From Pseudorhodobacter sp. PARRP1 (GTDB lineage Bacteria; Pseudomonadota; Alphaproteobacteria; Rhodobacterales; Rhodobacteraceae): 64,000 nt of DNA. Location of the stretch: NCBI GenBank assembly GCA_002256245.1, contig NKIU01000006.1:124001-188000 (forward strand), in the 5' to 3' direction. The notes under the pieces were generated by a model, which did no database searches, was not told the DNA's origin, and was given only the letters and a program-made list of their open reading frames with translations. Both the position numbers and the translations under genes were made by a program. Of this stretch, positions 1-64,000 are shown piece after piece; the first letter of the stretch is position 1, and the number at the start of each line of letters is the position of its first letter.

Positions 1-549
1 CCCGAAGTTATCCAGCGCAAAGGCCACGCCTGCGCCTTTCAGATCATCCATGAACGCCACCACCAATTCGGGCACCTGCATGGCCGAGCTTTCGCTGATT
101 TCAAGAATCAGCCGCTCGCCAATCGTGGGGGCGACGGAAAGCCCGCGCATCAGCACCTGTTTCCAGCGCGCATAGCCGATGGAGCGCGCCGACATGTTGA
201 TCGACAGCCGCAAGTCAGGCACCCGCGCCAGCGTGGCCAGACCGATTTCCAGCGCCGCACAGTCGATTTCGCGGCCAATTTCGTGGGTTTCAACCGCGTC
301 CATGAAATCCTTGGCCGGAATCACCCGCCCGGTGGGGTCAAGCACCCGGATCAACCCTTCCTGAAACGCCACGCGCGCCGCATCGCGCGCCAGCACCACC
401 GGTTGATAGGCCAGACGCAGGCGTTTGGTATCAATGGCCTGCCGCACCATGGTCAAGGTTTCACGATCCACGGCCGAGATGGCCACCCCCAAGGGGCTGG
501 CCACGCCCGCCTGCGCGTCCAGCCGGGGCTTTGGTTTTGGCATGATCAT
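1..549 (-). CDS. EAL-domain protein, N-terminal part (cut by window edge)
   Basis: The reading frame starts at an ATG at 549 with an AGGAG eight bases upstream and runs off the left edge after about 183 codons. It shows the beginning of an EAL (cyclic-di-GMP phosphodiesterase) fold: a YQPVV strand, a segment FQEGLIRV where the EAL signature should be, INMSARS, EISESSAM and, at the edge, LDNFG. In active EAL enzymes these positions read EALLR, NxS, ExTE and DDFG. Here the EAL is EGL and the second Asp of the DD pair is Asn, so the domain may be catalytically weak or act as a c-di-GMP sensor. There is no GGDEF domain before it in the visible part. Assignment to the EAL fold is fairly sure; inactivity is inference from two residues. 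The rest of the protein lies outside the window. Confidence 0.8.
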   Translation of the reverse strand, partial: MIMPKPKPRLDAQAGVASPLGVAISAVDRETLTMVRQAIDTKRLRLAYQPVVLARDAARVAFQEGLIRVLDPTGRVIPAKDFMDAVETHEIGREIDCAALEIGLATLARVPDLRLSINMSARSIGYARWKQVLMRGLSVAPTIGERLILEISESSAMQVPELVVAFMDDLKGAGVAFALDNFG

Positions 550-655
550 CGCGATGCTCCTGCGGGTTGGGCCGATGGACACCTTGCCGCCACAACAGTA
601 AAAGCCAGCTTAAACATTGGGGTTTTAGGCCAATTTTAATGATTTTGAGGACACG

Positions 656-1231
656 ATGACAGAGAACGCACGATGCGGCTGGTGTGGCAGCGATCCGGTT
701 TATGTGGCCTACCATGACGATGAATGGGGCAGGCCCCTGCGCGATCCGCGGGCTTTGTTCGAATGCCTGATTTTGGAGGGCTTTCAGGCTGGCCTGTCGT
801 GGATCACCATCCTGCGGCGGCGCGAGTCGTTTCGGGCGGCGTTTGCCGGGTTTGATCCGGCGGTGTTGGCGGGCTGGGGCGAGGCCGAAACGCAGCGGCT
901 GCTGGGCGATCCCGGCATCATCCGCCATCGCGGCAAGATCGAGGCAACCTTTGCCGGCGCGCGCGCTTATCTCGCGATCGAGGCGCGTGAGGGTTTTGCG
1001 CAGTTCATCTGGAAACATGTCGATCATCAGCCGATAGACCGGCAACTGGGCAGCCTTGGCCAGGCGGTGGCGCAAACCGACGCATCGGTGGCGCTGTCAA
1101 AGGCGCTGAAGGCTGAGGGGTTCAAGTTTGTCGGCCCCACCATCAGCTATGCCTTCATGCAGGCGGTGGGCATGGTCAACGATCATCTGGTGAGCTGCCC
1201 TTGGCACGGCGCAATGGCGGCCAAAGCCTGA
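656..1231 (+). CDS. tag: DNA-3-methyladenine glycosylase I
   Basis: This 191-residue protein has the length and all landmarks of Tag, the base-excision enzyme that removes 3-methyladenine from alkylated DNA. Visible are the N-terminal Cys7/Cys10 pair in RCGWCG, YHDDEWG at 19-25, EGFQAGLSW at 41-49 (the 3-methyladenine pocket) and NDHLVSCPWH near the C terminus. Cys7, His20, His177 and Cys181 fall where E. coli Tag places its zinc ligands Cys4, His17, His175 and Cys179. The ATG is preceded by GAGGACACG, a usable ribosome binding site. The gene is divergent from the EAL gene on its left and ends 100 bases before a strong hairpin terminator, so it is probably a single-gene unit. Nothing unusual was seen. 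Confidence 0.95.
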   Translation: MTENARCGWCGSDPVYVAYHDDEWGRPLRDPRALFECLILEGFQAGLSWITILRRRESFRAAFAGFDPAVLAGWGEAETQRLLGDPGIIRHRGKIEATFAGARAYLAIEAREGFAQFIWKHVDHQPIDRQLGSLGQAVAQTDASVALSKALKAEGFKFVGPTISYAFMQAVGMVNDHLVSCPWHGAMAAKA

Positions 1232-1330
1232 CCCTGCGCCGTCACAGAATCGATTCAAGGATGGGCGATAGTCGGCCTTGGGGCTTTTCTTCCCCATCTG
1301 TCCCACCCTCCGGCTGGTATTTTGCAGCCA

Positions 1331-1367
1331 AGCCCTTGGACCTGTCCCCCGGTCCGAGGGCTTTTTT
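1331..1367 (+). terminator. Rho-independent terminator after tag
   Basis: A 12-bp stem (AGCCCTTGGACC pairing with GGTCCGAGGGCT, one G-T wobble) with an eight-base loop is followed directly by a run of six T on the plus strand. It lies 100 bases after tag and 138 bases before the ilvE start, so it should end the tag transcript. A short degenerate copy of the genome's REP-like element (CCTCCGGC...GCCAAG, about 1307-1333) abuts its left side. Confidence 0.85.
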
Positions 1368-1504
1368 CATGGCCCGTCGGCGATCTCGGCGGTTGCTTGC
1401 GCAAGGATGGCGGGCTTTCGCTTGGCGGATGGGCGTTGCACGGCAGGACTTTCCGCGGGCGGTGCCGCATGATTAAGCTGGCGGCAAATCAGCAGGAGAT
1501 CCCC

Positions 1505-2368
1505 ATGGCCTTTGGCAAATCCATCCGCACCTTTTGGGACGGGCGCTGGCATGACGGCGATATGGCGGTGATGAAGGCGGCCGATCACGGCATCTGGCAG
1601 GGCACCTCCGTTTTCGACGGCGCGCGGTATTTTGACGGTCTGTGCCCCGATCTGGATTTGCATTGCGCGCGGGTGAACCGCTCTGCCGAGGCGCTGATGA
1701 TCACCCCCACCTGCGCGCCCGAGGATATGGCCGCGATCATCCGCGAGGGGTTGCAGGCGTTCGGGCCGGGGCAAGCCGTTTATATCCGCCCGATGTATTG
1801 GGCGCTGCATGGCACCGAATTGGGCATCGTGCCCGCGCCGGGGGCCACGGGGTTTGCGATCTCGCTGGAAGAAGTGGCGATGCCCGACCCCGAATTCGCC
1901 ACCACCGTGACGCGGACGCGCTTCCGCCGCCCGGTGCTGGAGGATGCGGTGTGCAACGCCAAGGCTGGCTGCCTTTACCCCAACAACGCCCGGATGCTGG
2001 TTGAGGCGCAGGCCAAGGGCTTTGGCAATGCGCTGGTGGCGGATGCTTTGGGGAACCTCGCGGAAAGTGCGACGGCGAATGTGTTTCTGGTGAAGGATGG
2101 CGTGGTGTTCACGCCGGTGCCGAACGGCACGTTCTTGGCCGGGATCACCCGGGCGCGGCATATCGCCAACCTGCGCGCCGACGGGGTTGAAGTGCGCGAG
2201 ACCGTGCTGACCTTTGAGGATGCCCATGCGGCGGATGAGATTTTCCTGTCGGGCAACTTTGCCAAGGTCACGGCGGTAAAGGCGTTTGACGGCACCGAAT
2301 ACAACGATCGCCCGATGACCGCGCGGGCGCGGCGGCTCTATTGGGAATGGGCGGCGGGGCAGCGTTAG
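1505..2368 (+). CDS. ilvE: Branched-chain amino acid aminotransferase (class IV)
   Basis: A 287-residue fold-type IV PLP enzyme that interconverts Leu/Ile/Val with their 2-oxoacids, the last step of branched-chain amino acid synthesis. The PLP lysine is K153 in CNAKAGCLYPNN, the cofactor-binding Glu is in NLAESATANVF (about 187), and LAGITR at 211-216 is the phosphate-binding turn. I chose the ATG at 1505 because it has CAGGAG nine bases upstream and gives the usual MAFGKSIRTFWDG start. An in-frame extension to 1322 would run through the terminator and is not coding. D-amino-acid aminotransferase and aminodeoxychorismate lyase share this fold, but length and motif spacing fit the short alphaproteobacterial IlvE type. 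Confidence 0.88.
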   Translation: MAFGKSIRTFWDGRWHDGDMAVMKAADHGIWQGTSVFDGARYFDGLCPDLDLHCARVNRSAEALMITPTCAPEDMAAIIREGLQAFGPGQAVYIRPMYWALHGTELGIVPAPGATGFAISLEEVAMPDPEFATTVTRTRFRRPVLEDAVCNAKAGCLYPNNARMLVEAQAKGFGNALVADALGNLAESATANVFLVKDGVVFTPVPNGTFLAGITRARHIANLRADGVEVRETVLTFEDAHAADEIFLSGNFAKVTAVKAFDGTEYNDRPMTARARRLYWEWAAGQR

Positions 2369-2406
2369 GGCTGATAGACTCCTGCCGCCTGCCTCGGGCG
2401 GAGACA

Positions 2407-2555
2407 GGAAACGCATTGCGTTTCCCCGCCCGTGCGTGCGGTTGCACCCTGTAAACAGTGCCGCGATAAACCCGTCAAGGCCAGCGCCCGACCCGGCGGG
2501 CGAGAAGCGCCCGCCATGGGCGGGTCGGGCGCTGGCCGGGCCATTCAGGCCCGGC
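2407..2555. repeat. Intergenic region with nested perfect inverted repeats
   Basis: The 333-base gap between ilvE and the usp gene holds no convincing ORF but is full of secondary structure. GGAAACGC (2407-2414) pairs with GCGTTTCC (2418-2425). A 17-bp arm starting GGCCAGCGCCCG (2479-2495) has its perfect complement at 2521-2537. Inside it GGCGGGCG (2495-2502) pairs with CGCCCGCC (2508-2515). Just after it GCCGGGCC (2535-2542) pairs with GGCCCGGC (2548-2555). None is followed by a T run. They could stabilise the 3' end of ilvE mRNA or be a mobile palindromic element; that is inference. Confidence 0.6.
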
Positions 2556-2701
2556 GGCTCCAGTGGCACCTGCACCGCATGGCAAAGGCGATGGCCTTTG
2601 CCACTTGGCCCGAGGCGACTGTCGATCAGCGCAACGCCTTGCCGCACTCTTGCCTTCCCCATCCCCCGGCTGCATGATCGCGGCGTTAACGGGAGACAAT
2701 C

Positions 2702-3157
2702 ATGCGGAAATTCCTTGTCGTGCTGGATGACAGCCGGGAGTGTCTGAACGCGATGCGATTTGCGGCGCTGCGGGCCGCGCATACGGGTGGCGGAGTGCAG
2801 GTTCTGTCGATCATCCCGCCAGAAGAATTCCAGCACTGGATGGGCGTGGCGGACCTGATGCGGGCCGAAGCGCGCGAGCGGATCGAGGCGCATTTCGAGG
2901 TCTTCGCGAAATGGATGCGCGACAAGCAAGGCGTGAACCCCGAGCTGATCATCCGCGAGGGCGACCCGGTGGCCGAGATCCTCGCACAGGTCAAAGAAGA
3001 CCCGGCGGTGGGGATTCTGGTGCTGGGCGCTGGCACCGAGAAATCCGGCCCCGGCCCGCTGGTGACAGCGATGACGCGATCTTCAGGCAGCCTGCCGATC
3101 CCGATCACCATCGTTCCGGGCGACATGAGCAAGGAACGGCTGGAGAGCATCACCTGA
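2702..3157 (+). CDS. Universal stress protein, UspA family
   Basis: A single-domain 151-residue Usp-fold protein. The N terminus MRKFLVVLDDS is the first Rossmann-like strand with its conserved Asp. The C-terminal part carries the glycine-rich nucleotide-binding region (VLGAGTEKSGPGPLV) and ends with PIPITIVPG, the typical last strand. Such proteins usually bind ATP or AMP as dimers and are induced in stress or stationary phase. The precise role of this paralogue cannot be told from sequence. GGGAGACAATC before the ATG supplies the ribosome binding site. A hairpin overlapping the stop codon ends the unit, so the gene appears monocistronic. Confidence 0.9.
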   Translation: MRKFLVVLDDSRECLNAMRFAALRAAHTGGGVQVLSIIPPEEFQHWMGVADLMRAEARERIEAHFEVFAKWMRDKQGVNPELIIREGDPVAEILAQVKEDPAVGILVLGAGTEKSGPGPLVTAMTRSSGSLPIPITIVPGDMSKERLESIT

Positions 3158-3184
3158 TGGTCCCAACTCGGGACCATTGATTTC
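3157..3184 (+). terminator. Terminator hairpin at usp stop codon
   Basis: ATGGTCCC (3157-3164) pairs with GGGACCAT (3170-3177) around a five-base loop and is followed by TTGATTTC. The stem begins on the last base of the stop codon. The T run is short and interrupted, so termination strength is uncertain. A second inverted repeat, CGGTCTGG (3201-3208) with CCAGACCG (3235-3242), follows. Confidence 0.6.
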
Positions 3185-3412
3185 ATGGGCGGAATTTGAA
3201 CGGTCTGGGCTGTGGTTAACCAAGTATGACCCGACCAGACCGCTCAGCACCTGGCCTTAGACCTGCGTGCGGATAGATGCGGCCAAACCGATTGAGGGCG
3301 GAATCTGTGCGTGCACCGGCGCCGCCAGAATTGGCGTGACATATGCGGACGCGGGAGACGTTGCAGATAAACCGGCACTCGGTATATTGACCGCAGGCAA
3401 AATGACGGAACG

Positions 3413-3856
3413 ATGATCCAGATCAGGCGAGCGACCGAGGCCGACGCCGCAGGTGCGATCAGCACTCTGCGTCGCTCGATCACCGAACTATGCGTTGCAG
3501 ATCACCAGAATAGTCCGACAGAAGTCGAAGAATGGCTGGGCAACAAAACTGTCGAGTCTTGGCGAAAATGGATCGCGCAGGATGATGCGGTCGTGCTGGT
3601 GGCCGAACAAGAAAGAAAGGTCGTCGGTGTCGGCATGGCCACCTTGAGCGGCGAGATCCTGTTGAACTACGTCCATCCGGAAGCACGCTTCAGCGGCGTC
3701 AGCAAAGCTATTCTCGCGGGCTTGGAAGAAGCGTTAAAATCGCAGGGCGTTGCGTGCTGCCGTCTGCAAAGCACGCTCACAGCCCAACCATTCTACAAAA
3801 GCTGCGGCTATCGGTCGGAAAAAGGCGACGCCTTCATTCTGTGCAAATTTCTGTAA
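3413..3856 (+). CDS. GNAT family N-acetyltransferase
   Basis: A 147-residue GNAT protein. It starts MIQIRRATEADA, the usual first strand and helix, has the strand VVLVAEQERKVVGVGMATL, the catalytic-core strand ILLNYVHPEARFSGVSKAIL where acetyl-CoA is normally bound (a weak version of the R/QxxGxG/A loop), and ends QPFYKSCGYRSEKGDAFILCKFL, the standard C-terminal FYxxxGF pattern. The substrate is unknown. Its codons are visibly richer in A and T than those of its neighbours, and it sits alone between two non-coding stretches, which suggests recent acquisition. The 255 bases after it (3857-4111) hold nothing I recognise. Confidence 0.8.
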   Translation: MIQIRRATEADAAGAISTLRRSITELCVADHQNSPTEVEEWLGNKTVESWRKWIAQDDAVVLVAEQERKVVGVGMATLSGEILLNYVHPEARFSGVSKAILAGLEEALKSQGVACCRLQSTLTAQPFYKSCGYRSEKGDAFILCKFL

Positions 3857-4111
3857 CGCGTGGCTCCGCCAAGGGCGCAAAGCGACGCCCACGGATTGCC
3901 GGGTGAAGGCAGCTTTCCGCAGCCTTGTGTCGGGTTCCTTCGGGCCAACCACGATTGGGCAAAGACGATCCGTGCACAGGGGGTTGCGCGCTGATCGCAT
4001 CAGAAGTGTCGCACATTCTTGCCGCGAGGGCGGGCGGTTGGGGAATGGGGCCATCTGTCTCAGCCCAAGCGATGGCGATTGGGTGTAGGGTGCAGCCAAA
4101 GGAGCACCGCC

Positions 4112-4582
4112 ATGCAACTGCCGACCCACGCCCAACTGATCGCCCCGCGCGACGCATTGGCGTTTCTGCACAGCCAAAGCACCCTGCTGCCCGCCCCGAT
4201 CACCGCGATTGCGGCGTGGCGGTTGGTGATGGCGCGGCCCTTGCCGGGGATGGCTTGGGCGTTCTGGTTGCGCGATGCCATCTCGGCGCGGTTTGGGGTG
4301 GCGAGGATTGGCGGGTTTTCCGGCAAGGCTGTGGACACCCCGCAGGTGGGCGATCATCTCGATTTCTTTCTGGTCGAACATATCAGTGACAGCGTGCTGT
4401 CGCTGACCGCGCGCGACCGGCATCTGGATGTAATGACCTGCATCACGGTCGAGGGCGCGCGATTGGCGATCACGGCATCGGTGGTGACGCATAACGCGTT
4501 CGGGCGGGCCTATATGATTCCGGTGGCTCCGGCGCATCGGCTGATCGTCTGGGCCATGCTGCGCCGGTTGCGGCGGGGGTGA
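4112..4582 (+). CDS. DUF2867-type conserved protein
   Basis: A 156-residue protein without signal peptide. The ATG at 4112 has AAAGGAG eight bases upstream; longer frames from 4019 lack such a site. Its middle (DHLDFFLVE, SLTARDRHLDVMTCITVE) and hydrophobic C-terminal part with R/A/V pairs match my memory of the DUF2867 family, a START/SRPBCC-like group of unknown function often next to oxidoreductases. No catalytic residues can be named. No operon partner is evident: the next gene is 94 bases downstream with its own probable promoter. Confidence 0.7.
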   Translation: MQLPTHAQLIAPRDALAFLHSQSTLLPAPITAIAAWRLVMARPLPGMAWAFWLRDAISARFGVARIGGFSGKAVDTPQVGDHLDFFLVEHISDSVLSLTARDRHLDVMTCITVEGARLAITASVVTHNAFGRAYMIPVAPAHRLIVWAMLRRLRRG

Positions 4583-4619
4583 AGGCTTGCGCATTTCGCA
4601 GTTGCGGCATTGCGCCCCT

Positions 4620-4647
4620 TTGCAGTTGCAGCATTCAGCCCTATATT
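4620..4647 (+). promoter_or_regulatory. Candidate sigma-70 promoter
   Basis: TTGCAG (4620-4625) and TATATT (4642-4647) are separated by 16 bases and lie just upstream of the small ORF at 4676. A direct repeat of GCAGTTGC(A/G)GCATT surrounds the -35 region. Called on sequence match alone. Confidence 0.5.
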
Positions 4648-4675
4648 GGCAGCGGGAGGACAACAGGAGCACGCC

Positions 4676-4852
4676 ATGAGCCGCATTCCGTCTGTCACCA
4701 CCGACGCTGCCCAATCCGACATCCAGCCCATCGCGGCCATCCGTGCCGCACAAGAGGCCGTGGCGTATTTCAAGCCCACCCCGCGCCCGCAGCTGAACAC
4801 CCCGGCGAACCTAAGCGCGCTGGACGCGATGTATGCCTATTACAGCGCCTGA
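4676..4852 (+). CDS. Small conserved-looking protein, unknown function
   Basis: A 58-residue ORF beginning MSRIPSVTTDAAQSDIQPI with a good ribosome binding site (CAGGAG eight bases before the ATG) and a plausible promoter 30 bases upstream. It is rich in Ala, Pro and Thr, has no membrane segment and ends LDAMYAYYSA. I do not recognise a family. The promoter, ribosome binding site and unbiased composition make it more likely real than a chance ORF. It is followed by the regulatory region of ompW. Confidence 0.6.
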   Translation: MSRIPSVTTDAAQSDIQPIAAIRAAQEAVAYFKPTPRPQLNTPANLSALDAMYAYYSA

Positions 4853-4894
4853 GCGCCGTCGCGACACCCTGCCGCACCCCACCCCGCCCGCGAT

Positions 4895-4908
4895 TTGACA
4901 CAGGTCAA
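4895..4908 (+). promoter_or_regulatory. FNR/FnrL-type box upstream of ompW
   Basis: TTGACACAGGTCAA is a perfect TTGAC-N4-GTCAA dyad, the half-site arrangement bound by FNR/FnrL/Dnr regulators (consensus TTGAT-N4-ATCAA; the C/G variant is common in Rhodobacter relatives). Its centre lies 65 bases before the ompW ATG. A GATGAT hexamer at 4934-4939 would be a -10 box, placing the site near -41.5, the class II activating position. Confidence 0.7.
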
Positions 4909-4966
4909 CGTCCGGGCGGTTGAACAGGCAGAGGATGATCCCGCAACCAATTTGCGGAATGATATC

Positions 4967-5572
4967 ATGAAAATAGCTCTGCTCTCCGTTCTCGCCAGTG
5001 CTGCGCTGGCCAGTGCTTTGGCCGCCCCCGCGCTTGCGCAATCTGCCGGGGATATGACGCTTGGCTTCGGCATGGCAGTGGTCTCGCCGAAAAGCGACAA
5101 CGGCACGCTTGCAGGCGCTGCGGCCACGGTGAACGACAGTGTGCGGCCCTCGATCACCTTTGAATATTTCCTGCGCGACAACATCGGGCTCGAGGTTCTG
5201 GGCGCGCTGCCGTTCAAGCATTCGATCTATCTGAACGGTGGCTATGCTGGCGAGACCAAGCAACTGCCGCCGACGATCTCGGTGAACTACCACTTTGCCA
5301 ATGCCAGCAAGTTCACGCCGTTTGTTGGCGTGGGGCTGAACTACACCAAGTTTTTCGAAACCAGCTCGCCCCTCGGTGATCTGAAGATCGACGACAGCTT
5401 TGGCGTGGCGGCGCATCTGGGGGTGGATTACGCGGTCAGCGCCAAGGCCGCGCTGCGGCTGGATCTGCGCTATGCCAAGATCGGCAGCGATGTGCATCTG
5501 AACGGCGCGAATATCGGTAAGGTCGAGATTGATCCGCTGGTGACGGGCGTTTCCTACGTCATCACGTTCTAA
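4967..5572 (+). CDS. ompW: OmpW family outer membrane protein
   Basis: A 201-residue protein with a Sec signal peptide (MKIALLSVLASAALASALAAPALA, cleavage after ALA near residue 24), written here with its consensus only in outline, followed by a small beta-barrel. The features of OmpW are visible: SITFEYFLRDNIGLEVLGALPF, LPPTISVNYHF, FTPFVGVGLNYT, and a C-terminal strand ending in Phe (SYVITF), the sorting signal for the BAM complex. OmpW barrels are eight-stranded channels for small hydrophobic compounds. I start at 4967 because it gives a clean signal peptide; the in-frame codon at 4895 lies inside the FNR box. No strong Shine-Dalgarno sequence is visible. The FNR-type box upstream suggests oxygen-dependent expression. 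Confidence 0.9.
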   Translation: MKIALLSVLASAALASALAAPALAQSAGDMTLGFGMAVVSPKSDNGTLAGAAATVNDSVRPSITFEYFLRDNIGLEVLGALPFKHSIYLNGGYAGETKQLPPTISVNYHFANASKFTPFVGVGLNYTKFFETSSPLGDLKIDDSFGVAAHLGVDYAVSAKAALRLDLRYAKIGSDVHLNGANIGKVEIDPLVTGVSYVITF

Positions 5573-5666
5573 GGCCGATCCGACCGCTGTTGCCGCTTTG
5601 GGAGAGGGGCGGCAACCCAAGGGGCGCGGGGTTCCCTCGCGCCCTTTTCAGCTTTTCCCGCCGAAA

Positions 5667-5681
5667 TTAGAACGGTTCCAA
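5667..5681 (+). promoter_or_regulatory. Irr/ICE-like iron box upstream of nfu
   Basis: TTAGAACGGTTCCAA matches the alphaproteobacterial iron control element TTAGAA-N3-TTCTAA with one mismatch. It lies three bases upstream of a -35 hexamer. Irr regulates iron-sulfur and haem genes in this class, so a site before an Fe-S carrier gene makes sense; actual binding is inference. Confidence 0.6.
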
Positions 5682-5683
5682 AC

Positions 5684-5712
5684 TTGACTTCTGCCGGGGA
5701 AGCGCGCATATC
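5684..5712 (+). promoter_or_regulatory. Candidate sigma-70 promoter of nfu-tsaB-rimI
   Basis: TTGACT (5684-5689) and CATATC (5707-5712) are separated by exactly 17 bases and lie 26 bases before the nfu ATG. The Irr-like box sits immediately upstream. Confidence 0.6.
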
Positions 5713-5738
5713 CGAGTGGAATAGTCGGAGAAAAGACC

Positions 5739-6296
5739 ATGTTCATCCAGACCGAATCCACCCCGAACCCGGCGACGCTGAAATTCCTGCCGGGCCAAGC
5801 CGTGCTGGAGATGGGCACCGCCGATTTCCCCAGCCTTGAATCGGCTGTGAAATCGCCGCTGGCCAGCCGTGTGTTTGCCACGGGCCAGGTGACGGGCGTG
5901 TTTCTGGGCACCGATTTCATCACCGTGACCAAGGCCGAAGCTGCCGATTGGCAGCATATCAAGCCCGCAATTCTGGGCGCGATCATGGAGCATTTCCAGT
6001 CGGGTGCTGCCGTGATGGAGGGCGAATCTCAGGCAGCCCATGCCGCGCACAGCGGCGAGGACAGTGAAATCGTCAACCAGATCAAAGAATTGCTGGATAC
6101 CCGCGTGCGCCCTGCTGTGGCGCAGGATGGTGGCGACATCACCTTCCACGGCTTTGACCGTGGCGTGGTCTATCTGCACATGAAGGGCGCTTGCGCCGGG
6201 TGCCCGTCCTCGACCCTGACGCTGAAGATGGGCATCGAGAACCTGCTGCGGCATTACATCCCCGAAGTGCTGGAAGTGCGCCCCGTTGCGGCCTAA
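5739..6296 (+). CDS. Nfu-type iron-sulfur cluster carrier
   Basis: A 185-residue protein with the two domains of the mitochondrial/alphaproteobacterial Nfu1 type. The N-terminal Nfu_N domain begins MFIQTESTPNPATLKFLPG and runs to about residue 90. The C-terminal NifU domain has the CxxC motif in GACAGCPSSTLTLKMGIENLL that carries a labile [4Fe-4S] cluster for transfer to client enzymes. The E. coli NfuA has a degenerate A-type domain instead, so this is the eukaryote-like architecture. It heads a tight group with tsaB (overlapping) and rimI. The iron box upstream suggests iron-responsive expression. Confidence 0.93.
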   Translation: MFIQTESTPNPATLKFLPGQAVLEMGTADFPSLESAVKSPLASRVFATGQVTGVFLGTDFITVTKAEAADWQHIKPAILGAIMEHFQSGAAVMEGESQAAHAAHSGEDSEIVNQIKELLDTRVRPAVAQDGGDITFHGFDRGVVYLHMKGACAGCPSSTLTLKMGIENLLRHYIPEVLEVRPVAA

Positions 6297-6885
6297 TCTG
6301 GTATTGGCATTCGACACATCGGCGGCGCATTGCGCCGCCGCTTTGCTGTCTGGCGACCGCGTCTGGCTGAAATCCGAAGCGATGGAGAAAGGTCAGGCCG
6401 AGCGCCTGATGCCGCTGATCACCGAATTGCTGGCCGAGGCGGGCAAGGCTTTGGCCGATATCACGGCAATCGGCGTCGGCACCGGGCCGGGGAATTTTAC
6501 CGGCGTGCGCATCTCGGTTGCCGCGGCGCGGGGCTTGGCTTTGGGGCTGGGCGTGCCCGCGATTGGCGTCACCCGGCTAGAGGCTATGGCGTTCGGCCTG
6601 CCGCGCCCGGTAACAGTGGTGGAAGACGCGCGGCGCGATGAAGTCTATGTGCAGCGGTTTGACGCGGGCGGCGCGGGTGTGGCGCAGATTATGGCTGCGG
6701 GCGTGACGTTTACGGGCGCTGTGGCGGGCCGCGACGGTCTGCAAAGCCTGCCGATTGCCGAAGCGATTGCCCGCATTGCGGCCGCGCGCGCGGGCACCGC
6801 ACAACCCCGCCCTGCGCCGTTTTATCTGCGCGGTGCCGATGCGGCACCCTCCAGCGATCCGCCGCCGGTTATTCTGGAGGCATAG
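6286..6885 (+). CDS. tsaB: tRNA threonylcarbamoyladenosine biosynthesis protein TsaB
   Basis: A 199-residue ASKHA-fold protein that partners TsaD and TsaE in making t6A37 of ANN-decoding tRNAs. The N-terminal LAFDTSAAHCAAALL and the GTGPGNFTGVRISVAAARGLA segment are diagnostic of TsaB (YeaZ). No ATG is available: the frame opens with TTG at 6286, eleven bases inside the end of nfu, so translation is probably coupled to nfu. A start further inside would remove the first strand. The C-terminal third (PRPAPFYLRGADAAPSSDPPPVILEA) is the variable tail. rimI follows after three bases, the usual tsaB-rimI pairing. Confidence 0.93.
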   Translation: MRPNLVLAFDTSAAHCAAALLSGDRVWLKSEAMEKGQAERLMPLITELLAEAGKALADITAIGVGTGPGNFTGVRISVAAARGLALGLGVPAIGVTRLEAMAFGLPRPVTVVEDARRDEVYVQRFDAGGAGVAQIMAAGVTFTGAVAGRDGLQSLPIAEAIARIAAARAGTAQPRPAPFYLRGADAAPSSDPPPVILEA

Positions 6886-6888
6886 GCG

Positions 6889-7299
6889 ATGCACCCCGCC
6901 GAGATGGCGGTGATCCATGCCGCTTGTTTTACCACGCCGCCGCCTTGGTCCGAGGCGGAAATCGTGCAGACTTTGGACAGCCCCTTCGCCTTTGCATTAA
7001 CCGAGCAAAGCGGTTTTCTGATCGGCCGTGTGGTGGCGGGCGAGGCCGAATTGATCACCCTCGCCGTGCACCCCGCTGCACGCAGGCAGGGCATCGGCGG
7101 GCGTCTGGTTGCGCAGTTTCTGGCCGAGGCCGCCGGGCGTGGCGCCGAATCAGTGTTTCTCGAAGTCGCCGCCGACAACCTGCCTGCGCAAAACCTGTAT
7201 GCGTCCAAAGGCTTTGAGCCCAAAGGCAAACGTCGCAGTTACTACCGCACACCCGACGGCGCGCGCGTCGATGCGTTGGTGCTGGGCCGCGTGCTTTAG
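6889..7299 (+). CDS. rimI: Ribosomal protein S18-alanine N-acetyltransferase-like GNAT
   Basis: A 136-residue GNAT protein of RimI type. The acetyl-CoA loop is RRQGIGGRL at 65-73 following LAVHPA, and VAADNLPAQNLYASKGFEPKGKRRSYY is the standard RimI C-terminal motif (N...A..LY...GF...R..YY). RimI acetylates the N terminus of ribosomal protein S18. Position directly behind tsaB is the usual one and supports the assignment, although other N-terminal acetyltransferases share the fold. Confidence 0.88.
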   Translation: MHPAEMAVIHAACFTTPPPWSEAEIVQTLDSPFAFALTEQSGFLIGRVVAGEAELITLAVHPAARRQGIGGRLVAQFLAEAAGRGAESVFLEVAADNLPAQNLYASKGFEPKGKRRSYYRTPDGARVDALVLGRVL

Positions 7300-7396
7300 C
7301 ACGCCAATGCCGCCAAATTATTGACCAAACGGTATAAATTTGATCGTGACGGTGCGGCGCTGCCGACGTGTTGCGCAGATAGGCCACAGATTCCTG

Positions 7397-7426
7397 TTGA
7401 CCCTCCCGCAAAGCACTGTCCTAAAT
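7397..7426 (+). promoter_or_regulatory. Candidate promoter of the nucleoside importer operon
   Basis: TTGACC (7397-7402) and CTAAAT (7421-7426) are 18 bases apart, 88 bases before the binding-protein start. Further upstream, TTGACCAAACGGTATAAA at 7321-7338 contains one good half of the RutR-type palindrome TTGACCA-N2-TGGTCAA and could be a regulator site; the second half is degenerate. Confidence 0.45.
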
Positions 7427-7513
7427 CCACCACGACCCGCTTGGCCGCTGGCGCTGCTGCCGCGCCAAGATGGGAGACAAAAACGCTAACAACACGGAAA
7501 CCGGGAGAAAATT

Positions 7514-8509
7514 ATGACCCTGATGAAACACCTGCTGGGTGCGGCTGCCACTTTGGCGCTGACGGGTGGTGCCGCTTTGGCGGAACCTGCGATCATCTTC
7601 GATCTGGGCGGCAAGTTCGACAAATCGTTCAACGAAGCGGCGTTCAACGGCGCAGAGAAATGGGCGAAAGAAACCGGCGGCACCTACAAAGAGCTGGAAA
7701 TGCAGTCCGAAGCCCAGCGCGAGCAGGCTTTGCGCAGCTTGGCCGAGGAAGGCGCCAACCCGATCATCATGACCGGCTTTGCCTTTGGTGACGTGCTCAA
7801 CACCGTGGCACCCGACTTCCCCGACACAAAATTCGGCATCATCGACATGGTGGTGGAACAGCCGAACGTGAAATCGGTGGTGTTTACCGAAGATCAGGGC
7901 AGCTATCTTGTCGGCATGATGGCGGGTCTGGCCTCCAAAACCAACACCGTTGGCTTCATCGGCGGCATGGATATCCCGCTGATCCGCCGCTTTGGCTGCG
8001 GATATGCCCAAGGTGTCAAGGCTGTGAAGCCCGATGCAACCGTGATCCTGAACATGACTGGCACCACCCCGGCTGCGTGGAATGACCCGGTGAAGGGTGC
8101 CGAACTGGCGAAAGCACAGAAATCGCAAGGCGCAGACGTGATCTATGCGGCAGCAGGCGGCACCGGCGTGGGCGTTCTGCAAACCGCTGCGGATGAAGGC
8201 ATCCTGTCGATCGGCGTGGACAGCAACCAGAACTATCTGCACCCCGGCAAAGTGCTGACCTCGATGATGAAGCGCGTCGATAACGCGGTGTATGACGCCT
8301 TCAAGGAAGGCGAAGACCTGAAGCCGGGCATCAACGTGATGGACCTGAAAGCAGGCGGCGTCGATTACGCGATGGACGACAACAACAAGGATCTGGTGAC
8401 CCCGGAAATGAAGGCAGCCGTCGATGCGGCAGCCGAAAAGATCAAATCGGGCGAGTTGGTGGTGCATGACTACATGTCCGACAACACCTGCCCGGCTGGT
8501 TCGTTCTGA
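7514..8509 (+). CDS. BMP family nucleoside ABC transporter, substrate-binding protein
   Basis: A 331-residue periplasmic binding protein of the Bmp/PnrA family. The first 23 residues form a Sec signal peptide ending ALA, with no lipobox cysteine, so the mature protein is soluble in the periplasm. Typical family segments are FDLGGKFDKSFNEAAFNGAEKW, GVDSNQNYL and the long C-terminal lobe with YAMDDNNKDLVTPEM. Bmp proteins bind purine and pyrimidine nucleosides. The gene opens a five-gene unit with an ATPase, two permeases and, further on, purine nucleoside phosphorylase, which strongly supports nucleosides as substrate. Stop and next start overlap (TGATG). Confidence 0.93.
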   Translation: MTLMKHLLGAAATLALTGGAALAEPAIIFDLGGKFDKSFNEAAFNGAEKWAKETGGTYKELEMQSEAQREQALRSLAEEGANPIIMTGFAFGDVLNTVAPDFPDTKFGIIDMVVEQPNVKSVVFTEDQGSYLVGMMAGLASKTNTVGFIGGMDIPLIRRFGCGYAQGVKAVKPDATVILNMTGTTPAAWNDPVKGAELAKAQKSQGADVIYAAAGGTGVGVLQTAADEGILSIGVDSNQNYLHPGKVLTSMMKRVDNAVYDAFKEGEDLKPGINVMDLKAGGVDYAMDDNNKDLVTPEMKAAVDAAAEKIKSGELVVHDYMSDNTCPAGSF

Positions 8510-10080
8510 TGGTGGCTACGGCCAATGGGGGGCGGCAGGCAACTGCCGCCCCTTCCCCATATGCGATTGAGTTGAAAGGCATATCCAAGGCCTTTGGCCC
8601 GGTTCAGGCGAACCGGGATATCAATATTGCCGTGCCGCGCGGCACCATTCACGGCATCATCGGCGAGAACGGCGCGGGCAAATCGACGCTGATGTCGATC
8701 CTTTACGGCTTTTACCGCGCCGACGCTGGTGAGATTTTCATCAACGGCAAGCTGACCCCAATCCCCGACAGCCAGAGCGCCATTCGCGCCGGCATCGGCA
8801 TGGTGTTCCAGCACTTCAAACTGGTGCAGAATTTCACGGTGCTGGAAAATGTGATCCTTGGGGCCGAGGATGGCCCGATGTTGAACACATCGCTGGCCAA
8901 GGCCCGCAAGGTTCTGGGCGATCTTTCCCGCGAATATGAGATGGACGTGGACCCCGATGCGCTGATCGAAGACCTGTCGGTCGGCCATCAGCAGCGGGTC
9001 GAGATTTTGAAGGCTTTGTATCGCCAGGCCGATATCCTGATTCTGGACGAGCCGACGGGGGTGCTGACCCCGGATGAGGCCGACCATTTGTTCCGCATTC
9101 TGAACGGGTTGAAGGATCAGGGCAAGACCATCATCCTGATCACCCATAAACTGCGCGAGATCATGGAGGCCACCGATAACGTCAGCGTCATGCGGCGCGG
9201 CACGATGGTCGGGACGGTAAAGACCGCCGAGAGTAGCCCCGAGTCGCTCGCCGAATTGATGGTGGGCCGCAAGGTTCTGCTTGAGGTCGAAAAGGCCAAG
9301 GCAACGCCGGGGGCGGTGGTGCTGGCCGTCGAAAACCTGCGCGTGAAGGACGAACACGGGGTGGAGCGGCTGAAAGGCGTCAGTCTGGAAATCCGCGCGG
9401 GCGAGATTTTGGGCATCGCGGGGGTGGCGGGCAACGGCCAGTCCGAACTGCTGGAAGCCTTGGGCGGCATCGCGCGGGCAACCGGGCGGATCACCTTGAA
9501 CGGCGTCGATCTGCCTCTGGCGGGCCTCAGTGCCAACGGCCAGACCCGGCGCGAGGCCGGGATCGCGCATGTGCCGGAAGACCGCCAGCATCTGGGCCTG
9601 ATCATGGATTTCAGCGCTTGGGAAAACGTGGCCTTCGGCTATCACAACGACCCGAAATACCAAAAGAACGCGCTGTTCATGGATAACGACGCTTTGCGGG
9701 CGGATACCGAGGCGAAGATGGCCCGCTACGACGTGCGCCCGCCGATCCCCACGCTGGCTGCGAAGAATTTCTCGGGCGGCAACCAGCAAAAGATCGTCGT
9801 CGCGCGCGAGATGGAGCAGAACCCCGACCTTTTGCTGATCGGTCAACCCACCCGCGGCGTGGATATCGGCGCGATTGAATTCATCCACAAGCAGATCGTG
9901 GCCCTGCGCGATGCGGGCAAGGCCATTCTGCTGGTCTCGGTCGAACTCGATGAAATCATGTCGCTTTCCGACCGGATTGCGGTGATGTTCGACGGGCAGA
10001 TCATGGGCATGGCCGACCCCGAAACCACAGACGAGCGCGCCTTGGGCCTGTTGATGGCCGGTGTTGGCGGGAAGGCGTAG
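8509..10080 (+). CDS. Nucleoside ABC transporter ATP-binding protein (two NBDs)
   Basis: A 523-residue protein with two tandem ABC cassettes, the architecture of ribose/BMP-type importers. NBD1 has Walker A GENGAGKST (52-60), signature LSVGHQQ, Walker B LILDEPTGV and an H-loop ITHK. NBD2 has a degenerate Walker A GVAGNGQSE, signature FSGGNQQ and a Walker B-like LLIGQPTRGVD in which the usual Asp-Glu is replaced by Gly-Gln. Degeneracy of the second site is normal in this subfamily. It energises the two permeases that follow; its start overlaps the stop of the binding protein by one base, showing coupled translation. Confidence 0.95.
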   Translation: MVATANGGRQATAAPSPYAIELKGISKAFGPVQANRDINIAVPRGTIHGIIGENGAGKSTLMSILYGFYRADAGEIFINGKLTPIPDSQSAIRAGIGMVFQHFKLVQNFTVLENVILGAEDGPMLNTSLAKARKVLGDLSREYEMDVDPDALIEDLSVGHQQRVEILKALYRQADILILDEPTGVLTPDEADHLFRILNGLKDQGKTIILITHKLREIMEATDNVSVMRRGTMVGTVKTAESSPESLAELMVGRKVLLEVEKAKATPGAVVLAVENLRVKDEHGVERLKGVSLEIRAGEILGIAGVAGNGQSELLEALGGIARATGRITLNGVDLPLAGLSANGQTRREAGIAHVPEDRQHLGLIMDFSAWENVAFGYHNDPKYQKNALFMDNDALRADTEAKMARYDVRPPIPTLAAKNFSGGNQQKIVVAREMEQNPDLLLIGQPTRGVDIGAIEFIHKQIVALRDAGKAILLVSVELDEIMSLSDRIAVMFDGQIMGMADPETTDERALGLLMAGVGGKA

Positions 10081-10081
10081 C

Positions 10082-11227
10082 ATGAACAAATTACCGCAAT
10101 GGGCCGATGTGGTGCTGGTGCCGCTGATCTCGCTTTTGCTGGCGGCTTTGGTCGCGGCGATTGTGCTGCTGGCGATTGGGCAAAGCCCCTCGGCGGCGCT
10201 GGGGATCATGGTGAAGGGCGCGTTCGGCTCGGCCAATGGCTGGGGCTATACGCTTTACTACACCACCAGCTTCATCTTCACCGGGCTGTCGGTGATCGTG
10301 GCGTTTCACGCAGGGCTGTTCAACATCGGCGGCGAGGGGCAGGCGCAACTCGGCGGGCTTGGCGTGGCGCTGGTCTGCCTCGCGCTGCCCTGGCCGCATT
10401 GGACGGTGGCGCTGCTCGCGGCAACCCTGGGGGCGGCGCTGTTTGGCGCGGCATGGGCGGCGGTTCCGGCCTATTTGCAGGCCAAGCGCGGCAGTCATAT
10501 CGTGATCACCACGATCATGTTCAACTACATCGCCTCTGCGTTGATCGTCTATATGCTGGTCGATGTGCTGCGCCCTGCGGGGCAAATGGACCCGGCCTCG
10601 GCACGCTTTCCGGCAGGCGCAAAGCTGCCTGCGCTATCTGACATGCCGCTGCTGCGCGAGTTTTTTGCCAAGCTGAACCCCGATGGCACGCCAAAGCTGA
10701 CCAAAGCGGGCGTCGCGATGTATTCCAACGTCCCCGCCAATGTGACGCTGTTCATCGCATTGGCCGCCTGTCTGGTGGTCTGGCTTTTGCTGTGGCGCAC
10801 CCGGCTTGGTTACCAGATCCGCGCCTTTGGCAAATCGGAAGCCGCGTCGAAATATGCCGGCATCAACCCGGTGAAGATCACCATGATCGCCATGCTGATT
10901 TCGGGCGGGTTGGCGGGCATGATGGCGATCAACAACGTGATGGGCTCGGCCGAGCGGTTGTTGCAGAACTCGGCCGAAGGGGCTGGGTTCATCGGCATCG
11001 CGGTGGCGCTGATGGGGCGGAACCACCCGTTCGGGGTGCTGCTGGCGGCGCTGTTGTTCGGATTTCTCTATCAGGGCGGGGCCGCGTTGGGGCTGAATAC
11101 CACCATCCCGATCGAGATGCGGATCGTGGTGCAGGGCCTTGTGATCCTGTTCACCGGGGCGCTCGATCAGATGGTGCGGATGCTGCTGGTGTGGCTGTTC
11201 AGCTTTGGGCGAAAGGCGGCTGCGTGA
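10082..11227 (+). CDS. Nucleoside ABC transporter permease 1
   Basis: A 381-residue inner-membrane permease of the BPD_transp_2 (BmpB/YufP-like) family with about ten hydrophobic segments. Family signatures are FNIGGEGQAQLGGLGVAL and KYAGINPVKITMIAMLISGGLAGMMAI. The ATG at 10082 follows the ATPase stop (TAGCATG); an in-frame upstream start at 10061 would lie inside the ATPase gene. The stop overlaps the start of permease 2 (TGATG), so the two halves of the channel are made stoichiometrically. Confidence 0.93.
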   Translation: MNKLPQWADVVLVPLISLLLAALVAAIVLLAIGQSPSAALGIMVKGAFGSANGWGYTLYYTTSFIFTGLSVIVAFHAGLFNIGGEGQAQLGGLGVALVCLALPWPHWTVALLAATLGAALFGAAWAAVPAYLQAKRGSHIVITTIMFNYIASALIVYMLVDVLRPAGQMDPASARFPAGAKLPALSDMPLLREFFAKLNPDGTPKLTKAGVAMYSNVPANVTLFIALAACLVVWLLLWRTRLGYQIRAFGKSEAASKYAGINPVKITMIAMLISGGLAGMMAINNVMGSAERLLQNSAEGAGFIGIAVALMGRNHPFGVLLAALLFGFLYQGGAALGLNTTIPIEMRIVVQGLVILFTGALDQMVRMLLVWLFSFGRKAAA

Positions 11228-12195
11228 TGGACTATGAGACGCTGATGCAGATTCTGGGCTCGACCGTGCGGCTGGGCACGCCCTTGCTGCTGGCCTGCCT
11301 TGCCGGGCTGTTTTCCGAACGCGCCGGGATTTTCGACATCGGGCTTGAGGGCAAGATGCTGGCCGCCGCGATGGCGGCAGGGTCGGTGGCGGCGATGTCA
11401 GGCTCGGCCTGGGTCGGGCTTTTGGCCGGGATTGGCGCGTCGATGATATTCGCGATGCTGCACGGCGTGGCCTCGATCACCTTCCGGGGCAATCAGTTGA
11501 TTTCGGGCGTGGCGCTGAACTTCCTGTCGTCTGGCATCACGGTGCTGGTGGCGCAGGCGTTGTTTGGCCAAGGCGGGCGCACGCCGCCCTTGGATGGCGC
11601 GGCACGGTTCAACCCGATCACCCTGCCCTTCGCCGACAGCGTCAAAGACGTGCCGCTGATCGGACCGCTTTATGAACAGGTGATCTCGGGCCATTCGATA
11701 CTGGTCTATGCGGCGGTGGCTTTCGTGCCGCTGACGTGGTGGATTCTTTACCGCACCCGCTTTGGCCTGCGCCTGCGCGCGGTGGGCGAAAACCCTGCTG
11801 CGGTGGATACGGCGGGGGTTTCCGTCAAGGGCCTGCGCTTTGCCGCGGTGGCGATCACCGGGGTTTTGTGCGGCGTGGCCGGGGCTTACATGGCAACCGC
11901 GCTTCAAGCCGGCTTCGGGCGCGAGATGACGGCAGGGCGCGGCTATATCGCCCTCGCCGCCCTGATCTTTGCGAAATGGCGGCCATGGCAGGCACTCGGC
12001 GCCACGATGCTGTTCGGCTTCTTTCAGGCCCTCGCGCTGCGCCCCGATGTGGTCGAGCGGATTGCGCAGGTCAAGATTCCGGTCTCGGCGCTGGATGCGC
12101 TGCCCTATATCCTGACGGTGCTGGTGCTGGCGGGCTTTGTCGGTAAAGCCATCCCGCCCCGCGCGGGCGGCGAGCCCTACGTGAAAGAGCGTTGA
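11227..12195 (+). CDS. Nucleoside ABC transporter permease 2
   Basis: A 322-residue partner permease of the same family, with about eight to nine membrane segments. Diagnostic stretches are SERAGIFDIGLEGKMLAAAM near the N terminus, FRGNQLISGVALNFL, and the C-terminal GRGYIALAALIFAKWRPW. The ATG at 11227 shares one base with the previous stop. A longer frame from 10792 is only an out-of-frame reading of permease 1. It forms the heterodimeric channel with permease 1. Confidence 0.93.
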   Translation: MDYETLMQILGSTVRLGTPLLLACLAGLFSERAGIFDIGLEGKMLAAAMAAGSVAAMSGSAWVGLLAGIGASMIFAMLHGVASITFRGNQLISGVALNFLSSGITVLVAQALFGQGGRTPPLDGAARFNPITLPFADSVKDVPLIGPLYEQVISGHSILVYAAVAFVPLTWWILYRTRFGLRLRAVGENPAAVDTAGVSVKGLRFAAVAITGVLCGVAGAYMATALQAGFGREMTAGRGYIALAALIFAKWRPWQALGATMLFGFFQALALRPDVVERIAQVKIPVSALDALPYILTVLVLAGFVGKAIPPRAGGEPYVKER

Positions 12196-12566
12196 TGAAA
12201 CCCGCCGCGCTGTGGATCGCCTGCCTTTGTCTCGCCTCAGCCGCACAGGCCGAAAGCCTTGCAGGCCTGCGCAAATCGGTCGTGGGCCAAGAGGTTGAGA
12301 TCACCGGCCATATCGGCACCGGGCTTGACCTGACCGACCCCGAGACGCTCAGCTTTCGCGACGAGGCGAAAAACATCTACCCCGTGGTGTTTGACGCCGG
12401 ACGCGCCGCGCGCAAACAACTCGAAGGCTGCAAGTTCGCGATGTTCAGCGGCGGCACCCCCTGTGCGATGACCGGCAAAGCCGAGATTGAACTGGATGGC
12501 GCAACCCTGCGCCTGATCATCTTCGAAGTCACCAGCATCCAAGCCCCGGCAAAGCTGGCAGACTGA
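12195..12566 (+). CDS. Small exported protein, unknown function
   Basis: A 123-residue protein with a signal peptide (MKPAALWIACLCLASAAQA, cleavage near residue 19) and a compact, mostly beta mature part with two cysteines (GCKFAMFSGGTPCAMTG) that could form a disulfide. It looks like a small OB-fold/DUF-type periplasmic protein (VVGQEVEITGHIGTG), but I cannot name a family. It starts on the last base of the permease stop codon, so it is co-translated with the importer. Confidence 0.7.
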   Translation: MKPAALWIACLCLASAAQAESLAGLRKSVVGQEVEITGHIGTGLDLTDPETLSFRDEAKNIYPVVFDAGRAARKQLEGCKFAMFSGGTPCAMTGKAEIELDGATLRLIIFEVTSIQAPAKLAD

Positions 12567-12578
12567 TGCCCGTGCCGC

Positions 12579-12630
12579 TTTCATCCGTTCCTAAATATCC
12601 CACGGGGTCCGGGGTGTGAAACCCCGGGGC
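12579..12630 (+). repeat. REP-like intergenic element, degenerate copy
   Basis: TTCATCCGTTCCTAAATATCC followed by CCGGGGT-loop-ACCCCGG resembles the better copy at 21004-21054 (TTCATCTTGGCGAAAATACT plus CCGGGGGT/ACCCCCGG hairpin). It fills the gap between the exported protein and the purine nucleoside phosphorylase gene and may act as a terminator or mRNA end. Confidence 0.55.
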
Positions 12631-12653
12631 CAGCAACACGCGGAACCCTAGCC

Positions 12654-13448
12654 ATGCAAGACCTAATCGCCAAAATCCAAGCCCGCGCAGGGGCTGCCCC
12701 TGTCAAACTCGGCCTGATCCTCGGCTCGGGTCTGGGCCATCTGGCGCAAGCGGTGCAGGGCACAGCAATCCCCTACGCCGATCTGCCCGGCTTTCCGCAT
12801 GTCGGCGTCTCGGGCCACAACCCCCATCTGGTGATCGGCGATCTGGAAGGCGTCCGCGTCGCGGTGCTTGGCGCGCGCGAGCATTACTATGAAAACGGCA
12901 ACCCGGCCGCGATGCGCCTTCCCCTGACGGTGCTCAAGGCGCTGGGGGCCGAGGCCTTGATCGCCACCAACGCCGCAGGGTCTCTGCGCCCCGACATCCG
13001 CCCCGGCGATCTGATGCTGCTCAGCGATCACATCAACTTCTCGGGCCTGAACCCGCTGATCGGCGAGAAAACCGACGCCCGCTTTGTGCCGATGACCACA
13101 GCCCACGATGCGGGCCTGCGCGCGGGCCTCAAGGCTTCGGCGCAGTCCGTGAACGTGGCGCTGCCCGAGGGCGTTTATGCGTGGTATTCCGGCCCTTCCT
13201 TTGAAACCCCCGCCGAAATCCGCGCCATCAAGATCCTTGGCGGCGATGCCGTGGGCATGTCCACCGTGCCGGAAGTGATCCTCGCCCGCTTCCTTGGCCT
13301 GCGCGTTGCTGCGATTTCCACCATCACCAACATGGCCGCCGGGATGAGCGACGAGCAGATCAGCCACGAACACACCAAGGCGATGGCGCCCTTGGGTGCG
13401 GCGAAACTGGAACAGGTGTTGCGTCATTTCCTGCGCACGCAACTGTGA
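12654..13448 (+). CDS. punA: Purine nucleoside phosphorylase (trimeric class)
   Basis: A 264-residue phosphorylase that splits purine (deoxy)nucleosides to base plus (deoxy)ribose-1-phosphate. Landmarks are LGLILGSGLG at 19-28 (phosphate loop), FPHVGVSGHNPHLVIG with the phosphate-binding His, EHYYENG, ATNAAGSLRPDIRPGDLM, and WYSGPSFETPAEIRA/GMSTVPEV in the nucleoside pocket. The subtype is the inosine/guanosine-specific trimer rather than the hexameric DeoD. Its place after a nucleoside importer makes a complete uptake and salvage unit. Confidence 0.93.
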   Translation: MQDLIAKIQARAGAAPVKLGLILGSGLGHLAQAVQGTAIPYADLPGFPHVGVSGHNPHLVIGDLEGVRVAVLGAREHYYENGNPAAMRLPLTVLKALGAEALIATNAAGSLRPDIRPGDLMLLSDHINFSGLNPLIGEKTDARFVPMTTAHDAGLRAGLKASAQSVNVALPEGVYAWYSGPSFETPAEIRAIKILGGDAVGMSTVPEVILARFLGLRVAAISTITNMAAGMSDEQISHEHTKAMAPLGAAKLEQVLRHFLRTQL

Positions 13449-13524
13449 CGGCCACAAGGGTTTGACAAGGCCTGCAAACCCGCGCAAGGCTTAAGGAAAT
13501 TCAATCCTGTCCGGGCCTTGCCCC

Positions 13525-14451
13525 ATGCAAATCTACCTCCCCATCGCCGAGGTTTCGATCAACGCCTTCCTGTTGTTGGGGTTGGGCGGCATTGTCGGAT
13601 TTCTGTCGGGCATGTTCGGCGTCGGCGGCGGTTTTCTGATCACGCCGCTGTTGCTGTTCGTCGGCGTGCCGCCCGGTGTCGCGGTGGCAACCGGGGCGAA
13701 CCAGGTCGTCGCCTCGTCAATCTCCGGCGTGCTGGTGCAGATGAAGCGCAAGGGCGTCGATTTCCGCATGGGGCTGGTGCTGCTGGTGGGCGGTTTTGCC
13801 GGATCGTTCGTCGGGGTCAAGGTGTTCGCCTGGATGACGGCCTTGGGCCAGATCGACCTGTTCGTGCAACTGTCCTACGTTTTGTTTCTTGGGCTGATCG
13901 GTGCGATGATGTTCGCCGAAAGCACCCGCGCGCTGCTGCGAGCACGCAAGGCCGGGGCCGCAGCCCCAATCCGGCGCTCTCATGCGCACACTTGGGTGCA
14001 CAGGCTGCCGCTGCAAATGAAATTCCGCACCTCGGGCCTCTATATCTCGGTGCTGCCGCCTGCCGCGATTGGCGCTGGTGTGGGCTTTTTGTCGGCCATC
14101 ATGGGGGTGGGCGGCGGCTTTATTCTGGTCCCCGCGATGATCTACCTTCTGGGGATGCCGACGCGGGTGGTGGTCGGCACCTCGCTGTTCCAGATCATTT
14201 TCGTGACCGGCTTCACCACGATCATGCACGCGATCAACAGCCAGACCGTCGATATGATGCTGGCGTTCCTGTTGATCATGGGCGGCGTGATCGGCGCGCA
14301 AATCGGCGCGCGGCTGTCCACGCGGCTGAAGGCCGAGCAGTTGCGCATCATGCTGGCGATCCTTGTGCTGACCGTCAGCTTCAAGATCGCGCTTGACCTG
14401 CTGCTGCAACCGGCCGAGTTGTTCACCGTGACGCCGGGGCTTTTGCCATGA
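13525..14451 (+). CDS. TauE/SafE family anion (sulfite/sulfoacetate) exporter
   Basis: A 308-residue polytopic membrane protein with the inverted repeat typical of TauE/SafE: GFLSGMFGVGGGFLITPLLL in the first half and GFLSAIMGVGGGFILVPAMI in the second. Members export sulfite, sulfoacetate or other organosulfur anions; the substrate cannot be read from sequence. It overlaps the following Alph_Pro_TM gene by four bases (ATGA), a pairing common in alphaproteobacteria. A TTGACA hexamer at 13462-13467 upstream could be a -35 box but no good -10 follows. Confidence 0.9.
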   Translation: MQIYLPIAEVSINAFLLLGLGGIVGFLSGMFGVGGGFLITPLLLFVGVPPGVAVATGANQVVASSISGVLVQMKRKGVDFRMGLVLLVGGFAGSFVGVKVFAWMTALGQIDLFVQLSYVLFLGLIGAMMFAESTRALLRARKAGAAAPIRRSHAHTWVHRLPLQMKFRTSGLYISVLPPAAIGAGVGFLSAIMGVGGGFILVPAMIYLLGMPTRVVVGTSLFQIIFVTGFTTIMHAINSQTVDMMLAFLLIMGGVIGAQIGARLSTRLKAEQLRIMLAILVLTVSFKIALDLLLQPAELFTVTPGLLP

Positions 14452-15203
14452 TCCGCGCGCTGATCCTGCTGCTGGCGCTGACCGCTCCGGCCTTCGCGAA
14501 TGAGGCTTTGGTCAGCGGCCTCAGCCAGAACCGCGTGCAGATCACCGCCAATTTCGATGGCTCGGAAATCCTGATCTACGGTGCCGTCAAGCGCGACGCC
14601 CCCGCCCCTGATGGCCCGCCGCTTGAGGTGATCGTTACGGTGGAAGGCCCCAGCACGGGCCTGATCATCCGCCGCAAGGAACGCGTCGCAGGCATCTGGC
14701 TGAACCGATCCTCTGTCACCGTCGATGCCGCCCCCAGCTTTTACGCGGTGGCCACCACCGACAAGCTCGATAAAATCCTGTCGGGCACAGAGGATCTGCG
14801 CCACCACATCACTATCCCGCAAGTGATCCGCGCCGTGGGCATCAGCGACGAGGCCGAGAACGCCCCCGATTTCATCGAAGCCCTGCAACGCATCCGGCTT
14901 GACGAAAGCCGCTACCGCATTGCCGAACGCTCGGTGCAACTGGCCGATGAGACGCTGTTTCGCACCGATATCGCCCTGCCCGCCAACCTGACCGAGGGCA
15001 ATTACAAGGTGCGCCTGTTCATCCTGCGCGGCGGCGTGGTGCTCGATACGCAAGAACGCCTGATCGCCGTGCGCAAGGCCGGGCTAGAGCGGTTTCTTTA
15101 CAACCTCGCGCATCAGCAACCGCTGCTTTACGGCGTGCTATCGCTGGTGATGGCGGCGGTGGCGGGTTGGGCGGCCTCGGCTGCGTTCCGCTTCGTGCGC
15201 TAG
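14448..15203 (+). CDS. Alph_Pro_TM (TIGR02186) family membrane-anchored protein
   Basis: A 251-residue protein with an N-terminal signal peptide (cleavage near AFA, residue 17) and one transmembrane helix at the very C terminus (LLYGVLSLVMAAVAGWAASAAF), so the body faces the periplasm. Segments RVQITANFDGSEILIYGAV, GIWLNRSSVTVDAAPSFYAVA and EGNYKVRLFILRGG fit the alphaproteobacterial TIGR02186 family. Function is unknown; its conserved position behind TauE/SafE exporters suggests a role in the same transport process. Confidence 0.85.
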   Translation: MIRALILLLALTAPAFANEALVSGLSQNRVQITANFDGSEILIYGAVKRDAPAPDGPPLEVIVTVEGPSTGLIIRRKERVAGIWLNRSSVTVDAAPSFYAVATTDKLDKILSGTEDLRHHITIPQVIRAVGISDEAENAPDFIEALQRIRLDESRYRIAERSVQLADETLFRTDIALPANLTEGNYKVRLFILRGGVVLDTQERLIAVRKAGLERFLYNLAHQQPLLYGVLSLVMAAVAGWAASAAFRFVR

Positions 15204-15346
15204 CGCAGGCGGCGTGACCGCCGCGCGACTGCGGCAGAAATCCCCGCCCCGAGGTTTCAACAGGCCAGCACCCATCAGAACGCAAAGCGGCGGGGAATCC
15301 CTACATAATGTGGGCATTTTCGGCCAAATCACACCATACAGACATT

Positions 15347-15368
15347 TGTCCCCGCGGGGACAGTTTTT
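15347..15368 (+). terminator. Palindromic terminator TGTCCCCGCGGGGACA, copy 1
   Basis: A perfect 16-bp palindrome (15347-15362) followed by GTTTTT on the plus strand. It sits between the convergent Alph_Pro_TM and MATE genes and recurs at 27109-27124, also between convergent genes. It should stop plus-strand transcription. The surrounding gap 15204-15487 holds no gene. Confidence 0.75.
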
Positions 15369-15487
15369 CTGCGGTTTTTCGGCCCCTTTGCCCCCCCGAA
15401 ATCCGGGCGCATCGCATCCCCGGCCATCCCGCGGCAGCGCCGCCGCGCGGGGGCTCGATGCCCCCCAAGGCGGCACCCCCGCTCCGG

Positions 15488-16795
15488 TCAGCGCAACCCT
15501 TCCGGCAAAGCCCGCCACAGCGTCAGTGCCCGCAGCACATTCAGTAGCATCAACGCCGCCCAAAGCCCGTGATTGCCCATAAGCGGGATCAACACCACCA
15601 GCGCCACCGCGTAAAGCGCCACCGCAATCCCCATCGCGCGCAGCATCGCCCCGGTCAACAGCGCGCCGATGAACACGCCGTCCAAGATCCAGCTTGCCAC
15701 CCCCAGCACGGGGGCCGCCACCAGCCACGGCAGATAGCGCCACGCCTCGGTGCGCACATCCTGCGCCGTGGTCATCAGCCCGATGATCTGGCCGCCAAAC
15801 AGCGCAAACAGCAGCGCCATCGCCGCAGCCCCCGCAAAGCCCCATTGCATCGCAATCACCCGTGCCCGCCGCGCCTGCGCCCAAGCCTGCGCCCCCACCG
15901 CCTGCCCCACCAGCGCCTCGGCGGCAAAGGCGAACCCGTCCAGCGCATAGGCGGTCAGCTCCAGAAACTGCATCAGCACATGATTGGCCGCCAGCGTCAC
16001 ATCGCCAAACCGCGCGCCCAGAAACACAAAGCTGGTGAACGACACCTGCAACAGCACCGAGCGGCCCATGATGTCGCGGCTGGCATGAAACATCGCGCGC
16101 AAGGGTGCCGCGTGAAACACCCGGCCCCAAGCCTGCGCCAGCACCGCGCCAAAACCATCGCGCGCCAGCCACAGCGCCAGCGCCAGCCCCGCCCATTCGG
16201 CGATCAGCGTCGCGGTCGCAACACCGCCGACGCCCCAATCCAGCCCCAGCACGAACCACAGGTTCAGCGCCACATTCAACCCGTTCTGCACCAGTTGCAG
16301 CACCAACACCGCCCGCGTCCGCTCTAGTGCGATCAGCCAGCCCGACAGCGCATAAAGCATGATCGTCGCAGGCGCGCCCCAGATGCGGATGGCCAGATAG
16401 GCCCGCGCATAACCCTCCACGGCATCAGACGCCGGGGCCACCTGAAACGCCGCCCAGAACAGCGGCACCTGCAACGCGATCAACGCCAACCCGGCAGCCG
16501 CCCCGATCAACAGCGCCCGCAGCAACACCGCCGTGCGCTCGGCCAGATCACCCGCGCCCTGCGCTTGCGCCGCAAGGCCCGAGGTGGACATCCGCAAGAA
16601 CCCGAAAATCCAATACAGCGTGGTCAGGATCACCGCCCCCAACCCCACCGCCCCCAACGGCGCCGCCTGCCCGATCTGCCCAATCACCGCCACATCCACC
16701 GCCCCCAGCAGCGGCACGGTGGCATTGGCGATCACGATCGGAAACGCGATGCGCAGCAGGCGTTTGTGGCTGATCTCGGCGGCAGGTGCGATCAC
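15488..16795 (-). CDS. MATE family multidrug/cation efflux transporter
   Basis: A 435-residue inner-membrane protein with about twelve hydrophobic helices in two homologous halves. RIAFPIVIANATVPLLGAVDVAVIGQ is the typical first helix of the DinF/NorM-like MATE group, and WILDGVFIGAL and GLWAALMLLNVLRA mark the second half. I place the start at a GTG at 16795 whose GTGA overlaps the stop of the thioesterase gene upstream; the ATG further up at 16876 lies well inside that gene. It exports drugs or metabolites against Na+ or H+. It is the last gene of a three-gene operon. Confidence 0.9.
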   Translation of the reverse strand: MIAPAAEISHKRLLRIAFPIVIANATVPLLGAVDVAVIGQIGQAAPLGAVGLGAVILTTLYWIFGFLRMSTSGLAAQAQGAGDLAERTAVLLRALLIGAAAGLALIALQVPLFWAAFQVAPASDAVEGYARAYLAIRIWGAPATIMLYALSGWLIALERTRAVLVLQLVQNGLNVALNLWFVLGLDWGVGGVATATLIAEWAGLALALWLARDGFGAVLAQAWGRVFHAAPLRAMFHASRDIMGRSVLLQVSFTSFVFLGARFGDVTLAANHVLMQFLELTAYALDGFAFAAEALVGQAVGAQAWAQARRARVIAMQWGFAGAAAMALLFALFGGQIIGLMTTAQDVRTEAWRYLPWLVAAPVLGVASWILDGVFIGALLTGAMLRAMGIAVALYAVALVVLIPLMGNHGLWAALMLLNVLRALTLWRALPEGLR

Positions 16796-17307
16796 GCAGC
16801 ACCGTCCCCTGCACGCTCGGGCATCAGGCAATGCACCGAGCCCAGCGCGAAGGGTCGCGCGCGGTTGTCCTGCCATGCCTCAACCTGCACCGAGGCAAAG
16901 CGGCGGCCAGATCGGTTCACCGTGGCGCGCGCATAGCAATCGCGCGGCAGGCCGGCGCGCAAATAATCCACCGTAAAGTCGATGGTTTTCGGCAACGGCG
17001 GCACCTGCCCTGCCGCCACACCTGCCGGGTCGATCCGCCCGGCCTCCAGATCATCCCACAGGCTCGACCACGCGAGGCCAATCAGCGCGGTGACTTCAAG
17101 AAACGACGCCGTCACCCCGCCATGCAGCGCAGGCAGGGTCGGATTGCCGATCAGCATCTCGGAATAGGGCAACCACGCCGTCAACTCATCGCCCCGGCGA
17201 TCAAAGCGGATGCCCAGGAACTGTATATACGGCACCGCCGCGACCAAGGCCGCCAAAGCACTGTCGCGGCGGGATTTCACCACCTGCACCGGTTCGGGCC
17301 GCTTCAT
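16792..17307 (-). CDS. Hotdog-fold thioesterase, PaaI type (1)
   Basis: A 171-residue hotdog protein. The PaaI-like pattern is seen in LPALHGGVTASFLEVTALIGL (with HGG forming the oxyanion turn) and KTIDFTVDYLRAGLPRDCYARATVNR, the last strands. Such enzymes hydrolyse acyl- or aryl-CoA. It is not obvious which substrate. The stop overlaps the GTG of the MATE gene and the start overlaps the stop of a second hotdog gene (ATGA), so the three are one transcript and the two hotdog proteins may form a heteromer. Confidence 0.85.
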   Translation of the reverse strand: MKRPEPVQVVKSRRDSALAALVAAVPYIQFLGIRFDRRGDELTAWLPYSEMLIGNPTLPALHGGVTASFLEVTALIGLAWSSLWDDLEAGRIDPAGVAAGQVPPLPKTIDFTVDYLRAGLPRDCYARATVNRSGRRFASVQVEAWQDNRARPFALGSVHCLMPERAGDGAA

Positions 17308-17738
17308 GGCGTGGCCCCCTTGGCACGTTCCAGCGTGAAGGCCCCAGTGCCCATCGCCACGGGCCGCGCGGTATCGTCATCGCAAGCCGTCACCCGCACA
17401 AACGCCACCGAGCGTGTCACATGGTGACACTCCGCCCGCGCGGTGATGCTTTGGCCCGGAGTGGCGGGCCGCATGTAATCAATCCGCAAATCCAGCGTCG
17501 CGGTCGAGGTCGGTGCCGCCGGATGGCTCATCACCGAGGCGCCCGATGCAGTATCCATCAGCGCCGAAATCGCCCCGCCATGCAGCACCCCCGTCGCCGG
17601 ATCACCCACCAGCCGCGCATCCCACGGCATCGTGATGGTGGCGCGCCCGGGCCCCAGCTCGGTCAACTCCATCCCCAATGCGCGCGAATACGGCAGGGCC
17701 TGAATGAATTGGCGGGCGATGGTCAGAATATCTGTCAT
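17304..17738 (-). CDS. Hotdog-fold thioesterase, PaaI type (2)
   Basis: A 144-residue hotdog protein and paralogue of the next gene. GVLHGGAISALMDTASGASVM contains the HGG turn and the catalytic Asp of the PaaI group, and LDLRIDYMRPATPGQSITARAECHHV is the classic strand following it. It is probably a CoA thioesterase; the substrate is unknown. It heads the minus-strand operon and is divergent from the MerR gene at 17837; the shared 98-base intergenic region should hold both promoters. Confidence 0.88.
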   Translation of the reverse strand: MTDILTIARQFIQALPYSRALGMELTELGPGRATITMPWDARLVGDPATGVLHGGAISALMDTASGASVMSHPAAPTSTATLDLRIDYMRPATPGQSITARAECHHVTRSVAFVRVTACDDDTARPVAMGTGAFTLERAKGATP

Positions 17739-17836
17739 GCCGCCATAATCCTTTGCGCGGCGGCAAGTGCAAGGGCCTGCTCACAATTCTTGCGCCGAAG
17801 GTCGGCAGCGCCTAGTCTGGGGTCGGGAGGCTGCCG

Positions 17837-18220
17837 ATGACCGAAACTCGCCTAAGCTTCAAGGAAATGTGCGCGAAGTTCGAGGTAACCCCCCGGACCT
17901 TGCGCTATTACGAATATATCGAACTGCTGGCCCCCGAAAAAGACGGCCGCGCGCGGTTTTATGGCCCACGCGAAGTGGCACGGATGACACTGATCCTGCG
18001 CGGGCGACGGTTTGGCTTTTCGCTTGAAGAAATCCGCCAGTGGTTGCTGATCTATCGCCAGAACGGCACACAGACCCAGCTTGAACAATGGCTGAACCTT
18101 GCAGACCGGCAATTGGCAGACCTGACCCGGCAGCAGGCCGAGTTGGAAACCAGCATCAACGATCTGCGCGCCCTGCGTGAAACGGCTGCGGCGGAAATCC
18201 GCAAACTGTCCGAGCGTTGA
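17837..18220 (+). CDS. MerR family transcriptional regulator (1)
   Basis: A 127-residue regulator with a MerR winged helix-turn-helix in the first 75 residues (FKEMCAKFEVTPRTLRYYEYIELL, then ARFYGPREVARMTLILRGRRFGFSLEEIRQWL) and a C-terminal coiled coil (LADLTRQQAELETSINDLRAL) for dimerisation. There is no metal-binding cysteine pair, so it is not a metal sensor of the CueR/ZntR type. It resembles the LiuR-like MerR group controlling acyl-CoA catabolism, which fits the genes that follow. A strikingly similar second MerR gene lies 112 bases downstream. Confidence 0.9.
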   Translation: MTETRLSFKEMCAKFEVTPRTLRYYEYIELLAPEKDGRARFYGPREVARMTLILRGRRFGFSLEEIRQWLLIYRQNGTQTQLEQWLNLADRQLADLTRQQAELETSINDLRALRETAAAEIRKLSER

Positions 18221-18255
18221 CATAACGTCACCCCGGTTTCTGACGTGACGTTACA

Positions 18256-18271
18256 TTTACGTTAACGTCAA
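18256..18271 (+). promoter_or_regulatory. LiuR-like MerR operator palindrome
   Basis: TTTACGTTAACGTCAA is a 16-bp near-perfect palindrome (one mismatch) built on ACGT, similar to what I recall of LiuR sites. It lies between the two MerR genes, 62 bases before the second start and next to TACTAT (18278-18283). More ACGTCA/TGACGT half-sites crowd the interval 18219-18250, so two regulators could share this region. Confidence 0.6.
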
Positions 18272-18332
18272 CCACTCTACTATGATGGCGGTAAGACCCC
18301 ATTTACCCGGCATGCTTTGCCGAGGACACGCC

Positions 18333-18740
18333 ATGCCCCATACTGATACTGACACCGAGACCCTTGCGATCCGCGAAATGTGCGACACCTATCAGGTGAC
18401 CGCGCGGACCCTGCGGTTTTATGAAGCCAAGGAACTGCTGTCGCCGATCCGGGCCGGCAGCAAGCGGCTCTACACCAAACAGGATCGCGCAAGGTTGCAA
18501 CTGATCCTGCGCGGCAAACGTTTTGGCTTCAGCCTAGAAGATATCCGGCAGTTGCTGGATATGTATGACAGAAACGGCAGCAATCACGCGCAACTTGCCC
18601 GCACGTTTGACCTCGGCCAAGACCGTCTGGCCCAGATGCGGGCCCAGCGCGACGAGTTGACCATCGCGATCACCGAATTGGAAACCGAACTGCACAGCGC
18701 GGCGCAGGCACTGGCGGCCTTCCGCTCTGCTGCCGAGTGA
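18333..18740 (+). CDS. MerR family transcriptional regulator (2)
   Basis: A 135-residue regulator and close paralogue of the preceding gene: IREMCDTYQVTARTLRFYEAKELLSPI is the recognition part, LQLILRGKRFGFSLEDIRQLLDMYD the second helix bundle, and the C-terminal 50 residues form the dimer coiled coil. I start at 18333 (CGAGGACACGCC before the ATG); the frame from 18282 would start on the -10 region. It ends 47 bases before the acyl-CoA dehydrogenase and is probably cotranscribed with it. Tandem MerR genes of this type suggest a duplication followed by division of effectors. Confidence 0.9.
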   Translation: MPHTDTDTETLAIREMCDTYQVTARTLRFYEAKELLSPIRAGSKRLYTKQDRARLQLILRGKRFGFSLEDIRQLLDMYDRNGSNHAQLARTFDLGQDRLAQMRAQRDELTIAITELETELHSAAQALAAFRSAAE

Positions 18741-18787
18741 ACGCCGCTTACGACCACGACAGACAGCCGAATTGAGGAGTAAGGCCG

Positions 18788-20560
18788 ATGACCACCTACA
18801 CAGCCCCGCTGAAAGACATGCAATTCCTGCTGCATGATGTGCTTGGGGTCTCGGGCCGCGACATTCCCGGTTACAGCGATCTGGATGCAGGCTTCACCGC
18901 CGCCGTGCTCGAGGAAGCGGGCAAGCTGGCCACTGATGTGCTGGAGCCGTTGAACGCCGTGGGCGACCGCGAGGGCTGTCGGTTGGAAAACGGCGTCGTG
19001 CGCACGCCCACAGGCTTCAAGGCGGCGTTCGATGCGATGAAGGCGGGCGGCTGGACAGCGCTTGATTGCGACCCTGACTATGGCGGCCAAGGCCTGCCCT
19101 ACGTCATGGCCACGGCGGTGGGCGAGATGTTCGTCTCGGCCAACATGGCGTTCAACATGTATCAAGGGCTGACGCATGGCGCTTATTCGGCGATCCACAC
19201 CCACGGGTCGGCGGAACAGAAAGCCACCTATCTGCCCAAGATGGTGTCCTGCGACTGGACCGGCACGATGAACCTGACAGAGCCGCATTGCGGCACCGAT
19301 CTGGGCCTGATGCGCACCAAGGCCGAACCGCAGGCAGATGGCAGCTATAAAATCACCGGCACCAAGATTTTCATCTCGGCCGGCGAGCATGATATGGCCG
19401 AGAACATCATCCATCTGGTGCTGGCCAAGGCTCCGGGGGGCGGCGAAGGCACCAAAGGCATCTCGCTGTTCATCGTGCCGAAATATCTGGTCAACGCCGA
19501 CGGCACTTTGGGCGCGCGCAATGGCGTCAGCGTGGGCAAGGTCGAAGAAAAGATGGGCATCCACGGCAACGCCACCTGCGTGATGAACTATGATGGTGCC
19601 GTGGGCTACCTGCTGGGCGATCTGCACAAAGGCATGCGGGCGATGTTCACCATGATGAACGAAGCACGTCTTGGCGTCGGCCTGCAAGGTTACGCGGTGG
19701 CCGAGGCCGCGTATCAGAACAGCCTCGCCTACGCCAAAGATCGCTTGCAGGGCCGGGATGTTACCGGCGCACAAAACCCCAAAGGCCCGGCCGATCCGCT
19801 GATCGTGCATCCCGACATCCGCCGCAACCTGATGGATCAGAAAAGCTTTGTCGAAGGCGCGCGCGCGTTCACCTATTGGGCGGCCTCGCAGATCGACCAA
19901 TCGGTGCGCGCGGGCGACGCCGATGCCGAAGGGCTGGTGTCCTTGTTGATCCCGGTGCTGAAGGGCTTTCTCACCGACCGTGGGTTCGAGATGGCGGTGC
20001 AGGCGCAACAGATCTGGGGCGGCCACGGCTATATCGAGGACAATGGCGTCAGCCAATACGTCCGCGACGCCCGCATCGCGCAGATCTATGAAGGGGCCAA
20101 CGGCGTGCAGGCGCTGGATCTGGTCGGCCGCAAACTGGCGACCGATGGCGGCAAGCATGTGATGGCATTCTTCGCGCTGATCAAAGGCTTCATCAAGGAA
20201 AATGAAGCTGATGCGCGGATGGCTGACTATTTGAACCCGCTGAAAGCCGCATCGAAAGACGTGCAGGCGGCAGCGATGTTCTTCATGAACACCGCGATGA
20301 AGAACCCCAACGCGGCACTGGCAGGGTCTTACGATTTCATGACCATGATGGGCCATACCTGCTTGGGGCTGATGTGGGCCAAGATCGCCAAAGCCGCCTT
20401 TGCCGGTCTGGATGCCGGCGGCGATGCCGATTTCCTCAACGCCAAACTCGCGACCGGGCGTTATTACATGCAGCGGCAACTGCCCGCGACTGCGCTGCAT
20501 CTGGCGCGGATCAACAGCGGGGCTGATCCGGTGATGGCGCTGGCGGCTGAGGCGTTCTAA
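18788..20560 (+). CDS. Acyl-CoA dehydrogenase, long (DmdC-like) type
   Basis: A 590-residue FAD enzyme of the long acyl-CoA dehydrogenase group with an extra C-terminal helical domain; the 3-methylthiopropionyl-CoA dehydrogenase DmdC belongs here, as do medium/long-chain FadE-like enzymes. N-terminal helical part to about 160, then [19 protein letters not shown] (FAD/substrate strand), [21 protein letters not shown] and, at residue 435, the catalytic Glu in [19 protein letters not shown]. Sequence alone does not tell the chain length or whether 3-methylthiopropionyl-CoA is the substrate. It opens the beta-oxidation-like cluster controlled presumably by the MerR pair. Confidence 0.9.
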
Positions 20561-20589
20561 GCTGACGCACAGGTCAACGGAGATAGCCC

Positions 20590-20799
20590 ATGCCAAAACG
20601 CTTCCGCCTCACCCGCCGCTTTCCGGTTGCGATGACCGAAGACGGCTATCGCCGCCTGAAAACCTTCGCCAAAGAGGCGGGCTTGGATGAGGGTGAGGCG
20701 CTGTCGTTTCTGTTTGAAAACTACTCAAGCGTGATCAACCACGACAACCTGACCCACCGCTTGCGCCTGTTCAATTCCGAACTGGAGGCCCGCAAATGA
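20590..20799 (+). CDS. Small basic protein, possible ribbon-helix-helix
   Basis: A 69-residue ORF with GGAGATAGCCC before the ATG. It begins with a basic stretch (MPKRFRLTRRFPVAM) that could be a strand, followed by two predicted helices (TEDGYRRLKTFAKEAG and DEGEALSFLFENYSSV), an arrangement reminiscent of CopG/Arc repressors. I do not recognise a named family. It directly follows the dehydrogenase and may be part of its transcript. A 20-codon ORF overlapping its stop (20796-20858) runs into a REP element and is probably not coding. Confidence 0.65.
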   Translation: MPKRFRLTRRFPVAMTEDGYRRLKTFAKEAGLDEGEALSFLFENYSSVINHDNLTHRLRLFNSELEARK

Positions 20800-20825
20800 C
20801 CAAACCCGCGCCGGTTGATCTGTCG

Positions 20826-20862
20826 AAGCCTCCGGCGGGAGTATTTAGGCCAAGATGAAGGC
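20826..20862 (-). repeat. REP-like element, right-arm orientation
   Basis: AAGCCTCCGGCGGGAGTATTT-N2-GCCAAGATGAAGGCC, written here in pieces, is the inverse complement of the element family seen at 21004 and 27921. Together with the copy at 21004 it flanks a 140-base structured interval. Confidence 0.75.
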
Positions 20863-20876
20863 CAAAGCCGTGCTCA

Positions 20877-20926
20877 CCCTGCGACCGCACTTACGGCTTG
20901 GCTATCCGATTTAAGCGGTCGCAGGG
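20877..20926. repeat. 12-bp perfect inverted repeat between two REP copies
   Basis: CCCTGCGACCGC (20877-20888) and GCGGTCGCAGGG (20915-20926) form a perfect stem with a 26-base loop. A competing stem AAGCCGT (20866-20872)/ACGGCTT (20893-20899) overlaps it, so the RNA could switch between two structures. The stretch 20800-21088 has no gene. Confidence 0.6.
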
Positions 20927-21003
20927 CTTCACCTTGGGGGGCCATCGGCTCTCCAGCCTGTGCCACAAGACGAGACTGACGAGGAATGGTTAACGAATCG
21001 TTC

Positions 21004-21054
21004 TTCATCTTGGCGAAAATACTCTCCGGGGGTCCGGGGGTGGAAAACCCCCGG
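21004..21054 (+). repeat. REP-like element with G/C hairpin
   Basis: TTCATCTTGGCGAAAATACT (21004-21023) followed by the hairpin CCGGGGGT (21034-21041) / ACCCCCGG (21047-21054). It is the clearest copy of the left-arm form of this family and lies just upstream of the GST gene. Confidence 0.75.
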
Positions 21055-21088
21055 CGTTTGGTCCGGGCGCAACATAAGGCGTTAAGCG

Positions 21089-21724
21089 ATGACCGCAAAA
21101 CTCTACTGCTTTGGCGAATCCGGCAATGCCTACAAGGTCGCCCTCGCGCTGACCTTCGCCGATATGGAATGGGAGCCGGTGTTCGTCGATTTCTTCAACG
21201 GCGCCACCCGCACGCCAGAATTCCGCGCGATCAACGAGATGGGCGAGGTGCCGGTTCTGGTTGACGGTGAGACCACGCTGACGCAATCGGGCGTGATCCT
21301 CGATTACATCAGCAGCAAGTCCGGCAAGCTGGGCGGCCGGTCAGCGGCAGAGCGGCGCGAGGTGTTGCGCTGGCTGTTCTGGGACAATCACAAGCTGTCC
21401 ACCCAGATCGGCACCGCGCGGTTTCTGGCGAATTTCCTGCCCGCAGACAAACGCCCCGAAGGCGTGGTGCCGTTTCTGCAAGGCCGCCTGAAAGCCGCCT
21501 ACACCGTGCTGAACGGCCATCTCGAATCCCGCAAATGGGTGGCGGGTGAGGCGATGACCATCGCGGATCTGTCGCTCTGCGGTTATCTTTACTACCCCGA
21601 ACCCTTCGGTTTCAACCGTGCGGATTGGCCCCATATCGACGCCTGGCTTGACCGCATCGCAGCGGTGCCGGGCTGGAAACATCCCTATGATCTGATGCCC
21701 GGCAAACCGTCTGACCGGGCTTAA
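21089..21724 (+). CDS. Glutathione S-transferase family protein
   Basis: A 211-residue GST. The thioredoxin-like N-terminal domain (to about residue 80) reads KLYCFGESGNAYKVALALTFADMEWE, with NEMGEVPVLVDGETTLTQSGVILDYI providing the conserved cis-Pro and the Glu/Gln-Ser glutathione contact. The all-helical C-terminal domain contains GEAMTIADLSLCGYLYY with the N-capping box. The substrate is unknown. The catalytic residue is probably Ser11 or nearby. It stands nine bases before the thiolase gene inside the acyl-CoA cluster, so it may detoxify an electrophilic intermediate; that is inference. Confidence 0.9.
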   Translation: MTAKLYCFGESGNAYKVALALTFADMEWEPVFVDFFNGATRTPEFRAINEMGEVPVLVDGETTLTQSGVILDYISSKSGKLGGRSAAERREVLRWLFWDNHKLSTQIGTARFLANFLPADKRPEGVVPFLQGRLKAAYTVLNGHLESRKWVAGEAMTIADLSLCGYLYYPEPFGFNRADWPHIDAWLDRIAAVPGWKHPYDLMPGKPSDRA

Positions 21725-21733
21725 GGAGGCAAC

Positions 21734-22945
21734 ATGACCGACGCTTTTATCTATGACGCCGTGCGCAGCCCGCGCGGCAAGGGCCGTGCGGATGGGGCGT
21801 TGCACGAGCTGACTTCGGTGGCGCTTTCGGCGAAAATCCTGGATGCCGTGCGCAGCCGCAACGGGCTGGAAGGCCACGCGGTCGAGGATGTGATCTGGGG
21901 CAATGTCACCCAAGTCGGCGAACAGGGCGGCTGCCTTGCGCGCTCTGCCGTGCTGGCCTCGGGGTTGGATCAGTCGATCCCCGGCCTTGCGATCAACCGG
22001 TTCTGCGCCTCGGGGATGGAGGCCGTGAACCTTGCCGCCAATCAGATCAAGGGCGGCGCGGGGCAAGCCTATATCGCGGGCGGGGTCGAGATGATGGGCC
22101 GCGTCGCGATGGGCTCGGATGGGGCGGCGATTGCCGTTGATCCGGGTCTAGCGATGAAGACCTATTTCGTCCCGCAAGGGATTTCTGCCGACATCATTGC
22201 CACCGAATACGGCTTTACCCGTGAGATGGCGGATGCCTTGGCGGTGGAATCGCAGGCCCGCGCAGCCGCCGCTTGGGCTGACAACCGCTTTGCCAAATCC
22301 ATCGTGCCGATCCTTGATCAGAACGGCCTGACCATTCTGGACCGCGACGAATACATGCGTCCCGGCACCGATATGGCAGCTTTGGCGGCCCTGAAACCCG
22401 CCTTCAAGGAGATGGGCGAAACCATGCCCGGCTTTGATAAAATCGCGCTGATGAAATATCCGCATCTGGAGCGCATCAATCACATCCACCACGCCGGCAA
22501 CTCCAGCGGCATCGTCGATGGCGCGGCGGCGGTGTTGATCGGCAACGCCGCATTCGGTGCAGCACATGGCCTGAAACCCCGCGCCCGCATCCGCGCCACG
22601 GCGAAAATCGGCACCGATCCCACCATCATGCTGACCGGCCCGGTTCCGGTGACCGAGAAAATCCTGCGCGACGCGGGCATGGCGATTGGCGACATTGATC
22701 TGTTTGAGGTGAACGAGGCCTTCGCCAGCGTGGTCTTGCGCTTCCAGCAGGCGTTTGATGTTGACCCCGCCCGTGTCAACGTCAACGGCGGCTCGATTGC
22801 CTTGGGGCATCCGCTTGGCGCCACGGGCGCGATCATCATCGGCACCCTGCTGGATGAGCTAGAGCGTAGCGGCAAATCGGTGGGTCTCGCCACGCTGTGT
22901 ATCGCCTCTGGCATGGGGGCCGCGACCATCATCGAGCGGGTGTAA
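21734..22945 (+). CDS. Acetyl-CoA C-acyltransferase (3-ketoacyl-CoA thiolase)
   Basis: A 403-residue thiolase of the FadA/FadI type, cleaving 3-ketoacyl-CoA to acetyl-CoA. The acylated Cys is C91 in NRFCASGMEAV, the base His is in GHPLGATGA (about 359), and the second active-site Cys is C389 in LCIASGMGAA. The GGIEMMG-like segment reads GGVEMMGRVAMG. It is preceded by AAGGAGGCAAC, an excellent ribosome binding site. It pairs functionally with the fused hydratase/dehydrogenase at the end of this cluster, giving a full degradation cycle with the dehydrogenase at its start. Confidence 0.93.
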   Translation: MTDAFIYDAVRSPRGKGRADGALHELTSVALSAKILDAVRSRNGLEGHAVEDVIWGNVTQVGEQGGCLARSAVLASGLDQSIPGLAINRFCASGMEAVNLAANQIKGGAGQAYIAGGVEMMGRVAMGSDGAAIAVDPGLAMKTYFVPQGISADIIATEYGFTREMADALAVESQARAAAAWADNRFAKSIVPILDQNGLTILDRDEYMRPGTDMAALAALKPAFKEMGETMPGFDKIALMKYPHLERINHIHHAGNSSGIVDGAAAVLIGNAAFGAAHGLKPRARIRATAKIGTDPTIMLTGPVPVTEKILRDAGMAIGDIDLFEVNEAFASVVLRFQQAFDVDPARVNVNGGSIALGHPLGATGAIIIGTLLDELERSGKSVGLATLCIASGMGAATIIERV

Positions 22946-22947
22946 TC

Positions 22948-23421
22948 ATGCCGGGGCGGGTCTTTGCGGCCGTGGGCGAGACGTTGACGCGGGCATTGCT
23001 CGACGGCGATTTCCCCGCCTATGCCGGAGTGATGGCCCTGCCCCTGACGATCACGCCGCGCGGTGACACGCCCTATGTGCTGCACACCCTTGCAGACCTG
23101 CAGGCCGACTTTCAGCTTTATCACGACAACCTGAAAGGCCGTGGCGTGACGGATATCTTTCGTCATATCAATGAGATCACCGTATTGGACGATGCGCATC
23201 TGCGGGTGCGCTGCACCGTCCACATCATGGTGCACGCCCAGCGCATCGTCGATCCGTTCGAGACTTGGTTCGTGCTTGTCGAAGCCGCGCAAGGTTGGTT
23301 GATTTCCGAAATTGACAGTGTGCGCGGCCATATCCGGTTCAGCCTTGGGCTGTCGCAAATCAAGGACGGGGCATTCACGCCCCTGTCGGACGCAGCGGGG
23401 GGCAACGATGACGAAGCTTGA
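22948..23421 (+). CDS. NTF2/SnoaL-like protein, unknown function
   Basis: A 157-residue protein beginning MPGRVFAAVGETLTRALLDGDF, two bases after the thiolase stop. A long N-terminal helix, a central loop (MALPLTITPRGDTPYVLHTLADL) and a run of beta strands (LRVRCTVHIMVHAQRIVDPFETWFVLVEAAQGWLISEI) suggest the cone-shaped NTF2-like fold. No catalytic pair can be assigned. It overlaps the following cupin gene by 14 bases, so the two are probably translated together. Function unknown. Confidence 0.7.
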   Translation: MPGRVFAAVGETLTRALLDGDFPAYAGVMALPLTITPRGDTPYVLHTLADLQADFQLYHDNLKGRGVTDIFRHINEITVLDDAHLRVRCTVHIMVHAQRIVDPFETWFVLVEAAQGWLISEIDSVRGHIRFSLGLSQIKDGAFTPLSDAAGGNDDEA

Positions 23422-23878
23422 TATGGCCAAGGTGCCGCTGAAAACCGGCTCGATCTACCCTGCGCCCTATGCCGAAATGATGGCGGGGCGCAGCAGCTTG
23501 CGGCTGGGCGAGGCGGGCGGTTTGACGCAGTTCGGCGTCAATCTGGTGATCTTGCAGCCGGGTGCACTCTCCAGCCTGCGGCACTGGCACATGGCGGAGG
23601 ACGAATTCGTGATGGTGACGCAAGGCGCATGCGTGCTGGTGCAGGACGCGGGCGAGACTTTGATGCAGGCGGGCGATTGCGTGGCCTTTCCCGCCAATGT
23701 GCCGGACGGGCATCATTTCATCAACCGCTCGGGTGCCGAGGCGCGGTTTCTGGTGGTGGGCAGCAAGGCCAAGCGCGAGGTTGCGACCTATTCCGACGTC
23801 GATCTGGTGCTGACGGTCGAGGCTGGGCAGGCGCGCTACACCTACAAAGACGGCACCAAATGGGAGGGGCCGCGGTGA
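23408..23878 (+). CDS. Single-domain cupin protein
   Basis: A 156-residue cupin. Motif 1 is LRHWHMAEDEFVMVTQG (HxH...E pattern, metal ligands His, His, Glu) and motif 2 is GDCVAFPANVPDGHHFIN with the last His. After the barrel comes a conserved-looking tail (KREVATYSDVDLVLTV). The following gene carries two more cupin domains with nearly the same motif, so this set arose by duplication. Small cupins near acyl-CoA genes may be dioxygenases, isomerases or DMSP lyases; I find no specific signature for any of these. Confidence 0.88.
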   Translation: MTKLDMAKVPLKTGSIYPAPYAEMMAGRSSLRLGEAGGLTQFGVNLVILQPGALSSLRHWHMAEDEFVMVTQGACVLVQDAGETLMQAGDCVAFPANVPDGHHFINRSGAEARFLVVGSKAKREVATYSDVDLVLTVEAGQARYTYKDGTKWEGPR

Positions 23879-24840
23879 AACTGGGCCCAAGCCAGATACC
23901 GCAGGATGAGGGCGGCGCGCTGCTGTTGTCCACCGCTGGCGGGCTTGCGCAGTTTGGCGCGTATCTGGCAACGCTGGCCCCCGGTGGGTTTTCATCCACC
24001 CGGCACTGGCACAGCGCCGAAGACGAAATGGTCTATCTGCTGGAAGGTGCGGCCACGGTGATCGACGATGATGGCACCCATCTGCTGCACCCCGGCGATG
24101 CGGCCTGCTGGCGGCATGGTGATCCGAACGCGCATCATCTGCACAACCCTACGCAGCACCCCTGCCGCTATCTGATCATAGGCAGCCGGGTTGCGGGCGA
24201 TGTCTGCACCTATCCCGACACCGGCGACCGGCAAATCAACACCGCAACCGATTGGCGGGTTCAGGCCGCTGATGGCAGCGTGCTGCGCGGCGGGGCCCTG
24301 CCGCCCGAACTGCTGAACCTGCCCGAAGTCTGGGGCGATCCCTTTGATCCCGCGGCGAAATTTCCGCGCATTCTGCCAGATGCCGCGCGCCCTTGGGTCG
24401 ATGCCGAAGACGCCGCACATCCGGTGCTGGGCAGGGGTCTCGGGGCTTACCGCTACCAGTTGATCTCAGATTTGGGCGGTCTCAGCCAATTCGGCGCGTT
24501 TATCGAAGAACTGCCCCCCGGCGCGTTTTCCGGCCACCGCCACTGGCACGCGGCCGAGGATGAGATGGTCTACATGCTGGCGGGCGAGGGCGTGCTGATC
24601 GAGGATCGCGAAACCACCCTGCACGCAGGCGACACCGCCTGCTGGCCTGCGGGCACGCCCATCGGCCACCGCATCGCCAACCGCAGCACCGCGCCGCTGC
24701 GCTATCTTGTCATCGGCACACGCCATGTGCGCGATGTGATCCACTACACCGACCACGATCTTATCACCCACAAAGACGGCCCCGCCCGGCGCTACCTGCG
24801 CCGCGACGGCACCGCACACCCTGACCGGAGAGCCCAATGA
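23875..24840 (+). CDS. Two-domain cupin protein
   Basis: A 321-residue bicupin. It opens with a GTG at 23875 whose GTGA overlaps the stop of the single-domain cupin. Domain 1 has TRHWHSAEDEMVYLLEGAA and GDAACWRHGDPNAHHLHN; domain 2 (from about residue 185) has GHRHWHAAEDEMVYMLAGE and GDTACWPAGTPIGHRIAN. Both retain the metal-binding His/His/Glu/His set. The motif around HWHxAEDE is shared with the upstream cupin, showing common ancestry. Function is unknown. The last four bases overlap the next start (ATGA). Confidence 0.85.
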   Translation: MKLGPSQIPQDEGGALLLSTAGGLAQFGAYLATLAPGGFSSTRHWHSAEDEMVYLLEGAATVIDDDGTHLLHPGDAACWRHGDPNAHHLHNPTQHPCRYLIIGSRVAGDVCTYPDTGDRQINTATDWRVQAADGSVLRGGALPPELLNLPEVWGDPFDPAAKFPRILPDAARPWVDAEDAAHPVLGRGLGAYRYQLISDLGGLSQFGAFIEELPPGAFSGHRHWHAAEDEMVYMLAGEGVLIEDRETTLHAGDTACWPAGTPIGHRIANRSTAPLRYLVIGTRHVRDVIHYTDHDLITHKDGPARRYLRRDGTAHPDRRAQ

Positions 24841-27020
24841 CCGATTTCACCATGACCACAGATGCCGATGGCGTTGCCACCATCACTTGGGATGTGGCGG
24901 CAAAGTCGATGAACGTGATGTCCACAGCCGCCTTCGCCAGCCTCAGCGGCTTGGTCGATCAGGCTTTGGCCGAAGCCAGCGTCAAGGGCATCATCCTCAC
25001 CAGCGGTAAGAAAGATTTCGCGGGCGGCATGGATCTGAACGTCATCGCCGAGATGCGCGCAGGCGGCGCAAGTGCGATTTTCGACGGCGTGATGGCCATG
25101 CACAAAGTGCTGCGCAAGATCGAGCTGGCGGGGATGGACCCGAAGACCAAGAAGGGCGGCAAGCCGATTGTGGCGGCCCTGCCCGGCACCGCCTTGGGCA
25201 TCGGGCTGGAACTGCCGCTGTCCTGCCACCGCATCATCGCGGCGGATAACCCGAAGGCAAAGATCGGCCTGCCCGAGATCATGGTCGGCATCTTCCCCGG
25301 CGCAGGCGGCACCACGCGGCTTGTGCGCAAACTCGGCGCGATGATGGCCGCCCCCTTCCTGCTGGAGGGCAAGCTAAGCGACCCGAAAGCCGCCAAGGCG
25401 GCGGGCTTGATCGACGAAGTCGTCGCCCCCGATCAGCTTTTGATCCGCGCGAAAGAATGGGTGCTGGCCGCGAAAGACGCCGATCTGGTCAAGCCGTGGG
25501 ACGACAAGGGTTACAAAATGCCCGGCGGCGCGCCCTATCATCCGGCGGGCTTCATGACCTTTGTCGGCGCAAGTGCGATGGTGCTTGGTAAGACGATGGG
25601 AGTTTATCCGGCGGCTAAAGCTTTGCTGAGTGCCGTCTATGAAGGCGCGCTAGTGCCCTTCGACGTAGCCCTGCGGATTGAGGCGCGCTGGTTCACCTCG
25701 GTGCTGCTGAACCCGTCGTCCTCGGCGATGATCCGTTCGCTGTTCATCAACAAAGAAGCGCTGGAGAAAGGCGCCAACCGCCCCGCCGTTGCCGATCAGA
25801 CGGTGAAAAAGCTGGGCGTGATCGGCGCGGGCATGATGGGGGCCGGCATCGCCTATGTCGCGGCAAATGCCGGGATCGAGGTTGTGCTGATCGACGCCAC
25901 GCAAGAGAGTGCGGATCGCGGCAAATCGCATTCGGCTGACCTGCTCGACAAAGGCATCCAGCGCCGCAAGGTGACGCCCGAGAAGAAGGCCGAGGTTTTG
26001 GCCCGGATCACCGCCACCACCGATTACGCCGCTTTGGCTGGCGCTGATCTGGTGGTCGAAGCCGTGTTCGAAGACCCGAAGGTCAAGGCCGAAGTCACCG
26101 CACGCGTCGAGGCCGCCGTGGGCGCGGAGTGTATCTATGCCTCCAACACCTCAACCCTGCCGATTTCCATGCTGGCGAAGGCCAGCGCGCGCCCAGATCG
26201 CTTCATCGGCATCCATTTCTTCTCGCCCGTGGACAAGATGAACCTGGTCGAGATCATCCGCGGCAAACAGACCGGCGATGTGGCCGTGGCCAAGGCGCTC
26301 GATTTCGTGCGTGCCATCCGCAAGACCCCCATCGTGGTAAACGACGCGCGGTTCTTCTACGCCAACCGCTGCATCATCCCCTATATCAACGAAGGCATCC
26401 GCATGGTCGCCGAAGGCGTGGAACCGGCGCTGATCGAGAATGCCGCCAAGCTGGTGGGCATGCCACTGGGGCCGCTGCAACTGGTCGATGAAACCTCGAT
26501 CGACCTTGGCGTCAAGATCGCCAAGGCCACCAAAGCCGCGATGGGCGATGCCTACCCCGATGGCGCGGTGGATGCGGTGCTGTTCTGGATGGCCGATCAG
26601 GGCCGCATGGGCAAAAAGGCCAACGCCGGGTTCTACGCCTATGATGCGGCGGGCAAACGCGAAGGGCTGTGGGAAGGCCTCGCGGCGCAATACCCGCACA
26701 CAGTTGACCCGGATTTGACCACCGTGCAGCAACGCCTGCTGATGGCGCAGGTGCTGGAAGCCGTGCGCGCGCTGGAAGAAGGTGTTTTGACCGATATCCG
26801 CGAGGGCGATGTCGGGGCCATCTTGGGCTGGGGCTTTGCACCGTGGTCGGGCGGGCCGTTCTCGTGGCTGGATATCATCGGGGCTGCGCGCGCGGTCGAG
26901 ATTTGTGAGCGGCTGGTGGCCGCGTTCGGCACGCGGTTCACCGCGCCGAACCTTCTGCGCGAGATGGCTGTGAAGGGCGAAAGCTTTTACGGACGGTTTG
27001 GCGCGCAAAAGGCGGCGTAA
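24837..27020 (+). CDS. Fused enoyl-CoA hydratase / 3-hydroxyacyl-CoA dehydrogenase (FadB/FadJ-like)
   Basis: A 727-residue bifunctional beta-oxidation enzyme. Residues 1-190 form a crotonase domain with the oxyanion turn in GTALGIGLELPLSCH and GLPEIMVGIFPGAGGTTRL carrying the catalytic Glu residues. From about residue 325 a Rossmann domain starts with GVIGAGMMGAGIAYVAANAG and contains SNTSTLPI and IGIHFFSPVDKM with the catalytic His; a C-terminal helical domain follows (RMGKKANAGFYAYD, GWGFAPWSGG). It supplies the two middle steps between the dehydrogenase and thiolase of this cluster. It ends just before a bidirectional terminator. Confidence 0.94.
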   Translation: MTDFTMTTDADGVATITWDVAAKSMNVMSTAAFASLSGLVDQALAEASVKGIILTSGKKDFAGGMDLNVIAEMRAGGASAIFDGVMAMHKVLRKIELAGMDPKTKKGGKPIVAALPGTALGIGLELPLSCHRIIAADNPKAKIGLPEIMVGIFPGAGGTTRLVRKLGAMMAAPFLLEGKLSDPKAAKAAGLIDEVVAPDQLLIRAKEWVLAAKDADLVKPWDDKGYKMPGGAPYHPAGFMTFVGASAMVLGKTMGVYPAAKALLSAVYEGALVPFDVALRIEARWFTSVLLNPSSSAMIRSLFINKEALEKGANRPAVADQTVKKLGVIGAGMMGAGIAYVAANAGIEVVLIDATQESADRGKSHSADLLDKGIQRRKVTPEKKAEVLARITATTDYAALAGADLVVEAVFEDPKVKAEVTARVEAAVGAECIYASNTSTLPISMLAKASARPDRFIGIHFFSPVDKMNLVEIIRGKQTGDVAVAKALDFVRAIRKTPIVVNDARFFYANRCIIPYINEGIRMVAEGVEPALIENAAKLVGMPLGPLQLVDETSIDLGVKIAKATKAAMGDAYPDGAVDAVLFWMADQGRMGKKANAGFYAYDAAGKREGLWEGLAAQYPHTVDPDLTTVQQRLLMAQVLEAVRALEEGVLTDIREGDVGAILGWGFAPWSGGPFSWLDIIGAARAVEICERLVAAFGTRFTAPNLLREMAVKGESFYGRFGAQKAA

Positions 27021-27103
27021 CCATGCGGCGTGGCATCATGGCCCGAATGCGGCCTATGACCACCACATCTTGTGGCTAGCCGCCAGTATTTCGCAAAATA
27101 TAC

Positions 27104-27130
27104 AAATCTGTCCCCGCGGGGACAGATTTT
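27104..27130. terminator. Palindromic terminator TGTCCCCGCGGGGACA, copy 2
   Basis: The same 16-bp core as at 15347 (here 27109-27124), extended by AAATC and GATTT into a perfect 26-bp palindrome with A-run before and T-run after, so it can work in both directions. It lies between the convergent fad gene and sulfotransferase gene. A small hairpin CCACA-TCT-TGTGG precedes it. Confidence 0.8.
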
Positions 27131-27197
27131 ACACGACAAAAACCTGCATCTAAGCTCTCGGCTATGCCCCAATGCGGCGCGCGTTCGGCAGGTTGGG

Positions 27198-27854
27198 TTA
27201 GTCGGGATCGAAGCGATAGCCAAAGCGGATGATGTCTTCGGCACTGATCTGGGCCACCAGATCGGCATCGGCGTCTGAATAAAACCCGCGCCAGTCGCGC
27301 GCGCGGTCCGAGGTATTGGCGGTTGCCAAAGGTGTTACGCGAAAGCCCAGATGCGCCTCGAACCGGGCAAGATCGGCGTCAAGATGCTCCAGCCGCGCGT
27401 AAAGGCTGGCACGTTCAAACCCAAGCCGGTCGCGCATATAGGCGGTGTAGGGCCACAGCGCAAATGAGGTGCGGGTCTGGGCGTGGTTGAGAAAACCGCT
27501 GAAGTCATGCGATTTGGCGAGGCCCACGGCGGGATGGGCAAAGTTCTGGCTGCGCAACCAATGATAATAGCTGACAGCACGGTCCCAGGGATTGCGCACC
27601 AAGGTCAGCGTGAAGAAGTCGGCAATCTCGGCATCCGAGGCCAACCCGGCGATGTCGGACAGTGTCGAATGCTTCCACAACCGCCCCGCCGCTTTTGCCC
27701 CCTTCAGCCGCCCCTTGCGCGCGCGGGCTTTTGGGGTGTCGCCGATCAAAATGTCATCCTTCATCGCCCGATCTTCCAGCGCAAGGCTGAGCGCGGTGCC
27801 GCCGGTTTTGGGGATATGCACGAAGATATAGCGCCGCCCGCGCGAGATGATCAT
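27198..27854 (-). CDS. Sulfotransferase family 2 protein
   Basis: A 218-residue protein with the PAPS-binding loop HIPKTGGT at residues 13-20 (5'-phosphosulfate loop) and LVRNPWDRAVSYYHWLR around residue 87 (3'-phosphate site with the conserved Arg and Ser). These define the Sulfotransfer_2 family, which sulfates carbohydrates; bacterial members often modify exopolysaccharide or glycolipids. The acceptor is unknown. It stands alone after a pair of REP-like elements and is convergent with the fad gene. Confidence 0.88.
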   Translation of the reverse strand: MIISRGRRYIFVHIPKTGGTALSLALEDRAMKDDILIGDTPKARARKGRLKGAKAAGRLWKHSTLSDIAGLASDAEIADFFTLTLVRNPWDRAVSYYHWLRSQNFAHPAVGLAKSHDFSGFLNHAQTRTSFALWPYTAYMRDRLGFERASLYARLEHLDADLARFEAHLGFRVTPLATANTSDRARDWRGFYSDADADLVAQISAEDIIRFGYRFDPD

Positions 27855-27920
27855 CGCATCCCCCCCAACCAGATGCCGGTCTCAGGGGCATCGAGCCCCT
27901 TCCCCCGGCTTTGGCGCTTG

Positions 27921-28009
27921 GGCTTCATCTTGGCATAAATACTCCCGCCGGAGGCTTCGCCATCGGCCTCGGAAGCCTCCGGCGGGAGTATTTGCGCCAA
28001 GATGAAGCC
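27921..28009. repeat. Pair of REP-like elements forming a large inverted repeat
   Basis: A 38-base arm beginning GGCTTCATCTTGGC (27921-27958) and its inverse (27972-28009) differ at only two positions and are separated by 13 bases. The arms contain AATACTCCCGCCGGAGG, the core of the family also seen at 20826 and 21004. It lies between the 2-hydroxyacid dehydrogenase stop and the sulfotransferase start and could end the dehydrogenase transcript. Confidence 0.85.
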
Positions 28010-28014
28010 TATCA

Positions 28015-28959
28015 TCAGACCGGATTGGGCAAGGGCTGCCCGTCCTGAAATGCGATCAGATTGGCGACGGCCATCATGCCCATTGCGGTGCGGGTTTCCA
28101 GAACGGCGGTGCCAAGATGCGGCAACAGGGTGACGTTTTCCATCGCGATCAGAGCGGGGCTGACAACGGGTTCATGTTCATAAACATCCAGCCCCGCGCC
28201 GGCGATCTGGCCGGATCTGAGGGCCGCCACAAGGGCTGCTTCATCCACCACATCGCCGCGTGCGATATTGACAAGGATCGCATGAGGCGACATTTGCGCC
28301 AAGGCGGTCGCGTTGATCAGATGCCGTGTGACAGGGCCGCCGGGCACGGCAACCACCACGAAATCGGCTTGCAGCACCTCTGCCATCGACACTTGTTGCG
28401 CAGGAAGACCCGCATCCACCGTCGAGCGGTTGTGAAAAAGCACCCGCATGCCAAAGCCGAAATGGCAGCGCTGCGCAATCGCGCGGCCAATGCGCCCCAT
28501 GCCGATGATGCCGACGGTCTTGCCCGAGACGGGCGCGCCCAGCATCTGGATCGGGTGCCAGCCCTGCCAAGCGCCCGCGCGCAGCATCCGCTCACCCTCG
28601 CCCGCGCGGCGTGCCGTCATCAACATCAACGTCAGTGCCACGTCAGCCGTCGCATCGGTGACAGCGCCGGGGGTATTGGTGACGGCGATGCCCAGCGCCT
28701 TGGCGGCGGCTGTGTCGATATGGTTGAAGCCCACGCCGAAATTGGCGAGCAATTTCGCCCTTGGCTGCGGCACATCGGCAAAGACCTCGACCTTGAACAG
28801 ATCGCCCAAGGTCGGCAGCACCACATCGAAATCGGTCAGGGCCGCGCGCAATTCGGCGTGGGTAAGCGGCAGGGTGCTGTCGCGGGCGGTCACGTCAAAC
28901 CGGGCGCGGGCGGCCCGCATGACGGGATCGGGCAGCGGGCGCGTGATCAGCAGTTTCAT
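28015..28959 (-). CDS. D-isomer-specific 2-hydroxyacid dehydrogenase
   Basis: A 314-residue NAD(P)-dependent dehydrogenase of the glyoxylate/hydroxypyruvate reductase type. The nucleotide motif is GIIGMGRIGRAIAQRC (about 150), the substrate Arg is in VNIARGDVVDE, the Glu in YEHEP and the catalytic His in LLPHLGTA. I start at 28959 (MKLLITRPLPDP), which shares one base with the csaA stop. A longer frame to 29193 lies within csaA. Its exact 2-ketoacid is not predictable. It is the distal gene of a ybjN-proC-csaA run on the minus strand. Confidence 0.9.
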   Translation of the reverse strand: MKLLITRPLPDPVMRAARARFDVTARDSTLPLTHAELRAALTDFDVVLPTLGDLFKVEVFADVPQPRAKLLANFGVGFNHIDTAAAKALGIAVTNTPGAVTDATADVALTLMLMTARRAGEGERMLRAGAWQGWHPIQMLGAPVSGKTVGIIGMGRIGRAIAQRCHFGFGMRVLFHNRSTVDAGLPAQQVSMAEVLQADFVVVAVPGGPVTRHLINATALAQMSPHAILVNIARGDVVDEAALVAALRSGQIAGAGLDVYEHEPVVSPALIAMENVTLLPHLGTAVLETRTAMGMMAVANLIAFQDGQPLPNPV

Positions 28960-29306
28960 CAAAACAGTTTTCCCCCAAGCGGCACATCCTTGTCTGGTGC
29001 GATCAACACCACCTCGCCTGCGGCATCCGGCAATCCCAGCACCAGCACTTCGGACAGCACCTTTCCAATCTGGCGCGGTGGAAAGTTGACCACGGCCAGA
29101 ACCTGTCGGCCGACCAACATCTCGGGCGTGTAATGCGCGGTGATCTGTGCCGAGGAGCGTTTCTCGCCAATCTCGGCCCCAAAATCGAGCCACAACTTGA
29201 TCGCAGGCTTGCGGGCTTCGGGATAGGGTTCTGCGCGGATGATGCGGCCGACACGGATATCGACCTGCGCAAATTCGGCATAGCTGATCTGCGGGGATGT
29301 GGTCAT
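28959..29306 (-). CDS. csaA: CsaA-type tRNA-binding domain protein
   Basis: A 115-residue protein nearly collinear with Bacillus CsaA, an OB-fold (EMAP-II-like) tRNA-binding protein with proposed chaperone activity in export. Characteristic are VDIRVGRIIRAEPYPEARKPAIKL, SSAQITAHYTPEMLVGRQVLAVVNFPPRQIG and SEVLVLG. The ATG at 29306 overlaps the proC stop by four bases; the stop shares a base with the next gene. Confidence 0.93.
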   Translation of the reverse strand: MTTSPQISYAEFAQVDIRVGRIIRAEPYPEARKPAIKLWLDFGAEIGEKRSSAQITAHYTPEMLVGRQVLAVVNFPPRQIGKVLSEVLVLGLPDAAGEVVLIAPDKDVPLGGKLF

Positions 29307-30115
29307 TTTCCCAACTCCCTGCCCCGATCCGCAGCGGCTTTGACGGCGCGTTTCAACAGCGGTGGAAAGCCTGTGTCCGCATCCATCAGCACCGCCAGTG
29401 CCGCCGCCGTTGTGCCGCCCGGAGAGGTCACGTTGATCCGCAACTGGGCCGCAGGTTCGCTGGATTGGTAGGCAAGTTCGCCCGCACCACACACCGTTGC
29501 CCGCGCCAGCTTCATGGCGACTTCGGCGGAAAGCCCCTCGGCTTCACCCGCGGCCGCCATTGCTTCGATCAGGTGGAAGACATAGGCCGGGCCAGAGCCC
29601 GAGACCCCTGTCACCGCATCAATCTGATGCTCGCCGTCCAGTTCCACCACCTGCCCCACCGCCAGCATCAACTGATGCGCCAGCGCCAGCCCGTCAGGCC
29701 CGGCAGGCGCATTGGCACAGATGCCCGTGATGCCGCGCCCGACCATCGCAGGCGTATTCGGCATGGTGCGCACGATGGGCGTGCGATCGCCCAACGCAGC
29801 CTCGAATGTCGCAATCGAGGTGCCCGCCGCGATAGAGACGAACAGCGTGGTGCCATTGCCAAGCGCCTGTAGCGCGGGCAGCGCCGCCCCCATCATCTGC
29901 GGCTTGACCGCGAGAACCGCCACAGCGGGCGCAACCGGCATGCCTTGATTGAGATGCACCCCTGTCGCTTTAAGCCAATCGGTGGGGTGCGGCTCGATCA
30001 CCCACACGCTGGTTGCAGGCACACCCGCCGCGAGCCATCCCGTCAGCAAGGCCGTGCCCATCTTGCCACAACCCAACAAAACCAACCCATCGCGGGCAAC
30101 GCCATCCAGCATCAT
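29303..30115 (-). CDS. proC: Pyrroline-5-carboxylate reductase
   Basis: A 270-residue P5C reductase, the last enzyme of proline synthesis. The Rossmann loop is LLGCGKMGTALL at the N terminus; RTMPNTPAMVGRGITG and GVSGSGPAYVFHLIEAMAAAGEAEGL, then SPGGTTAAALAVL, are the ProC signatures around the substrate site. I prefer the ATG at 30115, which has GGGAG eight bases upstream, over the ATG at 30130, which has no ribosome binding site. It overlaps csaA by four bases. A 112-base gap separates it from ybjN. Confidence 0.95.
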   Translation of the reverse strand: MMLDGVARDGLVLLGCGKMGTALLTGWLAAGVPATSVWVIEPHPTDWLKATGVHLNQGMPVAPAVAVLAVKPQMMGAALPALQALGNGTTLFVSIAAGTSIATFEAALGDRTPIVRTMPNTPAMVGRGITGICANAPAGPDGLALAHQLMLAVGQVVELDGEHQIDAVTGVSGSGPAYVFHLIEAMAAAGEAEGLSAEVAMKLARATVCGAGELAYQSSEPAAQLRINVTSPGGTTAAALAVLMDADTGFPPLLKRAVKAAADRGRELGK

Positions 30116-30227
30116 CGGAAAAACTCCCATTTTGACAGAAGGGTAACGGTGTTTGCGATGACAGTTAACCGATAATCACGCCGCCGAGGGATTTAGAGCG
30201 TGGCCGACCTGCAGTTTTGCTGGTGCT

Positions 30228-30731
30228 TCAGGCCCGGCCATAAGCTTCGGCAATCGCCACTTTCATCGCTTCGGCCGGCGATTTATCGGCCCAAGACACC
30301 AGTTGAAACGCCGGATAGAACCGCTCCGAGGCGGTGATTGCGCCGGAAATCAGCCGGTCGATCTGCTCGGACGCAACCATCTGGCCACCGGCAAGGCACA
30401 GACCATAGCGGAAAACCATCAGCTTTTGCTCGCCCCAATAGGTAAACGCCCCTGTCCAGACCATGTCATTGCAGCGGTTGAGAACATCATAGAGCGCCGC
30501 GATTTTGTCAGAGGGCGGCTCCATCTCAAAGGTGCAGATCAGTCGCAAGGTTTCGTCCTGCGCCGACCACGCCAGCGTCAGCGCATAGGTGCGCCACTGC
30601 CCTTCAACCGCCATCGCAATCTGATCATCGGTGACGCGGTCGAATTCCCAATCGTGATGAGCAGCCAGATTTTCCACAATGTCGATCGGGTGAAGATCGT
30701 CACTGAGCAGGTAATCTTCGGAATACGACAT
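30228..30731 (-). CDS. YbjN domain-containing protein
   Basis: A 167-residue YbjN/T3SS-chaperone-like protein (DLHPIDIVENLAAHHDWEFDR, LRLICTFEMEPPSDK, WTGAFTYWGEQKLMVFRYGL). Its function is unknown; it is a conserved neighbour of proC in this family of bacteria. A perfect TATAAT lies at 30743-30748 on the minus strand, only 11 bases before the ATG, which would give an almost leaderless mRNA unless another promoter is used. The putative prophage end begins about 120 bases upstream, so insertion may have cut the gene from its original promoter. Confidence 0.9.
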   Translation of the reverse strand: MSYSEDYLLSDDLHPIDIVENLAAHHDWEFDRVTDDQIAMAVEGQWRTYALTLAWSAQDETLRLICTFEMEPPSDKIAALYDVLNRCNDMVWTGAFTYWGEQKLMVFRYGLCLAGGQMVASEQIDRLISGAITASERFYPAFQLVSWADKSPAEAMKVAIAEAYGRA

Positions 30732-30852
30732 GGCTCGGCCTCATTATAAAGCCCAAGGAGCAATTTCACCCCCTACTGGCTGGGCGCCTGGCAACTAACA
30801 GCGGAAGCCGGACAAGGCCCTTACTAGATATAGTGTCGATCTGGGGGAAGCC

Positions 30853-30875
30853 TGTAAAGCTGTTTGTGCGAAAAA
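30853..30875 (+). other. Candidate prophage right end (MuA-type terminal sequence)
   Basis: Reading inward, TGTAAAGCTGTTTGTG (30853-30868) is followed by CGAAAAA (30869-30875). Mu ends begin TG and carry CGAAAAA 12 (right) or 21 (left) bases inside. The terminal TG could be at 30853 or 30861. The flanking target duplication cannot be checked because the other end is outside the window. The stretch 30732-31097 contains no gene. Confidence 0.45.
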
Positions 30876-30894
30876 CTTCTGTGGACAACGTGGC

Positions 30895-30926
30895 TGTGGC
30901 TCGCCACCATTGTGGCTCGCCACCAT
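30895..30926 (+). repeat. Two adjacent 16-bp direct repeats near prophage end
   Basis: TGTGGCTCGCCACCAT occurs twice head to tail (30895-30910, 30911-30926). Each unit is itself a small hairpin, GTGG-CTCG-CCAC. It lies between the candidate phage terminus and the last phage gene. Confidence 0.8.
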
Positions 30927-31010
30927 AGTTGGCAGAGTTTGACACCATAACCTGCAGCAACGCGATTTTCAGAATTTAGCGGCGGGGTCAACTGGATACC
31001 CGCTCGCACG

Positions 31011-31052
31011 GTTTCCGATTTCGCGCCGCCAAGTAGGTTACAAATCGGAAAC
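31011..31052. repeat. 11-bp inverted repeat near prophage end
   Basis: GTTTCCGATTT (31011-31021) and AAATCGGAAAC (31042-31052) are perfect complements 20 bases apart, 46 bases from the stop of the last phage gene. It may be a terminator of the late transcript or paired transposase sites; there is no T run. Confidence 0.6.
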
Positions 31053-31097
31053 GCGAGGCAAAACTGGTCGTGCAGGCGATCCGGTTAAACGGGGTAT

Positions 31098-31670
31098 TTA
31101 AACCCCGCTTAAAGGGTCAATGAAAGCCCCGGCCGCAGCGCTGATCAGGTCCACGCCGAGCGGTGCCAGCGCGCGCCGCCACAACTCCCCGGCCGTCTCA
31201 TTTGGCAACACCTGCACCCGCTCTTGGAGACGCCGTCCATCGGCCACCACCACAGGCCCGCCATCGACGCACTCGGTCAGCCAATACATCGTTCCGCCGG
31301 TGAAGCGCTGGCCCGCATCCAGTGCGGCTTGGATCGCGCCTTTGCCCTTGAACGCTGGCAGCAGCGACGGGTGATACCCAATGGCCCCGAGGCGGCTCCA
31401 GTCGATCACCCAAGGCGGGATCATCCGATAGGAATGCGCGGACACACAGAGCGTCGGCCGCCATGGAAAATCCGCCCCGCAGAGCGGCACATGATCCGGC
31501 TTTGCCGCCCACGGCAGACCCAGATCGCGGGCCATCTGCGCCGCACGATCCGCCGAATCCGGGCAGATCAAGGCCACGTCATGCCCATGCTGCGCGAGCC
31601 GCTTGCAGACCTCGGCCCCGAACCACTTCGACCCGAACACCATGACCCGGCCGCGTTCACTCTTCGACAT
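31098..31670 (-). CDS. Formyltransferase-fold protein, Mom-module cargo
   Basis: A 190-residue protein of the PurN/Fmt formyltransferase fold: N-terminal Rossmann strand RVMVFGSKWFGAEVC, then IGYHPSLLPAFKGKGAIQAAL (97-117), TGGTMYWLTECVDGGPVV with D136, and a C-terminal tail. True formyltransferases use an Asn-His-Asp triad in NxHPS...D. Here His100 and Asp136 are present but the Asn position is Gly98, so the chemistry may differ. The ATG at 31670 has AGGGG upstream and lies 14 bases inside the end of the ABC-GNAT gene. As last gene of the com operon it probably acts on, or makes a precursor for, a DNA base modification; that is inference. Confidence 0.8.
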   Translation of the reverse strand: MSKSERGRVMVFGSKWFGAEVCKRLAQHGHDVALICPDSADRAAQMARDLGLPWAAKPDHVPLCGADFPWRPTLCVSAHSYRMIPPWVIDWSRLGAIGYHPSLLPAFKGKGAIQAALDAGQRFTGGTMYWLTECVDGGPVVVADGRRLQERVQVLPNETAGELWRRALAPLGVDLISAAAGAFIDPLSGV

Positions 31671-32775
31671 ATCGAAACCCCTGCACTGCTCTGAAATGCC
31701 CCCCGAAGCCGCCCGTCGAGAGGTTCTCTGTCTCACCCTTGCGGATCGCTGCCGCGCGCAATGATTGGGCGCTACGCAGCTTGGACGCACCGCAAAGCTC
31801 GGCCGAGATTTGCGCCCATTTCGGATCGCGGCGCAGAGCCTCCGCCAGCCCCGGATGCGACGTGTGAAACAGCGTCGGCATCGGCTTTGCGTATCGGTTG
31901 ATGCCACGCCGCCACAGCGCGCAGACCTCGTTCAGAAACCGCAGACCCAGCCCCGCGCCCTGCCACTCCGGCATGATCACAAGTCTGCACGCGCGGGCCT
32001 CTTTCATGCCCGGTCGGGTGGAAAAGCAGACATGCGCCACAGGCTCGCCGTCGACGCATCCAACGTAGTAATTCGCCGCCACCATGCGCGGCAGCTTCAG
32101 GTAGTGATGCGGCTCAAAGGCGGACCAGAAGGAGCCGTCTGTTTGGTGAATATCCATCGCAATGACCGGTGCACGTCGAAGACGCCTCCAGCGGAATGCG
32201 CCGGTTTGCGTGTCGATCACCCAATCGGGTTGCAGCCAGTCGGTCACGTCCTCGTGGCAGGTGACGGCCACGAATTGCCCCGGCCCGCGCCTCCAGCTTT
32301 TGGCGAAGGCCGCAGCACCGATCCGGGCCACACGCCGGTCAATGGTCGAGGTAAACTCGTCCATGACAGCCAGCGCGGGGCGCTCGCAGAGAAGCCGCGC
32401 CATCGATGCGCGGAACTGCTCGCCGTTCGACAAATGCTTGAACGGCCGCAGCCAGGACGGCACCGACCCAAGGCCGACTGAGGCCAGCGCCGTGGTGATG
32501 GCGTTGAACTCGCCCTCGGGCGCGATGGCTTCAATCAGCGGCGAATCCGGCCAAGTTTGCACGGCATCGACGCCACCAAATGCTGCCCGCGCGATAGAGG
32601 TTTTGCCGGTGCCGGAGGGGCCTTTGATCAAGCCGATCTGCCACGGCCGCGCGTCAAATGGCGCATCGATGGACAGGCGGAAATCGGCATCATCGACGAT
32701 GTTGAACAGGCTCGCGACACGGGCCGCGCGGTAGCTGTTCGGGATCGGCGCGGGGTGGTGAATGTCGAGTTTCAT
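31657..32775 (-). CDS. ABC-ATPase fused to GNAT domain (COG2401-like), Mom-like
   Basis: A 372-residue fusion. Residues 45-195 are an ABC-type ATPase: Walker A GPSGTGKTS (52-60), signature LSNGEQ (115-120), Walker B ALAVMDEFTS with Asp139-Glu140 and an H-loop His174 (VTCHED). There is no membrane segment and no permease nearby, so it is not a transporter subunit. Residues 220-330 are a GNAT-like domain with RLVIMPEWQGAGLGLRFL (264-281), the acetyl-CoA-type loop. Mu Mom is also a GNAT-fold protein and is likewise encoded at the right end behind com. I infer a Mom-type DNA modification enzyme with an added ATPase. Four-base overlap (ATGA) with the gene upstream. Confidence 0.85.
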   Translation of the reverse strand: MKLDIHHPAPIPNSYRAARVASLFNIVDDADFRLSIDAPFDARPWQIGLIKGPSGTGKTSIARAAFGGVDAVQTWPDSPLIEAIAPEGEFNAITTALASVGLGSVPSWLRPFKHLSNGEQFRASMARLLCERPALAVMDEFTSTIDRRVARIGAAAFAKSWRRGPGQFVAVTCHEDVTDWLQPDWVIDTQTGAFRWRRLRRAPVIAMDIHQTDGSFWSAFEPHHYLKLPRMVAANYYVGCVDGEPVAHVCFSTRPGMKEARACRLVIMPEWQGAGLGLRFLNEVCALWRRGINRYAKPMPTLFHTSHPGLAEALRRDPKWAQISAELCGASKLRSAQSLRAAAIRKGETENLSTGGFGGHFRAVQGFRYVEE

Positions 32776-32969
32776 GTGACCACCACGCGGGGTTTAAAGC
32801 CCTGTTTAACGAGGCTGTTAAACACCCGTTCCTGCTCGGCCGGGCCATCGACTTTCAGGATCAGGCCATACTGTTCGCGGTAGCGCAGATTGGAGGGCCG
32901 CCCCGGCGCGTCGTCTGGCAGGGGCGGCAGGGGAATGGTGTCGCTTGTGGCAACAGGGGAAGGTTTCAC
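32772..32969 (-). CDS. Small protein between com and ABC-GNAT gene
   Basis: A 65-residue ORF (GTG start at 32969, overlapping the com stop as GTGA, with GGAG eight bases upstream). A Pro-rich N terminus is followed by LRYREQYGLILKVDGPAEQERVFNSLVKQGFKPRVVVT, which looks like a small alpha/beta domain. Its stop overlaps the ABC-GNAT start (ATGA). An ATG in the same frame at 33059 would lie inside com without a ribosome binding site. Unknown function; tight coupling on both sides says it belongs to the modification module, perhaps as specificity or accessory subunit. Confidence 0.7.
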   Translation of the reverse strand: MKPSPVATSDTIPLPPLPDDAPGRPSNLRYREQYGLILKVDGPAEQERVFNSLVKQGFKPRVVVT

Positions 32970-33148
32970 GTTTTGGCTCCGAGCGGGTCTGGCGCGGGGT
33001 CGCGCTCTGGGTTCGGGCTCGGGGGCCTCAAGTGATTGAACGCCCGGCAGCGCGGGCATTTCACGGAAAGGGCACCAACCAGCGCCCCTGCCTGCATTTT
33101 AAATAGCAACCGCGCACAGGCGCAGCAACGAATCTCTTGATCCGGCAT
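32966..33148 (-). CDS. com: Com-like zinc-finger translational regulator
   Basis: A 60-residue protein matching Mu Com. Cys8, Cys11, Cys31 and Cys34 are in EIRCCACARLLFK and VKCPRCRAFNHLRPP, the same spacing class as Com's Cys6/Cys9/Cys26/Cys29 zinc knuckle. In Mu, Com binds mom mRNA and opens its start region for translation. Here the first gene downstream is a 65-residue ORF and then the ABC-GNAT gene, so Com would control that group. The C-terminal tail is Pro-rich. I start at 33148 (MPDQEIRC); longer frames to 33358 have no support. GANTC sites occur at 33130-33134 and 33152-33156. Confidence 0.88.
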   Translation of the reverse strand: MPDQEIRCCACARLLFKMQAGALVGALSVKCPRCRAFNHLRPPSPNPERDPAPDPLGAKT

Positions 33149-33247
33149 GTAGAATCGACCCACTTTCGCCGCGCCTCTCGAGGGGTGGAGCGGCCATAAA
33201 GTTCTCTTGGTCGGCGGGGTCTGTTTTAGCGGACTTGTCCCCGTGCT

Positions 33248-33289
33248 GGAGGGTGTTAGCGCACCCTCCGGCCTCCTTAAATGGAGGCC
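33248..33289 (-). terminator. Tandem hairpins between tail operon and com
   Basis: GGAGGGTG (33248-33255) pairs with CACCCTCC (33262-33269), directly followed by GGCCTCC (33270-33276) with GGAGGCC (33283-33289). They lie just after the stop of the 101-residue gene and before com. No T run follows on the minus strand, so the role as terminator or mRNA stabiliser is uncertain. Confidence 0.5.
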
Positions 33290-33296
33290 CGTTTGA

Positions 33297-33602
33297 TCAG
33301 ACGCTGACCGCCATCGCGGCTTCAAACAGCGCGTCCATCTGCTCGGGCGAGAAGCCAAGCAGCCACGCCATCTCGTCGATGGTCTGTGAGGTGCGCCGCC
33401 ATTCGTTGGCGTTCAGGATCGTCTCGCGCATCGCCCAGGGCGTGGCGGGATCGACGGCCGTGGCGTCCAACCGCGCGCAGATTTCAGGGCCTGCGACCAG
33501 CCGTCCTTGCAGCCGCGAGCACACCATACCTGCGCGGCGCGTGGCCAGATCAGCGGCGCTGCGGTCTTCGGCCAAGACCATCTGTGCAAAGTCGATGTTC
33601 AT
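33297..33602 (-). CDS. Phage protein after tail fibre, unknown
   Basis: A 101-residue, largely helical protein (FAQMVLAEDRSAADLATRRAG, ETILNANEWRRTSQTIDEMAWLLGFSPEQMDALFEAAM). It overlaps the preceding gene by four bases (ATGA) and ends before the hairpins. Small proteins at this place, behind the tail fibre, are often fibre assembly chaperones; that is a guess from position only. I recognise no family. Confidence 0.7.
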   Translation of the reverse strand: MNIDFAQMVLAEDRSAADLATRRAGMVCSRLQGRLVAGPEICARLDATAVDPATPWAMRETILNANEWRRTSQTIDEMAWLLGFSPEQMDALFEAAMAVSV

Positions 33603-33928
33603 GCCACGGCCTCCGGCTTTTCTTCTGGGGAAAGAGCGTAGTCAGGCAGCGGGATCGGGCCGTTGCTGGTGATGTTCAAAGGCTCCGGGAACAGGGCCGC
33701 ACGCGGGGCAACAGGGCCGTGTGGCAAGAACAGCCGGATGATCAACGCGCCACCCTGCCGGGTTATATCGCCCGCGAACCAATCACTTTGCACCGCCGCT
33801 GCGGGCAGCACGGCACCTTCCCGCACCGGGCTAAAGTCAAAGTTCTCGCCGTTGATCGTCAGAATGTCGCCGTGGCGAGCGAGGTTCAGGCGGGCATCAC
33901 GGCGCTGAGGGGAGAGGATGATCTGCAT
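33599..33928 (-). CDS. Phage protein after tail fibre, beta-rich, unknown
   Basis: A 109-residue beta-rich protein (QIILSPQRRDARLNLARHGDILTINGENFDFSPVREG, QGGALIIRLFLPHGP) nine bases downstream of the tail fibre gene, with AAGGAGCAAAT before its start. It carries no membrane segment or cysteine motif. Similar small proteins accompany fibres in transposable siphophages of Rhodobacteraceae as far as I recall. Function unknown. Confidence 0.7.
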   Translation of the reverse strand: MQIILSPQRRDARLNLARHGDILTINGENFDFSPVREGAVLPAAAVQSDWFAGDITRQGGALIIRLFLPHGPVAPRAALFPEPLNITSNGPIPLPDYALSPEEKPEAVA

Positions 33929-33937
33929 ATTTGCTCC

Positions 33938-35068
33938 TTAAAACCAGCGGCCGATGGCCATGAAATCAATGGTAATGGTGGCGGTCAGACTTGTCGTGGC
34001 CAACAGCCGCAGAGCTGCACTAGCTGACCCGGTATTGCGAACTTTCGCAAAAACGATGGCCGTTGAGCGTGGCGAGGCAGAGACGAACAGTCCCGCCTGT
34101 GTGATAAAGGCCGCAGGAAAAGTCCACGAGACCTCGGCGGCATTGGTATAGAGCGCACCTGACACCGTCGTCACGTCAGTCACAAAGGCCGAAAAAGTGG
34201 CATGGCAAATCTGCGTGCCATCGGCGAAGCGCACATATTCGCCATTGGCATTGCTGCCGCGCTCGATGACGGCTCCGGTGGGCAAACCTGCACTTTGAGA
34301 GACGGTGCCGAGCAGGTTTTCGCCATGGAATAACTTGGCCCAAGCGCTCCATGCCCCGCCCGATTTGCGCCGGATGTAGATCTGATTGGCGGTGGTGTTG
34401 CTCGACCGCATGGCGAGCTGGCTGGCGGTGCCGTCCGAGGCATGGGCAACGTGCAGCACCGACCATGACAGTGAGGCGGCAATCGGGGTGCCGGTCGCAG
34501 CCGCGGTGTTGCGGTAAAAGCCGGTGATCATGATCGCGTCGTAATCTGTGACCAAGGTTGCGGCATTGCTGCCCAGCCCGAACGCGCCCACACCCATCAG
34601 ACGGTTGAGCGTGGTGTCGACCGCGCTGGTTTGCGCGCGTGGCAGGTCCATCCGCAGCCAAGCTGTGCCGGTGCAGATCAACAGCACCGCCTGCTCGGCC
34701 GAGACCGCCGATGTTGCAGCCCCGGCGACCAGTTCTGCGCCGGAAGGGTCAATGGTGATGACACCAGACTCCACCCGCACGATGACAGAAAACCCTGCCC
34801 CGGCCGTCGCCGCCGCTGGCAGCGCCAGCGTCCATGTGCCGGTGCAATCCAGCACCCGCCCGCGATCCGCCAGCACTACGGTGTAGGCAGCAGTCTTGGC
34901 CGCATAGGCAGCACCCAAAGCCCCAAGAGTGGCCAGCGCGGTTGCGACAGCGCCGTCAGCGCCAAGCAGCCCTGACAGAAAATCTCGCATCGTGCTCAGG
35001 GCGGTCTTGAACTGCCCCTCGGTGACCGAGCCTCCGGTAAAATCAGATGAAGGGGGTAAAATCGCCAT
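33938..35068 (-). CDS. Tail fibre protein
   Basis: A 376-residue protein with an N-terminal phage-attachment part (MAILPPSSDFTGGSVTEGQFKTALSTMRDFLSG) and a repetitive Ala/Gly/Thr-rich middle, then a segment typical of collar/fibre tips (ITGFYRNTAAATGTP, GGAWSAWAKLFHGENLLGTVSQSAGLPTGAVIERGSNANGEYVRFADGTQICHA, quoted only by its landmarks YRN and ADGTQ). The C-terminal beta-rich part should bind the host surface. I start at the ATG at 35068, which shares a base with the stop of the J-like gene, rather than at 35104 inside it. Confidence 0.85.
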   Translation of the reverse strand: MAILPPSSDFTGGSVTEGQFKTALSTMRDFLSGLLGADGAVATALATLGALGAAYAAKTAAYTVVLADRGRVLDCTGTWTLALPAAATAGAGFSVIVRVESGVITIDPSGAELVAGAATSAVSAEQAVLLICTGTAWLRMDLPRAQTSAVDTTLNRLMGVGAFGLGSNAATLVTDYDAIMITGFYRNTAAATGTPIAASLSWSVLHVAHASDGTASQLAMRSSNTTANQIYIRRKSGGAWSAWAKLFHGENLLGTVSQSAGLPTGAVIERGSNANGEYVRFADGTQICHATFSAFVTDVTTVSGALYTNAAEVSWTFPAAFITQAGLFVSASPRSTAIVFAKVRNTGSASAALRLLATTSLTATITIDFMAIGRWF

Positions 35069-37923
35069 TAGCTGCTCCACATCGGGTTGGCGTCCGCCGT
35101 CCACATCGGCGTCGCATCAGTGTTCCACATGTTCGGGATAAGCGTCCCGAGCGCTGCGGCCATGAACGGGCCCGCCGCCAAACCGACGCCGCGCACCCGG
35201 ATCAGGGTTTGGGCCGCGAACAGCAGGGTGATCACATGGTTTGCGGCCGAGGTATCGGCGGTGCGGGTCCATGTGACTGTGGGATCAAAAGGATCGATGC
35301 CTGAAGCCATCTCGATCTGATAGCTCTCCGCCCCTACCGCAGGACGCCATGCCAACACCGCGCGGGTGTTATCGCCGGGGATGCGGCGCGCCATCAGGCC
35401 GCCCACCACCGGGATCGTGACAACACCCGGCAGATTGCTCGTCTTGATCGGCGCGGCGGTCACGCCGACATCGGCCGTGTGCACCGATGGGTCTTCGGTC
35501 ACCGCTTCAATACCGACTTCATAAAGCCCGCGCGGCTTGACGCCCGTCACTTTGGCGAGCGTGCGCCAGCTCTCAGCCTTGCCGAACACCACATGGGTGC
35601 GCTCGCGATCCGAGCCGGTGTAAGGCGTCATGTCCGGCATATCGGCCAGCACCACGACTTCCGGCGAGGCCCCGGCCGTGATCAGCCACGGACCGCTGAC
35701 GCCGCCAGTGGCGGTGCGCATGCCGATGTAATAGCTGCCTGCACCAAAGGTCATCGGCTGTGTCAGGGTCAGGCTGCGGGTGGCAGCGTCCCAAGCCACC
35801 GCCTCGGCATGCGCCCCCCAACCTGGCATATCGTGCTGCACCGCGATCAGGTCGCCTATCGACGGGATAAACCCCTCCATTTCGGTGGCAAAATGCACGA
35901 GGCGGCGGCGGTATTTGTTGGCAGCGGCGTGATAGAGGCCCTCGCGGTAAACCTGCGCCCGATTGGTCGCCCCAAACAACTCCATCTTCACCGGGCGCGC
36001 CAAGGTGCTGCCCGCCAGTGCCGCCTTAACCCGGCGCGGGGACCATTTGGTCTCATCAAAGTAAGACACATCCAGCGCATCGGCGGTTTGCTCTGACGCC
36101 AGCAGATAGTCGATGGAGAACGAGCCCTTTTTGATATTGCGCATCGAGTAGAGCGCCACAGGCAAGGTTTGCGGGCCATCGCGCACCACCCGCAGCCGAC
36201 CGCCCTGCATGAAGAGGCGGGCGCGTCCGACGAGGGCAATCTTGGAGATTGCCTCCCACCAGCTCGCGGCGGAATCGAAGCGGCCGTTGAAGGTGTCGCC
36301 GCGTGCCGTCCAGAGCGCATCAAGGGCCAGCAATGCCGCCAGATCAAGTCGGCTGTTGGGCAGGCCTGCGCCATATTCGGTGCTGCGCGCCGCATCCGCG
36401 ATTGCCCAAGCAATCGAGCGGCTGGCAACGGGGGCAGACCAGGACACGCCATTCCAGACCGGGATTTTGCGCGTGCAGAGCACACCGATGCGACGGCTGG
36501 CTTGGGCCGAAAGGTTGTTGGTGGCGCGCATCCGCATCGCGATCAGCGTCACCGGTCCAAAGTCTTGCGTCTCCGACAGATATGAGCGCAGACCAGCCCA
36601 GCTCATTTGGTGGCCGGTGTTCGCGGCCGTCGATTTGGGATCTTGCCGCCACGCCCGCACGCGGTAGCGCCCCGCGCCGCTCGGCACCGCAACCGAGAAG
36701 GACACTGCTTTCGGGGTGATCGTGCGGTCCGTGATCACCGGCTGCAGCACTTGCACCCAAGCCCCAATCGGCAAGCCGTTGTCATCGACTTTGCGCGCTT
36801 GCACGATCACCTGAGAGGCCGCATCCGCGAGATCGCCCCCGCCCGTGGTGCTGTAAAGCCCGAGCGGGTAGATGATATCGACAGCCAGTCGCTGCGCCAT
36901 TGTTCCGGCATCAGAGGCCAGAAAGCCGTCGATGCCGCCGACAACGCTGCGCACGTAGACCGCACCCGACCCAGAGCCTGTCGCGGCAATCACCGTGAAA
37001 GTGTCTGCTGTCGGAACGGAAGCTATTGCATAGACATCAGTTGGCGCGCCGCCGCTGGTAAACTCAAGCTGCACCGCTTGACCTACCGCGCGACCATGTG
37101 CGGTTTCCGTCACCGTGATCACTGTGCCAGAGCGGGTGTAGGTGCCGGTCTTGCGGCCCACCAGCTCTTGCCCGGATACTTCGACCGAGGTGATGACGTT
37201 GGTCGGAAACAGCGTCACCTGCCCATGCGGCGGGATCACTTCGTAAGATATCTCCGCAAAGGCCGAGATCGGCGTGTCCTCGATGCGGATCTGCTCGATG
37301 TCGAATTCGCCACAGCCAAGGCACAGCAGCTGGTAGAGGAATTGCTCGTTGCCCGCATACTCGGCGTAAGGCTGCGCCGCAAAGTCCGGCCAAGCCAGCA
37401 TGCGGCCGTATTGCACCGGGATAGCCTGCTCAATGCGCGCGACATTGCCCTGCGCGCCAAGCGAATAGGTCGGGCTGGCCGAGGGCAGTTGCTTCGGCGT
37501 CGGCAGCGGCATCAAGGCGTTGATCGCGGCTTGACCCACCAGCATGGCCCCAAGGCCCACGGCATTGCCCCAGGTGAAGCTGCCGAAGATCGCGGTGCCC
37601 GCGAGTTCCGGGCCGAGTAGCAGCGCGCCAAACTGCGGCGCAAAGATCGTCAGCGCAATGCTCAAAAGCATACGCAGTGGGTTGCTGCCGCCCTGACCGC
37701 CCCCGCCGCCGCGCGGCAGAATGCAGAACACCAGCTGATCGCTGGGGCGCAGACGCCGCCGCCATTCGGTGCGCAGAATCGGGCGGCCGTTCAGGATGGC
37801 AATGCAGGGGGCAGAACCGGGAGGGGCCAGCCTGCGCACGCGCAAAGGTCGGCGGACCTGCTGCATCACACGGCTGCCCAGCGGGTCAAACGGATTGAAG
37901 ATCGTCAAGCATTGGGCCTTCAT
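35068..37923 (-). CDS. Tail tip attachment protein, J-like
   Basis: A 951-residue protein, the host-specificity/tip protein of siphovirus tails (lambda J, GTA tip). Early segments RMLLSIALTIFAPQFGALLLG and PVQYGRMLAWPDFAAQPYAEYAGNEQFLYQLLCLG (quoted in part) and GEFDIEQIRIEDTPI are typical of the TipJ family. The C-terminal half has fibronectin-like strands (ITAGASPEVVVLADMPD, SYQIEMASGIDP). It caps the tail and carries the fibre gene product encoded next. Stop/start overlaps on both sides place it in the tail operon. Confidence 0.88.
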   Translation of the reverse strand: MKAQCLTIFNPFDPLGSRVMQQVRRPLRVRRLAPPGSAPCIAILNGRPILRTEWRRRLRPSDQLVFCILPRGGGGGQGGSNPLRMLLSIALTIFAPQFGALLLGPELAGTAIFGSFTWGNAVGLGAMLVGQAAINALMPLPTPKQLPSASPTYSLGAQGNVARIEQAIPVQYGRMLAWPDFAAQPYAEYAGNEQFLYQLLCLGCGEFDIEQIRIEDTPISAFAEISYEVIPPHGQVTLFPTNVITSVEVSGQELVGRKTGTYTRSGTVITVTETAHGRAVGQAVQLEFTSGGAPTDVYAIASVPTADTFTVIAATGSGSGAVYVRSVVGGIDGFLASDAGTMAQRLAVDIIYPLGLYSTTGGGDLADAASQVIVQARKVDDNGLPIGAWVQVLQPVITDRTITPKAVSFSVAVPSGAGRYRVRAWRQDPKSTAANTGHQMSWAGLRSYLSETQDFGPVTLIAMRMRATNNLSAQASRRIGVLCTRKIPVWNGVSWSAPVASRSIAWAIADAARSTEYGAGLPNSRLDLAALLALDALWTARGDTFNGRFDSAASWWEAISKIALVGRARLFMQGGRLRVVRDGPQTLPVALYSMRNIKKGSFSIDYLLASEQTADALDVSYFDETKWSPRRVKAALAGSTLARPVKMELFGATNRAQVYREGLYHAAANKYRRRLVHFATEMEGFIPSIGDLIAVQHDMPGWGAHAEAVAWDAATRSLTLTQPMTFGAGSYYIGMRTATGGVSGPWLITAGASPEVVVLADMPDMTPYTGSDRERTHVVFGKAESWRTLAKVTGVKPRGLYEVGIEAVTEDPSVHTADVGVTAAPIKTSNLPGVVTIPVVGGLMARRIPGDNTRAVLAWRPAVGAESYQIEMASGIDPFDPTVTWTRTADTSAANHVITLLFAAQTLIRVRGVGLAAGPFMAAALGTLIPNMWNTDATPMWTADANPMWSS

Positions 37924-38303
37924 GCGCCCACCCGCTGATAGAAGCCCACGATGCGGTAGCCGAGATCAGCCAGCCGACCAGCCGGAGTGAAGATTGCGCC
38001 CGCGCCTTCAACGCAGTGCAGCACACCGCCCAAATCTAGCCAGATGCCGACATGGCAGGGCATCGCGCCCTTTGCCATCATCACACCGCAGCCCTCGGCC
38101 GGAGCCGATACTTCAACCCATCCACGCTGCTCGGCCGAGTGCGACAGTTCGCGGCGCGCAGCACGCGGATCGGCGCCATCGATCTCGATCAACGGCACCG
38201 TGATGCCATACCGCTCCTGCCAGACCCGTGCGCAAAAATGCCAGCAGTTGGCATCGCGCGCCCATTCGGTGCCGATATAGGCGCTCGCCCAATGCGCGGT
38301 CAT
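37920..38303 (-). CDS. NlpC/P60-family tail peptidase
   Basis: A 127-residue cell-wall peptidase of the type found in siphovirus tail tips (lambda K C-terminal part, GTA). The catalytic Cys20 is in ARDANCWHFCARVWQERYG and His84 in MPCHVGIWLD. It probably opens peptidoglycan locally during DNA entry. Both ends overlap neighbouring tail genes by four bases. Confidence 0.88.
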   Translation of the reverse strand: MTAHWASAYIGTEWARDANCWHFCARVWQERYGITVPLIEIDGADPRAARRELSHSAEQRGWVEVSAPAEGCGVMMAKGAMPCHVGIWLDLGGVLHCVEGAGAIFTPAGRLADLGYRIVGFYQRVGA

Positions 38304-38827
38304 GGCTGCAGCCCCGGAAAGGTCTCAAGCTCATAGTCGAGTTTCGGGAAGCGCAGGTTCACCAGATCCGGGAAGCCCGCCGTCGCCTTTAGCCGGAACG
38401 GGTTGGCGTTCACCGTGATCAGCGTCAACTCCATCGGCGGGTTGTTATCTGGGCCGATGCTCAAAGTGTCCGACAGATACGCGCGGTAGATCGCCGTGAT
38501 CGGCAGCGCCGTTACAACGGCCGCATCGATCTGCGCCAATATCTCTTGGCTGACATTGTCGATCTCGATGGAGCACTGCGGCAAGCCGGTGCTGGTCTGA
38601 TCGGGTGGGACGATGTCGAAGGCAAAGCCCACAAAGGTGACGATGGCCCCCGGATCGCGTGCGGCCGTGGCCTCGATGCGGGCGTCCAGCGCGTTGAAAT
38701 CCCGCACCACCCGGATAGGCACACTGAAAGCCGGGTGCCAAAGCTCCAGCGTATGATAGATCACCTGGTTGACCGAGGCCGAAGCATAGGCCTCCTGAAT
38801 CGCGGCAGAGAGTGTCGGATCAGGCAT
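38300..38827 (-). CDS. DUF1833 family minor tail protein
   Basis: A 175-residue protein of DUF1833 type, which takes the place of lambda minor tail protein L in many siphophages and GTA-like tails. Segments AIQEAYASASVNQVIYHTLELWHPAF, GFAFDIVPPDQTSTGLPQCSIEIDN and NPFRLKATAGFPDLVNLRFP are characteristic. I start at the ATG at 38827, overlapping the gene upstream by eight bases. It lies between a distal-tail-like protein and the NlpC/P60 peptidase. Confidence 0.82.
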   Translation of the reverse strand: MPDPTLSAAIQEAYASASVNQVIYHTLELWHPAFSVPIRVVRDFNALDARIEATAARDPGAIVTFVGFAFDIVPPDQTSTGLPQCSIEIDNVSQEILAQIDAAVVTALPITAIYRAYLSDTLSIGPDNNPPMELTLITVNANPFRLKATAGFPDLVNLRFPKLDYELETFPGLQP

Positions 38828-39719
38828 TGCGCACCTCCATCTGGGCGGTGACATCCCAGTTCAGAGCGGGGCCTGCAGTGGCTTTAAACATGCCCTTAAA
38901 GCGGCCTTCAACATATTTGAAACCGCCGCCGACAGCCGTGGGCATCAAGGCCCAGGCGGTCGTGCCAGCGGCCCCTGTCACTTTGCCATCGCTGCCGGTG
39001 CGCAGATGCAGATCATAGCCCGTGACCATGCGCGCGCCGATCTCGGAGACCAGCAACCCCGACACGCCGTCGCCGAGATAGCTCGGTGTCGCCGCCGCTG
39101 CCATCGCACTGATCCGCATGACCGGCGCACTGCCGCCGCTCACAACCGGCGCTGTAAGGGTGACGCGCCATTGCCCGTTGTCGCGGGATTCGAGCGTGCG
39201 GCTTACCAGCCCGCTTTGTGCCCCAAACACACCATTTGCGAGATCGACCTCGGTGTAGCACTGCGCCCCGGCCCGATCAAAGAACGACAACCGTGCCCAA
39301 GTGCGCCCCGAGGCCTTCAGGGTGGCGCGGCAAAGCACCGTCGCATTGGCGTCTGCCGCCACGCCAATTTGGGCATGGTGCAGGCCATTGGCAGTGCTTT
39401 CAACGAGCGCATCGACGATTGCCCCATCCGGCGACAGACCCGCTCCGATGGCACGCGAGGCGTTGAGCCAGCCCCATGCCGCCAAACTCTCGCTGTCGCC
39501 TGCAAGGCTCCATGCCTCATCGTTCCACCAGGCGCGGAAAGCGGCGAATTCGGTGTCGGTCATCACCCACGCCATATCGACCAGGTCATTGCGCGCGAAA
39601 GTGATGCGGCGGACGCGCTGCGCGCCGACCTCCATGTCGGTGCGCAGGGCTGGATCAACCGGCGACAGCCCGAAACCGGGCATCGAGGGCGTGGGCAAAA
39701 CGTCTGGCCAGCGGCGCAT
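38820..39719 (-). CDS. Distal tail-like phage protein
   Basis: A 299-residue protein following the tape measure gene, in the place of a distal tail component. The N-terminal part (MRRWPDVLPTPSMPGFGLSPVDPALRTDMEVG, quoted in part) with MTDTEFAAFRAWW resembles the DUF2460-like N-terminal domain. The C-terminal part (SFFDRAGAQCYTEVDLANGVFG, YDLHLRTGSDGKVTG) looks like a carbohydrate-binding beta sandwich. Identification rests mainly on position. Confidence 0.65.
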   Translation of the reverse strand: MRRWPDVLPTPSMPGFGLSPVDPALRTDMEVGAQRVRRITFARNDLVDMAWVMTDTEFAAFRAWWNDEAWSLAGDSESLAAWGWLNASRAIGAGLSPDGAIVDALVESTANGLHHAQIGVAADANATVLCRATLKASGRTWARLSFFDRAGAQCYTEVDLANGVFGAQSGLVSRTLESRDNGQWRVTLTAPVVSGGSAPVMRISAMAAAATPSYLGDGVSGLLVSEIGARMVTGYDLHLRTGSDGKVTGAAGTTAWALMPTAVGGGFKYVEGRFKGMFKATAGPALNWDVTAQMEVRNA

Positions 39720-42064
39720 TATCGGGCCACCCGCGAAAGGCCATAGGTGCTGGTCATCGCGTCCGCCATCGGGCCACGGCTTTGTGCGACATTGCCCGCA
39801 ATAGCGCCCTCGACCATCTCGACCACGACGTCGAGTATCCGGTTGTTGCCATCCGAGCGCTGAGTCTGAGAAGTCTTGCTGCCAGCCGGAGTGCTGATGT
39901 TGACGATCATGTCACCCCCACCACCGCCCGAAGCGCGCACACCGAGCCTGCCGCTGCCGTCGCGGTCAAGCGGCAGGATCGCTTCTGGCCCCGCCTCGCC
40001 CATCAAGCCGGTGCCTTTGGCAAACGGAAAGAAGGTCGGGCGATTGACGACGGAACCGGAATAGGCCGAGATGCCGGGGCCAGCATAGACGCCGCCGCGC
40101 GCATTTGTCTCCACAGCAGTGCCACCCGAAAGACCGCCCGTGATGCTGCCGACGATGCTGTCGATGAAGGGCGTGATGATCGACTCGGTGAACCTTTGCG
40201 CGGCAATCGCCGCCAGCTGCTGGATGACGAAATTTTTGAAATCGGCCATTGCGGCCTTGCCCTTCTTGGCCCCCGACAGGAAATCCGCAAAGCCCTTCTC
40301 GAAGTTCGACGACAGCCGGTCGGCAAGCCCTGCGCTGGCCTCATTCAAATCGCCCACAAGGCCTTTGACCTCGGCGCGCCATTTGGCGACGGCCGCTGCT
40401 GCCTTTGGCCCGGCCGCATCCGCTACCTTTTCCAGCTTCGGGATCAGATCGGCGATGCTGTTGGCGGCTTGATCCTTCGCCGAAGCGATGGCCTTGGTGC
40501 CCTCGGCCGTGCTCATCAGGCCAAGGCGCACCTTCTCGTGGATGGCCGCAACCTTGTCCTCAAGCGTCTGAAGCGCATCCTCGGCCGCTTTGACCAAGGC
40601 GTTGAAGCTGTCGGGATCGATTTTGGCCGCGCCGCCGCCGCCACCGCCGCCGCCGCTGGCTTTGGGGGCGTTCTTCTTGATCACCTCGTCCAAGGTCAGC
40701 GCGGGCGCGATGTAAGGTGCGCTGCTCGAACCATTTTTGCCACCGCGTTCAAAGGCGGGGCCGTTCGGCGTGCCGACCCCGGCCGCCGCGTTGATCGCTG
40801 TGCCCACGTAGAACGCCAAAAGGCGCGCCTTGCTGATTGCACCATCCAGCCAGCCCGGACCCGGCTCTGTTCCGGCCAGCTGCTGCGCTGCCGCGACAGC
40901 GTCCATCAGCCGCGCGGCCAGCTCGGCGGCAAACGCTTGCGCAGGCTCGAGGTTGTTGGTGCTCTCGGCAGCTTTGGAGGCGATCCCGGCAAGCGCTTCT
41001 GCGGCATCTCGCAGCGGCGCGGGCAATTCCGAGCCTACCGGCACCATCTGCTGAAGGATAGCCAGAGCAGCACCAGCCTTGTCACGAATGTCTTCCATCT
41101 GGGTCGCGTTGCCCAAAGCATCAAGCGCGGCCGAGAGAGCAACAACTTGATCGACAGATAGGCCCAGCTTTGCCGCCGCCTCTGCCGCATTGCTTTCAAA
41201 CACCGCGAGGTTGTCTTTGGCGTTCGCGATATCTTGCGCCATGTCAGCCGGGATGCTGGCGAGATATGATTTGGCGTCCGCAATGTTTTTGACTTCCACG
41301 AGCACACCGGAGAGGCCTGCTTTCAACGGGTCGATTGTGGTGCTCATCTCCTCCAGAGATTTGCCCAATGCCACCCCGGCCATGTATTCCGAAAATCCTT
41401 TGACCTGACTCGCAAAGACGCCGAACTTCTCGCTCAACTCAACGGTGCTGGTGACGGATTGCTTGGTGTAGCGGTCATACTCGTCCATCGCGGAAATCAG
41501 TGCACCAAGCTGTTTTTCGAGCGCCTCGCCTTGATCGGCTGTCCCCCCAAACGCTGACATCACGATGGGCAGCGCCACCCCGGCCATGAGCCCCGCCGCT
41601 GTTCCCACAGCGCCGAAGGCCAGCCCGATATCGGGCAACTGGATCGCCAATGCCTGAACAAAATTGCCCGACGCCATGGTTTGCTGACCGACCTGTGACA
41701 GCTGCTGGGTGAGCATGCGCATGCCGCCACCGGAAGCTTTTGCGCCATTACCGCTGGCAATCAGGTTGGCTTCCAGTTTGCTGGCTTGTGCCGCAAGTGC
41801 AGCCGTCTGCGCGACGGCATCCTTCTCGGCGGCGACAACGCTGCCCAACTCCACCTTCAGCTCCTCGAGCTTGCCCTCAAGGCCAGCAATGGCCGGTGTC
41901 GCCTTTGTCGCCCCGCCTGCAAGCGCCGGGCCGACCTTTGCCCCTTCGACAGAAGCACCCCGCGCAGCATCACCCACACCTTTCAGATCAGCCTTGGTCG
42001 CCGCCAGCGCGGCCTTCGCCTGGTCATTCTTGACCCGGAGTTCCATTGCGGCGGTCATATCCAT
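39719..42064 (-). CDS. Tail tape measure protein
   Basis: A 781-residue Ala-rich, mostly helical protein with long coiled-coil stretches and one hydrophobic region (VGTAAGLMAGVALPIVMSAFGG, about residue 150), typical of tape measure proteins that set tail length and pass into the cell membrane. It is short compared with many siphophages, which implies a tail of about 110-120 nm if the usual 1.5 Angstrom per residue rule holds. The glycine-rich linker (SGGGGGGGGAAK) is followed by a C-terminal tail-tip region (GPGISAYSGSVVNRPTFFPFAKGTGLMGEAGPEAILPL, quoted by its landmark GEAGPEAILPL). It follows the frameshifted chaperone gene, as usual. Confidence 0.92.
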   Translation of the reverse strand: MDMTAAMELRVKNDQAKAALAATKADLKGVGDAARGASVEGAKVGPALAGGATKATPAIAGLEGKLEELKVELGSVVAAEKDAVAQTAALAAQASKLEANLIASGNGAKASGGGMRMLTQQLSQVGQQTMASGNFVQALAIQLPDIGLAFGAVGTAAGLMAGVALPIVMSAFGGTADQGEALEKQLGALISAMDEYDRYTKQSVTSTVELSEKFGVFASQVKGFSEYMAGVALGKSLEEMSTTIDPLKAGLSGVLVEVKNIADAKSYLASIPADMAQDIANAKDNLAVFESNAAEAAAKLGLSVDQVVALSAALDALGNATQMEDIRDKAGAALAILQQMVPVGSELPAPLRDAAEALAGIASKAAESTNNLEPAQAFAAELAARLMDAVAAAQQLAGTEPGPGWLDGAISKARLLAFYVGTAINAAAGVGTPNGPAFERGGKNGSSSAPYIAPALTLDEVIKKNAPKASGGGGGGGGAAKIDPDSFNALVKAAEDALQTLEDKVAAIHEKVRLGLMSTAEGTKAIASAKDQAANSIADLIPKLEKVADAAGPKAAAAVAKWRAEVKGLVGDLNEASAGLADRLSSNFEKGFADFLSGAKKGKAAMADFKNFVIQQLAAIAAQRFTESIITPFIDSIVGSITGGLSGGTAVETNARGGVYAGPGISAYSGSVVNRPTFFPFAKGTGLMGEAGPEAILPLDRDGSGRLGVRASGGGGGDMIVNISTPAGSKTSQTQRSDGNNRILDVVVEMVEGAIAGNVAQSRGPMADAMTSTYGLSRVAR

Positions 42065-42082
42065 CAGCGGCCCTCCTCAGGC

Positions 42083-42720
42083 TCAAAGGCAGTGCAAGGC
42101 ACCGTCATGGTCGCCCCGCGTCGGGGCGCTTGGTTTGGTGGTGTTGCGCAGCCAATCGGCGATTTGCTGGCTGTCGCGCGTCACAGCAAAACTGATGGCG
42201 GCGATGGCGCGGGCGTCGTCTTTGGCGTCCTGGGCGATATGACCTGCCGACAGCGCCCCAAGCGCCGCGATGGTCAGCTCTCCAAGTTCTGCAAGGCTGT
42301 GTCCGCGTCGGACAAGCCAGGCGAAGGCTTCTCCCCAGCCAAGTTGATCATCAGCGCCATCATGCGCTCGCCCGCTGCCGCGCGTTCCGGCAACAGGCGG
42401 CGGGCGAAAAAATCGAAGTTCACCTCGTAGACCGCCGAGATCAGCCGCAGCATGTCGTCAGGATCAAGGTCCATCAGCCACGCCACATCCGCGCCGGTGA
42501 CGATGGCGACCGCCTGACAGGCGGCTTCGGTGTGATGGGTCAGCGCCCCCATGTAGTCAGCGGTGACGATCAGCGGCATGAACGGATCACTGGCCTTTGC
42601 GAAAGCCGCCAGCTGGCGCACTTTCAGGTTCGGCACCAAAAGGCTTTTGCCCGCGATGGTGAAGCTGCGGGTTTCCGGGAAAATCGCGGCCAGTTCGTCA
42701 GTTTTTTCCATGTCCCTCAC
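42083..42720 (-). CDS. Frameshifted tail assembly chaperone (GT-type fusion)
   Basis: If ribosomes slip -1 at T TTT TTC (42412-42406), the chaperone reading continues from base 42406 in the new frame without any stop for 107 more codons, to a TGA at 42083-42085, giving a 212-residue fusion. The extension contains WGEAFAWLVRRGHSLAELGE, LTIAALGALSAGHIAQDAK and ends DHDGALHCL; it has no start codon of its own and normal protein-like composition. Gene order (tube, chaperone, overlapping extension, tape measure) is that of lambda V-G-GT-H, where the same type of frameshift makes gpGT. Confidence 0.82.
42274..42720 (-). CDS. Tail assembly chaperone (G-type product)
   Basis: The unshifted product has 148 residues: FPETRSFTIAGKSLLVPNLKVRQLAAFAKA (in part), then a helical domain DLDPDDMLRLISAVYEVNFDFFARRLLPE. 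It binds the tape measure protein and tube subunits before tail assembly. It starts with GTG at 42720 overlapping the tube gene stop (GTGA); an ATG at 42711 is the alternative, with GAGGG close upstream. The last 43 codons are read in two frames because of the frameshift described separately. Confidence 0.85.
   Translation of the reverse strand: MRDMEKTDELAAIFPETRSFTIAGKSLLVPNLKVRQLAAFAKASDPFMPLIVTADYMGALTHHTEAACQAVAIVTGADVAWLMDLDPDDMLRLISAVYEVNFDFFARRLLPERAAAGERMMALMINLAGEKPSPGLSDADTALQNLES
42406..42412 (-). other. Programmed -1 frameshift slippery site T TTT TTC
   Basis: In the zero frame the codons read GAT TTT TTC GCC, so the heptamer T TTT TTC has the canonical X XXY YYZ phasing. It begins at the last base of codon 103 of the chaperone gene; the two slippery codons are 104 and 105. 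Confidence 0.85.
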
Positions 42721-43682
42721 CGTGCGATGATGGTCAGTTCGGGCGCGCCAGTCACACCCGGCAAAGCCCGCAGATCGGTGCTGATCATGATGTTGCCATC
42801 ATCATCAATCGCCTGCGGGTTGGTGCGCTGGATGCGCGGAGCGAACACACCGATCCGCTTGCCTGCGGTGGTGCCGTGATTGAAGCCCAGAGAGGTCAGC
42901 GACGCCGTATTGATGTCGCTGCGCCAGGTGATTTCGTCCGCATCGGAAAGTTCGACGGTCATCTGGCCACTGACGGCGCGGTCAGTGATAGCAATTTTCT
43001 CGCCGCCCAGCAGCTTGCGATGCGCGAGCTTGTTGCCGATGTCATAGGTAATGCCCTTGGAGGCCAAAGAGACGCCGCTGGCAATGACGCCTGCGGTCAA
43101 ACCCGCGCCGAGCAAAATGTCACCAGAATTGTCCGTTGTGACAACCTGCGGCGTCTGGAACGCGGACAGGTCAATTGCAGGCACCGTGGCGCTTAGGGCC
43201 TGCGTGTCAAAACCCCAAAACTCAAAGTCGATTGTCGGCACCTGGTAGGCTGACAAGTTCAACTTGGCCGTGCCGCGCGATCCTCGGGCGATATATCGCA
43301 CCCCGTCCCGGAAAAACCGGAAGGTGCCGCCTTCAAAAGCGCTGTTGATCAACGCATATTCAACGCGGTTCGCAGCCACAATCGTTTCGGCAAAACCACA
43401 AGCGCGGAGCAGTTTGCCCCATGCAGGCGGCGTGCCAGCTGCCCCGGAGCCCACCATTTCGACGGAAAAATTCAGCTTGGCGCGGCGAGTCGCGGGCAAC
43501 TCTTCCGAGTTTCCCATCCAAGGCGTCACCAGATTGCGCGCCACATTGTCAGGCTCGATGACGAACGCTGGCGGTCCAGCCAGAAGGATCGCGTCCGCTG
43601 CGGTGAACGTGGCGTCTGGCGTGCCATAAGTGGCTTCCAGCTTGAACATGACCGCAGAGCGGCGGGTGTAACGATCAGCCAT
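42717..43682 (-). CDS. Major tail tube protein
   Basis: A 321-residue protein in the position of the tail tube subunit. Start region KLEATYGTPDATFTAADAILL, then TRRAKLNFSVEMVGSGAAGTPPAWGKLLRACGF (in part), YQVPTIDFEFWGFDT and WRSDINTASLTSLGF. The pattern of a beta-sandwich with long loops and the phrase PAWGKLLRACGF is common in siphophage tube proteins. It starts one base over the stop of the gene before (TGATG) and is followed by the chaperone, as expected. Confidence 0.85.
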   Translation of the reverse strand: MADRYTRRSAVMFKLEATYGTPDATFTAADAILLAGPPAFVIEPDNVARNLVTPWMGNSEELPATRRAKLNFSVEMVGSGAAGTPPAWGKLLRACGFAETIVAANRVEYALINSAFEGGTFRFFRDGVRYIARGSRGTAKLNLSAYQVPTIDFEFWGFDTQALSATVPAIDLSAFQTPQVVTTDNSGDILLGAGLTAGVIASGVSLASKGITYDIGNKLAHRKLLGGEKIAITDRAVSGQMTVELSDADEITWRSDINTASLTSLGFNHGTTAGKRIGVFAPRIQRTNPQAIDDDGNIMISTDLRALPGVTGAPELTIIAR

Positions 43683-43894
43683 CAGCGGGCCTCCTCAGGA
43701 TCGGGTTTAACGGGGGTTTTAACGCCCCCTTCAACGGCCTCCGGCTCGGGCACCGGTAGCGGCACGTGGACCAGCGTGTTGGCCTCTTCGTTCAGAACGA
43801 AGCTGCCGCCATGCGGCGGGATCGGCATGGGCGGGGCGTCGGGCACTTCGGCCTGATCAGCAATCAGAGCGGGCGCGGTTTTGGCGGGTTTCAT
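43682..43894 (-). CDS. Small Pro-rich phage protein
   Basis: A 70-residue acidic, proline-rich protein (MKPAKTAPALIADQAEVPDAPPMPIPPHGGSFVLNEE, quoted in part). It is placed between the tail terminator and tube genes and overlaps both (ATGA and TGATG). Probably largely disordered with one short beta segment (GGSFVLNEEANTLVHVPL). No known function. Confidence 0.7.
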   Translation of the reverse strand: MKPAKTAPALIADQAEVPDAPPMPIPPHGGSFVLNEEANTLVHVPLPVPEPEAVEGGVKTPVKPDPEEAR

Positions 43895-44331
43895 GTGGGG
43901 ATGATCCTCAGTTGGTCGGACAGGGAAAACGAAATCTCGTAGGTCAGCACGCCTTGCCCGGCGTCAACGAGGGTGGACCGCTGGAAGATCATCACCCCGA
44001 TCCGCGCGCCAAACTCCCAGCCCACAAGCGCGCCAATGACCGCCTCGATCATATCGGCAGCGGGCGTCAAACTACGGGCGGCGGCGGCATCGGCCGCGCG
44101 CAGCGACAGGATAATCGAGAACAGCCGTTCGACCTTCTGGATATACATCCCCATTTGCGGCTGCATCGGCTTGCCCACGATTCCGGTGGGCACCACATGG
44201 GCGGCGGGCATCGACTGCGGGCGCTTGCCGGTCGCCGCAAGGGCTGCAAACTCTGCAGCTCCGGCCACGCGCTGGCCAAGGCCCGGCACACGATCCTTAA
44301 GGCGCTGGATGATCAGATCAACATCCGACAT
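43891..44331 (-). CDS. Tail terminator-like protein
   Basis: A 146-residue protein following the gp36-like gene. It resembles the tail terminator/completion proteins of siphophages: an N-terminal helix (LIIQRLKDRVPGLGQRVAGAAEFAAL), a central QPQMGMYIQKVERLFSIILSLRAAD strand pair and a C-terminal EFGARIGVMIFQRSTLVDAGQGVLTYEISFSL (in part). Identification by position and fold impression rather than a firm motif. Confidence 0.7.
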   Translation of the reverse strand: MSDVDLIIQRLKDRVPGLGQRVAGAAEFAALAATGKRPQSMPAAHVVPTGIVGKPMQPQMGMYIQKVERLFSIILSLRAADAAAARSLTPAADMIEAVIGALVGWEFGARIGVMIFQRSTLVDAGQGVLTYEISFSLSDQLRIIPT

Positions 44332-44762
44332 CAGATGAAGCCCTTCATGCTGGCTTCGGTGAATGGCCGCTCGCGATCCGTGGTGCGCACGCCCTGCGCG
44401 TCGGAAGACTGCGGGGCAATGCCCTCGGCCGGGATGGCGATAGCGCCGGTGCTGATCTTGTCGAGCATCTTAAGCGCGACGTCATAATCCTTGCTGATCT
44501 TGGGATCGGGATCGTTGACGTGCAGTTTGTAGATCGCGATCTGCAGCGCCAGGTCCACGACCATCGGCGGCACCAGTGCAAGAGGCAGGGTGTAGCGGGT
44601 GCCCAAGAAGCCGTCGATCATCGCATCGGTATCCGCCAGGGCGCGATTGATCACGGCGGCATCGATGACGCCGGTCGCCACCGCCGCGCGGTCCGTCAGT
44701 TCGACCAGCATCGCTTCACCGAAGCGGTCGGTCAGGGTGGCTTGGGTGGCGTAAGTCATCAT
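44331..44762 (-). CDS. Mu gp36-like head-tail connector (DUF1320)
   Basis: A 143-residue protein of the DUF1320 family. Typical are YATQATLTDRFGEAMLVELTDR at the N terminus and the helical core DAMIDGFLGTRYTLPLALVPPMVVDLALQIAIYKLH (in part), ending with an acidic tail. In Mu, gp36 lies after the capsid gene and is thought to connect head and tail. Here it is placed between head and tail genes in the same way. ATG overlap of one base with the next gene. Confidence 0.88.
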   Translation of the reverse strand: MMTYATQATLTDRFGEAMLVELTDRAAVATGVIDAAVINRALADTDAMIDGFLGTRYTLPLALVPPMVVDLALQIAIYKLHVNDPDPKISKDYDVALKMLDKISTGAIAIPAEGIAPQSSDAQGVRTTDRERPFTEASMKGFI

Positions 44763-44828
44763 GGGCCTCGGGCGGGGGAAAGGATCGGCGCGGGGCGAGC
44801 GGACTCGCCCCGGCCAGAGCGTTCGAAT

Positions 44829-45107
44829 TCAGCCGGCGAGCATCTGCACGGCCGGGCGGCCGAGAAAGCCGGGGACGCGCACGCCGCCGACCTGACGATC
44901 ATTCAAAGCGGTTGCCGCCATCTGGATGCGGCGGGCGGGTTTGGCCTGTTTTGCAAGGCGCGGGATAAAGTCGATGGCCCAGACCGTCACCTCGCGGACG
45001 AGCGAGCCGAAGCGGACAACCAGATCGCAGACAAACATGGCGACCGCGGCCAAAGCGGCAGAGGCCAGAGCAAACGCAAACATCGGCAGAGAGAAGATAC
45101 GGCGCAT
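44829..45107 (-). CDS. Small membrane protein in head-tail region
   Basis: A 92-residue ORF, start at 45107 with AAAGGATGCACA upstream. The N terminus RRIFSLPMFAFALASAALAAVAMFVCDLVV (in part) is one strongly hydrophobic helix, followed by a basic region. An ATG further upstream at 45359 would give an Arg-rich extension that looks like chance. It is unusual to find a membrane protein between capsid and connector genes. It might be an exclusion or lysis-timing factor, but nothing proves that. The gap 45108-45288 shows nothing else. Confidence 0.55.
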   Translation of the reverse strand: MRRIFSLPMFAFALASAALAAVAMFVCDLVVRFGSLVREVTVWAIDFIPRLAKQAKPARRIQMAATALNDRQVGGVRVPGFLGRPAVQMLAG

Positions 45108-45288
45108 TGTGCATCCTTTGAGGTTGACGGGGAAACTGGTGGCCGTGCTCTCCGGCCTGTCACGGTCATCATCCGCCGTTGCAGCGCCACTTCGCGGTGA
45201 CGCGCGCCTACTCGGATCGGCTGAGGCGGGGTTTCTGGTGCGGCCCCGTTTATCCATCAGCTTCGCGATTGATCCTTTCGCTTGGAAT

Positions 45289-45513
45289 TCAGGTGGTCGG
45301 TGAATCGACCTGCGCAGGCTCGACAGGCTCTGCATCGGCTTCGTCAAACTCAACGACACCAGAGGCCTTCAGCTGTCGGGCGTCATCCAGCGGAAGCGCC
45401 AGCACATCGCCATCTTCATAGGCGATGCCATCACGGTTGAGGTTGTCGAGGACCGTAACCGGCACCTGAAGCGGGCCGGAAGTCGATGCACGGGCAGTTG
45501 GCTTTTTTGCCAT
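45289..45513 (-). CDS. Mu gp35-like small head protein
   Basis: A 74-residue protein: VPVTVLDNLNRDGIAYEDGDVLALPLDDARQLKASGVVEF, quoted in part, is the compact domain (HI1506/gp35-like) found between the major capsid protein and gp36 in Mu-like phages. An acidic tail follows. GGAGCCGAAA precedes the ATG. Its function in the virion is not known. Confidence 0.78.
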   Translation of the reverse strand: MAKKPTARASTSGPLQVPVTVLDNLNRDGIAYEDGDVLALPLDDARQLKASGVVEFDEADAEPVEPAQVDSPTT

Positions 45514-45580
45514 TTTCGGCTCCTTGGGTTGGTTTGACGAAGGCGGCAGCGGTGCCGCCGCCTCTGGTAAAACCGACCGA

Positions 45581-46555
45581 TCAGACCACTGCGTTCTGGA
45601 TGAAGTAGCCCACGTCCTGAGCGCTGATCAGTTCGCGCACCCGCTCGCCGCTGCGCACGCGGTGACCGCCTTGCAGGCCGATATCCGGGTCTTCGATGCG
45701 CCCTGCGATGCGGTCGCCATATTGCGCGGTGAAGCCAAAGGTGATGCCGCCCTGTTCAACCGAAGCCAGTGGGTTGAGATACAAGAGCGAGATATGCTTG
45801 CCCCACATCCGCGACAGTGACGTGGTCTGCCCCTGCTTGGCGGTGTTCATCATCGCATCGCCCACCAGCACATCGGTGATGCCATCCCCGGCCAGCAATT
45901 CCTTGAACTGCTCGATAGAAATCCGGCCTTGGTTAGTGACGTTGCCTTTGACCGCGTTCACGATTTTCGGGTGCGACGAGATCTTCGACCAGACCTCCCG
46001 CCCCATCACCACAGTGTTCGGGCGATAGACCAGGGTGGAGTCCATCCCGGCCGCCAGAACACCAATCGGGTCGGAGTTGGTGTAGTCCGAGAACTGCGAG
46101 GTGCCCGAAAGGGTAATCCGGCGCGCGGCGGCATAGGTGCCAAGGTTGAACACCAAAGCTGCGGCGCGGGCCTCGCGGATGTTCTCGATGGTCTCGGTCA
46201 GCATTTCGACCGCGCGGGCCTCGGGATCAAACACCGTGCGGCCTTGGGCGCGGGCGGAGTCTGCCACATCGATATCCGATTGCGGGATTGGGCTGTCGAG
46301 GCCGTAGTCCACGACATCGGAAGTGACTTCAGTGCCGGTGAATTCCAGCTGCTTCACCGCACCTTTGCGGCCCACGCGGGCGTCGGGCACGTTGAAGGCT
46401 TCCGAGATCGGATAGACCGTGTATTTGAACTTCTCGTTCGACACGGGCAGGCGCGGCAGAACCTTGTCGGCAATCCGCATGGCGGAGCCGTTTTTGTAGC
46501 CGATGGCCACAGCGGTAAGCGTGGCATCGACAACGAAGGGGCGAGTGGTGGCCAT
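45581..46555 (-). CDS. Major capsid protein
   Basis: A 324-residue capsid protein in the position of Mu gpT but of a different subfamily. Landmarks are GYKNGSAMRIADKVLPRLPVSNEKFKY (in part), VGRKGAVKQLEFTGTEVTSD, DVADSARAQGRTVFDPEARAVEMLTETIENIREARAA (in part), and NTVVMGREVWSKISSHPKIVNAVKG (in part), the usual HK97-fold spine and P-domain pattern of major capsid proteins annotated in Rhodobacteraceae prophages. It follows the decoration-like gene after 18 bases. Confidence 0.88.
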   Translation of the reverse strand: MATTRPFVVDATLTAVAIGYKNGSAMRIADKVLPRLPVSNEKFKYTVYPISEAFNVPDARVGRKGAVKQLEFTGTEVTSDVVDYGLDSPIPQSDIDVADSARAQGRTVFDPEARAVEMLTETIENIREARAAALVFNLGTYAAARRITLSGTSQFSDYTNSDPIGVLAAGMDSTLVYRPNTVVMGREVWSKISSHPKIVNAVKGNVTNQGRISIEQFKELLAGDGITDVLVGDAMMNTAKQGQTTSLSRMWGKHISLLYLNPLASVEQGGITFGFTAQYGDRIAGRIEDPDIGLQGGHRVRSGERVRELISAQDVGYFIQNAVV

Positions 46556-46573
46556 TTGTGAACCTTTCGGGGA

Positions 46574-46957
46574 TCAGGTGCCGCGATAGAACGCGGAGTT
46601 TTCGAGGAGGACTTCGATGACATCGCCCGCGACGCCGGGTGCCAGGGCGCGACCAATGACGCTCATGAACACAGCAGCAGTCGGCACCGCGACGATGGCA
46701 TTGCCACTGGCGTCTGCGGTCAGCATCGCGCCAGCCGTTACGGTGCCGCCGAGGGTCACCAGAGCGATGCCGGTCAGGAGCACATCGGCCATGTCACCCG
46801 AGGCGGTGGCCAAGGAGCCGGTGACGCCCACAAACGGGTCGGCGTTGGTCGTGGCCGGTGCGACCTTGGACGAGGCGGCAACGTCAGAAAACTTGACGAT
46901 CTTGTATGCCGCGATTGCGGCATTGGCCTCGAAGGCCCGGATCAGGGTCGGGATCAC
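46574..46957 (-). CDS. DUF2190-like capsid decoration protein
   Basis: A 127-residue beta-rich protein: IRAFEANAAIAAYKIVKFSD, ADPFVGVTGSLATASGDMADVLLTGIALVTLGGTVTAGAMLTAD (in part) and GRALAPGVAGDVIEVLLE. This matches the DUF2190/capsid cement type, which binds the outer surface of the head. It overlaps the end of the protease/scaffold gene (ATGA) and precedes the capsid gene. Confidence 0.8.
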   Translation of the reverse strand: MIPTLIRAFEANAAIAAYKIVKFSDVAASSKVAPATTNADPFVGVTGSLATASGDMADVLLTGIALVTLGGTVTAGAMLTADASGNAIVAVPTAAVFMSVIGRALAPGVAGDVIEVLLENSAFYRGT

Positions 46958-47586
46958 AGCAACACCTCTTTCTTGACGTGGGCGATGGCATCGAACAGCG
47001 CGACGGTCAGACCCTTCGCCTTCTGCTCCGATTGGAAGGCGACCGCCCGGTCATGCAGGGCACGGCCCTGCTGCTCGGCGTTCAGGGCGGTCAGGTTGTT
47101 GTCGATCGACACTTCGCGCGGGGCGGGGTTTTCGGTCAGGCGGCCTGCGCTGAAGGACGGAATGGCGTTGATCGCCTTCTCGGTCTCGCCTGGATTTTCC
47201 ATGTGGCGCGAGATGTAGTAATCGCGCATCGGCTTCACGCCGGGGCGGGCATCGGCAATCGCGCGGTCCACGAAGCCTTCTGCCTTTTCACGCTTGATCT
47301 GCGCGTTCAGGCTGTTGAAGGAGGTGGTGACTTCGGTCAGCTGGCTTTGCAGTGCCACCACATCTTCGGGCTTGCTGGCCATCTTCGTTTGGGCGGCAGC
47401 GAGGATCGCAGCGGCATCCCCACCCGACACGCCCAAGGCCGTGCCGATGGCGGTGAGCGAAGCCTGCAAAGCTTGCTGCTCTGCCTTGGTGTCGGGTTGT
47501 TTCATCGATGCGATGGCCGCAACGATGTCATCCTCGGTGGCCGTTTCAGCCAAGCCGAGCGCCTTGGCAATTTTTGCCCAGTTCAT
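46954..47586 (-). CDS. Nested scaffold protein (gpZ-like) from internal start
   Basis: Inside the protease gene, in the same frame, the ATG at 47586 (MNWAKIAKALGLAE) is preceded by CAGGAGTCCCCC, a near-ideal ribosome binding site, far better than that of the full-length start. The 210-residue product would be the scaffold domain alone: a coiled-coil region (ALQSQLTEVTTSFNSLNAQI) and a C-terminal part ending FDAIAHVKKEVLL. Mu and lambda make their scaffolds from such nested genes (I/Z, C/Nu3). Confidence 0.82.
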   Translation of the reverse strand: MNWAKIAKALGLAETATEDDIVAAIASMKQPDTKAEQQALQASLTAIGTALGVSGGDAAAILAAAQTKMASKPEDVVALQSQLTEVTTSFNSLNAQIKREKAEGFVDRAIADARPGVKPMRDYYISRHMENPGETEKAINAIPSFSAGRLTENPAPREVSIDNNLTALNAEQQGRALHDRAVAFQSEQKAKGLTVALFDAIAHVKKEVLL

Positions 47587-48072
47587 GGGGGACTCCTGAT
47601 TGAGCGCAGCAAGGCCACGCAGGTTTGGATAATTGACGAGACTGGCGCGCAGGATGCGGGTCACGACCCCATCCGCGTCGTGCATGATGACCGGCGAGAT
47701 GCCCCGATAGGCTTGGTCTGCCAGCAAGGCCTTGCCAGCCGCATTCCACTTCATCTTCCCCCAGATCCCACCATCGCGGACTTCCATCGCCATGATCTTG
47801 CCGCGCGACGGGGAAGGCAGCCCCACTGGGCCTGCAATGTCGACGGAGTGGTTCTCGTCGATAATCAGGCCGTTTTCGTCACGCGGATCGCCCGACATCG
47901 ATGCCGCAATGATCGCGGCAGGATCGGTGACGTGGTAAGGCCCGCGTCCGTCAAAGGTGCGGATTTCGCCATGGGCGGCAGGGAGCAGATGCACCCATTC
48001 CGGCACCTCGCCCTCAGTGGGGAGATCGAAACCGGCGCAGAGCGCAACATAGGGTGTGGCTGTTTTGGACAT
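46954..48072 (-). CDS. Mu-like head maturation protease with scaffold domain (gpI/Z-like)
   Basis: A 372-residue protein. The first 150 residues are the Mu-like protease domain: WVHLLPAAHGEIRTFDGRGPY, IIDENHSVDIAGPVGLPSPSRG with His-containing catalytic region, and GIWGKMKWNAAGKALLADQAYRGISPVIMHD (in part). The C-terminal 210 residues are helical and form the internal scaffold. An efficient internal start at 47586 allows a separate scaffold protein. No clear Shine-Dalgarno sequence precedes the ATG at 48072; the repeated palindrome described at 48106 lies just upstream. Confidence 0.88.
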   Translation of the reverse strand: MSKTATPYVALCAGFDLPTEGEVPEWVHLLPAAHGEIRTFDGRGPYHVTDPAAIIAASMSGDPRDENGLIIDENHSVDIAGPVGLPSPSRGKIMAMEVRDGGIWGKMKWNAAGKALLADQAYRGISPVIMHDADGVVTRILRASLVNYPNLRGLAALNQESPMNWAKIAKALGLAETATEDDIVAAIASMKQPDTKAEQQALQASLTAIGTALGVSGGDAAAILAAAQTKMASKPEDVVALQSQLTEVTTSFNSLNAQIKREKAEGFVDRAIADARPGVKPMRDYYISRHMENPGETEKAINAIPSFSAGRLTENPAPREVSIDNNLTALNAEQQGRALHDRAVAFQSEQKAKGLTVALFDAIAHVKKEVLL

Positions 48073-48105
48073 GCCGCAACCATAGCTGCGGCGGTAAAAC
48101 CGAAT

Positions 48106-48129
48106 AACCTACAACGGTGTGTAGGGAGA
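48106..48129 (-). promoter_or_regulatory. Late-promoter palindrome upstream of protease gene (PI-like)
   Basis: The 24 bases at 48106-48129 are identical to 57439-57462. They contain the dyad CCTACA-N6-TGTAGG. On the minus strand a TATGGT hexamer follows 21 bases after the repeat (48084-48079). Mu has the C-activated promoter PI at this place. The implied start site falls on or near the ATG at 48072, which would make a leaderless mRNA. Confidence 0.6.
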
Positions 48130-48175
48130 GGCGGTTCGGGGGATGCTCAAAGCCTGCATGGGATCAATGACCTGG

Positions 48176-48652
48176 TCAAGGCTGACTGAAGACGCCTGAC
48201 AGCCAGTCCTCGGTTTGCTCCAGAATGTTCGCCCGATCCTGCTCCGAGAAGCCGAAGAACGGGCGCGCCGGAATGTTGCCCCACAGATGCGGAAACTGGG
48301 CCTTGGTGCCGCCAAACTGCATCATCGCGGCATAGACCCGGCTGGAACCGATGGAAACGTGTGTTGGCGAGGTCTCGGGGAAAAACTGCGATGAGAGCAT
48401 ACCTGACGGTCCGAACAGCGGGCGGCTGTCAACGCGGTTGGATTTGCGCGCCCCGTATTTGGCAAGGGTGACAGGCGATTTTGCAGCCCACTTGACGCCA
48501 TCGGGCGACTCGCCCGCCTTGAAACGCTCTTTGACCGAAACCACCAAGATTTCGCCGATGTCGTCCATCAGCGGCGTCAGATCGCCCATCTGCGCCAGCG
48601 CGCGGCTGAGCGTGGCTGTAATCTGGTCATCCTTGAGTTCGACGGTGAACAT
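48176..48652 (-). CDS. Virion morphogenesis protein, Mu gpG-like
   Basis: A 158-residue protein of the phage virion morphogenesis family (gpG of Mu, related to P2 gpS): IGEILVVSVKERFKAGESPDGVKWAAKSPVTLAKYG (in part) with the conserved FxxxxsPdGxkW motif, SGMLSSQF, VYAAMMQFGG and IPARPFFGFSEQD. In Mu, G acts in head or head-tail completion. Overlap-free; a 119-base gap lies before it. Confidence 0.9.
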   Translation of the reverse strand: MFTVELKDDQITATLSRALAQMGDLTPLMDDIGEILVVSVKERFKAGESPDGVKWAAKSPVTLAKYGARKSNRVDSRPLFGPSGMLSSQFFPETSPTHVSIGSSRVYAAMMQFGGTKAQFPHLWGNIPARPFFGFSEQDRANILEQTEDWLSGVFSQP

Positions 48653-48771
48653 TGCTATCTTTCCTTAGCAGGCGTGACGCGGTGATATTCCCCCGGCCGT
48701 AACACGATCTCAGGATCGGAGTGCCATGCAGGGTTGCCGGGAAACCGGATTGGGGGGCCCTGCCGTCTGCA

Positions 48772-49929
48772 TCATTCCATTTTCTTCCTCAGCAAGCGGC
48801 GGATTGCCTCGTCGCGTTTGACCTGGTCGGAACTCAGGCGGCGGAAACTGGTCACGAACAAGCCTTGCCCCGATATCGTCGCTTTCACCACCAGGACATA
48901 GCCTGCAGCTTCGGGGTCTTCCAAAACGAAGATCATCGTGTTGGGGCTGTCCTGGACGCGAATGGTTGCCGCATCGACCGTGCGCTGGATCATCAGGTAG
49001 TCCAGCGCCTTCAGCTCGGGATGCTCGCGCATCTGCTTGGAGATGGTTTCCGGCGACAGGCTTGCAACGGCCGTCTTGGCCTTTATCGCTTCTGCCGCAG
49101 CCTCGGGAAGCCGCGCCACCGGCCAAAGGCCAGTCGGTGCCTGCATCCAGTTCGCGAACCCGTCCAGCTTCAGCCAGTTCTGGATAAGATCGACCGATGG
49201 CTTGGGCGGCAGCGCCGCCAGCTTCGGCACCATCTGCGCCACCAGCTGGGCCACGGATGCGCCTGGCGCGTGATCCCAGCCCTTGTCGATGCCGACCGGC
49301 ACGCCCGTTTTCTTGTCGATCCCTTGCCAGCCCTCGGGCAGCGCCATCTCCGGCTTGCCGCCCAATCGCTTTGCGGCGTTGGGGCTGCGCGCGCCGACGA
49401 TGTAGCAACTGCAGCCCCAGCCATTCGGTGGCGCGTGGCTCGCCCAGAACGGATGGTCGGGCGGAAGAACGAGGCCATCCCAAGCGAGATGCTGCACGCG
49501 GGGTTCCACGGACGCGCCGTGCTTGTAGACCCAATACGGAAACCCGGCCTTCACCAGTTGCGCCATCCGGCCCGCCGCGTAACTGGTGGCCATGTTGGTG
49601 CGGTAGATCACGCGGGTGCGCCACGCCTCCCCGCCTTTGGTGCCTTGGCCCGCCGTCGAGATTTGCCAGCCCTTGGCCTCGACCATTGCGCGGAAGTCGC
49701 GTCGGAACTCCTCGAGCGTCGTGCCCTGCGTGATCGCCTTATCGATGGCGGCACCGATGTCGGCGAGAATATCCGTCCGCATCGCGCCTGCGACCATGAA
49801 CCCGCGATCATGCTCGACACCGGAGATGTCATCCCACGCCTTGGTGGGGATCAGATTGCCCAGGCGCAGGCGAAACGCGGCCACCTGAAAGTCAAACGGC
49901 TTTCCGAAGCTGGCAAGGATCGATGTCAC
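48772..49929 (-). CDS. Head morphogenesis protein, Mu gpF-like, with C-terminal nuclease-like domain
   Basis: A 385-residue protein. The first 250 residues are the Mu F/SPP1 gp7 minor head domain: TTLEEFRRDFRAMVEAKGW, WRTRVIYRTNMATSYAAGRMAQL, WDGLVLPPDHPFWASHAPPNGWGCSCYI (in part), with the Cys-rich WGC.C motif. The C-terminal 90 residues (LKALDYLMIQRTVDAATIRVQ, VLVVKATISGQGLFVTSFRRLS) resemble the phage Barnase-EndoU-ColicinE5/D-RelE (PBECR) nuclease domains that are fused to such head proteins. Head assembly function is well supported; the nuclease domain is inference. Four-base overlap with the portal gene. Confidence 0.88.
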   Translation of the reverse strand: MTSILASFGKPFDFQVAAFRLRLGNLIPTKAWDDISGVEHDRGFMVAGAMRTDILADIGAAIDKAITQGTTLEEFRRDFRAMVEAKGWQISTAGQGTKGGEAWRTRVIYRTNMATSYAAGRMAQLVKAGFPYWVYKHGASVEPRVQHLAWDGLVLPPDHPFWASHAPPNGWGCSCYIVGARSPNAAKRLGGKPEMALPEGWQGIDKKTGVPVGIDKGWDHAPGASVAQLVAQMVPKLAALPPKPSVDLIQNWLKLDGFANWMQAPTGLWPVARLPEAAAEAIKAKTAVASLSPETISKQMREHPELKALDYLMIQRTVDAATIRVQDSPNTMIFVLEDPEAAGYVLVVKATISGQGLFVTSFRRLSSDQVKRDEAIRRLLRKKME

Positions 49930-51551
49930 TGGCTGTCCTCAAGAACAGCCACCCGCCCACCGGCATTTGCCGCCAGAAGGCCACGGCTCAAGACCTCCGC
50001 AAGGTCCGTGGTGTCGATGTCCGCGAAACCCTCAGACAGCATCTGCTGCAACTCTTCCAACGATCCGGCCGCGTGCATCATGGCCTCAATCTTGGCCATC
50101 ATTCCCTCAATCGCCGGCGCAGCCTCAATCTGCATCCGATCCGTCAAAACGTCCTCGGCAGAACCCCCCTGTTTTTTGCCCGCTAGAGGCCCTTCAGCTT
50201 GCGGGGCGGGCGTTGGCGCTGAAACAGGCTCAACCCGTTTAAAAACGTCTAGAACCCGTTTAATTTTTGAATTCGGATCGGAAGGGTCGGTGGGCTGCGC
50301 GCCTGCACCCTGCGGACGGAGCATTTTGGCCCCCGCTTTGGGTTCTGGCAGCCCAAAGCGCTCGCGCAGGTCGGCCATGTCCACTTCCATGCCACGGTCG
50401 ATCATCGGGCCGAGCGCCTCGGTCAGCGCCTTCAGGTCTTCCTCTTTGGCGCGGCCGATGCGGATGCGCGGATAGACCTTGCGCGGCCCATATTCCATCT
50501 GCACCCAGACCCGGATCAGATCCCGGTTGATAATTGCCGCAAGCGCCTTGGCATCGGCCTTCTCGATATCCTCCTGCACCTCGCGGTGTTCCTTGCCAGA
50601 GCCAAGCCCTCCGACAACCGCGTCGGTGGTCGAGGTCTGCCCCAGAACCGCCTTGGAAATCTGCTGGTCGATCCAATCGCAGCGCTCTTTGTAGAGCTGA
50701 TGGGCAGCACCAACATTCCCAGCCTCGATAAACTCGATGCTCATGCCTTCTGGTATGATCGCCGCGCAATCGCCCGCAATGTCGGCAACCGCGCGGAACA
50801 AGGTGGCTTTGTCCTCTTCCGATGTGCCGGGGGCAAACTTGCCCAAGCGCACCGGCTGGCCATAGGTTTGCGTGAAGATGGCCCAGTCGCGCTGGGTATA
50901 CATCTTGAACATCCAGCCCCATGCCGCCACCCGCGCCAGACCCGACCGCACCGCAAGGCCGCTCTTGGCTTTGATCGTCGCCCAGATGAAGTGCCCCGGC
51001 TCCAAGGGTTGGGGCTGACCGTAGGCATTCAGCAGCATCGGGGTTTCGAGATCGTTGCGGTCAAACCGGAACGAGCGCGGATCGCGCCAGATCAGCCTTG
51101 GGCGATATTGCCCTTCGGAAAAGTCATAGACGACTTCAGTGCCAGAATAGCCCTTACCCAGACAGTCGAGGATATTGAACAACTCGCCGCTCAACTCGTC
51201 CCGATCCAGCCAGTCGCGCACCATCTGCGCGATCTTCTCATCTTCGGGATCGGTCGAGCCAGCTTCGACCGTCACGTCCAGTTGCGAGACCGAGCGGCGA
51301 CGGGTGCCGATCACACCAAGGTAATGCGGATCGCGCTCCTCGATGGTTTCGGCGAGTTCAAGGAACTGGCGGGGTTCGCCCAGATCAGCGGCGCGCAGGA
51401 TGGCGGCCAATCGAACCGGGTTCAGTCCATCGGCCGGATAGCCCGCCGTTGGGGTGCGGGCAGTGCCGACGCGCGGTGCCGCAACCTCTTGCGTCAGAGC
51501 CGCCCGTTCAATGGGCCTGCCGTATGCGTCGTAAATGACGGGCTTGGCCAT
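49926..51551 (-). CDS. Portal protein, Mu gp29-like (DUF935)
   Basis: A 541-residue DUF935 protein, the dodecameric DNA gate of the head. Landmarks: MAKPVIYDAYGRPIERAALTQE, AAILRAADLGEPRQFLELAETIEERDPHYLGVIGTRRRSVSQLD (in part), SGTEVVYDF, GQPQPLEPGHFIWATIKAKSGLAVRSG (in part), GLGSGKEHREVQEDIEKADAKAL. The C-terminal part is rich in charged helices. Placed between terminase (TGATG overlap) and head protein F (ATGA overlap), the conserved Mu order. Confidence 0.93.
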   Translation of the reverse strand: MAKPVIYDAYGRPIERAALTQEVAAPRVGTARTPTAGYPADGLNPVRLAAILRAADLGEPRQFLELAETIEERDPHYLGVIGTRRRSVSQLDVTVEAGSTDPEDEKIAQMVRDWLDRDELSGELFNILDCLGKGYSGTEVVYDFSEGQYRPRLIWRDPRSFRFDRNDLETPMLLNAYGQPQPLEPGHFIWATIKAKSGLAVRSGLARVAAWGWMFKMYTQRDWAIFTQTYGQPVRLGKFAPGTSEEDKATLFRAVADIAGDCAAIIPEGMSIEFIEAGNVGAAHQLYKERCDWIDQQISKAVLGQTSTTDAVVGGLGSGKEHREVQEDIEKADAKALAAIINRDLIRVWVQMEYGPRKVYPRIRIGRAKEEDLKALTEALGPMIDRGMEVDMADLRERFGLPEPKAGAKMLRPQGAGAQPTDPSDPNSKIKRVLDVFKRVEPVSAPTPAPQAEGPLAGKKQGGSAEDVLTDRMQIEAAPAIEGMMAKIEAMMHAAGSLEELQQMLSEGFADIDTTDLAEVLSRGLLAANAGGRVAVLEDSQ

Positions 51552-53197
51552 CAGATGCCTCCTCGGAGTCGCGCGCCCAAGGGGCCACGATATGGGTTGT
51601 GATTTTGCGATTGGCCGAGGAAGTCCTGTGCCTCTTCAGCTGCCCGGCCGGTGGGCACCGGCGTGTAGCCATATTCGACAAACCGCATCCGGCTTGCCCA
51701 ATGGGCCAGCGCGACGGCGATGGCATGGTCACCGTGGCGCTTCTTGCCGGTGGTGCCTTCGCGAAGGGCAGGCACGCGGGCAATGCCGCGCACGAGCTTG
51801 ATCGCGCGAATATCGCCCAGATGGTCCGAGTCCGCGATCAGGGCGATCATGTCGTCTTCAAACGCCACCTTCAGCGGCGGCATGTGCAGCCGATACCATT
51901 CCTCGGAAAACTTCACCGCGATGACGATGCCGGGGCCTTCGGGGTCTTCGCGCATGCCGAATTCGCGGCCCATGTCTTCAGCCACCGTCCAGCCCATGCC
52001 GGTAGCGTCGAAGGCAGCGCCAATCAGACGCGAGCGGACGTGCTGGAGGATGGTGCGCACGATCAGCTTCTGCTCGACACCCGGCACGTTGCGCAACTCG
52101 AAGGCCAGCACTTCGCGGCGTTTAAGACGCTGTTCAATGGCCATTAAAGACCCCGCTGTAAGGTCGGCCACACGGGCAAAGTCGAAGCCGAAGGCAAACT
52201 GCGGTGTCAGGTCGAGCGCGGCCAACTGGACGCGCAGGGCCTCCATGAACGGGGCCAAGAGAGCAGCCTGTTCAAGGCGCGGCAGGAACATGTAACCGGC
52301 GGGCAGTTCCAACCGCAACACGGGCGTCTTCACCGTCATCCGGGCTTCGATCAGCGGCGCTGGCAACCATGCCCCCGATGACATCGAGGGCACGCAGTAA
52401 AGTTCCTCGTCTGCGTTGTCGCGGTAGCGATTGATCACGCCCTCGCGCCATTGCGCCTCGGCCTCTGGTGTCCACTCTTCGCCGGTCACAAGGGCGATGC
52501 GGCGGTAAAGCCCCTGCTCCAGCGCCTGATCCAGTGTGATCGCCATATGGGCGTAATTCGACCGCCCGCCCAGAATGTCTTGGATCTGGACGTTGAACTC
52601 GTTCTCCGCACCAAGGTGGGTCGAGCAGACCACGACTTGCCCGCCCCACATGGTGAAGGCCATCGCGGATTTCAGGAGAGCGGGCAGATCGTCGACAAAC
52701 GCCGCCTCGTCGATGATGACGCAACCCTGCTTACCGCGCAGGCCACGTGGGGCCGAGGACAGCGCCATGATCTCAAAGCCGCTGGCGAACTTGATGCGGA
52801 AGGCGTTGATCGCCTTGTCTTCGCTGTCCTGGTCGAACAGCACCTCCTCCACCACGCCCGCCGCCGAATTGAAGGCCTTGGCCCACATCGCACAGACGTC
52901 GATAAACTCGCGGGTCATCTCGCGGGAATACGAGATATACATGACGTCCATGCCACGCGCCGATTTCTGCCGGGCCGCGCGCAGCGCCGCATAGGCCCCA
53001 AGCGCCCATGTCAGCCCGATCCGGCGCGACTTCTCGACAAACAGCACCGGGCAGGCGCTGTCCAGGAGCGACACCGTGCGCGCCTGATAAGGCAGCAAGA
53101 CAGAGGGCAAGCCATGCGCCTGCACCTCGGCCGGGATCGACGCCATCGCCGCCGCACGCGCCGCAGCCCACTGCTTCTCGGTCAACATTTCACTCAT
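51551..53197 (-). CDS. Terminase large subunit, Mu gp28-like
   Basis: A 548-residue DNA-packaging motor. The ATPase has the Walker A variant EKSRRIGLT (55-63) and Walker B CVIIDEAAF with D163-E164. The nuclease domain shows FGFDFARVADLTAG, FDATGMGWTVAED and KKRHGDHAIAVALAHWA with the expected acidic metal ligands. Mu-like phages package by headful from host-integrated copies, which this enzyme would cut. Overlaps genes on both sides. Confidence 0.95.
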   Translation of the reverse strand: MSEMLTEKQWAAARAAAMASIPAEVQAHGLPSVLLPYQARTVSLLDSACPVLFVEKSRRIGLTWALGAYAALRAARQKSARGMDVMYISYSREMTREFIDVCAMWAKAFNSAAGVVEEVLFDQDSEDKAINAFRIKFASGFEIMALSSAPRGLRGKQGCVIIDEAAFVDDLPALLKSAMAFTMWGGQVVVCSTHLGAENEFNVQIQDILGGRSNYAHMAITLDQALEQGLYRRIALVTGEEWTPEAEAQWREGVINRYRDNADEELYCVPSMSSGAWLPAPLIEARMTVKTPVLRLELPAGYMFLPRLEQAALLAPFMEALRVQLAALDLTPQFAFGFDFARVADLTAGSLMAIEQRLKRREVLAFELRNVPGVEQKLIVRTILQHVRSRLIGAAFDATGMGWTVAEDMGREFGMREDPEGPGIVIAVKFSEEWYRLHMPPLKVAFEDDMIALIADSDHLGDIRAIKLVRGIARVPALREGTTGKKRHGDHAIAVALAHWASRMRFVEYGYTPVPTGRAAEEAQDFLGQSQNHNPYRGPLGARLRGGI

Positions 53198-53532
53198 GGC
53201 GCGGGCCTCTCGGTTGACCGCCGCCAGAACTCGACAAGCGCACCGCCTTTGTCGGGATCAGGGCAGCGCCACAGGGTGCGGAAATATGGGTCGGGCTGGG
53301 TGTAATAAGTGCTGCAGTTGCGGCTGTCCGCATCGCCCCAGCAGCTGGTGTGAGCCGAGGGTGGCGGGGTGAAGAGCGATTCCGTAATCGCTTGGCAGTT
53401 GCCAGAGGCCAGCAAGGCGCGCTCGTGGCGATCTTGCATGATGGCATAGCCGATGGTGCCCACCGTGATCGTCAACCCGATTGCCGCGCCGATTGACTTG
53501 GTGAAGCTGTAGGGGCCAGTCCGCGACATCAT
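53194..53532 (-). CDS. Small membrane protein before terminase
   Basis: A 112-residue protein with one membrane helix near the N terminus (KSIGAAIGLTITVGTIGYAIM) and a soluble part with four cysteines (SGNCQAI, TSCWGDADSRNCSTYY, LWRCPDPD) that may form disulfides outside the membrane. The layout (short cytoplasmic end, helix, periplasmic Cys-rich domain) could suit a spanin-like or superinfection protein, but the lysis genes are elsewhere. Unknown function. ATGA overlaps on both sides. Confidence 0.7.
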   Translation of the reverse strand: MMSRTGPYSFTKSIGAAIGLTITVGTIGYAIMQDRHERALLASGNCQAITESLFTPPPSAHTSCWGDADSRNCSTYYTQPDPYFRTLWRCPDPDKGGALVEFWRRSTERPAP

Positions 53533-53882
53533 GCCGTCACCGCATCTTCACCCAGCCAAGCCAGAACGACGCGGTTTTGAAGCAGGTCATCGCGCAAGGT
53601 GCGATCACTTGGGGCATCATGGAAACCCACCAGCAAATCGGGGCAGAAATCCAAGGGTCCGAGCCGCCAGAGGTGGCGATAATTGCCACCGTTCACCAGA
53701 TCACCTTGGGCCGGATAGACCTCAATCGCGCGCGCGCGTTCGCCCCAGACGGCGTTTTTCACCGCCTGAAGTTGGTCCCAAGTAATGGCGCCATCATGCG
53801 CGACCTCGATGTGCCCAAGGGCATCATTCACCGTGCAGGCGAAACCGCAGACGGTTGCGAAGCGGGGCTCAGGCGCGGTCAT
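53529..53882 (-). CDS. Conserved phage protein, DUF7694-like
   Basis: A 117-residue protein: ITWDQLQAVKNAVWGERARAIEVYPAQGDLVNGGNYRHLWRL, quoted in part, is typical of small phage proteins annotated as DUF7694 in my memory. ATG at 53882 overlaps the stop upstream by four bases. No catalytic residues. The function is unknown; the pattern of a helix followed by paired strands and the phrase RAIEVYP..GD suggests an enzyme inhibitor or structural role rather than an enzyme. Confidence 0.65.
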   Translation of the reverse strand: MTAPEPRFATVCGFACTVNDALGHIEVAHDGAITWDQLQAVKNAVWGERARAIEVYPAQGDLVNGGNYRHLWRLGPLDFCPDLLVGFHDAPSDRTLRDDLLQNRVVLAWLGEDAVTA

Positions 53883-54085
53883 TTGTGATCCTGGCCGGTT
53901 TGCGCCCAAACCCGCGCCTGTCCGGGTTCAAGGCTATCCAGCAATGCCTGCTCATCAGACACCAGATCGTCGGCCGGGCATTCGACCAAGGCACCGCCCG
54001 TCGAAAAGCCGTCTTGCCCGCATTTGATGCAGCGCCCGATGAATGCCTCGCCAAACGGGCTGGTGCGGGTCAAAGCATGCGTCAT
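53879..54085 (-). CDS. Small putative zinc-binding phage protein
   Basis: A 68-residue protein with a Cys pair in GRCIKCGQDGF and one more Cys in VECPADD, perhaps a zinc ribbon. The C-terminal half is acidic (LVSDEQALLDSLEPGQARVW). Start at 54085 shares one base with the GapR-like stop; a GTG at 54088 is possible. Nothing more can be said about its function. Confidence 0.6.
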   Translation of the reverse strand: MTHALTRTSPFGEAFIGRCIKCGQDGFSTGGALVECPADDLVSDEQALLDSLEPGQARVWAQTGQDHK

Positions 54086-54339
54086 CACTGCATCCCCAAC
54101 GCGGCTTTATACATGTCGATGATCGCCTCCTCTTCGGCGATCTCGTCGGGCTTGCGCTTGCGCAGGGCGATGACCTTGCGCATGACGGCGGTATCGTAGC
54201 CCCGGCCCTTGGCTTCAGCGAACAACTCCTTCTCCTGTTCGCCCAGATCCTTCTTCTCGGACGCCAACTGCTCGGCGCGCTCGATGAACTGGCGCAACTC
54301 GTCGGCGGTGCAGTTGTAGGCCTCGGTCACATCGGTCAC
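54085..54339 (-). CDS. GapR-like nucleoid protein (DUF2312)
   Basis: An 84-residue helical protein matching GapR/DUF2312: ELRQFIERAEQLASEKKDLGEQEKELFAEAKGRGYDTAVMRKVIALRKRKPDEIAEEEAIIDMYKAALGM, quoted here only by its landmarks EAKGRGYD and EEEAIIDMYKAALGM. In Caulobacter GapR clamps overtwisted AT-rich DNA and helps topoisomerases ahead of forks. A phage copy among packaging genes could help replicative transposition or packaging, or simply be a captured host gene. Overlaps both neighbours (ATGA, TGATG). Confidence 0.88.
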   Translation of the reverse strand: MTDVTEAYNCTADELRQFIERAEQLASEKKDLGEQEKELFAEAKGRGYDTAVMRKVIALRKRKPDEIAEEEAIIDMYKAALGMQ

Positions 54340-54920
54340 TTGGTCACCCCCAGAATTTCAGCTTTGATCGCCTCGGCCGTCTCCGAGGTCAGGCCCTTGG
54401 CCTTGGCAACGGTGGACACCGCTTCGCCCAGGCGCGCCTGCAGCGCTGCGGTCTCTTTGGCCTTACGGGTGCTGGACAGGTTCTGCGCGGCTTGGGCCGA
54501 CCGGAAGGCATCGGCCAACTCCTTCAGCTCTTTCGGGCTGACGCCATCGGCGGCATCACCGAGCATGTGCAGAACCACAGACTTGATCATCTCACCCGCG
54601 ATCACGGTCAGATCGTCGCTGGCCTTGGCATCGTGCTTCTCTGCCAGCACCTTGACGATGTCGCGTGTCTGATCGAGGCGGCGCGACAGGCGGGCCTGAC
54701 GGACGCTGTAGCGGTTGAAGCTTGAGAACGCCGGGATCGCGAATTCCAACTCGCCGCGATGCTCGGCCATCAAGGCTTGGCACTTGGCCATGAACTCGGC
54801 GTAAATGCTGGTCTGTGTCTTTTCCCGATCCGCCAACTCGGACGCGGCCCATGCCACGATGCCATCCGCCTCTGGCGGCAACAGATCAAAGCTGGAAAGC
54901 CGCCCGCGACCGCTTGCCAT
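54336..54920 (-). CDS. Mu gp27-like protein (DUF3486), small terminase candidate
   Basis: A 194-residue DUF3486 protein: GRLSSFDLLPPEADGIVAWAASEL, SIYAEFMAKCQALMAEHRGEL and FSSFNRYSVRQARLSRRLDQTRDIVKVLAEK (in part). In Mu gp27 lies just before the large terminase and is regarded as the small subunit. Here it is separated from the large subunit by four small genes including the GapR-like gene, an insertion compared with Mu order. Confidence 0.87.
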   Translation of the reverse strand: MASGRGRLSSFDLLPPEADGIVAWAASELADREKTQTSIYAEFMAKCQALMAEHRGELEFAIPAFSSFNRYSVRQARLSRRLDQTRDIVKVLAEKHDAKASDDLTVIAGEMIKSVVLHMLGDAADGVSPKELKELADAFRSAQAAQNLSSTRKAKETAALQARLGEAVSTVAKAKGLTSETAEAIKAEILGVTK

Positions 54921-54923
54921 ATC

Positions 54924-55229
54924 TCAAGCCCCCGGACGCGACGGGCGCTTGATGCCCTCGATGATGATGCGCCGCTCCAAATGGTGCGCGCCCTTTTCGG
55001 TCAGGGTTGCGATTTTCACCGAGCCAGCCGTGTTGAGCTTGATCGCCCCCATTTCGGCCAGCCAGTCCAACTCGCCGTGCAGCCATTCCCGCGTCTTGCG
55101 GATGCCCCCGAAGGTTTCGATGATCTCGAGAAGCAGCGACGAGTTCAGCCGCTCGTCAGTCTGATCGCGCAAGGCCTTGAGAATGATCAGCCGCGCGTCC
55201 TCGCGGATCAGTTGGTCCATGTCACTCAT
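54924..55229 (-). CDS. Mu gp26-like protein
   Basis: A 101-residue protein of the gp26/VpaChn25_0724 type: DQLIREDARLIILKALRDQTDERLNSSLLLEIIETFGG (in part), KTREWLHGELDWLAEMGAI and TEKGAHHLERRIIIEGIKRPSRPG. It looks like a winged-helix domain. The ATG at 55229 overlaps the previous stop by four bases. The role is not known; position before gp27 is conserved in Mu-like phages. Confidence 0.85.
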   Translation of the reverse strand: MSDMDQLIREDARLIILKALRDQTDERLNSSLLLEIIETFGGIRKTREWLHGELDWLAEMGAIKLNTAGSVKIATLTEKGAHHLERRIIIEGIKRPSRPGA

Positions 55230-55606
55230 TTGCGGCCCTGCTCCATCGCCCATTCCTGCATCCGCGCGGTCACGGCCTCGAGCGGCTTCAGGCGCTCCGT
55301 CATCACGTTCAATGCGCCCTTCAGCTCGGACATCGTCATTTCCAACTCGTGGAAATCCTGCTGTTTCGGCATGCCCTGCTGCGCCGTCTCCAAGACAGCC
55401 ACGCGCTGATCCAGCCGCTGCATCGTCTCGCTCTGCGCTTTCAGTTCGGCGGCGTTGCGCTTCGACGGCCCGGAAAGAATGTTCCAGAAGGTCGCCCCCA
55501 GATTGGTGAAGGTCAGCAACACCAGCGCCCAAAGGTTTAGCACCTGGACGGAGGTATCGGCGGGCGCGGCGGCTACGACCTGAACAACATCATTCGCTGT
55601 GGTCAC
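55226..55606 (-). CDS. Mu gp25-like membrane protein (DUF2730)
   Basis: A 126-residue DUF2730 protein with one N-terminal membrane helix (LNLWALVLLTFTNLGATFWNIL) and a long coiled coil (AQSETMQRLDQRVAVLETAQQ, LEMTMSELKGALNVMTERL). I take the GTG at 55606, which overlaps the holin stop as GTGA; a TTG at 55618 is less likely. Such a helix plus coiled coil could act as inner-membrane spanin-like or anchoring protein; the function is unproven. Confidence 0.83.
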   Translation of the reverse strand: MTTANDVVQVVAAAPADTSVQVLNLWALVLLTFTNLGATFWNILSGPSKRNAAELKAQSETMQRLDQRVAVLETAQQGMPKQQDFHELEMTMSELKGALNVMTERLKPLEAVTARMQEWAMEQGRK

Positions 55607-56103
55607 TTGGCCACCCAAGTTTTGACCACGTCCTTGACGGTGTGGCCACCCATGTAGAGGGCCATGTAGAGGCCGCTAAGCTGGATCAGATCGGTGAACG
55701 GCATCGGCGGCAGGGCAGTCTTCCAGATCGCATTGGCGACGTGCAGCAGCACCGAATTCCACAGCCACAGAAAGCCCAGTAGATACATGCCAGCCGGTCG
55801 CCAAGCGCGCATCCACACCGGCTCATCCTGCTCGGCCTCGAGCGTGGCAAGCTGCAAATCGCGGTCGTAGGTCGCGATCATGTCAGGGGCTGCGCGGTCC
55901 ACTTCGCGCATGGCCTCAATCACGCGGCCCGGATCACTCTCGACGGCCTTCGGCAGTTCCTCCGGCGTCGTGCCGACCCGGTCTGCGATGGCCTTGATGA
56001 TGATGGCAGCAAACGGGCCATCCTTGTCGCCGATCTTCTTTGACAGCAGCTTTTCGACGGCAGGCACGCCGGATTTCAGGGCAAGGGTGATCAATGGGTT
56101 CAT
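55603..56103 (-). CDS. 3TM-type holin
   Basis: A 166-residue holin of the Holin_3TM family. A soluble N-terminal helical part (LKSGVPAVEKLLSKKIGDKD, TYDRDLQLATLEAEQDEPVW) is followed by hydrophobic segments MRAWRPAGMYLLGFLWLWNSVLL (in part) and FTDLIQLSGLYMALYMGGHTVKD. This matches the GTA and transposable-phage holins of Rhodobacteraceae. It forms the pore that releases or triggers the endolysin encoded two genes upstream. Confidence 0.88.
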   Translation of the reverse strand: MNPLITLALKSGVPAVEKLLSKKIGDKDGPFAAIIIKAIADRVGTTPEELPKAVESDPGRVIEAMREVDRAAPDMIATYDRDLQLATLEAEQDEPVWMRAWRPAGMYLLGFLWLWNSVLLHVANAIWKTALPPMPFTDLIQLSGLYMALYMGGHTVKDVVKTWVAK

Positions 56104-56106
56104 CGG

Positions 56107-56433
56107 TCAGCCCTCCTGCCCAAGAGGAATCGGATCGCCGGGGCGGAACGGCCCACCAGTGGCCGCGATGCATGCCTTACCATCGGCCACCGCGAACAAT
56201 GCAGTCCAGGTGGAGCCATTCGGGTTTGCGGTGATGATCAGCTTGCCGCCGCGCCCCTTTCCGGCAAGGTCGCCCGAGAACAGCGGCACCTCGGCAAACT
56301 TCGCCTTCAGCTGCTGCAGAAGATCGGCTGCAGGCGCGCAAGACACCGTTGCGGCTGGCAAGGCTGGCGCTAAGGCGGTCAATCCGACCAGCGCCAAGGC
56401 ACAGATCAGCACGGCTAGAACTAAGGCTTTCAT
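56107..56433 (-). CDS. Exported protein in lysis cassette, unknown
   Basis: A 108-residue protein with a signal peptide or membrane anchor (KALVLAVLICALALVGLTALAPALPAAT, in part) and a small soluble domain (LIITANPNGSTWTALFAVADG) with two cysteines. It sits between lysozyme (TGATG overlap) and holin, so a role in lysis, such as an outer-membrane or periplasmic helper, is likely. No lipobox is evident. I cannot name a family. Confidence 0.7.
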   Translation of the reverse strand: MKALVLAVLICALALVGLTALAPALPAATVSCAPAADLLQQLKAKFAEVPLFSGDLAGKGRGGKLIITANPNGSTWTALFAVADGKACIAATGGPFRPGDPIPLGQEG

Positions 56434-57359
56434 CAGAAGCTCCGCAGGATGGCCGCGACACGCGGCAGGGTGGGGTTGATTTTGGCGGCGATCACGTCGC
56501 GGTAGCGCCACGCCAGCGATGCGCCCCAGATCGCGATGCCAAGGGCCGAGACATCGCCACTGAACGGCACGCTTGTGATCTGATCAGCAAGGCCCGTGGC
56601 GGCAGCGGGCAAGGTCGCGGCGGCGGCCAGCGAGGGTGCGACCGACTTGGCGCGGGCGTCGAGGCGGCGCTGCAATGTGGTCAAGGTGGCTCGGCCGATG
56701 ATGCCGTCCACAGTCAGACCGTGATCGGCTTGGAACTTGCGGGCGGCGCTATCGAGGATGGCATTGCTATTCGGGCCGGGGTCATAGCCCAGCAGCTTGA
56801 AGCCATTGCGGGCGGCGGCGATCTCGGCCCCGGACAGGTGCAAGCCCCAACGCGCAAAGCCTGCCACCGGCGTGGGCAGCGCGGGGGCGCGATACTTGCC
56901 GTCGAGCAGCATGGCCGCTTCGCGCTCACGCCGGGCGGTGAGGCCGGGCAGCACCTTGCCGCCCGCTTTGTTCCACGCGCAGAGCCGCGCGATGATCTCG
57001 GAACGCGAGGCCTTGGCCTTCCACGCCTGCACCCACGTGGCGCGGGTGATTGCGCCCAAATTCCAGTGAAACGACAGGCCCGCGTCAAACTCATTCTGCT
57101 TCGGCCGGATGACTTCGGAGCCTTGAACGATGGACATCGCCCTCTCGACGGCAGGCTCGTATTTCGCGCGCAAGGCCTGTTGCAGCAGTTCGGTCGCCTG
57201 CTCTTTGGTGATGACCATGCCCGCCTTGGGCGCGACCACGCCGGTCGCTGCCGTCAGCCCGGCACCGATGGTCCACACGCCCACGCTGTCACGGTAGGCG
57301 CGCAACACAACGCCCTCTTCAAGCTCGAGGGCGGCGATGCCTTGGGCGCTGGTTTGCAT
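56433..57359 (-). CDS. Endolysin: GH24 lysozyme with peptidoglycan-binding domain
   Basis: A 308-residue lysozyme. The GH24 (T4-like) active site is E15-D24-T30 in LELEEGVVLRAYRDSVGVWTIGAG (in part). The domain extends to about residue 160 (GLTARREREAAMLL). A PG_binding_1 domain follows at about 175-230 (EIAAARNGFKLLGYDPG, FQADHGLTVDGIIGRATL). Unusually, the C terminus has another hydrophobic helix (ALGIAIWGASLAWRYRDVIAA), so it may be membrane-tethered, perhaps with delayed release. GAGGATCAGTC precedes the ATG. It is the first late gene after the repeated palindrome. Confidence 0.9.
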   Translation of the reverse strand: MQTSAQGIAALELEEGVVLRAYRDSVGVWTIGAGLTAATGVVAPKAGMVITKEQATELLQQALRAKYEPAVERAMSIVQGSEVIRPKQNEFDAGLSFHWNLGAITRATWVQAWKAKASRSEIIARLCAWNKAGGKVLPGLTARREREAAMLLDGKYRAPALPTPVAGFARWGLHLSGAEIAAARNGFKLLGYDPGPNSNAILDSAARKFQADHGLTVDGIIGRATLTTLQRRLDARAKSVAPSLAAAATLPAAATGLADQITSVPFSGDVSALGIAIWGASLAWRYRDVIAAKINPTLPRVAAILRSF

Positions 57360-57438
57360 GACTGATCCTCAGGGAAAGGAGGCGAAGCCGAGGCCCGCGA
57401 ATTCCCGGTCAGTATGCGATGCAAAGGGGGGTCAAATT

Positions 57439-57462
57439 AACCTACAACGGTGTGTAGGGAGA
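57439..57462 (-). promoter_or_regulatory. Late-promoter palindrome upstream of lysozyme (Plys-like)
   Basis: This is the second copy of the 24-base repeat with CCTACA-N6-TGTAGG (compare 48106-48129). It starts right after the stop of the Mor/C-like gene. On the minus strand CATACT (57416-57411) follows after 22 bases, nearly the same spacing as in the other copy. The lysozyme gene starts 80 bases downstream. Mu has the C-dependent promoter Plys at this place. Confidence 0.65.
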
Positions 57463-57849
57463 TCAGAGCAGTGGCAACTGATCGGGATGCGGCCCCTCAC
57501 GTTTGGGCGCATTATCGTCAAGCCAACGGGCGACCGTTGGCATTGTGGCATGCAGCTTGCGGCAAATATCCGTCCTGGACAAGCCGTCAACCGTCAGCAG
57601 GTATTTTGCGATCCACGGCTTGGCCGTGGGCACCCGCGCGGGCAATTTGTCAGCAACCGCCGCCAGCGCGCGCAGCCCGTCGAGCCCAATTACTTCAACC
57701 GCCAGCGCCTTTCCCTTGGGGTCTTTGGCGACGTAAAACTCCGCACCGCCAAAAGCCAAAAGGAACCGAACGGCAAGTTCGGCTCCGAGGGCAGTGACAT
57801 AGGGGTCGATGTGCGCGGGCGGGCGCGGGATGTTGGGGATGCTAGACAT
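57463..57849 (-). CDS. Mor/C family late transcription activator
   Basis: A 128-residue protein of the Mor/C family. LGAELAVRFLLAFGGAEFYVAKDP is the family's dimer and beta-strand DNA-intercalation region (AFGG..xYV). The C-terminal LSRTDICRKLHATMPTVARWL is the helix-turn-helix. I prefer the ATG at 57849 (GGGAGGT close upstream) over 57861. Only one such gene is visible. Its position just before the lysis genes equals that of Mu C, so it should activate the late promoters, probably through the repeat that starts one base after its stop codon. Confidence 0.85.
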   Translation of the reverse strand: MSSIPNIPRPPAHIDPYVTALGAELAVRFLLAFGGAEFYVAKDPKGKALAVEVIGLDGLRALAAVADKLPARVPTAKPWIAKYLLTVDGLSRTDICRKLHATMPTVARWLDDNAPKREGPHPDQLPLL

Positions 57850-58483
57850 CTGACCTCCCATCGAACTTATCGATCTCGTTGCCCCATACCGTCCAACCCT
57901 TGCGGGGCTGTCGGCTGAACAACTCGCACCGCTGTGCGTTGGGCATCAGCTTCTCAGCCTCGCGGAAGCACTCATCCGGCTTGCGGCTATGTTGGCGGGC
58001 AAGGCCGAAGATCGTGTTGCGGACCGAGCGTGTCGTCTTAGGCGCGCCCCGCGTGGCGATCAGGAAAGGTTCACCTGCGTTGCGCAAGATGTATCCGGTC
58101 CCGAAGCTCTGCTTGCCGTTTTTCGTCTGTTTGACCCACTGACCTTGGGTTTTGTAGGTGAAGCCCCATGCCGCAATCAGATCCAGCGCCTCGGGCAACA
58201 TCGGCCCAACCGCCCAGAACCACATCAGACAATCGCGCGCGGCAAGTAGCTCGACGGGCATAGCTTTGCCTTCCTCGATCGACATCGTCTTGTATTGCGC
58301 TTGCGGGGACTTCTCGTATCCGCGTTCGGAGCGCATTTCATACTGCCACGGGAAATCGACCATGATCAGATCGAAGCCTCCCACGGGCCGCAGCGTACGA
58401 AACTGGCTGATCAGTCCAGGCCCGACAACGCAAGGCTTGGAAGCCTGCGCGGTTTGCCCAAACAGATCTGGCGCGAGGTTCAT
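57842..58483 (-). CDS. MT-A70 family DNA N6-adenine methyltransferase
   Basis: A 213-residue adenine methyltransferase. The catalytic motif reads DFPW (43-46) instead of DPPW, inside FDLIMVDFPWQYEM. SAM-binding parts are CLMWFWAVGPMLPEALDLIAAWGF (in part) and GEPFLIATRGAP. Phage members methylate their own DNA to escape restriction or alter regulation. It overlaps the Mor/C-like gene by eight bases, so it is read with the middle genes. Together with the Mom-like module the phage seems to carry two unrelated DNA-modification strategies. Confidence 0.87.
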   Translation of the reverse strand: MNLAPDLFGQTAQASKPCVVGPGLISQFRTLRPVGGFDLIMVDFPWQYEMRSERGYEKSPQAQYKTMSIEEGKAMPVELLAARDCLMWFWAVGPMLPEALDLIAAWGFTYKTQGQWVKQTKNGKQSFGTGYILRNAGEPFLIATRGAPKTTRSVRNTIFGLARQHSRKPDECFREAEKLMPNAQRCELFSRQPRKGWTVWGNEIDKFDGRSDV

Positions 58484-58710
58484 GCGCCACCCCGGATGCT
58501 CAGGAATACAGAGCCGCGCGACATGCCGGTCAGATCGTCCACAAGCTGCACGTCGATCTCGTCCGCGTTCGATCCGCGCAGCCGCTTTGCAAGCTGCTCA
58601 AGGGCATCGGCAAAGACCCCCCGCGCTTCACGGCTGGTCGTGATCGCCTCGTCAAAGGTGCAGGCCCGAAGCGTGACCTGAAGCTCGGCGCTGATGTCCG
58701 GCCCGCTCAT
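58480..58710 (-). CDS. Small phage protein, unknown
   Basis: A 76-residue protein (MSGPDISAELQVTLRACTFDEAITTSREARGVFADALEQ, quoted in part) with one probable helix and a C-terminal strand pair (DVQLVDDLTGMSRGSVFLSI). Start at 58710 overlaps the GemA stop by four bases and the stop overlaps the methyltransferase start likewise. The function is unknown. Confidence 0.65.
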   Translation of the reverse strand: MSGPDISAELQVTLRACTFDEAITTSREARGVFADALEQLAKRLRGSNADEIDVQLVDDLTGMSRGSVFLSIRGGA

Positions 58711-59150
58711 AGGTAGATCCCCGCGCGCAGGCACATCGCCTTCAACGCCTCGATGACGGTGGCGATCTGCTTCCAGTCGCGCAGCCCATCGATGTCGAAT
58801 GGCACAGCGCCCCATGCCTTCTCGAATCGTGCGCGGATGAAAGCATTCAGGCCAGCGGCCCCCGGCAGTTCAACAGCGCCAGCCTTCACCAGCTTGCCCC
58901 AAAGGACGTGGCAAAACTTGATATCCTTGCGCGTGGCGGGGCGACGGTAAGAGCGGCTGGCCTTCCCGACCGAGGGCTTGAACCCCTTGGCCTTCAGCGC
59001 CTCCAACACCGCCAGCTGCTCGGCCGATGTCATGGCCGACAGGCTGGCCTTCCCGGTGACCAGCAACTGCAGATCACGGCGGGTGTCGTTGTCCATGCCG
59101 AGGTCGCGGCAGGCGACGTGGATGGTTTTCAGGACGGTATTGGCGGTCAT
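58707..59150 (-). CDS. gemA: GemA family regulatory protein (Mu gp16-like, DUF1018)
   Basis: A 147-residue protein matching GemA/gp16: IHVACRDLGMDNDTRRDLQLLVTGKASLSAMTSAEQLAVLEALKAKGF (in part), DIKFCHVLWGKLVKAGAVELPG and the C-terminal LRDWKQIATVIEALKAMCLRAG. In Mu GemA affects host DNA topology and expression of genes decoupled from replication. Here it is read with the early-middle genes and lies before the methyltransferase. Overlaps both neighbours. Confidence 0.88.
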   Translation of the reverse strand: MTANTVLKTIHVACRDLGMDNDTRRDLQLLVTGKASLSAMTSAEQLAVLEALKAKGFKPSVGKASRSYRRPATRKDIKFCHVLWGKLVKAGAVELPGAAGLNAFIRARFEKAWGAVPFDIDGLRDWKQIATVIEALKAMCLRAGIYL

Positions 59151-59398
59151 TTCGGCAGGGCCTTTCTCTGTCCAATCAGGGTTTCGATTTCTTCGACGGC
59201 GGCTTTCACGAGTTGGTTCAGCTCAATCACGAAGGTCGGACCCTTGCGGTCGGTCCAACTGATGTGGACTTCGCCAACCGTCAGGGTGACGCGCAGTGGC
59301 ACACCATCAATGTGGCCCTCAGCCTCGCCCAGCACCGCGCCCTTGGCGGCGCGGTCCACGACCAGCATCGGGGCTTTGACGAGGGCGACGACTGTCAA
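59147..59398 (-). CDS. Small early phage protein, unknown
   Basis: An 83-residue protein: alternating hydrophobic strands (VVALVKAPMLVVDRAAKGAVLGEAEG, PLRVTLTVGEVHISWTD) and a C-terminal helix (ELNQLVKAAVEEIETLIGQ). It looks like a compact alpha/beta domain. It lies between DUF3164 and GemA with an ATGA overlap to the latter. No family recognised. Confidence 0.65.
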   Translation of the reverse strand: MTVVALVKAPMLVVDRAAKGAVLGEAEGHIDGVPLRVTLTVGEVHISWTDRKGPTFVIELNQLVKAAVEEIETLIGQRKALPK

Positions 59399-59401
59399 GG
59401 T

Positions 59402-60064
59402 CTATGCCTTCGCCAGATCGATGGTGACCGCCTGCCAAGCGCCGTCGACAGTGTCGCGGCGATGCCAGCGCACATAGGTCTTGGAGCCTTCCACCCGCAT
59501 CGCATCGCGGATTGCCTTCATCGCGCGCAGCCAGCGCGCATCGGTGATTTCCAACCGCAGCAGCATGAAGATTTCAGAGCGGTTGATCTGGCCTGCCTTG
59601 TCGGTGTTGAAGGCGCGGGTCACGATGGCGCGGATTTCATCGCGCGAACCTTGTGCCCATTCGTTCAAGCATTCATCGACCAGCCCCTTGGCGATCTGCA
59701 GCTCGGGGCCGAACACGATGTTGTCGGAGACCTGGACGGAAACCTTGAACAGCCCGTCATGCGTGGTCAGGGTCTTGTTGCCCTTGGCCCCGCCCACCGT
59801 GCTTTCATATTCCTGTGCCAGCAGCGCCTCAAACGCACCCAGATCGTCAAAGGTGTGCTCTTTGAAACGCGCCACCTGGTTGGAAAGGGCGATGGCGTGA
59901 CCCATCACCTTGCGCACCAGGTCGTCTTCCAGAAGGTGCTGCGGCTTGGCCAGCGAGACCGGAATCCAGCCGCCTTTGGGGTCGCCGATCTCTTCCACGC
60001 CATTGACGCTGCGGCGACCGGTGGGGATTTCGGCAGGGGGATAAACAGAGGCTTTAACGTCCAT
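59402..60064 (-). CDS. DUF3164 family early phage protein
   Basis: A 220-residue DUF3164 protein, widely found in the early region of transposable phages. Landmarks: DPKGGWIPVSLAKPQHLLEDDLVRKVMGHA (in part), FDDLGAFEALLAQEYESTVGGAKGNKTLTTHDGLFKV (in part), QINRSEIFMLLRLEITDARW. Its biochemical role is unknown; the position between transposition genes and GemA suggests replication. Only two bases separate it from the gene before. Confidence 0.87.
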   Translation of the reverse strand: MDVKASVYPPAEIPTGRRSVNGVEEIGDPKGGWIPVSLAKPQHLLEDDLVRKVMGHAIALSNQVARFKEHTFDDLGAFEALLAQEYESTVGGAKGNKTLTTHDGLFKVSVQVSDNIVFGPELQIAKGLVDECLNEWAQGSRDEIRAIVTRAFNTDKAGQINRSEIFMLLRLEITDARWLRAMKAIRDAMRVEGSKTYVRWHRRDTVDGAWQAVTIDLAKA

Positions 60065-60065
60065 T

Positions 60066-60281
60066 TTAACGGTCCTTTACATGGGGGAAAAAGTCGGCCG
60101 GGGGCGCTTCCCCCGGCTTGGTGGGGGCAAGGCCGAGGACGGCCAGCAGCAGCGCCATCGCCTCGATTTCGTCAAACGAACAATCGGTCACGCCGCGCTT
60201 GCCGTGCAGATCGACCTTGCCGATGGCCTTAGACGCGCGCGTCAGGATGTTTTCGGCCGGGAGCCTTGCGGTATCGGTCAC
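60066..60281 (-). CDS. Small early phage protein, unknown
   Basis: A 71-residue protein starting with GTG at 60281 that overlaps the stop of the HTH gene (GTGA) and has GGGGAGG upstream. It has the pattern LTRASKAIGKVDLHGKRGVTDCSFDEIEAMALLLAVLGLAP, quoted in part: a small helical domain with one Cys. An ATG at 60308 lies inside the HTH gene and is less likely. No known function. Confidence 0.65.
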   Translation of the reverse strand: MTDTARLPAENILTRASKAIGKVDLHGKRGVTDCSFDEIEAMALLLAVLGLAPTKPGEAPPADFFPHVKDR

Positions 60282-60511
60282 ACCGTGCCCTCCCCTGTCA
60301 GCAGCCAATCGGCGCTGCAGCGCAGGCCCCTCGCCAAGCCGGTCAGAGCAACACCACCGGGCATGTTCTTGCCGTAGAGGTAGGCCTCAAAGGTCGCCTG
60401 CGAGAGATTGCAAGCCATGGCAGCCTTCGGCACCGTGTAGTTGTAGCGCTCCACCTGAATGCGGATGCGCTTGCCGACTTCCTCCGGCGTGGGGGTGGTT
60501 TTTTCGGTCAT
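60278..60511 (-). CDS. Small helix-turn-helix regulator
   Basis: A 77-residue protein with a lambda-Cro/XRE-like fold: VGKRIRIQVERYNYTVPKAAMACNLSQATFEAYLYGKNMPGGVALTGLARGLRCSADWLLTGE, quoted in part, is nearly a whole HTH domain and ends in the DWLLTG phrase common to phage repressors and Cro proteins. It may act on early or middle promoters. ATGA overlap upstream, GTGA overlap downstream. Confidence 0.8.
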   Translation of the reverse strand: MTEKTTPTPEEVGKRIRIQVERYNYTVPKAAMACNLSQATFEAYLYGKNMPGGVALTGLARGLRCSADWLLTGEGTV

Positions 60512-60888
60512 TCCTTTCCCTCCAAATAACGCGGGCAGCGATTGCACGCCCGGTGCATGCGGTTGCGCAAAGGGCTGCCCAAGGTGCTGCTGCCTGCCTT
60601 GTCGCGCCAATCCTGACAGACCTGCACAGGCATCTCGCCAAAGGCCGGGCACTCGACCTTGCCGTTCATCAGCACCCCGCGCACGCGCACCTCGATGCGG
60701 TCGGTAGAGGCGGCATAGATCTTGCGCAGCACTTGGCTGACCGCAGCGCCGGAGCATTCCAGCGCCGTTGCAACCTTGTTCTGTGACGTCCTGGTGCAGG
60801 CGATTGCGAGAACCTCCACCCAATCCGGCAGGGCATCGCCCCAAGCCTCTCTGGCGGTCTGCAGCGGTGTAAGTTTCAAAACGGTCAT
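60508..60888 (-). CDS. HTH protein with C-terminal Cys cluster
   Basis: A 126-residue protein with an N-terminal helix-turn-helix-like part (LAIACTRTSQNKVATALECSGAAVSQVLRKIY, in part; the phrase NKVATALECSGAAVSQVL is the recognition region) and a C-terminal Cys-rich part (VECPAFGEMPVQVCQDWRDKAG, CNRCPRYL) that could bind zinc or an iron-sulfur cluster. It resembles small regulators of the early operon in RcapMu-like phages, but I cannot name the family. Confidence 0.72.
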   Translation of the reverse strand: MTVLKLTPLQTAREAWGDALPDWVEVLAIACTRTSQNKVATALECSGAAVSQVLRKIYAASTDRIEVRVRGVLMNGKVECPAFGEMPVQVCQDWRDKAGSSTLGSPLRNRMHRACNRCPRYLEGKE

Positions 60889-61436
60889 GCCCGCACCTCA
60901 TTGATCGGGGCCGAGGTGCCGATGTTCGGATCAACGATGCACACGAGGCGGCGCGCGCGCGGTGCCCGCACGCCGGTGATGTTGATCAAGCGATAGATCG
61001 CCGCCTTGTGCGGCGGGATCGCCTTCTGCACCACCTTGAGATAGCGCCCGGTCAGCAACAGGCGGCAGTAGGAAGCCGCCTCTTCAATCGTCAGCGGCAG
61101 CGAACAGGTGGCCACCAGATCAGCTGGCGAAAACCCGGTCATCTTGCGCATGGAGGTCCACATCTGCTCGTAAATGTCGCCCACCACAGGCGCGATGCGG
61201 ATCTCGCCCTCGGGGATCACTTCAAAGTGCAGCTTGTTCTTGCGGCCCTTTTCGGTGGCAATACGGCGCACCTTGCCTGCAGCCTCCCATTCTTCGATCA
61301 GATGCGCAGCGTGCCGAACATTGATGGTCACCTCGTAGCTGATGTTGGCGTAGCAGAACTGCTGCAGACGCAACGCCGCCCGCCATGCCGCATCCGCCTT
61401 GGCCTGATGATCCGGGCTGGAATAGGGCTTTGTCAT
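60885..61436 (-). CDS. Early phage protein with probable HTH, unknown
   Basis: A 183-residue protein directly behind gene B. The N-terminal part (WRAALRLQQFCYANISYEVTINVRHAAHLIEEWEAAGKVRRI, in part) looks like a winged helix, and the rest includes a helical segment (LPLTIEEAASYCRLLLTGRYLKV). Possible roles are replication or control of transposition. ATGA overlaps with B and with the following gene. No specific family recognised. Confidence 0.68.
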   Translation of the reverse strand: MTKPYSSPDHQAKADAAWRAALRLQQFCYANISYEVTINVRHAAHLIEEWEAAGKVRRIATEKGRKNKLHFEVIPEGEIRIAPVVGDIYEQMWTSMRKMTGFSPADLVATCSLPLTIEEAASYCRLLLTGRYLKVVQKAIPPHKAAIYRLINITGVRAPRARRLVCIVDPNIGTSAPINEVRA

Positions 61437-62221
61437 GCGGTCCTCCGGCGCGGGGCCACGACACTCAGCTGCGCCCGTGCAATCGGCGCATCACCTGTGT
61501 GCAGCGCTTTGCCGCCCCAATCGCCCAGAGCCATCTTCTTCAGCCCTTTCGACGCGGCGAACTCAAAGATGCCCGCAAGATTGGTCGAGACGTTCCGCAG
61601 CGATCCGCCCGACGCGCTCAACACAGCGGCGCGCAGATCGGCCTCGATGACCACGCCCGGCGCGTAGATCGCGGCAAGGTGCTTTACATCGTCCAGCGTT
61701 GCAGCCTCGGCAGCTTCCCAACTCAGGATACGGCTATGCACGCGCTCCCATGCCTTCAGCTTTTGCGGCAGCAGTTCTTCGCCCATCAGGATCAACGGCA
61801 CCTCCGTGGTGTCGTGGAGGTGGCGCAGCATGTCGATGACCCTGCCCTGCGGGTCTTTCGAGCCTTTGGGGATCAGCTGGTCGGCCTCATCGATGATCAG
61901 GGGACGGTCACTCTGCCGTTGCAGATCGACGGCTTGCAAAAACAGGTCGGCGATGCCGCCGCGTGGCCTGCCGCCGAGTTCGGTGACAATCATGCCAAAC
62001 AGCGTCTTGTTGCCTCCAACTGGCAGTGCGGTGACGTGCACCGCGCGCAAGGCGTTGGTGGCGAAGATGCCCGCATTGGTTTTGCCGAAGCCTGCCGGGC
62101 CATAAAAGCACCCTATCCCCGGCAAGCCAAAGGCGCGGTTCTGCAGGCGCGTGGCCAGCGTCATCAGCCGCGCCACATTGGCCAGCGGGGCGATGTTGTT
62201 AATGGGTGGAGCCTGTGTCAT
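61433..62221 (-). CDS. MuB-like AAA+ ATPase, transposition target activator
   Basis: A 262-residue AAA+ ATPase with Walker A GPAGFGKT (41-48) and Walker B PLIIDEAD with D111-E112, sensor region PLILMGEELLPQ and an Arg-finger-like segment (RVHSRIL). MuB/TnsC-type ATPases form filaments on target DNA and activate the transposase. It lacks the long N-terminal HTH part of Mu B (312 residues) and is more like the shorter B proteins of D3112/B3 and TniB. I start at 62221 (MTQAPPINNI); the in-frame ATG at 62497 lies inside the transposase gene. Confidence 0.9.
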   Translation of the reverse strand: MTQAPPINNIAPLANVARLMTLATRLQNRAFGLPGIGCFYGPAGFGKTNAGIFATNALRAVHVTALPVGGNKTLFGMIVTELGGRPRGGIADLFLQAVDLQRQSDRPLIIDEADQLIPKGSKDPQGRVIDMLRHLHDTTEVPLILMGEELLPQKLKAWERVHSRILSWEAAEAATLDDVKHLAAIYAPGVVIEADLRAAVLSASGGSLRNVSTNLAGIFEFAASKGLKKMALGDWGGKALHTGDAPIARAQLSVVAPRRRTA

Positions 62222-62279
62222 TCTGTCGTCTCTCCTCGTTACCGCCGCCGTAGGGCCTGCCCGCCCTCGGCGGCTTTCC

Positions 62280-64000
62280 TCATCCGAAATATTCGGCGCT
62301 GGCGCCGAATTGGCCCCACATGATCCGTTCGGCGATGTATTCGGGGCTTGTCTGATAGGCCGCCAATGCCGCGCGCTGATCTTTGGTGATCGGCTCGCCT
62401 GCCGCGATCTGCTGCTCAAGTTCCAACGCCCTTTTGAAGCGTTCACGGGGCGTGTCAGCGTCATCCGCAGCGATCTGGGCTTGCCGCGCAGCCGCATCGG
62501 ACAACATGACCACCTGCGCCTGCGCTACCTCTGCCTCGGACATTGTGGGGGCGCTGCGCGGGCGTTTGGGGACGCCCTTGTTCTTGCCAAACACGCCTTT
62601 GACGACTTTGCTTTCGACCGGGGACAATGGAACGGGCGCAGTTTCATCCATCATCTGGCCAACTTCGGCGGCGGTCAGGGTGCGATGCGCCGCAAGCGCG
62701 GCTTTCTCCGCCTTCAGCCATGCCTTGCGCAGACGCGTGATCGACCTCTCTTCGTCCGCAGAGAAGAACCCGACCGCTTGCCGACAGGGCGCAAACCCAA
62801 GGTATTCATTGTCGAAGGAGTAAACGTGTATTCCGTCATGGAATGCTGCAAGATCAAACCGGATGATCAGCCTTTTGCCAGCATGTTCATGCAGCCAGTC
62901 AGCGTAAAACTCGTTCTTCTGATACCAGATTGCGCCTGTATTTTTCGCGCGGACACCTTCGGCACCCAACAGCCAAAGGCGGCGCTGTGCTTCGGTGGCT
63001 TTGCGGATCGGCGCACTGGCATAAGCTTCGTCAAACACTTGGGCAAAACTGCGACCCCATGCGACTTCCGATCTGCGCCCGACGCGGGTATTATGTTCTT
63101 CGATGCCCTCAGCAACCACCCGCTGAAACTCTTCCAGCGCGATGGCGCGGCTGCCGTAGTCTTCTGGCTTGGCCAGCGGTGTGTTTCCGGTGTAGGCCCC
63201 GGCAAAACGCGGATCGAGTGCGATGCTTTTGCACATATCGCGGAAGGCCCGTTCGATAGGCTTGGCCTGACCATGATACGGTGTGGCAAAGTGGATTTTT
63301 GTTCCGAGCGCGGTGAAAAGACCCGGAACATCGTCTTCCTTCACCTTGAAGCGATATCGTGTCAGAGCACCGCCCGTTATATCCTTGGCGGCAAACTCCC
63401 GGCCGTTATCGAGCAAGATATGCTCTGGTATTCCCCATGTTTCGATCATGTCGCCTGCACACAACTGCACCGCAACGGAGTTGGGGTTTAAATCAAGCCG
63501 CCAAGACAAAATGCGGCCCGAAAAGATGTCCTGAAAGGCAACCATCTGCGGCCGTGTGATGAGGGGAGCCTCTCCCTTCGGCACCGGCCAACTGACGAAC
63601 ACATCAAATTTGTGGAAGTCGGCGTTCACCGCTTCCATCGGGGCGAGTGCACTCTTATCGCGAACCTGTGGCGGGTAGAGGCGGGTCGCTGCTTCGACAC
63701 CTCGACGCGCGAGGATTTGGCTCAGATTCGAGACGCGACGATCCATGATCCGGCGCATCGTCCGTTCAGGCAGCACATCCCAACCCTTGGCCTTAGCGAT
63801 GCGAACTGCTCGGCGATAGCTGTCCGAAAACGGCGGCTGACCCAACCGCAAGAAATCTGCAGCCAAAACCTCAAAGAATTCCGGGCTATATTCCTTTGAC
63901 CGCACCCAAGCGACTGCCGCCCGATTCCGGGGCGCGAGATAGGGCAAGCGGTCATCGACGCGCACGCCTTCAATCATTGAAAACCACGTCCAGATCGTGC
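62280..64000 (-). CDS. MuA-like DDE transposase (5' end beyond window)
   Basis: The frame is open to the window edge, so the N terminus is missing; 573 residues are visible. Counting from the first visible Met (63977), D120 in VNADFHKFDVF, D190 in HILLDNGREFAAKDITGG and E242 in HGQAKPIERAFRD align with D269, D336 and E392 of MuA, including the shared GQAKPxERAF. A Mu-type beta-barrel and a C-terminal charged helical tail, which in Mu contacts B and ClpX, follow. The missing part should hold the end-binding domains. It integrates and replicates the phage by transposition. Confidence 0.95.
   Translation of the reverse strand, partial: TIWTWFSMIEGVRVDDRLPYLAPRNRAAVAWVRSKEYSPEFFEVLAADFLRLGQPPFSDSYRRAVRIAKAKGWDVLPERTMRRIMDRRVSNLSQILARRGVEAATRLYPPQVRDKSALAPMEAVNADFHKFDVFVSWPVPKGEAPLITRPQMVAFQDIFSGRILSWRLDLNPNSVAVQLCAGDMIETWGIPEHILLDNGREFAAKDITGGALTRYRFKVKEDDVPGLFTALGTKIHFATPYHGQAKPIERAFRDMCKSIALDPRFAGAYTGNTPLAKPEDYGSRAIALEEFQRVVAEGIEEHNTRVGRRSEVAWGRSFAQVFDEAYASAPIRKATEAQRRLWLLGAEGVRAKNTGAIWYQKNEFYADWLHEHAGKRLIIRFDLAAFHDGIHVYSFDNEYLGFAPCRQAVGFFSADEERSITRLRKAWLKAEKAALAAHRTLTAAEVGQMMDETAPVPLSPVESKVVKGVFGKNKGVPKRPRSAPTMSEAEVAQAQVVMLSDAAARQAQIAADDADTPRERFKRALELEQQIAAGEPITKDQRAALAAYQTSPEYIAERIMWGQFGASAEYFG

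Follow-up and report, generated by a model that had tools for sequence, protein, structure and literature searches.

A Com-headed ABC-GNAT cassette at the right end of a Mu-like prophage, with a likely role in the modification of phage DNA

The right end of a Mu-like prophage of Pseudorhodobacter sp. PARRP1 carries a four-gene cassette on the minus strand, at positions 31098-33148 of the window (the whole stretch of DNA that was analysed, 64,000 nucleotides). The Mu-like character of the prophage is seen in its transposase gene (62280 to at least 63977), in the gene of a DNA transposition protein (61433-62497), and in genes for GemA, Gp27, terminase, portal, major head and J-like tail proteins, all of them on the minus strand. 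The features of the cassette and its border are as follows.

32966..33148, minus strand: Com-type zinc-ribbon protein, 60 aa; PF10122 (Zn_ribbon_Com) at E 2.6e-12, over the cut-off; phrog_6417
32772..32969, minus strand: 65-aa protein with a GTG start; its last ~45 aa form a conserved tail module
31657..32775, minus strand: ABC-type ATPase fused to a GNAT acyltransferase (ABC-GNAT), 372 aa; PF00005 and PF00583, both over the cut-off
31098..31670, minus strand: formyltransferase-fold protein (FT), 190 aa; PF00551 at E 1.4e-19
31011..31052, no strand assigned: inverted repeat GTTTCCGATTT...AAATCGGAAAC, just past the cassette; putative end site of the prophage, perhaps bound by the transposase

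All four coupled genes named in the preliminary description were present at the coordinates given there, and they are chained by overlaps. The com stop TGA overlaps the GTG start of the 65-aa protein as GTGA (32966-32969), the stop of the 65-aa protein overlaps the ABC-GNAT start as ATGA (32772-32775), and the FT start overlaps the ABC-GNAT stop by 14 nt (31657-31670). An in-frame ATG at 33059 would lengthen the 65-aa protein to 95 aa. The placement of the cassette where Mu carries com-mom was borne out as well, since it occupies the com slot at the right end of the prophage. The cassette was matched by phrog_11143 with an E value of 3.9e-134, and an identical gene order was found in Pseudomonas phage Komp_PAO1_1.

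The same prophage also encodes an MT-A70/phage DNA methyltransferase (57842-58483, minus strand; PF05063, E 1.2e-27), so that two DNA-modification activities may coexist. Remains of the right end of a second, related prophage were detected just past the presumed left end of the cassette-bearing prophage (G000:C28:193334-193731; 69334-69728 in the extended window numbering). They span 395 bp, 84.6% identical to window positions 30922-31316, and include the end of an FT homologue (about 72 codons, 69-71% identity).

The Com protein (P0001) scored 46.5 bits against PF10122, with a cut-off of 22.9, and matched the translational regulator family phrog_6417 at E 4.3e-13. In the PF10122 searches 4 matches in 289 genomes of the class and 24 in 398 genomes of the phylum were over the cut-off; the source genome was in both samples, which overlap (G000, G063). 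The genes headed by com were surveyed at 34 loci by taking the longest same-strand ORF that starts within 500 bases of com, and 30 ORFs were used. The survey excluded the own window (L132), a locus that was not com by our own profile (L133), one below the cut-off (L134) and one at a contig end (L143). Locus L158, below the Pfam cut-off and found by our own com profile, was kept, and one more match (G578:C24) had no locus. By Pfam, the 30 ORFs comprised 21 D12 N6-adenine methylases, 3 Mom proteins, 1 C5 methylase, 1 N4/N6 methylase, 1 HEAT-repeat protein and 3 proteins without a match. A known DNA-modification gene was thus found downstream of com in 26 of the 30 cases, which is the strongest argument for DNA modification by ABC-GNAT. 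In this sample methylase genes predominate (D12 methylases 21/30, Mom 3/30); this points to a com that is not tied to mom, and Com may control DNA-modification genes in general. At L136 (1109-1603, minus strand) and L138 (1096-1482) com is followed by a protein without an enzyme-family match, one uncharacterised and the other with HEAT repeats; other functions in the com slot are possible there.

The ABC part of ABC-GNAT possesses Walker A, signature, Walker B, D-loop and H-loop motifs, and residues K58, S116, G118, D139, E140, D146 and H174 did not vary among 71 aligned sequences, of which the window's own was one. The CoA loop Q272-G273-x-G275-x-G277 of the GNAT domain (approximately residues 205-372) was invariant in the same alignment. 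The assignment to the GNAT acyltransferases is based on PF00583 over its cut-off, the CoA pyrophosphate loop and viral GNAT models among the fold matches. The earlier statement that an ATPase with all catalytic motifs is fused to a GNAT domain was thereby confirmed. The AlphaFold model of the fusion reached a pLDDT of 88.9 and a pTM of 0.82. In the Foldseek comparison with the PDB the best 50 matches listed were all ABC proteins, with no GNAT among them; in the comparison with viral models the GNAT protein of Leptospira phage LE4 matched over the whole length with a TM of 0.79. According to annotation, no permease stands beside ABC-GNAT in the phage records examined, and some records call the ABC gene a transporter.

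Matches to ABC-GNAT were found in 72 phage records, at 35 viral-contig loci and in 489 genome stretches; in 38 of the phage records the match covers at least 80% of the protein. Among the best 80 of the 489, the record titles name Proteobacteria, Acidobacteria, Verrucomicrobia, Planctomycetota, Bacteroidetes, Chloroflexi and others. The gene is rare in any one group, with 2 carriers among 295 genomes of the source's family. ABC and GNAT are separate adjoining genes in some phages. In others ABC-GNAT adjoins terminase or replication genes, and a late role is therefore not general. Two ABC-GNAT loci were found on each of two viral contigs (L008 and L026; L009 and L024) and partial matches in two Roseovarius genomes (L113, L121), which suggests repeated prophages and decay.

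The neighbourhood counts were based on the genome set because the viral contigs are redundant: from the best 80 of the 489 genome stretches, 77 loci flanked by 700 bases or more on each side were kept. Com was linked to ABC-GNAT at 51 of these 77 loci, and none was detected by our own profile at the remaining 26. The linkage on which the earlier proposal depended was therefore upheld. Our own Mom profile gave no match in 127 ABC-GNAT loci. The tail module lies directly upstream of ABC-GNAT at 73 of the 77, and an FT gene follows ABC-GNAT at 64 and is missing at 13. In a wider tally of 125 loci, from which L001 and L002 were left out, com was counted 82, the tail module 115 and FT 77 times; a separate, stricter tally gave fewer FT because ORF starts were compared.

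No Pfam match at E<=1 was obtained for the 65-aa protein (P0002). Over its last 45 residues it can be aligned with the end of the protein that immediately precedes ABC-GNAT at other loci. In com-bearing loci this module is a short stand-alone protein; elsewhere it is the C-terminus of a ParB-like protein, as in Gordonia, Oenococcus and Streptococcus phages and at other loci. What is added here, from sequence alignment, is that the 65-aa protein carries by itself the C-terminal module of the ParB-like proteins which precede ABC-GNAT elsewhere. The upstream protein of Gordonia is ParB-like by its record and had no Pfam match, and ParB_N was matched (E<=0.01) by 12 of 20 longer upstream proteins picked from com-less loci. 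By Pfam the ParB N-terminal domain was absent from the 65-aa protein, which shares the C-terminal module only. The protein ahead of ABC-GNAT is also ParB-like in Pasteurella and Leptospira phages, where our own tail profile fell short of its end. The module probably docks ABC-GNAT on DNA or on ParB. It was found in 2 of 299 genomes (the source genome included), both with ABC-GNAT adjoining, and with so small a sample a module independent of ABC-GNAT was not adopted. A separate ParB-like gene was observed in the early region of the prophage just outside the window (L163:1449-2348, minus strand; 64448-65347 in extended numbering; phrog_3264, E 2.4e-47), and it is possible that its product is the partner in trans of the stand-alone module.

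The cassette had been described as Mom-like, which stands for position and fold class and does not stand for homology. In comparison with phage Mu com-mom, the right-end position, the true Com and its overlap with the next gene are alike, and Mu Mom has a GNAT fold (PMC7824862, accessible part). The enzyme of the cassette differs: it is an ABC-GNAT, its CoA loop is intact, and no sequence relation to Mom was detectable. The cassette also has additional genes for the tail module and FT. No cassette protein matched PF25680 (Mom) at E<=1. With hhalign, the GNAT domain and Mom were aligned with a probability of 0.1% (4 Mom sequences) or 0.2% (84 Mom hits), in a test limited by low alignment diversity; the control of FT against Mom resulted in about the same value, 0.1%. 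By eye an HHY-type motif and a C-terminal FRY are common to both, and with hhalign probabilities of only 0.04-0.2% the homology of GNAT to Mom is not claimed.

A hairpin over the ABC-GNAT start, as expected from the Mu model, was also considered. At window positions 32745-32825 (minus strand) GTGGTG upstream and CACCAC downstream of the start pair to form a hairpin; the 81-nt piece with the start gave a z of -2.78 and the 80-nt survey piece of the window a z of -0.69. Among 97 surveyed start regions the mean z was -0.61 for com-bearing (n=67) and -0.37 for com-less loci (n=30), with p 0.62, and 160 in-gene control pieces, which enclose as many pairs, had a mean z of +0.15. Folding is slightly stronger in start regions than inside genes, and this is not owing to com. 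As com-bearing and com-less loci are alike, a com-specific hairpin was rejected as evidence.

FT was nearest by sequence to the hydrolase domain of 10-formyl-THF dehydrogenase (FDH; PDB 1s3i, E 1.3e-13). Its model (pLDDT 94.8) had as the best Foldseek match another FDH hydrolase domain (2cfi, TMq 0.82). With the best sequence and fold matches of this kind, and with the His and Asp kept, FT is best classed with the FDH-type formyl-THF domains; it differs from the N-terminal hydrolase domain of FDH in being stand-alone and phage-encoded. Asn, His and Asp form the catalytic triad of PurN-type amine formyltransferases. In 65 of 70 FT sequences Gly occupies the alignment position which we take to be that of the catalytic Asn of PurN and Fmt, while His and Asp were each kept in 70 of 70; the count covers the 70 longer of 80 sequences, the 10 shorter ones being left out. 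With this replacement FT does not qualify as a PurN-type amine formyltransferase, and the FDH alignments also are without Asn at the N-x-H position.

FT follows ABC-GNAT in the same order in actinobacterial, pseudomonad and Bacteroidetes phages, the pairs being found in Gordonia siphophages, Pseudomonas Komp_PAO1_1 and Porphyromonas Mu-like phages. In a quick tree of 100 ABC-GNATs (74 with FT, 14 without, 12 undecided; 22 of 97 inner branches starred), at least 9 changes are required to account for the distribution of FT. GNAT is therefore probably functional in the absence of FT, in which case the acyl group has to come from another donor. No consistent replacement of FT was seen by eye among the three longest downstream ORFs in 16 FT-less loci. 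FT as an obligate part was ruled out by its absence from 13 of the 77 flanked loci (from the best 80 of 489). Of the potential formyl enzyme that had been noted beside ABC-GNAT, the frequent association held, whereas the enzyme itself proved dispensable.

The FDH relationship leads to a candidate role of FT. In 10-formyl-THF dehydrogenase the formyl group is handed over to a phosphopantetheine thiol. The need of this enzyme for a phosphopantetheine arm is the subject of a reference title in PMC6802093, and in the accessible part of the same paper an FDH-related domain of HypX was proposed to make formyl-CoA; HypX was absent from the PDB sequence matches listed for FT. Since CoA has the same thiol arm and the neighbouring GNAT has a CoA-binding motif, we propose that FT may supply formyl-CoA to GNAT.

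Two other roles of FT were weighed against this proposal. FT could directly formylate an amino group already placed on the base by GNAT, in a two-step hypermodification without a CoA thioester. The amine formyltransferases PurN, Fmt, ArnA and WbkC are found by sequence or fold matches in the fold family of FT, and an optional FT is what a tailoring step would look like; however, the Gly at the presumed catalytic Asn position and the FDH hydrolase domains as the best matches argue against direct formylation, which we regard as possible and rather doubtful. FT could also be a 10-formyl-THF hydrolase or a folate-pool enzyme for phage nucleotide synthesis, linked to the cassette only physically. 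The FDH matches would suit such an enzyme, and FT shares phrog_9240 with cyanophage PurN-like proteins. The overlap of FT with the ABC-GNAT stop and its adjoining position at 64 of the 77 flanked loci (from the best 80 of 489) speak against a merely physical linkage, and a folate role is considered somewhat unlikely.

For the cassette as a whole, a protein of the host or of the phage might be the target instead of DNA. ABC-GNAT would then acetylate proteins under the control of ATP, in the service of host takeover or anti-defence. GNATs of phages with RNA polymerase as their target were described (PMC7824862, accessible part), and the corresponding small ORF of a Porphyromonas phage is annotated as an 'acr candidate'. 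A com slot that otherwise has DNA-modification genes (26/30) and the ParB-like partner in many com-less loci speak against such a target, and we hold it to be improbable.

Gene order, overlaps, motifs, predicted folds and neighbourhood counts taken together are best explained by a cassette that chemically modifies the phage's own DNA, and this reading is considered likely. The modified base suggested in the preliminary description is likewise probable, being supported by the context, namely the com-slot neighbours and the com linkage (51 of 77 flanked loci from the best 80 of 489). ATPases joined to GNAT domains that act on a nucleic-acid base amine are present in the TmcA-type tRNA cytidine acetyltransferases; the ATPase of TmcA is helicase-like, not ABC, and its substrate is RNA. 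The idea of base acylation by an ABC-coupled GNAT is itself not new: a 2021 paper on jumbo phages (PMC7824862, accessible part) cites an earlier prediction that such a system attaches an acyl group to a DNA base in an uncharacterised modification; Tenacibaculum phage pT24 is the exemplar. The pT24 protein is homologous to ABC-GNAT (P0003), with 32.7% identity over 85% and an E value of 2e-41. The system predicted by the Aravind group is like ours in the homologous ABC and GNAT parts and in the predicted base acylation, and differs in that here one fused protein stands beside Com, a stand-alone tail module and an FT partner; Com and a formyltransferase partner are not mentioned in the accessible part of that paper. 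No literature linking ABC-GNAT to com, the ParB tail module or a formyltransferase was found in a search from which subscription papers were mostly out of reach, and which leaves the absence unproven. The literature search also gave no published modified base from a carrier of the system. In the accessible part of the Leptospira LE3/LE4 paper (PMC6078989) no restriction data were found, and the acetyltransferase discussed there is a host gene.

In the mechanism that we propose, Com would probably control the translation of the cassette, as for mom in Mu, presumably late. The tail module, as a stand-alone piece of a ParB-like protein, would probably anchor the enzyme to DNA or to a ParB partner, and ATP-driven dimerisation of the ABC domains would clamp or remodel the DNA. 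The paired GNAT domains could then acylate an exocyclic amino group of a base, with acyl-CoA held in the intact CoA loop. FT, an optional partner, would most likely take formyl from 10-formyl-THF and either alter the donor, giving formyl-CoA, or decorate the product. A more specific version, in which FT makes formyl-CoA, ABC-GNAT puts the formyl on a base amine to give N-formylated phage DNA, FT-less relatives install another acyl group, and Com is a general switch for interchangeable DNA-modification cassettes, is speculative and as a whole unlikely.

With this cassette the published prediction that an ABC-coupled GNAT acylates DNA can be tied to a defined operon, in which a regulator, a module that probably serves for docking and a candidate enzyme for making the donor accompany ABC-GNAT. 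If N-formylated bases are indeed produced, one-carbon metabolism would be the source of this DNA modification, and an acylated or formylated base, if true, would represent a further class of phage DNA camouflage.
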